A stretch of DNA of 21,520 nt, from positions 1-21,520 of IMG/VR virus record IMGVR_UViG_3300047323_000119, one strand, 5' to 3'. The position numbers were made by a program, and so were the translations under genes. Of the stretch, positions 1 to 21,520 are shown piece after piece. This stretch comes from a virus. Positions within the stretch are counted from its first letter, which is position 1. Each line of letters starts with the position of its first letter. The notes below the pieces were generated by a model. That model saw only the letters and a list, made by a program, of their open reading frames with translations, did not search any database and was not told the origin of the DNA.

Positions 1-196
1 CATGCGGGCTTTTTTGTGCCGCCACGTCTCTTACACCCGCTAAACCTGCATGTTCATAATGCAATGGTAGAAAAAATAGAGCTAGCAAAGGGATAGTTCA
101 AAGCACGCATCAACAGAGCATTGCCGCAATGTTTTACCAATCTGTTAGCGCAGAGGAAGTAAGATTGCGGCAATTTTTTGTCCCATAGCTGTCCCA
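1..196. other. Non-coding left end, possible prophage boundary
   Basis: I find no convincing gene in these 196 bases. The first 16 bases read as the right arm and T-tract of a rho-independent hairpin (CATGCGGGC then TTTTTT) whose left arm would lie outside the window; it would belong to a plus-strand transcript entering from the left. The rest holds two copies of an 11-bp palindrome and a phased pair of TGTCCCAT repeats, listed separately. Because the last phage-like minus-strand gene ends at 197, this stretch may contain the prophage attachment site, but no second att copy is visible to confirm it. Confidence 0.4.
120..174. repeat. Two copies of the palindrome ATTGC(C/G)GCAAT
   Basis: ATTGCCGCAAT at 120-130 and ATTGCGGCAAT at 164-174 are each perfect 5+1+5 palindromes, so as a pair they are both direct and inverted repeats. 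Their centres are 44 bp apart, close to four helical turns. Six T residues (174-179) overlap the end of the second copy, so the pair could also fold as a plus-strand terminator with an 11-bp stem and a 33-nt loop. Operator-like, recombination-related and terminator readings are all open. The same 11-mer also occurs once at 9933-9943 inside the tape measure gene, so a single copy means little; the spaced pair is the notable part. Confidence 0.5.
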
Positions 197-197
197 T
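179..197. repeat. Tandem TGTCCCAT repeats, 11-bp period
   Basis: TGTCCCAT occurs at 179-186 and again at 190-197, one helical turn apart; the second copy touches the stop codon of the UmuD'-like gene. I did not notice this octamer elsewhere in the window. Short phased direct repeats at a prophage end are typical of arm-type sites of tyrosine integrases, so this is a candidate integrase arm-binding region. That reading is inference, since no integrase gene is in the window. Confidence 0.35.
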
Positions 198-517
198 CAG
201 ATAATCGGCCGGCTGTCTTCGTGATAGTTCGAAACCATGAAGGTCACCTTACCCAGCACTACGATATCCTCCATAGAAGCCCCCTCAAGCGTTTCTCCGT
301 CGCGGGTGATGATTGATTGCCCCATCAGCTTGCCTACCGCCCTCTCGCCGTACAGCTCGAAACAGAGCACATCCCCTGACATTGGCTTAGAGCCGGAATC
401 CATCAGATGAAGAATCCCGTCAATTTCAAACATGGTCACGCTGGGACGCACCTGGCAGATCACATTCAGGTCGATCCGCGATTCAACGTAGTCCTGCGCC
501 GGTGATGGAAATCCCAT
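197..517 (-). CDS. humD: HumD/UmuD'-like SOS mutagenesis protein, active site lost
   Basis: This 106-residue protein aligns with the mature (cleaved) form of UmuD, the accessory subunit of translesion DNA polymerase V. Its first residues, MGFPSPAQDYVESRIDLN, match UmuD from Gly25, exactly where RecA-stimulated self-cleavage (Cys24-Gly25) would leave UmuD'. About 13 residues around the catalytic Ser60 (GDSM motif) are absent: the segment runs PSVTMFEIDG straight into ILHLMDSG. The region around the lysine of the Ser-Lys dyad remains as GERAVGKL. It therefore needs no processing and cannot self-cleave. Phage P1 HumD is a known functional UmuD' homologue. The ATG at 515-517 follows the upstream stop codon after one base and has a G-rich ribosome site (GGGGGG, 8 nt away). 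A longer in-frame extension is rejected because it overlaps the upstream gene and lacks homology. No umuC is present, so a host UmuC would be the partner. Confidence 0.8.
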   Translation of the reverse strand: MGFPSPAQDYVESRIDLNVICQVRPSVTMFEIDGILHLMDSGSKPMSGDVLCFELYGERAVGKLMGQSIITRDGETLEGASMEDIVVLGKVTFMVSNYHEDSRPII

Positions 518-518
518 A

Positions 519-761
519 TCAGTGCCCCCCGTTGTTTGGATTGAACAGGTGGAACGTCCGGCGCTCACCCTCTTCCGTCGAGATGTCGCGGAAGCAGCCC
601 TGATAGTGCTCAATCCACCGGTTAGCCTCAGCCAGGGTGAAGTCGTGGTTTAGCTTCGTCAGATGCTCCACGAAGTCGACCGTGGTAACCGTTCGCTTGC
701 CGTTCGGCGCTATCCTGATGCTTGCTCTGAATGCTGTTGCTATGTCGTCTCTGCGTGCCAT
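519..761 (-). CDS. Small SOS-operon protein of unknown function
   Basis: An 80-residue protein encoded first in a two-gene unit with the UmuD'-like gene and placed directly behind a LexA-controlled promoter. I do not recognise a named family. It is mixed charge, with a probable helical N-terminus (MARRDDIATAFRASI), a TVTTVDFVEHL segment and an aromatic FHLFNP tail. There is no signal peptide, membrane segment or cysteine cluster beyond one Cys. The ATG at 759-761 has a GGGG ribosome site 7 nt upstream; an in-frame TTG four codons earlier (773) is possible but less likely. The one-base gap to the UmuD'-like gene suggests translational coupling and a linked role in the damage response of the prophage. 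Possible roles are modulation of RecA, polymerase V or prophage induction, all inferred from position only. Confidence 0.7.
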   Translation of the reverse strand: MARRDDIATAFRASIRIAPNGKRTVTTVDFVEHLTKLNHDFTLAEANRWIEHYQGCFRDISTEEGERRTFHLFNPNNGGH

Positions 762-780
762 GATGGACCCCAATCAAGTG

Positions 781-796
781 CTGTATGAATATACAG
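781..796. promoter_or_regulatory. LexA (SOS) box, strong
   Basis: CTGTATGAATATACAG fits the LexA operator CTG-N10-CAG; over the 20-bp consensus TACTGTATATATATACAGTA (779-798) I count 17 matches. It covers the -10 element of the minus-strand promoter for the 81-codon/UmuD'-like unit, the usual position for LexA repression. Confidence 0.85.
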
Positions 797-817
797 TAGT
801 ATTGATCACTTACTCAA
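788..817 (-). promoter_or_regulatory. SOS promoter of the humD unit
   Basis: On the minus strand TTGAGT (812-817) is followed after 18 bp by TATATT (788-793). Transcription would begin near 781, leaving a leader of about 20 nt before the ATG at 761. The -10 element lies inside the LexA box, so RNA polymerase and LexA would exclude each other. Confidence 0.6.
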
Positions 818-822
818 CTCAA

Positions 823-838
823 CTGAACTTAAGTACAG
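823..838. promoter_or_regulatory. Second LexA-like box, weaker
   Basis: CTGAACTTAAGTACAG also fits CTG-N10-CAG and matches 13 of 20 positions of the extended consensus. Its centre is 42 bp from the centre of the strong box, about four helical turns, between the divergent humD unit and the acyltransferase. It could assist repression by cooperative LexA binding or place the acyltransferase under partial SOS control. The symmetry is clear, but the interior matches the consensus poorly. Confidence 0.4.
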
Positions 839-933
839 CAAGAATCCATCAATTCTATTTAAGCTTCTGTTTTTCTAATGTATCATTACAAAAGATTACA
901 TAAATCGAACGCACTCCTTACGTGAGGAATTAA

Positions 934-2142
934 ATGTCAGACCGTAAAATACACAGCCTTGATGGTTTGCGCGGCTTAGCTGCATTGTCAGTGGTGTTCT
1001 CTCACATTTTCACAATATTCTATTCTTACCTGCATATTGGATTATTATCAAAGCAGGTGCCTGGCAAGTATGCAGAACAACTTTTTAATAGCCCCTTTAC
1101 TTTCTTTTATAAAGGAAATTCAGCAGTAATGCTTTTCTTTGTGATGAGTGGCTTTGTTTTGTCATATTCCTTGATAAGAAAAGGCGTGAGTGAGTCATTC
1201 TTGAAAACAGCGGTCTTAAAAAGATACATCAGATTAAACATTCCTGTTGCCGCTTCAATTTTGATTTGTGCGTGCCTGATGTATGTGCATGCCTTCACCT
1301 TCAATGATACGGGAGTTAAGTTGCCCCTTTCATTTGCATATACTGGAGAAGTCTCATTCATTGAGGCTATAAAACAATCCTTGTATGGGGCAATAATATT
1401 TGGTAAGCAGAACTATAACTACGTTCTTTGGACAATAAAAATAGAGTTTTTTGGTTCATTACTGGTTTATTTTTTGATCGTATTTTTTGCCAAAAACATA
1501 ACGGTATTGAGAATAATATGCCTTATGATAACCATCACAACGATTTTTGGGGAGGGGGCCCAGATCTGGTCTTACGGGCTGTTTACTGCGGGTATTTTCC
1601 TGGCCACGTTCAATGTTTATAGCGGGAAAAGCAAGTGGAGGCTATCACTCTGCGTTGTTTTATTGGTGGTTGGAATTTATTTATTTGGATTTAATCCAGA
1701 TAGTAGGTCTTATCATTTTTTACAGAATAAGATTGATTATGTGACTATTCACTGGATGTTTATACACTCTAGAGATTTGATGCCAATATTTGGCGTACTA
1801 ATGATATCATCATGTATCGTGATAAATAACAACATATTCAAAGCGCTGTCCTTAGGTGTATTCCAATGGCTGGGGAAAGTTTCTTTCTCTGCATATCTTA
1901 TACACACAATGTTAATAGCCATTATAGCCCCTTATGTTGTTACTTATTTTGGAACTGGCGTCCATGCCATTATTGCGTGTATTGCCTTGGTAATTCCTGC
2001 AACTCTTTTTGCCTCTCACTACTTTTACCTGTATATAGACAAGCCTGCTACAGAAAAAGCAGGTGGTATTGCTGCAAAAATAGATATGTTATTTTCATCA
2101 AAGAGAGTCAATAATTCGGATGGAAGCGAGATAGTAAGTTAA
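934..2142 (+). CDS. Acyltransferase-3 family membrane protein (O-antigen/surface glycan acetylation)
   Basis: A 402-residue integral membrane acyltransferase of the Acyltransferase_3 (OafA/OAc-like) family, which moves acetyl groups onto surface polysaccharide. Family signatures in order: HSLDGLRGLAALSVVFSH with Asp10, Arg13 and His24; FFVMSGFVLS at 68-77; an arginine-containing KRYIRLNIP at 96-104; LWTIKIEFF at 165-173; WLGKVSFSAYLIH at 312-324; and YIDKP near 367-371. About ten hydrophobic segments are evident. GAGG at 924-927, 6 nt before the ATG, sets the start. A weak plus-strand promoter may be TTTAAG-17-TATCAT (858-886). The gene is visibly AT-rich compared with the tail genes, lies on the opposite strand, and its TAA interlocks with the convergent stop codon of the last tail gene. 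This is the usual picture of a lysogenic-conversion gene, probably altering the O-antigen or receptor; the substrate cannot be told from sequence. Confidence 0.85.
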   Translation: MSDRKIHSLDGLRGLAALSVVFSHIFTIFYSYLHIGLLSKQVPGKYAEQLFNSPFTFFYKGNSAVMLFFVMSGFVLSYSLIRKGVSESFLKTAVLKRYIRLNIPVAASILICACLMYVHAFTFNDTGVKLPLSFAYTGEVSFIEAIKQSLYGAIIFGKQNYNYVLWTIKIEFFGSLLVYFLIVFFAKNITVLRIICLMITITTIFGEGAQIWSYGLFTAGIFLATFNVYSGKSKWRLSLCVVLLVVGIYLFGFNPDSRSYHFLQNKIDYVTIHWMFIHSRDLMPIFGVLMISSCIVINNNIFKALSLGVFQWLGKVSFSAYLIHTMLIAIIAPYVVTYFGTGVHAIIACIALVIPATLFASHYFYLYIDKPATEKAGGIAAKIDMLFSSKRVNNSDGSEIVS

Positions 2143-2354
2143 ATTTCCGTTTCATCGGCAGCGGTATATGAATTTGTATTTTTGTCATACACCGCGCCGA
2201 TATTGTACCAATCAACCCCTTCAAGGCTCACCATAAAACATCCTTTTGGTGCTGTCCATTTGTTGGAACCGTCCCATAACACTGTATTAACGCATACATT
2301 ATCTTCTGAGCTGATTACTGCCCATTTACCTATAATGTTGTCTGTGTCAGCCAT
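2139..2354 (-). CDS. Small tail-fibre-associated protein
   Basis: A 71-residue protein directly downstream of the tail fibre. It resembles the small proteins with a pattern like WAVISSEDNVCVNTVLWDG...W.APKGC that often follow fibre genes in enterobacterial phages; their role is undefined, and fibre assembly or a fibre-tip component is plausible. The ATG overlaps the fibre stop codon (TAATG), giving translational coupling and fixing the start here and not at the upstream in-frame Met. No signal peptide or membrane segment is visible. Its stop codon shares bases 2140-2141 with the stop of the convergent acyltransferase, so no terminator lies between them. Confidence 0.65.
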   Translation of the reverse strand: MADTDNIIGKWAVISSEDNVCVNTVLWDGSNKWTAPKGCFMVSLEGVDWYNIGAVYDKNTNSYTAADETEI

Positions 2355-3679
2355 TATGCATACTCCCATATAATAACCACGCCATTTGCCCCTTCGCTAC
2401 CGGAATTTCCAGACCTGTTGAAGGCATATCCTCCACCTCCACCTCCGCCGTATCCTTCTCCTCCATATACTGTAGTGGTGTTATTGGCAGGGCTTAATCC
2501 ACCTGATCCAAGTTGAGAACCACCCCCGTTGCCTGGTAGAACGCTGGTTGTACTCAAGCACGCTCCATTAGTTGATGCCCCACCGCGGATATTTAATAAA
2601 TTACCTCCAGTCGCTACGCCGCCCAAACTCCCCGTGGCTGAGAATGTTGGTGCTACTTGAGCCTGCGATATTCCACCGCGACCGCCATTAGCTACAATCA
2701 AGGAGCCAAACGATGAAAGGCCTCCATCACTACCATTAGTTGGAGCCAGATTACCTCCACTTCCACCTAAGCCCACTGTAATAGGTATGCCTCCGGAGAA
2801 TCCTGTTGTTAGGCGAGATTTAGCATATCCCCCGCCCGCCCCACCATTACCCATAGAGACAGTCGAACTTCCAGCAGAACCAATGCCACCTGAACCACCA
2901 CCTGCTGCCTGAACCTCTACCACAACTGATTTGGTTCCTGGGGTGGGTGAATAGGTTCCACTACTAGTGAATGTCTGTGTTCCTATTAAGCTACCCGGAG
3001 AAAATGAATTTGAAATATTTACACCATCTCCCACCACATTAGCGTTTGAACCAGAAGCTATAGATACGCCCGTGCCAGAGGGTGTTTTTATGGTCACGCT
3101 AAACGAGCCGGTAGTGTTATTAATTATCTCCCATCGCTTGAGCCACGCAGGCACTACAATGTTGATATTGGAGGTGAGCGCGCCAGCAAGAGTAATTCTA
3201 TCTTTCGAAGCTTGAAGTGTTGTTAGCGTGACGCTTGAGCCAGCCAGGCCAGTTATGGCCGTTACACCATAAGATCCGGATGGTACCCACCCAGTCAAAG
3301 CTGAGGTAGTGTTTTCAGGGTTAGCAGTGTTGCCATCCGTTGTATTTAGCCAGAATCCGTCAAGAGTTGAGTTTGGAACTCTTGCCCCCTTAGGATACCC
3401 TGCTATTAAGGTATTGAATGAGCTGCTGAATGGGTAACCACCACCCGCTTGCCCCCAGCGTATTGCGGACGTTATGTCATTTAACACGCCGTTGAAGTCC
3501 GTACCAAAGGGGGGGACTCCACCCGCCGCCAATGGCGTTCGCGTGAGAGGTGGGAAGCCATCAGTATATGAGGCGCGACCGGCCGTTAAGCCAACCTGAG
3601 AGTCTGTTGGAATATCCTGCTTTGCCCCCGCGTCCGCGAAAGGAACCGGAATTAATTTAGGTTGTGAACTAATTTGCAT
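2354..3679 (-). CDS. Tail fibre with glycine-rich C-terminal adhesin domain
   Basis: A 441-residue receptor-binding fibre. Residues 1-120 form the conserved attachment region of enterobacterial phage tail proteins (PFADAGAKQDIP, SYTDGFPPLTRTPLAAGG, then a DGFWLNTTDG segment). Residues 120-240 are a Ser/Thr-rich beta region. From about 247 (FTSSGTYSPTPGTKSVVVEV) begins a glycine-rich domain with repeated GGxGG blocks, including seven glycines in a row near 430, closing with GVVIIWEYA, as in polyglycine-sandwich adhesins such as the S16 gp38 tip. The glycine runs usually carry the variable, receptor-contacting loops. The start is the Met at 3679, whose ATG overlaps the end of the preceding gene by 11 bp and has AGGA 8 nt upstream; the in-frame extension to 3748 is read-through of the neighbour's sequence. 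Confidence 0.85.
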   Translation of the reverse strand: MQISSQPKLIPVPFADAGAKQDIPTDSQVGLTAGRASYTDGFPPLTRTPLAAGGVPPFGTDFNGVLNDITSAIRWGQAGGGYPFSSSFNTLIAGYPKGARVPNSTLDGFWLNTTDGNTANPENTTSALTGWVPSGSYGVTAITGLAGSSVTLTTLQASKDRITLAGALTSNINIVVPAWLKRWEIINNTTGSFSVTIKTPSGTGVSIASGSNANVVGDGVNISNSFSPGSLIGTQTFTSSGTYSPTPGTKSVVVEVQAAGGGSGGIGSAGSSTVSMGNGGAGGGYAKSRLTTGFSGGIPITVGLGGSGGNLAPTNGSDGGLSSFGSLIVANGGRGGISQAQVAPTFSATGSLGGVATGGNLLNIRGGASTNGACLSTTSVLPGNGGGSQLGSGGLSPANNTTTVYGGEGYGGGGGGGYAFNRSGNSGSEGANGVVIIWEYA

Positions 3680-4343
3680 TTTGTATTCCTGAGTCAGGGA
3701 AGAATGTTCCGCTGTCGAATGGGGAAAGGTTTGATTCGTTAAAGCCAAAGGTGTTGTTGAAGTCGAGTGACATGATGCTCACGCTGACGCCTGCAGGTTT
3801 GGCGATCGCATTTGAGTTGAGCAGGATGGCCCACTCTACCGGCGTCAGGTTGAAGCCAAAGACATAGCTCATGGACATGACACCGGTAATGGCTACAAAA
3901 GTGTCACCCTGGTCACCGAACAGGTAATAGAGGGCTTTGTTCAGCGATGGTATAGAGCAGTCAGTGATGTTCGCCATCGCCTTAGCCATGATCAGCTTTC
4001 GGTATCCATCGTCAGCCAGCCTGACGGTTGAGGTTAATTGCACACCCTCAAAGAAAGGCGCCTCATCAAAAGGTTTTGGTGAGTCGTCACTGGTGCTGAT
4101 AAATGCTTCATCAAAGCCGAAATATGTCGCCGCCTCACGAACGTTAAGCAACCTTGAAACGCCAACTACCTTCCCCCACACATCCAGGCCGTAACCGGTT
4201 GCTGTTGAAACATCCCATATGGCCGTCAGGAATTCGTCGTTGAATTCCGTCATGTCCATTGAGGTGTTGAAGGTTTCAATCAGGCTTCGGATGTTGGGGC
4301 TGGCGGCGTATTGCGTGAGGATCGTGTCTTTCACGTTCTTCAT
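3669..4343 (-). CDS. DUF2612-family tail/baseplate protein
   Basis: A 224-residue protein matching the DUF2612 family, the counterpart of P2 gpI/Mu gp48, which sits at the outer baseplate wedge and links the fibre to the gpJ-like protein. Visible features are the N-terminal ILTQYAASPNIRSLI...F, the central LDVWGKVVGVSR motif typical of this group, and YRKLIMAKAMANITDCSIPSLNKALYYLFGD. The ATG overlaps the stop of the gpJ-like gene by 4 bp (ATGA). Its position, between gpJ and the fibre, is the standard order in contractile phages. No truncation is apparent. Confidence 0.8.
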   Translation of the reverse strand: MKNVKDTILTQYAASPNIRSLIETFNTSMDMTEFNDEFLTAIWDVSTATGYGLDVWGKVVGVSRLLNVREAATYFGFDEAFISTSDDSPKPFDEAPFFEGVQLTSTVRLADDGYRKLIMAKAMANITDCSIPSLNKALYYLFGDQGDTFVAITGVMSMSYVFGFNLTPVEWAILLNSNAIAKPAGVSVSIMSLDFNNTFGFNESNLSPFDSGTFFPDSGIQNAN

Positions 4344-5578
4344 ACAAGGCTCACTGAGATATCACTGGCGTCAAGGGAGGGTATCTGGTCAACGCCATAT
4401 TCAACGGATGATGCGTAGTTAACGCCGTCCAGGCTTACGGTGACCGACAGCACGTTTACCGACGCCGTGTCGATATTGTTCAGCACCGAGTAATAGCCAC
4501 CGGCAAAGACTTTCGACGCGATACGCGCTTTAGGCACCAGGTCACTATTGCCATTGAAGGCGCTGATGATTGCTTGCTGAGCCTGCGCTACGATGTCGGA
4601 TGGCAGCGAAGATGAGCTTTCAAGCTCAACCCGGAAATAGGTTCTGGCTTGAGCCGGCGTGTTCCATGTCATCGTATATTTGGGATTGATGTTGGTACCG
4701 CGCGAGGTGTCGGTAACCACTGCAGACGTATTCCCCACCATGCCACATGCAGCCTGATTCTTCAGGTAGATGGCCTGAGCTATATCCTGTGCGTTGCCGC
4801 CATACACGGCGATGTAAACGCTGTGAGCTGGTACAGGGTAATTGGTTGCTCCAATATTGACCGTCGCGCCTGAGTGATTCGACCAGACATAAGCATCAAC
4901 CACTCCGTCCACATCAAGCACCGCTGCATAAATTGACTCAGGGGTGCCTTTCGCGTTGAGTGCGACAGACTGCTTGCGGCGGTATTCGAAGTTAGCGCGG
5001 GTTTCAACATCATTGCCAGGAATGCCTGCCGCCGCGTTGGAAATGCCAGACCAGCCAGTAACCGCACGATAGATGGTGTTCAGTGAGCCTGCCGGGCACG
5101 CTATGGCTCCGCTGGTCTGATTCTGGAACACAATATCGACGGCGCCAGAGGCGGGAATGGTTGCTTCTGCCAGGGCGATGTAGATGTAACCAGCCTCATC
5201 CTGCGCAGTGCTTCCCGCCGGGATTACAGTGCCCACCAGGCCAGTTGCTGTGGCGGTTACCGTGGTTCCCTGCGCGGCGATGCGATCGATAAAGTAAATG
5301 CGTCCAATCGCGTCCTGAAATCTGCCAGTGGCATAATCCGGGTTGATTCCATTCACCATAGAAAGCAACTGGTCATTCTTGTCTGCAATGATTGCAGTTT
5401 CGCTCATGGCGATCTGACCTTGCGGCGTTGTCAGGCTTTTACTCATCCCGCCGCCCAGTGCACTATCTAAATCGCTGAGCCGTCCGTCTAAAATATCCTT
5501 CTCATCCGGTACTGACAGGCCGATGTCAGAGAACGTGGCCGCTGGCACTGATGTGGTAACGATTACTGTGTCTGCCAT
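4340..5578 (-). CDS. Baseplate J-like wedge protein
   Basis: A 412-residue baseplate wedge protein of the gpJ (P2)/gp47 (Mu) family. The N-terminal region contains IADKNDQLLSMVNGINPDYATGRFQDAIGRI, the helical section usual in this group, then a beta domain (VTATATGLVGTVIPAGSTAQ). The mid-region GIPGNDVETRANFEYRRKQS is the family hallmark E(T/S)...RRR. It connects the wedge gp46/gp25-like subunit with the DUF2612 protein and takes part in baseplate opening on contraction. The start has TGAGG about 6 nt upstream of the ATG; it begins 8 bases after the preceding stop codon. Confidence 0.88.
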   Translation of the reverse strand: MADTVIVTTSVPAATFSDIGLSVPDEKDILDGRLSDLDSALGGGMSKSLTTPQGQIAMSETAIIADKNDQLLSMVNGINPDYATGRFQDAIGRIYFIDRIAAQGTTVTATATGLVGTVIPAGSTAQDEAGYIYIALAEATIPASGAVDIVFQNQTSGAIACPAGSLNTIYRAVTGWSGISNAAAGIPGNDVETRANFEYRRKQSVALNAKGTPESIYAAVLDVDGVVDAYVWSNHSGATVNIGATNYPVPAHSVYIAVYGGNAQDIAQAIYLKNQAACGMVGNTSAVVTDTSRGTNINPKYTMTWNTPAQARTYFRVELESSSSLPSDIVAQAQQAIISAFNGNSDLVPKARIASKVFAGGYYSVLNNIDTASVNVLSVTVSLDGVNYASSVEYGVDQIPSLDASDISVSLV

Positions 5579-5585
5579 TTTGGCC

Positions 5586-5945
5586 TCAGAGATTGATGGT
5601 GCTTTGGTCGTAGTTGGTGTCGGTGATGGTCATGACGCCGGATGCGATTCGGTTCTGTTTGCCGATTACAGTCGTGCATGTTGCGGTCTGTACGTAGTCG
5701 AGCTTTAGCGCCTCAGACTGCATTTTGGTGTTGATGAGCTGTGTGCCCGGCCAATGGCCAAGAATGCGCTGGTAATAAGGAATGCCGAGTGATGTGTCAT
5801 ACCAGGATTCCCCGAGAAATGTCTTGCATGCGCAGGCCACATCCTGTGCGACCGCGTAGGGGTTAGGAGTGGAAGCAAGGTTTCCGGATCCGTCGAGCGT
5901 CAGGTCCCATGCATCGGTGTTTAGCAGTAGGGATTTGGTAATCAT
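5586..5945 (-). CDS. Baseplate wedge protein, Mu gp46/gp25-like
   Basis: A 119-residue baseplate wedge subunit related to Mu gp46 and the gp25/GPW family that caps the sheath initiation site. It shows the expected opening (LDGSGNLAST.NPYAVAQDVACACKTFLGE) followed by WYDTSLGIPYYQRILG, and then a short C-terminal beta region. The order gp25-like, gpJ-like, gpI-like is the conserved wedge cluster. The ribosome site CCGGAGAAAG precedes the ATG. Directly upstream is the terminator of the inserted secreted-protein gene, so this and later genes depend on read-through or processive antitermination. Confidence 0.8.
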   Translation of the reverse strand: MITKSLLLNTDAWDLTLDGSGNLASTPNPYAVAQDVACACKTFLGESWYDTSLGIPYYQRILGHWPGTQLINTKMQSEALKLDYVQTATCTTVIGKQNRIASGVMTITDTNYDQSTINL

Positions 5946-5960
5946 GCTTTCTCCGGGCGT

Positions 5961-5983
5961 AAAAAAACCCGCCGGAGCGGGTT
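5961..5983 (-). terminator. Rho-independent terminator after the secreted-protein gene
   Basis: On the minus strand AACCCGC (5977-5983), loop TCCG, GCGGGTT (5966-5972), then a run of seven T (5961-5967, partly shared with the stem). The stem begins inside the TAA stop codon of the secreted-protein gene and lies between it and the wedge gene. Confidence 0.85.
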
Positions 5984-6359
5984 ATTGAGATGTCAGTTTT
6001 CCGGCTCGAAGTAGCCGCTGATAGCTTGGGATGTATTTTGATGGCTCGGTCATGCATACATGCATAAATTCAGGGTCTGACTGTCCAGCGCCAGAGCGAG
6101 CGAATCTATCTGCGATATCCTTATTCTTACGCAGTGAGCTGATTATTACGTCTGCCTCATCATTCCCGATCATGAGTTCACTGGCGACCTGATAGGTTGA
6201 CTGTCGCCACTGACCATCGTCTTTATCAAAAGCCGCAAGGGATGCTGCAGAATAGAGGCGCGGCACTGTGCTGCATGCAGTGATGACGGCTGATGTATCT
6301 AATTTCTGAGCGCTGGCGAAACAGGAAAATCCGAGCAATAGCAGTGTAAGTAGTCTCAT
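5982..6359 (-). CDS. Secreted small protein of unknown function (moron-like)
   Basis: A 125-residue protein with a clear Sec signal peptide: MRLLTLLLLGFSCFASA with likely cleavage before Gln18. No good lipobox is present, so a soluble periplasmic protein is favoured. The mature part has two cysteines (Cys29 and Cys102) that could form a disulfide, and many charged helix-forming residues; I recognise no family. The start is fixed by GGAGG (6364-6368) 4 nt before the ATG. It interrupts the baseplate operon between the spike and the gp46-like wedge, and has its own terminator and a possible promoter. Such genes (morons) are often expressed in the lysogen; periplasmic phage proteins can exclude superinfecting phages or alter the envelope, but here that is only inference. 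Confidence 0.75.
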   Translation of the reverse strand: MRLLTLLLLGFSCFASAQKLDTSAVITACSTVPRLYSAASLAAFDKDDGQWRQSTYQVASELMIGNDEADVIISSLRKNKDIADRFARSGAGQSDPEFMHVCMTEPSKYIPSYQRLLRAGKLTSQ

Positions 6360-6382
6360 AATTCCTCCATGGGTCTGTATGA

Positions 6383-6410
6383 ATTCTACTCCCACCTGAC
6401 CGCAAATGAA
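6383..6410 (-). promoter_or_regulatory. Possible promoter of the secreted-protein gene
   Basis: In the 57-bp gap after the spike gene the minus strand has TAGAAT (6383-6388, 5 of 6 to the -10 consensus) and, 16 bp upstream, TTCATT (6405-6410, 3 of 6 to -35). It is weak, but correctly placed for a leader of about 17 nt. Confidence 0.3.
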
Positions 6411-6416
6411 TGCAAT

Positions 6417-7133
6417 TTATTGTGGCTTCCCAGTGTTTTCGCCGCCTGTCTGCACGCCCGTGTGAACGTGGTCAGATAGCTTGATTCCCTTACCTGTAAC
6501 CTCGCCTTGCGCCGTGATGTTGCCTTTGAAATTGAAGTCCCCTTCATAGCTTCCTGAGCCCTGATTTACTGGCCCATTCAGTACTATGCTTGCTGAGTTA
6601 AGGGTGACACTGGTGGCGGCGTTTATTTCGACTGTAGGGGCCGTCATGCTCACCACCAGAGGTGAAACGATATCAATGCCGTCATCAGCGAATCTCACAA
6701 ACTGGCCGGGAGGACTGTTAAGCATTCCCCCGAGATACACTCCATCCGCCTCATTGTGAGTGCGCGATGATCCTGGCATATCTTCCTTCTTTGTTTCTCT
6801 CACTCGGCTTGTGTCGCGATCACAACAAAGCATAAGCCCAATATCACCTACAACCGGATCCATGATCACTGCGCTGCTTCCACGCTGCAGGCGCCATACT
6901 GGGATGTTAAACACCTGACTGTTCTCTATCGGCGTTCCTTCTCCTGAAAATCCCAAAACCAAAGGCGTTAAATTAACCAATGGTGGCTCTTCTTCCGAGA
7001 GGAATTTAACTTTTTCGACCCTAACTATCTGGATGAATGCGCTTTTGTTGAGCATCGCCCTGAACATGAATGCCTGAGCATTGGAGTCATGATTAATATC
7101 TTCCGGCCTGACAGCCATTCTTTTCTCTGTCAT
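6417..7133 (-). CDS. Baseplate spike protein (Gp138/gpV-like)
   Basis: A 238-residue membrane-piercing spike. Residues 70-112 look like the OB-fold collar of gpV/Gp138-type spikes (VWRLQRGSSAVIMDPVVGDIGL). From about 150 to 210 short alternating hydrophobic strands suggest a triple-stranded beta-helix. The C-terminal tip carries DHVHTGVQTGG (His222 and His224), the HxH pattern that coordinates an iron ion in P2 gpV-type spikes. The ATG overlaps the stop codon of the hub gene (ATGA) and has GGAG 12 nt upstream; an internal Met five codons on is a weaker alternative. Confidence 0.8.
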   Translation of the reverse strand: MTEKRMAVRPEDINHDSNAQAFMFRAMLNKSAFIQIVRVEKVKFLSEEEPPLVNLTPLVLGFSGEGTPIENSQVFNIPVWRLQRGSSAVIMDPVVGDIGLMLCCDRDTSRVRETKKEDMPGSSRTHNEADGVYLGGMLNSPPGQFVRFADDGIDIVSPLVVSMTAPTVEINAATSVTLNSASIVLNGPVNQGSGSYEGDFNFKGNITAQGEVTGKGIKLSDHVHTGVQTGGENTGKPQ

Positions 7134-7987
7134 TGCGTAATAACTCCAAGATCGGTGCTGGCTGCATAGACTACTGTGCACCAGGGTCCGCCCTCCATCC
7201 ATGTAGATAGATGGTGATTGGCGGATATGACGGTGTATTCACCGCTCGCGTTGGGTAGTTCCGTGTCGAGCGTGACCTTTCTTCCTAGGCAAAATAGGTT
7301 GCTGAAAGTTGATGTGAAGTTTATGCCGTATCCACTCGGAACTGGATAGCCGATAAGCCCATTGTCTTTTGATACGTAAGGTCTGACATCATCAACCCTG
7401 CCCCCCTGAGGCCATATATAAATCACGCCCAGCCTGAAGTCGGAGTTAATACCGGCTGCGCTGCATATTTGCCTGATCTGATTTATCGGGTCGCCCCGGA
7501 AGTAGACGCCGGACAATTTAGCCTTGACGCCGCTGTTTACGACTGTGTAGCTGATTGTCTTGGCGATAGACTGTATGGCTGTCGCAACATCCACAGAGCC
7601 TTCTGCCGAGAACGGCGAGGCGTTGATCGTTTGCTCAAACCCGGTAGCAAAGGCGCTGATTATAAGCGGCGCATCCGGCATCTGGTTCATGTCGGCAAAG
7701 CAATTGGTGATTGAACCCAGGAATATCGGGGTATCATCGGCCCACACTTTGATCATGTTCTGCTTGATGCTGCTTAACTGCCGGCCTTTGTAGCTCAGCA
7801 GGGCCATGTTAGCCATGCTCAGGCCAAACACCCGCGCATTCATCTCAGAACCCGCTACTCCACCGTAGGCACCCATCTCGACCTCAGCTTTGATATTATC
7901 GATGGTCAGGATATCGTTACCCTTTTCATCGAAAGCGCCGTCTTTTAGGGTGAACTGAAATTTAAGACTGCGTTTTTTGTAGGTCAT
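7130..7987 (-). CDS. Baseplate hub protein
   Basis: A 285-residue protein placed where the tail hub (P2 gpD/Mu gp44-like function) is found, between the plug and the spike. Sequence features fit a hub: an N-terminal beta-rich half ([30 protein letters not shown] begins it), and a mid segment [43 protein letters not shown] typical of the hub domain that prepares a platform for the spike. The C-terminal [21 protein letters not shown] resembles the closing strand of such proteins. It overlaps both neighbours by 4 bp. The assignment rests on order and general likeness, not on a catalytic motif. Confidence 0.7.
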
Positions 7988-8295
7988 GCTGCAGCACTCA
8001 TCTCGTCTGGCGTGGCATAAAATAGTAGAAAGCGATCACCCAGGCCTTCATAGCTCGGGTCATCACTTCCCTTTGTGTCAGCAAAAAACAACTCACCCTG
8101 GAATCCCAGATACGGGTAGCGCACCAACCGGTTACCGTTCAAGCAAATAACCCCCTGCGCAATCCAGATATCACCCAGTCCGATATCGACATACAGGCCA
8201 GCTGAGCGCTGGAAGATGCGCAGGGTGACTGATTGCTCACCCAGCTTTACCGTTAGTTCCTGAGCTTTAATAGGCTGCAATGTGATTGTCTGCAT
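7984..8295 (-). CDS. Baseplate plug protein (Pam3 gp18-like, DUF6983)
   Basis: A 103-residue protein resembling the plug of the minimal baseplate first described in cyanophage Pam3. The pattern is [27 protein letters not shown] near residues 13-39, then [26 protein letters not shown] and a C-terminal RFLLFYAT. In phages of this type it seals the hub centre. It sits between the Dit-like and hub genes and overlaps the hub start by 4 bp. No membrane segment or signal peptide is present. Confidence 0.72.
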
Positions 8296-9101
8296 CAGGT
8301 AAGCACCTTAACCAGGTCTGTGACCGAGGCTGAGAGTTTATTGATAGCCGAAGTAGCCGCGCCGTTAATCGAAGTTGTGGTGGTCTGTGTGATGTTATTA
8401 ACCGTAGACGAGACCTTGTCTGCCACCTGAGTAGCTGCGCTGGAAACGTTGTTTTTCAGGCCAGTCAGGGCCGAAGAAACGCCGCTCTGCGTGGCTTCAG
8501 TGGTGGATGAATTCACCTTTTCCGTTACCGCGCTGGGTGCCATGCTGGTTGCGTTAGCCGTGGTCTTGCTCTGCGCTGTGGTGCTGGTCAGGGTGACTTC
8601 TGCAGACTCAAGCACGGACTGGAAAATAGCCTCAACGGTCAACAGGGTGACGTCACGGTCAGAGGTCCGGTAGTTGTATCGCACCAGATCGTACTTCTCG
8701 TACGTGGTATCAGGTGTCTCGATGTCATAAGTCATCGTGCCTTCAACCATCGCATCGAGCGCAGCAAGCATATCGGCGCGACTTGTCAGCGAAAAGTTTG
8801 TGAGGTTGGGAAGCGATCCTGTTAAGCCAGACCACCCCTCAAGCACAAACATCACCCTGATTACCGGCGGCCGCTTCACCTTGTTGTAAGAGTTGTAAGA
8901 CCCTGCCTCGATCGGCGCGGAGACAACAGAGGCGTCTGCCCCATACTCAACCCCAAGGAAAGACGAAGGCGACAGCGCCTTGCCCGTTCCGTTGTTGAAG
9001 TAGATGCCATATCCGGGGCCGATGATGCTGTTGATTACCGAGAAGATGCCGCCACCCTGAACAGCATTGAGTAGCGTCGTTTCGTTCAGAGAGAAATTCA
9101 T
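8295..9101 (-). CDS. Dit-like baseplate/tail protein with long Ser/Thr-rich C-terminus
   Basis: A 268-residue protein. Residues 1-150 resemble the N-terminal domain of Dit-like proteins from Pam3-type contractile phages ([26 protein letters not shown], then [28 protein letters not shown]). These join the tail tube to the hub. The C-terminal 100 residues (about 165-268) are dominated by Ser, Thr, Ala, Val and Asn with a heptad-like spacing and no bulky residues, suggesting a flexible or coiled extension. The gene begins two bases after the tape measure stop codon and overlaps the plug ATG by one base. Confidence 0.7.
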
Positions 9102-9103
9102 GA

Positions 9104-10897
9104 TCAGCCCTGCCCTGACATAGATGGAACCAGCAGACTGTTGCGGCTGACATTGCGCTGCACATCCTGACCGAGCGCATTAACGGATGTGGCGTTGCTC
9201 TGCACACTCATTTCGCCAATGTGAATCTCGGTTTTAGCTGAAGGCTTTTGCTGCATGGTCTGCTGGCGCATTGCAGTTGCCGTCGAGCCAACCTGAATTC
9301 CGCTCAGGATGTCCTGGTCGGATACGTAGCCTTTGCCGTTCTCATGATTGATGATGCCGCGGATCAGCTTAAAAACAGTCTCGGTATCTTCGCCTGATAG
9401 CTTCTCATCTGCCTGTTTGCCGGTAGTGCCGACCAGTTGCTTGATGTACGCCTGAACATTGTTGTTGTCGTCTGCAGGAGCATACTTGTTCACCACGGAC
9501 TCAATCGTGTTTACACCGCGACTGAAGTACAGCTGGATTTGCTTGTAGAGGGCAGATATTCCGTCTCGCATGCTTTCGAAAACTGCAAACCGGCCATTCT
9601 CACCGCCTTCTTTGATCGCGCCCGCCTGACCTGCAAAATTCAGGTTACCGGGGTTGTTGTTGCGAATGCCGCGGGGTTTGGTGCCGTAGGCGTCATATTT
9701 GTTATCCGCGCCATTGGTGGATGAGACCTTGTCCCACCACCCAATAGCCTTCCCTACCCAACTGTCTTTGTAATACTGACCATTCTCGCTGAGTTGCTTT
9801 TTGGGTCCGCTATTTTTATCTATCCAGTCAGCATATTCGTACGCACCGAATCCTACAGCGCCGATAACACCCCCGCGACCGATTGACGCAAGCGTGGTTC
9901 CCAGCCCTCCGGCCGATAAACCCACCCTGGATATTGCCGCAATCATCCCCAGCGCCCATTTGCCAGCCATGAATCCTAGCAGTATCTCCAGTGCGTTCTG
10001 CCACCCGCCAACAGCATCAACAACCTGGCTGATTTCATTGGATGTATCGGAGAAGAATTTCTGAATCTCCGGTCCATGCTCTGTTATCCAGATACCAACC
10101 TTTTCTATAAGTGGGATCAGCTTCTCAACGTATGGGATTAGAGCCTCATAAAGCACCTGAGAAGCTGCAGAAAAGTTCTGCTTCATCTCCGCCAGGCGGC
10201 GGTTAAACTCCTGCGCTTTACGAGTCGCATCCTCGGTAGCGCGGGACATCTTAGTGAACCGGTCAGCATCTGTGACCAGATTGCCGTTGGTCAGCGCCTG
10301 CTGGGTCTGATTATCGAAATTGAACATGCCTCCAAAGCGGCGCTGTGCATCTTTACTCAGCTTTCCCCAGTTATCCGCGATCTTGCGCATAACCTCTTCG
10401 GAGTTGTCATTCTGGTAATCGAAATTGGCCCCGGTCGCGCCAGCGAAAGAGGACAACGCAGCGAACAGAGGATTATCCTGACCACCACCCGTCCTGATTT
10501 GTGTCAGTACGTTCTGGAATCCACTCAGAGTGCCGGTAATCTTCTCAGCACTCGAACCGGCCGCCTCTGCCGCTCTCTGCCATCCATCCAGTGACTTTGC
10601 AGACATATCCAGCGACCGGGAGTTAACCGCAAGCTGCTGCAGGTTATCGGTCATGCCGGTGATGAAGTTTTTGAAACCCTGCACGGACAGCGTTACGCCT
10701 ACCAGCGCCAGCAGTTCGGTACGGATAGAGCCAAAGAAAGAGGCAGCTCTTTTACCTGCGACCTCCATGTCTTTAGCAACCTGCTCCGACTGCTTTCTGG
10801 TGTCGCCAAGGCCATCTTTAACGTCTTTCTGGCCCTTCTTAAATCCGCTCGCGTCGAGGCCCAGCGTGACAACCAGCGCGTCGATAATAGTTGCCAT
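9104..10897 (-). CDS. Tail tape measure protein with embedded muralytic-like domain
   Basis: A 597-residue tape measure protein that sets tail length. The N-terminus (DALVVTLGLDASGFKKGQKDVKDGL) is the usual opening, followed by long amphipathic helices to about 290 and a hydrophobic Gly/Ala-rich region at about 300-365. From 418 to about 540 there is a lysozyme/transglycosylase-like domain: GIRNNNPGNLN (420-430), FAVFESMRDGISALYKQI and VVNKYAPADDNNNVQAYI, as in cell-wall-degrading tail proteins that open peptidoglycan on DNA entry. A polar tail follows. The ATG overlaps the stop codon of the chaperone frame by one base (TGATG). It is short for a tape measure, consistent with a short contractile tail. 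Confidence 0.85.
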   Translation of the reverse strand: MATIIDALVVTLGLDASGFKKGQKDVKDGLGDTRKQSEQVAKDMEVAGKRAASFFGSIRTELLALVGVTLSVQGFKNFITGMTDNLQQLAVNSRSLDMSAKSLDGWQRAAEAAGSSAEKITGTLSGFQNVLTQIRTGGGQDNPLFAALSSFAGATGANFDYQNDNSEEVMRKIADNWGKLSKDAQRRFGGMFNFDNQTQQALTNGNLVTDADRFTKMSRATEDATRKAQEFNRRLAEMKQNFSAASQVLYEALIPYVEKLIPLIEKVGIWITEHGPEIQKFFSDTSNEISQVVDAVGGWQNALEILLGFMAGKWALGMIAAISRVGLSAGGLGTTLASIGRGGVIGAVGFGAYEYADWIDKNSGPKKQLSENGQYYKDSWVGKAIGWWDKVSSTNGADNKYDAYGTKPRGIRNNNPGNLNFAGQAGAIKEGGENGRFAVFESMRDGISALYKQIQLYFSRGVNTIESVVNKYAPADDNNNVQAYIKQLVGTTGKQADEKLSGEDTETVFKLIRGIINHENGKGYVSDQDILSGIQVGSTATAMRQQTMQQKPSAKTEIHIGEMSVQSNATSVNALGQDVQRNVSRNSLLVPSMSGQG

Positions 10898-11097
10898 CAG
10901 TTAGACTCCTGCGATTTATTGACGACCATCCGGTTGTAGTTATCGACCGTAATGATTTCCAGCCACCACCATAAGTCCTCAACGCCAAGCGTCGTGCTCA
11001 GCTCTGTTAGAGAGCACTTACCAGAAGAGAGGACGGTAGCTATGGTTTTGGGAACATTGACGTATTCAGCAAGTCCGTGAACCTGCTCATGCATCAT
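10897..11097 (-). CDS. Tail chaperone second frame (GT-like C-terminal part)
   Basis: A 66-codon reading frame between the tail chaperone and the tape measure gene, the place of lambda T. It is Trp-rich (LWWWLEIITVDNYNR near 42-56). No Shine-Dalgarno lies upstream of its ATGATG, and the frame remains open upstream to the slippery T run at 11127-11133. It is therefore more likely translated as the C-terminal extension of the preceding chaperone through a -1 frameshift than as a separate protein. Confidence 0.7.
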   Translation of the reverse strand: MMHEQVHGLAEYVNVPKTIATVLSSGKCSLTELSTTLGVEDLWWWLEIITVDNYNRMVVNKSQESN

Positions 11098-11513
11098 TGG
11101 CGGGATATCTATTGGGCGGCGGCCTGAAAAAAATCCACATGCAGCTTGAACACCTCCGCCCTCAATTTCAGGCGGGTTGCAATCTCCTCGATATCATCAT
11201 CGATGAGGCGGCGCTTAATGTTCTGGTTTGCAGCGTCAGGCACGCACTGAATGCACTCCATGAGTTCATCGAGCAAAGGCTTGGCTTCTGCAGGAGGAAT
11301 TTGTGACACCATTTTCAGGCCGGTGCCAGCCATTCCAGCGATACCCATGTCCGCGAAGTTATTCGGCATTTCAACACCGCTGCGAGCCATCGCCATGCCT
11401 GCGCGAATGGCCCACCATTCAGCCTGAGTTGCTGACATCTCGCGGATGAAGAAAACCTTTCCTAGGTCGCGTCCTTTAGTGTCTACGGTGTAGTAAATCT
11501 CTTTACGTGCCAT
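10897..11513 (-). CDS. Frameshifted tail assembly chaperone fusion (G-GT type)
   Basis: Predicted product of a -1 slip at T TTT TTT. Residues 1-129 of the chaperone are followed by SGRRPIDIPP and then the 66 codons of the downstream frame, giving 205 residues. There are no stops in the -1 frame between the slip site and the downstream ATG. In lambda, gpG and the rare gpGT bind the tape measure and the tube subunit during tail assembly; the same gene order (tube, chaperone, tape measure) is seen here. The ratio of products cannot be read from sequence. Confidence 0.7.
11109..11513 (-). CDS. Tail assembly chaperone, first frame
   Basis: A 134-residue protein between the tail tube and the tape measure, in the position of lambda gpG. 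It is a mostly helical, soluble protein (MSATQAEWWAIRAGMAMARSGVE, then KPLLDELMECIQCVPD and IEEIATRLKLRAEVFKLHVDFF). It ends shortly after the slippery heptamer: codons GAT TTT TTT CAG, then QAAAQ and a stop. An AAGG ribosome site lies a few bases before the ATG, and it begins eight bases after the tube stop codon. It is expected to coat the tape measure during tail assembly. Confidence 0.78.
   Translation of the reverse strand: MARKEIYYTVDTKGRDLGKVFFIREMSATQAEWWAIRAGMAMARSGVEMPNNFADMGIAGMAGTGLKMVSQIPPAEAKPLLDELMECIQCVPDAANQNIKRRLIDDDIEEIATRLKLRAEVFKLHVDFFQAAAQ
11127..11133 (-). promoter_or_regulatory. Slippery heptamer T TTT TTT for -1 frameshifting
   Basis: Seven T on the minus strand, in frame as the last base of codon 127 (GAT) plus two TTT codons. 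This fits the X XXY YYZ rule. A shift by -1 leads into the open frame that contains the 66-codon reading frame. I see no strong stem-loop or pseudoknot immediately downstream, as in several phage chaperone sites. Confidence 0.75.
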
Positions 11514-11521
11514 GTGATGCC

Positions 11522-11968
11522 TTATGGGTTGTAAGCTTCAGGGGTGACATTTTCCCAGTTAATCTGGAAAGTACCCGCCGCCAGTACGCGTTGTGCGTCA
11601 GGCATTGCTTTGGTGCGCTGCAGGATGCCGTTGGTCAACGTGTACTTTTTGCCGGTTGCAGGAATGATGATCGTCGCGTTGCAGCGGAAGATTGCTTTTG
11701 CTGTTACCGAAGTCAGCACCCATGTGTCAAAGATGGGCCAACTTGGGCTATCCGGCATGATGGTAATCGTCTGCAGGTATTCACCGAAGACGAAGCCACC
11801 TGATAGCTTGCCGTCGGCGCCACGGACAGCAACCGCCATTTCGGTATCGCCCATTGCAAACATCGCGTCAGCGGCGTAACCCTCAAGCACCTGCGCGGTT
11901 GGGTACAGGTTTGTCACAGTGAGCGAAAAAATAGCGTCAGCACTGGTGATCGTGTTATTTCCGGCCAT
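11522..11968 (-). CDS. Tail tube protein (DUF3277 family)
   Basis: A 148-residue structural protein directly downstream of the sheath, the usual place of the tube subunit. Sequence is beta-rich: ITSADAIFSLTVTNLYPTAQVLEGYAADAMFA, then VAVRGADGKLSGGFVFGEYLQTITIMPDSPSW, and FDTWVLTSVTAKAIFRCNATIIIPATGKKYTLTNG. This matches DUF3277, found next to DUF3383 sheaths. It should stack as hexamers around the DNA channel. GGAG lies 8-9 nt before the ATG. Confidence 0.8.
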   Translation of the reverse strand: MAGNNTITSADAIFSLTVTNLYPTAQVLEGYAADAMFAMGDTEMAVAVRGADGKLSGGFVFGEYLQTITIMPDSPSWPIFDTWVLTSVTAKAIFRCNATIIIPATGKKYTLTNGILQRTKAMPDAQRVLAAGTFQINWENVTPEAYNP

Positions 11969-11980
11969 TTATTCGGCTCC

Positions 11981-13459
11981 TTACTGAACCATCGTGGATG
12001 GTAATGAAATTTTCTGCACGCTGCCGCCGTCGCAGTACCAAAGTTGCATTGGTGGTGAGCCACGTTCTGCACGTACCGTTGGCGTTGCATCGCCGATATA
12101 CAGGTAATAACCCTTGGCATTGAGTGAGGCGGAGATATCGGATCCGACAGCGTTGTTAATCTCTGAAATCTGAGAGGATGAAAGAGTCACGCCTGAGCGG
12201 ATGCCACCAAACGCAACGCCTTGTGCAAAGGTGTCTGCAAATCCTGCTTCGATGATTGCCTTACCACGCGCGTTATACGGGAATGAGAGATTTGATTTCA
12301 TTGTTTCAATCGCATCGCCGAGAAGGTTGGCATTCAGCCAGATCTCGAAGCAGAAGCTATCGACCCATTTAAACGAACCAGACACAGTGCCATCAGCCCA
12401 ATAGCTCTCGGTGATGTTGTTTTCTGCGTACTCTCCGTAGAAGTTATAGCCGTTAGCGATAAGCGCGTCGTAAACGTCAGAATCAGACACCTTGGCAGTT
12501 AGTCCGTCTACTTCACGGTATTTCAGTGTCACCCTACCTTCTAATCGGTCGAAGTCCAGAGATGCCGAGTAACCAAGCACAGCGGCCGCATCAAGGTGAT
12601 CGCCATACACCGGAATCACGCTGGCATAGTTGTTGGTGGTGATGATTTTGTATGCCAAGCAATCAGTGCTTCCACTAATCGTTGCGGTTACAGAGTTATC
12701 GTGAGGCACGTAGCCATAGCGATAGTTCTGCGCACTGACCCATGAAGAGATTTCAAGATTCACGGCTTCGCTGACAGCGAACGTAGTTGTGAATAGCGCC
12801 CAATTCTGTGACTTGCTTTTAATCTGCTTAAAAGCGTCAGCAGTGACTGCTGGGTCAGCGCCTTGTGAAATCACCGCACCTTGCTCGCTTGTCAGTTTCA
12901 AGTTGGTAGAGATGGTTCCAGTGGCATAGCTGATAGTGCTGCCTGCACCAGAGGTGGCGGATGTGATGACAAAGGCTTTTTGGGTAGTGTCGTAAGTTAC
13001 TTCAACAGTACTGCCGATCGCCGTTTCAATCAGGTCGGCCGCCATAGCAAAGCTGGTTGCCGTGCTCAGGTCGATGTTTGTTGATGTTTTTACAGTGCCG
13101 TCAACGGTGATCGTGAGTACGCCGCTCATCAGCTTTAGCTGGTCTAGCGTAACGCTCCTCATTGAACCAGAGCGCAGGAACGCTGAAACTTCAGTCACGT
13201 TGTACCGAGCGAATAGCAATGCTCCAGGCTTCTTGGTGGAATTGACGTAACCATTGAAGTAGGTGCTTGCGAATGCATATTCGTTAGACGCTGAGCCAAA
13301 GTAGCTCAGCACATCGTCCGGGCTAGTGAATGCTGTCACAGCACCAACCGGCGCATATTCGCTATCGGTAAGGGCCAACCCATTCAGATAGAGGGCTGTA
13401 CCGCCGGCAGAAAGCACGCCGGGGATGATGGAAATATCTTTACTTAAAGGGATTGGCAT
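11981..13459 (-). CDS. Tail sheath protein (DUF3383 family)
   Basis: A 492-residue contractile sheath subunit. The opening SKDISIIPGVLSAGGTALYLNGLALTDSEYAP, the GAVTAFTSPDDVLSYFG segment and a YNFYGEYAENNITESYWADGTVSG...KWVDSFCFEIWLNANL stretch are characteristic of DUF3383. The middle third (roughly 95-200) is a Ser/Thr-rich beta region, probably the surface-exposed insertion. Presence of a full-length sheath shows that the tail is contractile. It starts directly after the preceding stop codon (TAAATG), with GGAG 9 nt upstream. Confidence 0.88.
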   Translation of the reverse strand: MPIPLSKDISIIPGVLSAGGTALYLNGLALTDSEYAPVGAVTAFTSPDDVLSYFGSASNEYAFASTYFNGYVNSTKKPGALLFARYNVTEVSAFLRSGSMRSVTLDQLKLMSGVLTITVDGTVKTSTNIDLSTATSFAMAADLIETAIGSTVEVTYDTTQKAFVITSATSGAGSTISYATGTISTNLKLTSEQGAVISQGADPAVTADAFKQIKSKSQNWALFTTTFAVSEAVNLEISSWVSAQNYRYGYVPHDNSVTATISGSTDCLAYKIITTNNYASVIPVYGDHLDAAAVLGYSASLDFDRLEGRVTLKYREVDGLTAKVSDSDVYDALIANGYNFYGEYAENNITESYWADGTVSGSFKWVDSFCFEIWLNANLLGDAIETMKSNLSFPYNARGKAIIEAGFADTFAQGVAFGGIRSGVTLSSSQISEINNAVGSDISASLNAKGYYLYIGDATPTVRAERGSPPMQLWYCDGGSVQKISLPSTMVQ

Positions 13460-13999
13460 TTAAGCATTCTCCGGTGGGTATTTCAGGTCTGCGGCAATCG
13501 CTGTGACTTCAATTTCATCGAAGAAATACAGAGGCGTCGTAACGACTGCGTTAAATTGCGCGATGAAATCAAGCGTCCAGCGGCTTTCATACTGCTGTTC
13601 TGCGTTAATCATCGTTGTCTGGTGCGGCTCTCCCGCGTAAAGCGGGGTGACCGGCATGCTGTTCTGGCGAAACCAGTTTGCGGAGTATTCAGAGCGGATC
13701 ATGGTTCCGACTATTGCAGCCATCTCCTGCGCTGAGTTGCCGTAGAAATCAAGCTGGCATCGCCACTGGTTGCTGCGCTGCGTCTGCTCGCTCCCCTGGC
13801 CGACGCCAGGGTCGTTATATGCGACGCGGTTTGTGGATAGGCCAGTGATAAACATTGGTGTCATGGTGACGAAATCACCAATTGGCATTGGCGTGTTGTT
13901 TTCCTGAGAGAGAAATACCTCAGCGTCAACAAGGGACAATAAAAAACCGCGCAAGGCGGCTGTCAGATCATCCTGTGTAATGCTTATGGTCGCGGTCAT
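13460..13999 (-). CDS. Neck/tail terminator protein (LIC_12616-like)
   Basis: A 179-residue protein upstream of the sheath, the place of the tail terminator. It resembles the phage neck terminator family typified by LIC_12616: an N-terminal helix (ITQDDLTAALRGFLLSLVD), PIGDFVTMTPMFITGLSTNRVAYNDPG, WRCQLDFYGNSAQEMAAIVGTMIRSEY, and a C-terminal ESRWTLDFIAQFNAVVTTPLYFFDEIEV. It should cap the tail and dock with the neck. The ATG overlaps the preceding stop codon by 4 bp (ATGA) with an AGGTG ribosome site; the 11-residue upstream extension is rejected. Confidence 0.75.
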   Translation of the reverse strand: MTATISITQDDLTAALRGFLLSLVDAEVFLSQENNTPMPIGDFVTMTPMFITGLSTNRVAYNDPGVGQGSEQTQRSNQWRCQLDFYGNSAQEMAAIVGTMIRSEYSANWFRQNSMPVTPLYAGEPHQTTMINAEQQYESRWTLDFIAQFNAVVTTPLYFFDEIEVTAIAADLKYPPENA

Positions 14000-14373
14000 G
14001 TAGGCACCTGCAATCTGACGGCTATCCGGCACCAGTCAGGCCACTGCTCAAGCACCTGAACTGTCAGCCATTCCTCTCCGGTGCTATCAATAACAACCCG
14101 GTCTCCGCCTTTCTGCTTAAGCCTGTTCACCCCCTCAAAGCTGCCGTTGAGATGAATGGACTTCATGTAGCCCTGCAGGTTGAGGTTGTCGAGGTGCTTA
14201 AGGTCATCAGAGGTGATCGGCTGAACCTGCCCCATCACATCAACCGGTTCGGCGTATGACGGGACACGCTTACCGGCGGCAGTGGTGGTTGTGCCTGTGC
14301 TGATATAGATCTTGCACTTCACATCAGGGTTAACCGTATTGATGGCCCGGCGCACAATTCCATGGAGATTCAT
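13996..14373 (-). CDS. Neck/head-closure protein
   Basis: A 125-residue protein between the tail-completion and tail-terminator genes. It is beta-rich (CKIYISTGTTTTAAGKRVPSYAEPVDVMGQVQPITSDDL) with a conserved-looking LNGSFEGVNRLKQKGGDRVVIDSTGEEWLTVQVLEQWPDWCRIAVR. This layout fits small head-closure or stopper proteins of the neck. I infer the role from gene order and the GDRVVI...W.V fold pattern shared by such proteins; family assignment is less sure than for neighbouring genes. It overlaps both neighbours by 4 bp. Confidence 0.6.
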   Translation of the reverse strand: MNLHGIVRRAINTVNPDVKCKIYISTGTTTTAAGKRVPSYAEPVDVMGQVQPITSDDLKHLDNLNLQGYMKSIHLNGSFEGVNRLKQKGGDRVVIDSTGEEWLTVQVLEQWPDWCRIAVRLQVPT

Positions 14374-14945
14374 TCTTCCACCTCATAATCAACACTTGAT
14401 TGCATGTGTCCCGAGTCGATTAGAGGATTATTGAAGCCCTTCTTTCTGACGGTAGATGTGGCATTTGCCGGCTCATCCATGTTGGTAATTGATTCCTTCA
14501 GCTGGCTGGCAATCCTCTCACCCATTAGGGAAAGGGTTTTCTTGGCGTCATAATCGCTGGACTTCATTATTTCAGCCATATCCGCCCCCCAAGATGGGCT
14601 CTTCTCGGCCAACATTTGCCGGAAAAAAGGTCGTGACGGGATGGTAATGGTATGAGCTGGAACCTGTACTGTCTGGGCAAGATTGGCTTTAGATGATTTC
14701 ACAAAGCGATAGTCATCAATGTTGCCAGTGCGCTCATTAAATCTTCGGTAGATAGTCTGCGTCCTGGCTGGAATGTCGATTGATCCGCCAAACTCCTGCA
14801 CTGCTGCCACCATGGGAACTGATGTACCATCTGGATAAGTCGAACCCTCAAGAAACCCAACCTTCAGACCACTTCCCGAACTTAGGTTTTTCTCCATTTC
14901 TTCGAGGTATTTTTGCAGCTTTTCTCCGCCAGAAAGATCGCTCAT
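14370..14945 (-). CDS. Tail-completion / HK97 gp10-like protein
   Basis: A 191-residue protein resembling gp10-like/virion morphogenesis proteins that join the connector to the tail. Key points: SGLKVGFLEGSTYPDGTSVPMVAAVQEFGGSIDIPARTQTIYRRF, the hallmark IPSRPFFRQML (about 130-140), and a C-terminal NPLIDSGHMQSSVDYEV, the common LIDTG.L..S...V signature. GGAGGT, 5 nt before the ATG at 14943-14945, decides the start; the upstream in-frame extension to 15086 lies within the preceding gene. The final codons overlap the next gene by 4 bp. Confidence 0.8.
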   Translation of the reverse strand: MSDLSGGEKLQKYLEEMEKNLSSGSGLKVGFLEGSTYPDGTSVPMVAAVQEFGGSIDIPARTQTIYRRFNERTGNIDDYRFVKSSKANLAQTVQVPAHTITIPSRPFFRQMLAEKSPSWGADMAEIMKSSDYDAKKTLSLMGERIASQLKESITNMDEPANATSTVRKKGFNNPLIDSGHMQSSVDYEVEE

Positions 14946-14947
14946 CT

Positions 14948-15391
14948 CTACCTCCGGTAATAGCCTCTGCGGTTGTAGTGATATGGATACATTGATGGCG
15001 AGCCACCAGGCAGGTAACGAATCGTCCGGTATGGCAGAGTGGCCTGCCAGTAAGCTGCACCGTATGGGGTCTGCATGTACCACCATGAGGATGCGCTTGA
15101 TGGGCCGGCATCTACAGATACAGAAACCGAACCTTCGGATGCGCTCGTTACCCGCCCAACTAATCCACTTGATGCCTGCCCGCCTACTCCGCTGTTTATT
15201 GCGGCAAGGTGAGCAACCAGCATATTCAGGTATACCGCCCGGACAGCAACAGCTGTTACCGGGCTGGTATCGGTGTTGTTCAGATAGACCGTTGCCTCAA
15301 CGAAGTACGCGTTCAGCAGCGTGTCACTTACCGAGTCGAATTCCGGGTAACGTTCGCGGAACGCGTCAATATCAAAAGCAACGATAGCCAT
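14948..15391 (-). CDS. DUF4054 head-tail connector protein
   Basis: A 147-residue adaptor-like protein. Its N-terminal half is the DUF4054 pattern: [63 protein letters not shown], an all-helical ring component at the head-tail interface. Residues 105-147 form an aromatic and arginine-rich tail ([13 protein letters not shown] at the end) which is typical of DNA-facing connector ends. It begins two bases after the preceding stop codon and ends two bases before the next ATG. Confidence 0.82.
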
Positions 15392-15393
15392 CT

Positions 15394-15720
15394 TTATTTC
15401 CCGTCAGATTTCTCGATGCCCGGCGCCGGCTTGTCCTGAGGTAAGCCCTCAAGACCTGACTTAACGTCAGCGTTTTCTTTCGCCTTTGATTCAGCGCTGT
15501 TGGTCTTGGCTTGCGCAAAAACCAGTTCGTTTTTCACATAAGGCTGATCTGCGTGAGTCTTGATCCACTTATCGAAAGCGGCTTTATCGACGTTTTCAGT
15601 CAGGCCATAACCACCAACCAGATTCGATACATTGGCGCCATTGAGTTGGACGGTATATCCGTCCTGTTCCAGCACCAGGCCATTAGGCAGCTTGCAACCT
15701 ACAGTTACGACTTCAGACAT
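15394..15720 (-). CDS. Small phage structural-region protein, unknown
   Basis: A 108-residue protein between the major capsid and connector. Its first 70 residues ([52 protein letters not shown]) follow a pattern often seen next to DUF2184 capsids, with no established function. The C-terminal 45 residues are lysine- and glutamate-rich and low in complexity ([28 protein letters not shown]), likely disordered. A minor capsid or decoration role is possible. It starts two bases after the capsid stop codon. Confidence 0.6.
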
Positions 15721-15722
15721 GA

Positions 15723-16763
15723 TCAGACTCCCAGCATGGTGGCGATTGCCAGCGGTTGACGGATGATTGCACCCCAGGTGCCACCGGATTTTTTCTGTTT
15801 CCAGGATGACTCTTCAGTCACCACTGCATGTGCGCGCATCTTCTCAGTGAAGGCGGCATACGCGGTGTCCTGCTCACCCAGGCGATCTGCAATCAGCTGA
15901 ACCATTTCACCGGCCGGAGTTGAGTACTCGATAGCAGTCTCAATCTTAAGATTCGGGAAGTTTTTCTTCAGCAGATCGGAGACGTTCACGTTATACATGT
16001 TCGTCTTAGCCAGGTTCACGGACATAGCCGGCGACATCGCCAGGGTCATTGGCGTGCTCATATCCAGCAGACCTTTGGTCTGAGATACCAACTGGCCGAA
16101 CAACTTCAGGATGTCGTCATACACAGCCTGGCCATCTTTGGTTGCCCAGGTAAGCGCGCTGCCAGTTCCAGTTGCGCCGGGGGTGATCGAAGCCGGAAGG
16201 CTCGGGTCATTCAGCAGGCCGTAGTTCTGCAGGCCAGCAATACCGTAGAAGTAGGACTTGTTCTGGAACTTGTTCAGCACCAGAGCAGATGCCACATTCA
16301 GTTCAGCGGCATAACCGATACGCGCTGCACCGTACATGTCCAACTCACGCTCACCCCAGCGGGTATGGGTCTGGTAGTGATATGACTGGCGAGGAACCCA
16401 GTTAACGTTCGCGGCGGTCATGCCGTTGTTGTTGTAGTCACCATAGGAGCTGGTTTCACCCGCTGATTCCACGATCGGGAATTGCGCGGTAAGTGTGGTC
16501 CAGTCACCTTTTTTAACTTCACCGATGATTTCAGCTGCCTTCATCGGGGTAACCAGAACGCGGATCAGCTCAGGGTCAACGTAGTTTGTGAAGTACGCCG
16601 GAATACCAGAGCTACCGGTAGTAACCATGGTCGGCTGCGCATCCATCGCCAAAGCGAAGTTATCTGCAAACTCAGGCTTCAGGTATTGAGCCTTTTCAGC
16701 ACCGCGCAACACGATGCCGTATTTACCGCTCGCTGCGGCGTAGTGCTTCTGAAATTCGTTCAT
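15723..16763 (-). CDS. Major capsid protein (DUF2184)
   Basis: A 346-residue major capsid subunit of the HK97-fold DUF2184 family. Signatures include the acidic [36 protein letters not shown] (about 54-90), [20 protein letters not shown] (136-155), and the C-terminal [17 protein letters not shown]. Its N-terminus lacks a long scaffold-like delta domain, so the separate DUF2213 protein likely provides scaffolding. The ATG overlaps the cement protein stop codon (TAATG) with GGAG upstream, a coupling suited to high expression. Confidence 0.9.
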
Positions 16764-17245
16764 TAGTTGCTCCAGGTGCTGATTTTGACGAGTTCGCCCG
16801 CCGCAGCAACGCTGCCAGCTTCAAAGTTCGTTTCGGCATAACCTGCAATGGTTGCGCCTGCTGCACCGGTCTGAATCTGTCCGGTTGTGATAGAAGCGAA
16901 GATCTTCTGACCGCGGGTTGCAGCCGTTGATGTGCGCGCCCAAAAATCACCAGCAACCATCAGGGTTACTTCGCGACCGGACTGGATAACGTTTGACGCA
17001 TCGCCCAGCCAGGTGGTGATTACCGCCTGACCATCACGATGAACGAATCCAGACGGTGCGCCCGTGCCAGCGTTAGAGGCAACGCCGTTAACGTCCCATG
17101 CAAAGCGGCCAATAGTCAGGCCATTGGTACCGGCGACCAGAGCAGCTTCGCCAGCCAGGTAAGTGGCGTGTGGGTTGGTGCTGGCGAAACCACCTTCAAT
17201 ACCCGGTGCTGGGTACTGGTTAATTACACTCTGAAAACCTGCCAT
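16763..17245 (-). CDS. Capsid structural cement/decoration protein
   Basis: A 160-residue protein immediately upstream of the major capsid. It matches the structural cement protein (Gp24) family: [43 protein letters not shown], a Gly/Ala-rich middle, [17 protein letters not shown] and a closing [12 protein letters not shown]. These proteins sit on the capsid surface and stabilise it against internal DNA pressure. GAGGT is 7 nt from the ATG; it starts one base after the protease/scaffold stop codon. Confidence 0.82.
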
Positions 17246-17246
17246 G

Positions 17247-18563
17247 TTAGAAACCTCGTTTCAGTTTGCCGGCGGTCGGGAAAGCTTTCTCGAACTCGTC
17301 AGCGGAAGCGGAATCCTGAGCAATGACAGGACGTTTATTTTCTTTGTTCTTGATGGCCTGATTAACCAGCGATCGGTATGCAGATGGGTGAACACCTTCG
17401 ATATCCACTTCGCATTGCTCAAGCGCAGTGCGGTAGACGTCTTCAGCGGAGTCCATTGCGATCACATCGCCAATTAGTGGGCGAACAGCCTGCTCAGCTT
17501 CACGCACGGCGCGGAAATTCTCAGCAGCCTTGCGAGTTGCGCTGTCAGAGGCCAGACGAATAGCAGAGTCCATAGCGGTCTTGGAGACCTTGTCGTCTTT
17601 CTTATCGTCTTCTTCATCTTTGTTTTCGTCTTCAGCAACGGCCGGCGACAGAGCGGCAGAGATTTTGGCGATCAGCTCTTCAGAAACACCGGCTTCACGC
17701 AGCAGAGAGATAATCGACTCGTTGTCGTCATCCCCTGTTACCTTTGGCTCGTCTTCTGGCTCAACACCATCGGATGACGCTTCGATGATTTCTACCAGCT
17801 CTTCCGGTTCCAACTCCATATCGGCAGCCAGGCGGGTTTTGTATTTGTTGGCAACGGCCTGAGCGATAGCTTTAGTTGACTTGTTCGCATTCAGGATGGC
17901 GGTGAGGTCTTTGGGTGCAGCATCCTGAGCCAGGCGCGGCTTCAGAAACGCTCCCAGCGCGGCACGGATGGCAACGCCTTTGCGGTCTAACTTCATGTAT
18001 TTAAGCTCCAGTGGGAGAGAATCAGCGACCAATACGTCGCTACCTGCGCGGCCAGTTTCGACCAGTGCAACGTGGTTCCCGACAATGTCACGCATGATGC
18101 CGTCAAACACTTCGTCATCAGGCGTGGTGCCGGAAGTCATGTCAGCCCTGTACTGGTACGAGGACGACAATTCTTTTTGTTCTTCAGTCTCGATACCCGC
18201 GATCGCCGAGTTATCCCAGACGGACAAGCCGTTACAGAGATAGGTGCCATCGAAATCAGAACCAGAGTGAGTCGTACCTACGCGGTATTCGCGAGGCGGG
18301 TCTCCGGGGAAGTCAGGGGTATGAATGCAAAGAACAGGAATGTTGTTGAATGTTGGTGCGGCTTTCTTCAGTTCATCGGGGTGGCGCCAGAGCCGGTAAA
18401 TCTTGTCCGGGTCAAGGCCTAGCGCATCCGCATTGGGAATCTCGCGTCCGTAGTAGGGGCAGACATTCGCCTTGCTGATATTGCTCTTAGTGACCTGAAG
18501 CCTGCCGTTACCATCGAATGAGCGCACGGATGCGCGGTCAAACGCTAACCGTTCGATAGTCAT
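17247..18563 (-). CDS. DUF2213 prohead protease fused to scaffold
   Basis: A 438-residue maturation protein. Residues 1-190 are a DUF2213 serine protease domain: [33 protein letters not shown] (131-136, probable catalytic Ser) and [13 protein letters not shown] with His164, the usual Ser/His pattern of the prohead proteases. Residues 190-438 form a charged, helical scaffold with acidic stretches ([32 protein letters not shown]). The fusion would release itself from the procapsid by cleavage after assembly. The gene follows the terminator of the inserted 163-codon gene by 24 nt and has no promoter of its own that I can see. Confidence 0.8.
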
Positions 18564-18587
18564 GTGCTTTCTCGGATTGCGGGCAAT

Positions 18588-18611
18588 AAAAAAGGCCGCC
18601 TAAGCGACCTT
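18588..18611 (-). terminator. Rho-independent terminator after the inserted 163-codon gene
   Basis: On the minus strand AAGGTCGC (18604-18611), loop TTAG, GCGGCCTT (18592-18599; one T:G pair), followed by six T (18588-18593). It lies five bases after the stop codon of the inserted gene and 24 nt before the DUF2213 start. Confidence 0.85.
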
Positions 18612-18615
18612 GTTT

Positions 18616-19101
18616 TTACAATGATTGTACGTCTATCTTGCTTTGTATTTCTTTATATAAGGCGTCAAAGAATGGATTGAGATTCACTTGTCCATTGATT
18701 TCTTCACAAGCAACATCATAAAGCATTGATGCTGTTCTAATGTTAAGTGAGGTTCCATTTATATCAGGTTTTCTTGCAATAATTTTCAGGCTAAGGGATA
18801 ACTCACTTTGCATAGAATTTTGTCCCGGTAGTTGCATGAAAAGAATGAAAGATAGGTCTCTCCCATCCTTATCATACTGCCAGTATGCGCACTGCTCGAA
18901 TTTGCCGTCTTTAATGCGCCCAACCTTTATGATACCAATTTTATTGCTATCTAGATCAAGTGCTTCGTTGCTTTCCATGCCTAGATATTCACTGAACTCG
19001 GCACCGAAGTTTTTGGCAACTTTGTGCAGAGATTCCCAGTAGGTTTTTTCACTTTCAATGCGTTTGGTAACTTCAACTCTCAACTGTTCGAACTTAGTCA
19101 T
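18616..19101 (-). CDS. Inserted gene of unknown function (moron-like), 161 residues
   Basis: A soluble, probably cytoplasmic protein of 161 residues (163 if the Met at 19107 is used). I recognise no domain. An N-terminal helix (MTKFEQLRVEVTKRIESEKTYWESLHKVAKNFGAEFSEYLG) precedes a beta-rich middle (IGIIKVGRIKDGKFEQCAYWQYDKDGRDLSFILFMQLPGQ), and a second strand set and helix at the C-terminus. It separates the head morphogenesis gene from DUF2213 and has a good promoter and terminator of its own; the base composition is visibly AT-richer than its neighbours. These are the marks of a moron. A role in defence against other phages or in lysogen fitness is plausible only by position. The ribosome site GGGGT lies 3 nt from the first ATG and 9 nt from the second, so the start is uncertain. 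Confidence 0.7.
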   Translation of the reverse strand: MTKFEQLRVEVTKRIESEKTYWESLHKVAKNFGAEFSEYLGMESNEALDLDSNKIGIIKVGRIKDGKFEQCAYWQYDKDGRDLSFILFMQLPGQNSMQSELSLSLKIIARKPDINGTSLNIRTASMLYDVACEEINGQVNLNPFFDALYKEIQSKIDVQSL

Positions 19102-19142
19102 TAGCATTTACCCCAGAGAGCCATCGAATTAATGGCACATAA

Positions 19143-19171
19143 ATATTACTGAAGTGTTAGCGCGCTGCCAA
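19143..19171 (-). promoter_or_regulatory. Promoter of the inserted 161-residue gene
   Basis: On the minus strand TTGGCA (19166-19171, 5 of 6 to consensus) is spaced 17 bp from TAATAT (19143-19148). The -35 element starts directly after the stop codon of the head morphogenesis gene, leaving a leader of about 35 nt before the inserted gene. Confidence 0.65.
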
Positions 19172-19987
19172 CTAAATGCCTGGTATGACTGGGGACCATG
19201 TGCAGCGGCAGTTAATCTCTTCACCGGGAAGAGTCCACTTACCATCGAGAAAGAGCCCCTTCGACAGATCGAACTTCTGTCCATCAGCCTTAACGTGCGA
19301 GGGGCGCGGCTCTTTACCTGCGTGAGAGTGTCGCCAGACTCCATCAGTGATGCCGAGTGACTGCTGCCTTGCCGTCTGCATAACTGATGTGGCTTTGTTG
19401 TTCTGGTCACGCGCGATGAGTGCTGCTCTGCGGCGTGTTATGCCAAATCGCTTTTGCAGCTCATCAGTCAGCGTCGAAAGGTCGCGTCCGCGGCTTACCG
19501 ACTGCATGACCAGCGTTTGAACCTGCGTAAGGTATTGCTCAGGGATGCTGGTAATCAGGTTCACGTTTTCCGTGATGGTCGCCTGCAATGCGTTATTCAT
19601 CGCTGGCGTCATCTTGAATGGAACAGTGAACCCTGCCGTTTCCAGTGCGTTATAGAGCGACACGTCAGAGTTCTTCTGTGCCTGCCCTGCGAACCGGTCA
19701 GCCAGCTTTGCGGCCACATCATCGAAGCGCTTCTGCCAGCGCGCGGCTAACTTCTTCATCGCGTCACGCATAAACACCGCGGGCGAAGCGTCCATTGCCA
19801 TAGCGCCGGATGCCCGATAGTTAGCCTTCAGCCAGTAGGTCACCGAGTCGTTCATTTCAGCGATCAGCTTATCCAGCTGTCTGCGGTACCAGGATTCGAC
19901 TCCGGCATTAGGCCTTGTCGGGCGGATCGTCTTCGGAGTCTGCTTCTTCGTCTTCGTCGATGTCACCTTCTTCGATTTCGAGGTCAT
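19172..19987 (-). CDS. Head morphogenesis protein, MuF-like
   Basis: A 271-residue minor head protein of the Mu F/SPP1 gp7 type, carried inside the procapsid near the portal. The C-terminal domain shows ARDQNNKATSVMQTARQQ, then HSHAGKEPRPSH (His220, His222, His231) and EINCRC (Cys260, Cys262), the conserved MuF motif set. The N-terminus is lysine/threonine-rich (about 1-27) and precedes VESWYRRQLDKLIAEM. The reading frame starts inside the portal gene and overlaps it by 80 bp, which is long for this operon; the ribosome site is weak, so the basic leader may vary. Confidence 0.8.
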   Translation of the reverse strand: MTSKSKKVTSTKTKKQTPKTIRPTRPNAGVESWYRRQLDKLIAEMNDSVTYWLKANYRASGAMAMDASPAVFMRDAMKKLAARWQKRFDDVAAKLADRFAGQAQKNSDVSLYNALETAGFTVPFKMTPAMNNALQATITENVNLITSIPEQYLTQVQTLVMQSVSRGRDLSTLTDELQKRFGITRRRAALIARDQNNKATSVMQTARQQSLGITDGVWRHSHAGKEPRPSHVKADGQKFDLSKGLFLDGKWTLPGEEINCRCTWSPVIPGI

Positions 19988-21431
19988 CGCTTAAGTCCAG
20001 TGAGTGATAAGGGCTTTCAGGGTCATCAGCAATCTTCTCGCGAACTTCATTGGCTGAGAGCGCACCGTTCGTTATGTAGACCGCATCTGTGTCAGCATCA
20101 ACCTTGCGAATATCTGCTCTCTCCTTCGCGCTCATCTCATAGAGAGGCTCAAACTCGAAATAGATATCAGGATCGATGTCACCGAACTCAGAAAGCTGAA
20201 TAACGTCCATAACTCGCTTCAGAGGCGACTTGAACATTGACTGCTGCAGTGAGTGGATGTAGTCGTAGAAAACGCGAATCTCGCCATCTGACGAAGCATT
20301 CAGCCCGTTTGGGGTGATGCCAAGCAACTTAACCAGTGGGATGCTGGAAACTGCCGCCATTTGCTCCTGAGATTGAGCCTGAAGCGTATCAAGTCCACTT
20401 AGTGGAGCGTTGACGAATTCCACCGTTTCCGGGCTTGTTGCGTCGTTGTCTTTCGCGAAAGCGCCACGGTTATCTCGACAGCGGTTGAACAGGTCGAGGC
20501 GGGCCAGTACTGAATCCGCGCCACCACCCTGCAATACCGTGCTCATGTTTGTGCCGATCACCGGGATACTGAATGAGTGGATCATGTCGCTGACACTGTC
20601 ACGCGTGCGAAGCCAGTTGTTGACGTAGGGCTCAGCAATCTGAACCAGAGACAAGCCGCGAAAGTTATACGATGCTTTCAGCAGGTCTGGCACCTGACGT
20701 GACACGAAGTCAACCATGCGGCTGGCGTGCACCGTCTTACCCATAACAAACCACTCAGTTGGTTTGTAGAAGTCCGGGCTTAACGGATTCTGCGCGTTGT
20801 AAACGCCGGGATAAGTCCAGACCGGTTCGATGACCTGAAAGCCTTTCAGGCTACCCTTTGCGATCTTCTTATCACTAATGAACAACTTGCTTTGCAGCTC
20901 GTTATCATCAGTCCAGGCAGATACGTTTTTTGGTGACAGGACGTCGATATAAATCTGGCCACCGCCAAAGTAACCGTCATGTTCAGCAGCCTCACGAAAC
21001 TTATCACGGACGTTGAAGCACTCCAGCGCATCGGTAATCTGCTTTACACGCTCTGATTTATCTTCATCGCCGACAGTCTTAAGCTTTATCCACTTTCGAG
21101 TCATCTCTTCGGCTATCGTGCCTACCATCTTGCGGTATTCAGGCTTCTGCGCCATCGCCGCCAGATAGGGGTAGCCGGGGAATGAGTCCAGCGTCCCATA
21201 ACCCATGCCATAAGCATCATTCAGCGCGCCGTAGTCCGTTGAGTCCATCGCAAGAATGCCGCGCTCTATTGCGGCAGGGATGACGCCTTTAGGTGGCTCA
21301 TAGCGCTGAAATTCACATGGCGGCTTTGGGTGGATTGCTGCGACCGCTTCAGGATTAATCTTCATCTGAACCTTTTCAGGCTCTTTCACCGGCTCAGGCG
21401 CGGCGATTTCTTTTTTCTTAAACCACCACAT
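19908..21431 (-). CDS. Portal protein (DUF1073)
   Basis: A 507-residue portal subunit of the DUF1073 family, the dodecameric ring through which DNA enters the head. Characteristic stretches are MDSTDYGALNDAYGMGYGTLDSFPGYPYLAAMAQKPEYRKMVGTIAEEMTRKWI, then GGGQIYIDVLSP, YNFRGLSLVQIAEPYVNNWLRTRDSVSDM and SSIPLVKLLGITPNGLNASSDGEIRVFYDYI. The C-terminus is acidic (EEGDIDEDEEADSEDD), a typical terminal tail. The ATG at 21429-21431 overlaps the terminase stop codon (TGATG) and has AGGAG 8 nt upstream. In some databases this family's N-terminal region is named after Acb1; I see no Acb1 catalytic pattern here. Confidence 0.85.
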   Translation of the reverse strand: MWWFKKKEIAAPEPVKEPEKVQMKINPEAVAAIHPKPPCEFQRYEPPKGVIPAAIERGILAMDSTDYGALNDAYGMGYGTLDSFPGYPYLAAMAQKPEYRKMVGTIAEEMTRKWIKLKTVGDEDKSERVKQITDALECFNVRDKFREAAEHDGYFGGGQIYIDVLSPKNVSAWTDDNELQSKLFISDKKIAKGSLKGFQVIEPVWTYPGVYNAQNPLSPDFYKPTEWFVMGKTVHASRMVDFVSRQVPDLLKASYNFRGLSLVQIAEPYVNNWLRTRDSVSDMIHSFSIPVIGTNMSTVLQGGGADSVLARLDLFNRCRDNRGAFAKDNDATSPETVEFVNAPLSGLDTLQAQSQEQMAAVSSIPLVKLLGITPNGLNASSDGEIRVFYDYIHSLQQSMFKSPLKRVMDVIQLSEFGDIDPDIYFEFEPLYEMSAKERADIRKVDADTDAVYITNGALSANEVREKIADDPESPYHSLDLSDDLEIEEGDIDEDEEADSEDDPPDKA

Positions 21432-21520
21432 CAAATTCTCCTGAGTTGATTCGGGTCTATAGCCATAGGCGCGCGACCTGAGATCAGGTTGTCGTCAATT
21501 GCATCCATCCACGTATCGAT
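21431..21520 (-). CDS. Terminase large subunit, C-terminal fragment
   Basis: The last 29 residues of a minus-strand gene that continues beyond the right edge. They read IDTWMDAIDDNLISGRAPMAIDPNQLRRI, followed by TGA sharing one base with the portal ATG. The position before the portal, the coupling, and the general look of the C-terminus (NL..G..P.AIDP) suggest the ATPase/nuclease that packages DNA. The catalytic domains are outside the window, so the call rests mainly on gene order. Confidence 0.6.
   Translation of the reverse strand: MDTWMDAIDDNLISGRAPMAIDPNQLRRI

Follow-up and report, generated by a model that had tools for sequence, protein, structure and literature searches.

A small gene lying between two phage head genes, here called gene X, very probably forms, together with the terminator behind it, a moron cassette that occupies a recurring slot for cargo in the late head operon of temperate enterobacterial phages. 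Judging from sequence, we put the probability of this reading at about 85%, a figure that covers the cassette and the slot, not a defence function. A moron layout had been claimed in a first-pass annotation of this DNA. That claim is well supported because the slot is found empty in some phages and with varied inserts in others, and because X is AT-rich, is followed by its own terminator, has an independent history and is absent from most relatives.

Moron discovery usually proceeds gene by gene; the term "moron" itself reportedly goes back to Juhala et al. in 2000. A fixed slot combined with a short DNA tag at the end of the cargo would instead list candidate lysogeny genes, RNAs included, from sequence, and these could be tested as a set. 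The setting for such a list is many temperate enterobacterial phages, and X is the most frequent cargo we found. The arrangement would also show that cargo can be exchanged within a structural operon without harm to the head genes, which would be protected by the terminator while crossovers could take place safely in the shared tag.

A cargo slot between two head genes

The window, meaning the whole stretch of DNA analysed, is a 21,520-base IMG/VR virus record. In it a portal gene (19908–21434) precedes a head-morphogenesis gene (19172–19987, minus strand; phrog_324), and the minor and major head protein genes come after a DUF2213 head maturation protease gene (17247–18563, minus strand; phrog_2229). 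Between these left and right flanks we confirmed the open reading frame that the first-pass annotation had placed there, gene X, at 18616–19107 on the minus strand. X shares the strand of the late genes and has a ribosome-binding site. It encodes 163 amino acids from its first ATG and 161 from the second (19101, minus strand), which is the start common to its relatives. GC content is 0.386 in the slot but 0.539 and 0.557 in the genes on either side.

The two head genes are normally adjacent, as had been proposed: in related phages only 19–34 bp separate them. The gap is 31–34 bp in Klebsiella phages and one E. coli prophage whose flanking proteins are 70–83% similar. In L012, the closest relative, the protease is 99% identical and the gap is 19 bp measured by protein ends. 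The blastn match between the window and L012 ends at 19185 and restarts at 18566, with 25 nt in L012 instead of the 618-nt stretch at 18567–19184 of the window. Comparison of relatives with and without the insert, which the first-pass annotation had suggested, thus finds L012 empty and unrelated cargo in other relatives.

Fetching loci by their protease yielded 67 distinct slots, of which 29 are empty, 7 short and 31 filled. The short slots measure 61–130 bp, and five of the seven contain the terminator. Where protease identity is at least 70%, the terminator is present in 14 of 19 filled slots and in none of 17 empty ones; it also occurs in 5 of 6 short slots, with little else inside. Pooling the loci fetched by protease and by terminator gave, among the matches listed, 151 distinct slots with 144 candidate cargo ORFs. 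These group by similarity into 67 clusters, a number that we quote as about 65 because a few ORFs are likely spurious. X forms the largest cluster, with ten distinct members among the matches listed; other cargo includes HNH endonucleases and many short proteins without a family. Cargo GC is 0.429 against 0.546 and 0.561, and lies below protease GC in 93 of 94 filled slots. A PADLOC search with ten other proteins carried as cargo in this slot gave no convincing match.

Some slots contain RNA-like sequences. In L032, positions 3612–3732 of the same slot hold a tRNA-like RNA with a score of 40.1 bits against RF00005 (threshold 29) and with a 66-nt stretch between its D and T arms, against 17 in the model. 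A TAATAT string stands just upstream of it, and ARAGORN makes no call; the RNA is possibly a functional decoy carried as cargo. Two weaker matches fall below threshold. One, to selenocysteine tRNA (L026, 3837–3927; 26.8 bits, threshold 47), lies directly behind a TATAAT string and ahead of the shared terminator; the other, to int-alpA RNA (L023, 3569–3633; 25.5 bits, threshold 35.8), precedes a 93-amino-acid cargo ORF. Tandem cassettes occur as well: in L116, L184, L220 and L223, X and its terminator are followed by a second small cargo gene and then by the protease.

Gene X has a history of its own

Far from occurring in essentially all relatives, which the first-pass annotation would have counted against a moron, X is present in 6 of 48 whole related records, always in the slot. 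Eight further X loci each lie between the same two genes with the terminator behind. Among the phages with an X homologue, ST11-VIM1phi8.1 carries annotated genes for CI, an integrase and an antitermination protein. We found no X by tblastn in plasmids, no X DNA by blastn in E. coli complete genomes and no X in scans of genome contigs.

Divergence sets X apart from its neighbours. Across five phages, dS ranges from 1.29 to saturation for X, compared with 0.22–0.54 for the protease and 0.53–1.10 for the head-morphogenesis gene. In one pair (L014 and L018) the proteases are 97.7% identical and X 49%. The dN/dS of X stays below 0.2 wherever dS can be estimated, and X therefore encodes a selected protein. 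Since synonymous sites are close to saturation or past it in X and not in its neighbours, X moves independently while under purifying selection. Since the slot in relatives is either empty or occupied by dozens of unrelated genes, X is probably passenger cargo and not part of the particle, and it probably serves the infected bacterium or rivalry among phages.

A shared terminator marks the right-hand joint

The terminator behind X consists of the stem-loop AAGGTCGCTTAGGCGGCCTT (18592–18611, minus strand), with an 8-bp stem, followed by TTTTTT (18591–18586). The first-pass annotation had called it strong, and its stem and six T residues exceed chance both by shuffles, with one exact match in the window against none expected, and by conservation in more than 100 other contigs among the matches listed. 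Folding taken alone gives z = −1.75. The stem-loop is conserved in 126 distinct segments among the matches listed, and as far as the loop it is repeated exactly behind unrelated cargo.

Conservation extends past the terminator itself. The terminator together with the linker to the protease start codon, TATTGCCCGCAATCCGAGAAAGCAC (18564–18611, minus strand), is common to unrelated cargo, and we read it as the right-hand exchange joint. The terminator and about 15 of the next bases recur behind unrelated cargo in the same slot and also before portal and tail genes. Scanning IMG/VR with a 26-base part of the terminator and linker found at least 120 stretches. Conservation sets in sharply at the base preceding the stem and fades some 35–47 bases on; the search pattern partly chose this stretch, though not its left end or the bases beyond the pattern. 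The DUF2213 protease stands directly behind the joint in 65 of 101 loci read among the matches listed; in the remainder the joint precedes a portal gene or further small cargo genes, and one locus is too short to tell. Second copies occur in eight loci among the matches listed, some of them before tape-measure genes.

Five loci (L220–L224) illustrate how the joint may work. Their X genes are 96–100% identical in DNA and share the same terminator and linker, immediately after which the sequence continues in four different ways, two of them into proteases of different types and two into small cargo genes. As near-identical X genes are followed by different genes just past the linker, the joint looks like an exchange point. 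From these sequences we infer that exchange proceeds by homologous recombination within the joint. A complete swap would then involve recombination in the 3' end of the head-morphogenesis gene on the left and in the terminator and linker on the right.

Several loci depart from the usual arrangement. The joint lies elsewhere in the late operon in L105, L106, L115, L126, L144, L155, L156, L158, L160 and L197, as well as in L153, L161, L200, L201, L169 and L177; the sites are before a DUF1073 portal gene and, where a locus has the joint twice, also before a tape-measure gene or another late gene. Eleven loci (L038–L043 together with L046, L049, L050, L067 and L077) carry the terminator with no recognisable cargo, and may be remnants of cargo loss or landing sites. 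In L020 (about 3509–4000), the terminator opens the slot on the left, adjoining the head-morphogenesis gene, and more sequence lies behind it.

X may be a soluble binding protein

The first-pass annotation had recognised no family for X, and here it needs correcting: X matches phrog_2446 (E 1.2e-12), its residues 3–158 aligning to positions 1–155 of the 158-position profile. All seven members of the first X alignment match phrog_2446 and five also match phrog_5091; PHROGs v4 annotates both as of unknown function. Searches of Pfam, NCBIfam and PADLOC with X returned sub-threshold matches only. Among these, FCH (E 0.023) and JetC, the best PADLOC match (E 0.022, 10.8 bits; a local match to part of the protein), were taken as chance. 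PDB sequence profiles gave nothing meaningful for X, and Rfam gave nothing above threshold on the cassette.

AlphaFold models X confidently, with a pLDDT of 88.9 and a pTM of 0.83, as a long N-terminal helix, seven strands and a C-terminal helix. For a family member about 22% identical, the model (pLDDT 89) has the same order of elements. Foldseek found no match at E ≤ 0.001 for the two models in PDB and BFVD. In a further comparison with VIA, the Med17 C-terminal domain, actin-capping protein and, for the first model, frataxin came up with best Z scores of 6.7–6.8, and we did not use them because such values are also given for models that have no relatives. Seven residues are invariant in the ten-member alignment (A3): M1, Y21, W22, L40, G62, F89 and C131, in the numbering of its first sequence. 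They do not look like a catalytic site, and a soluble binding protein is our best guess from the predicted structure.

What might such a protein do? By analogy, our leading guess, held at somewhat less than even odds, is defence against other phages. We favour it because assembly blockers encoded in late operons, such as Tab and Tai, fit the anatomy of the cassette best, and repeated replacement by diverged X alleles fits a gene in conflict. For a defence family, PADLOC, Pfam and NCBIfam gave no match of weight, and there was no confident fold match. In the mechanism we propose, the predicted binding protein, with its long helix, beta-sheet and C-terminal helix, would block a phage or host component, and the lysogen would resist other phages as it does with Tab and Tai. 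Tab, a moron of Pseudomonas phage JBD26, blocks virion assembly (PMC10884400). Like X it is a small orphan protein of a temperate phage, and its gene is set in the late operon with structural or packaging genes on both sides. Unlike X it has 83 amino acids and is encoded between terminase genes on the opposite strand (PMC10884400), and its defence activity is proven and comes with an anti-Tab partner, whereas X has no recognised partner; the two are likened by description and not by sequence. TaiEcA of phi80, which belongs to the Tai systems that inhibit tail assembly, is a small prophage-borne protein whose expression in the lysogen has been shown (PMC11364771). It too is likened to X by description, since it differs in size and place and X matches no defence model.

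A lysogen-expressed moron could instead be aimed at the host, altering its physiology or gene regulation and not its resistance to phages; we consider this less likely than defence. All the evidence for the cassette applies here as it does to defence, and the predicted fold, binding-protein-like with no obvious catalytic site and with aromatics and a glycine among its invariant residues, suits such a role. Host-directed morons of late regions are documented, P22 pid for instance derepressing the host dgo operon (PMC3573128), and moron functions are diverse (PMC9928086, PMC7067206). However, the repeated swapping of one X allele for a highly diverged one is more typical of conflict genes, and X has no known host target.

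Proposed expression of the cassette

Upstream of X lies a promoter-like string, TTGGCA (19171–19166) and TAATAT (19148–19143) with a 17-nt spacer (19143–19171 in all, minus strand), whose −35 hexamer begins at the base immediately past the head-morphogenesis stop codon. The first-pass annotation described this string as a promoter. Its sequence and its place beside the stop codon are as described, but its agreement with consensus does not exceed chance. A scan of the 5.5-kb region found 3 promoter-like sites against 4.3 expected, the pair is equalled or beaten by 12.5% of shuffles of the upstream stretch, and a score of 9/12 is reached in 6 of 94 filled slots against 8.4 expected. On the scan and the shuffles we rejected it as a statistically strong promoter.

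Its position is nevertheless kept in four close relatives. L014, L015, L018 and L053 each have a −35/−10-like pair with a 17-nt spacer at the same position beside the stop codon. Across them 3 of 6 and 4 of 6 hexamer columns are invariant, compared with 6 of 17 in the spacer, most of which has changed. In a second X clade TTGA also directly follows a TAG stop codon, and in X relatives with another type of head module the upstream sequence differs, in part with no clear promoter. We think it likely from these patterns that X has a weak constitutive promoter of its own. Between the string and the gene there may also be a leader hairpin, GCCATTAATTCGATGGC (19120–19136, minus strand), in the 5' untranslated region; it folds in the window and in L014, has a stem of different sequence in L053 and is weak or absent in L015 and L018.

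We propose that a lysogen transcribes X from a putative start belonging to the cassette and that this transcript halts at the terminator, so that the silent head genes would not be read. During lytic growth, antiterminated late transcription would run through the terminator. What speaks most for a separate transcript is the conserved terminator, which would stand idle if X were read only by antiterminated late transcription.

The same argument weighs on another account, in which X is an accessory gene of late lytic growth, such as an anti-defence factor or an aid against competitors in the same cell, expressed by read-through from the late promoter with the promoter-like string an accident. 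X does lie on the late-gene strand and has a ribosome-binding site, the string does not exceed chance, and several other cargo ORFs begin a few bases behind the head gene with no obvious promoter. Yet a terminator kept right behind the cargo would be useless if only antiterminated polymerase read X, and four relatives retain the promoter-like pair in its place and with its spacing even though their X genes are synonymously near or past saturation. We regard this account as unlikely. A minor virion or head-assembly protein, which the location of X and all homologues found between the head-morphogenesis and protease genes might suggest, is very improbable and was rejected, as L012 lacks X with its flanking genes intact, 29 of the 67 slots have no insert, elsewhere the slot is taken by unrelated genes, by an endonuclease or by a tRNA-like RNA, and X does not track or co-evolve with the head genes.

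Relation to known systems

A moron encoded in the late operon remains the preferred reading of the X cassette. Under the definition used for lambdoid and P22-like phages (PMC2629481), X has the features of insertion between normally adjacent genes, absence or replacement in relatives, a terminator of its own and a deviating base composition. As in those morons, an extra gene stands between conserved late-operon genes and is absent or replaced in relatives, with its own terminator, AT-richness and apparently independent expression, which for X is putative. The survey of P22-like phages places morons at only one site in the morphogenetic cluster (PMC2629481). In contrast, the X slot lies inside the head genes and serves dozens of cargo clusters, and its terminator and linker are found again behind unrelated cargo at several sites of the late operon. 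The anti-phage hotspots of P2 and P4 (PMC9122126) likewise sit between two conserved phage genes and turn over small cargo at a high rate. They differ in lying beside cos and in holding many recognisable defence systems of 1–5 kb (PMC9122126), whereas the X slot holds mostly single small genes, ten of which gave no convincing defence match when tested. In the open-access papers searched we found no description of a multi-cargo slot inside head genes with a shared terminator tag.

These comparisons allow a broader and more speculative proposal, which we hold only tentatively. The terminator and linker, about 45 nt, may be a reusable docking joint through which single-gene cargo, both proteins and tRNA-like RNAs, is pooled and exchanged at several fixed late-operon sites in temperate enterobacterial phages; most of this cargo, X included, would then be unrecognised lysogen-protection factors.

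The window holds two more genes of interest past its tail-fibre genes, likely further cargo of the same phage. One (934–2142, plus strand) encodes an acyltransferase akin to the O-antigen acetylases of phages (phrog_3333, phrog_6705); the other (197–613, minus strand) encodes a UmuD-like protein.
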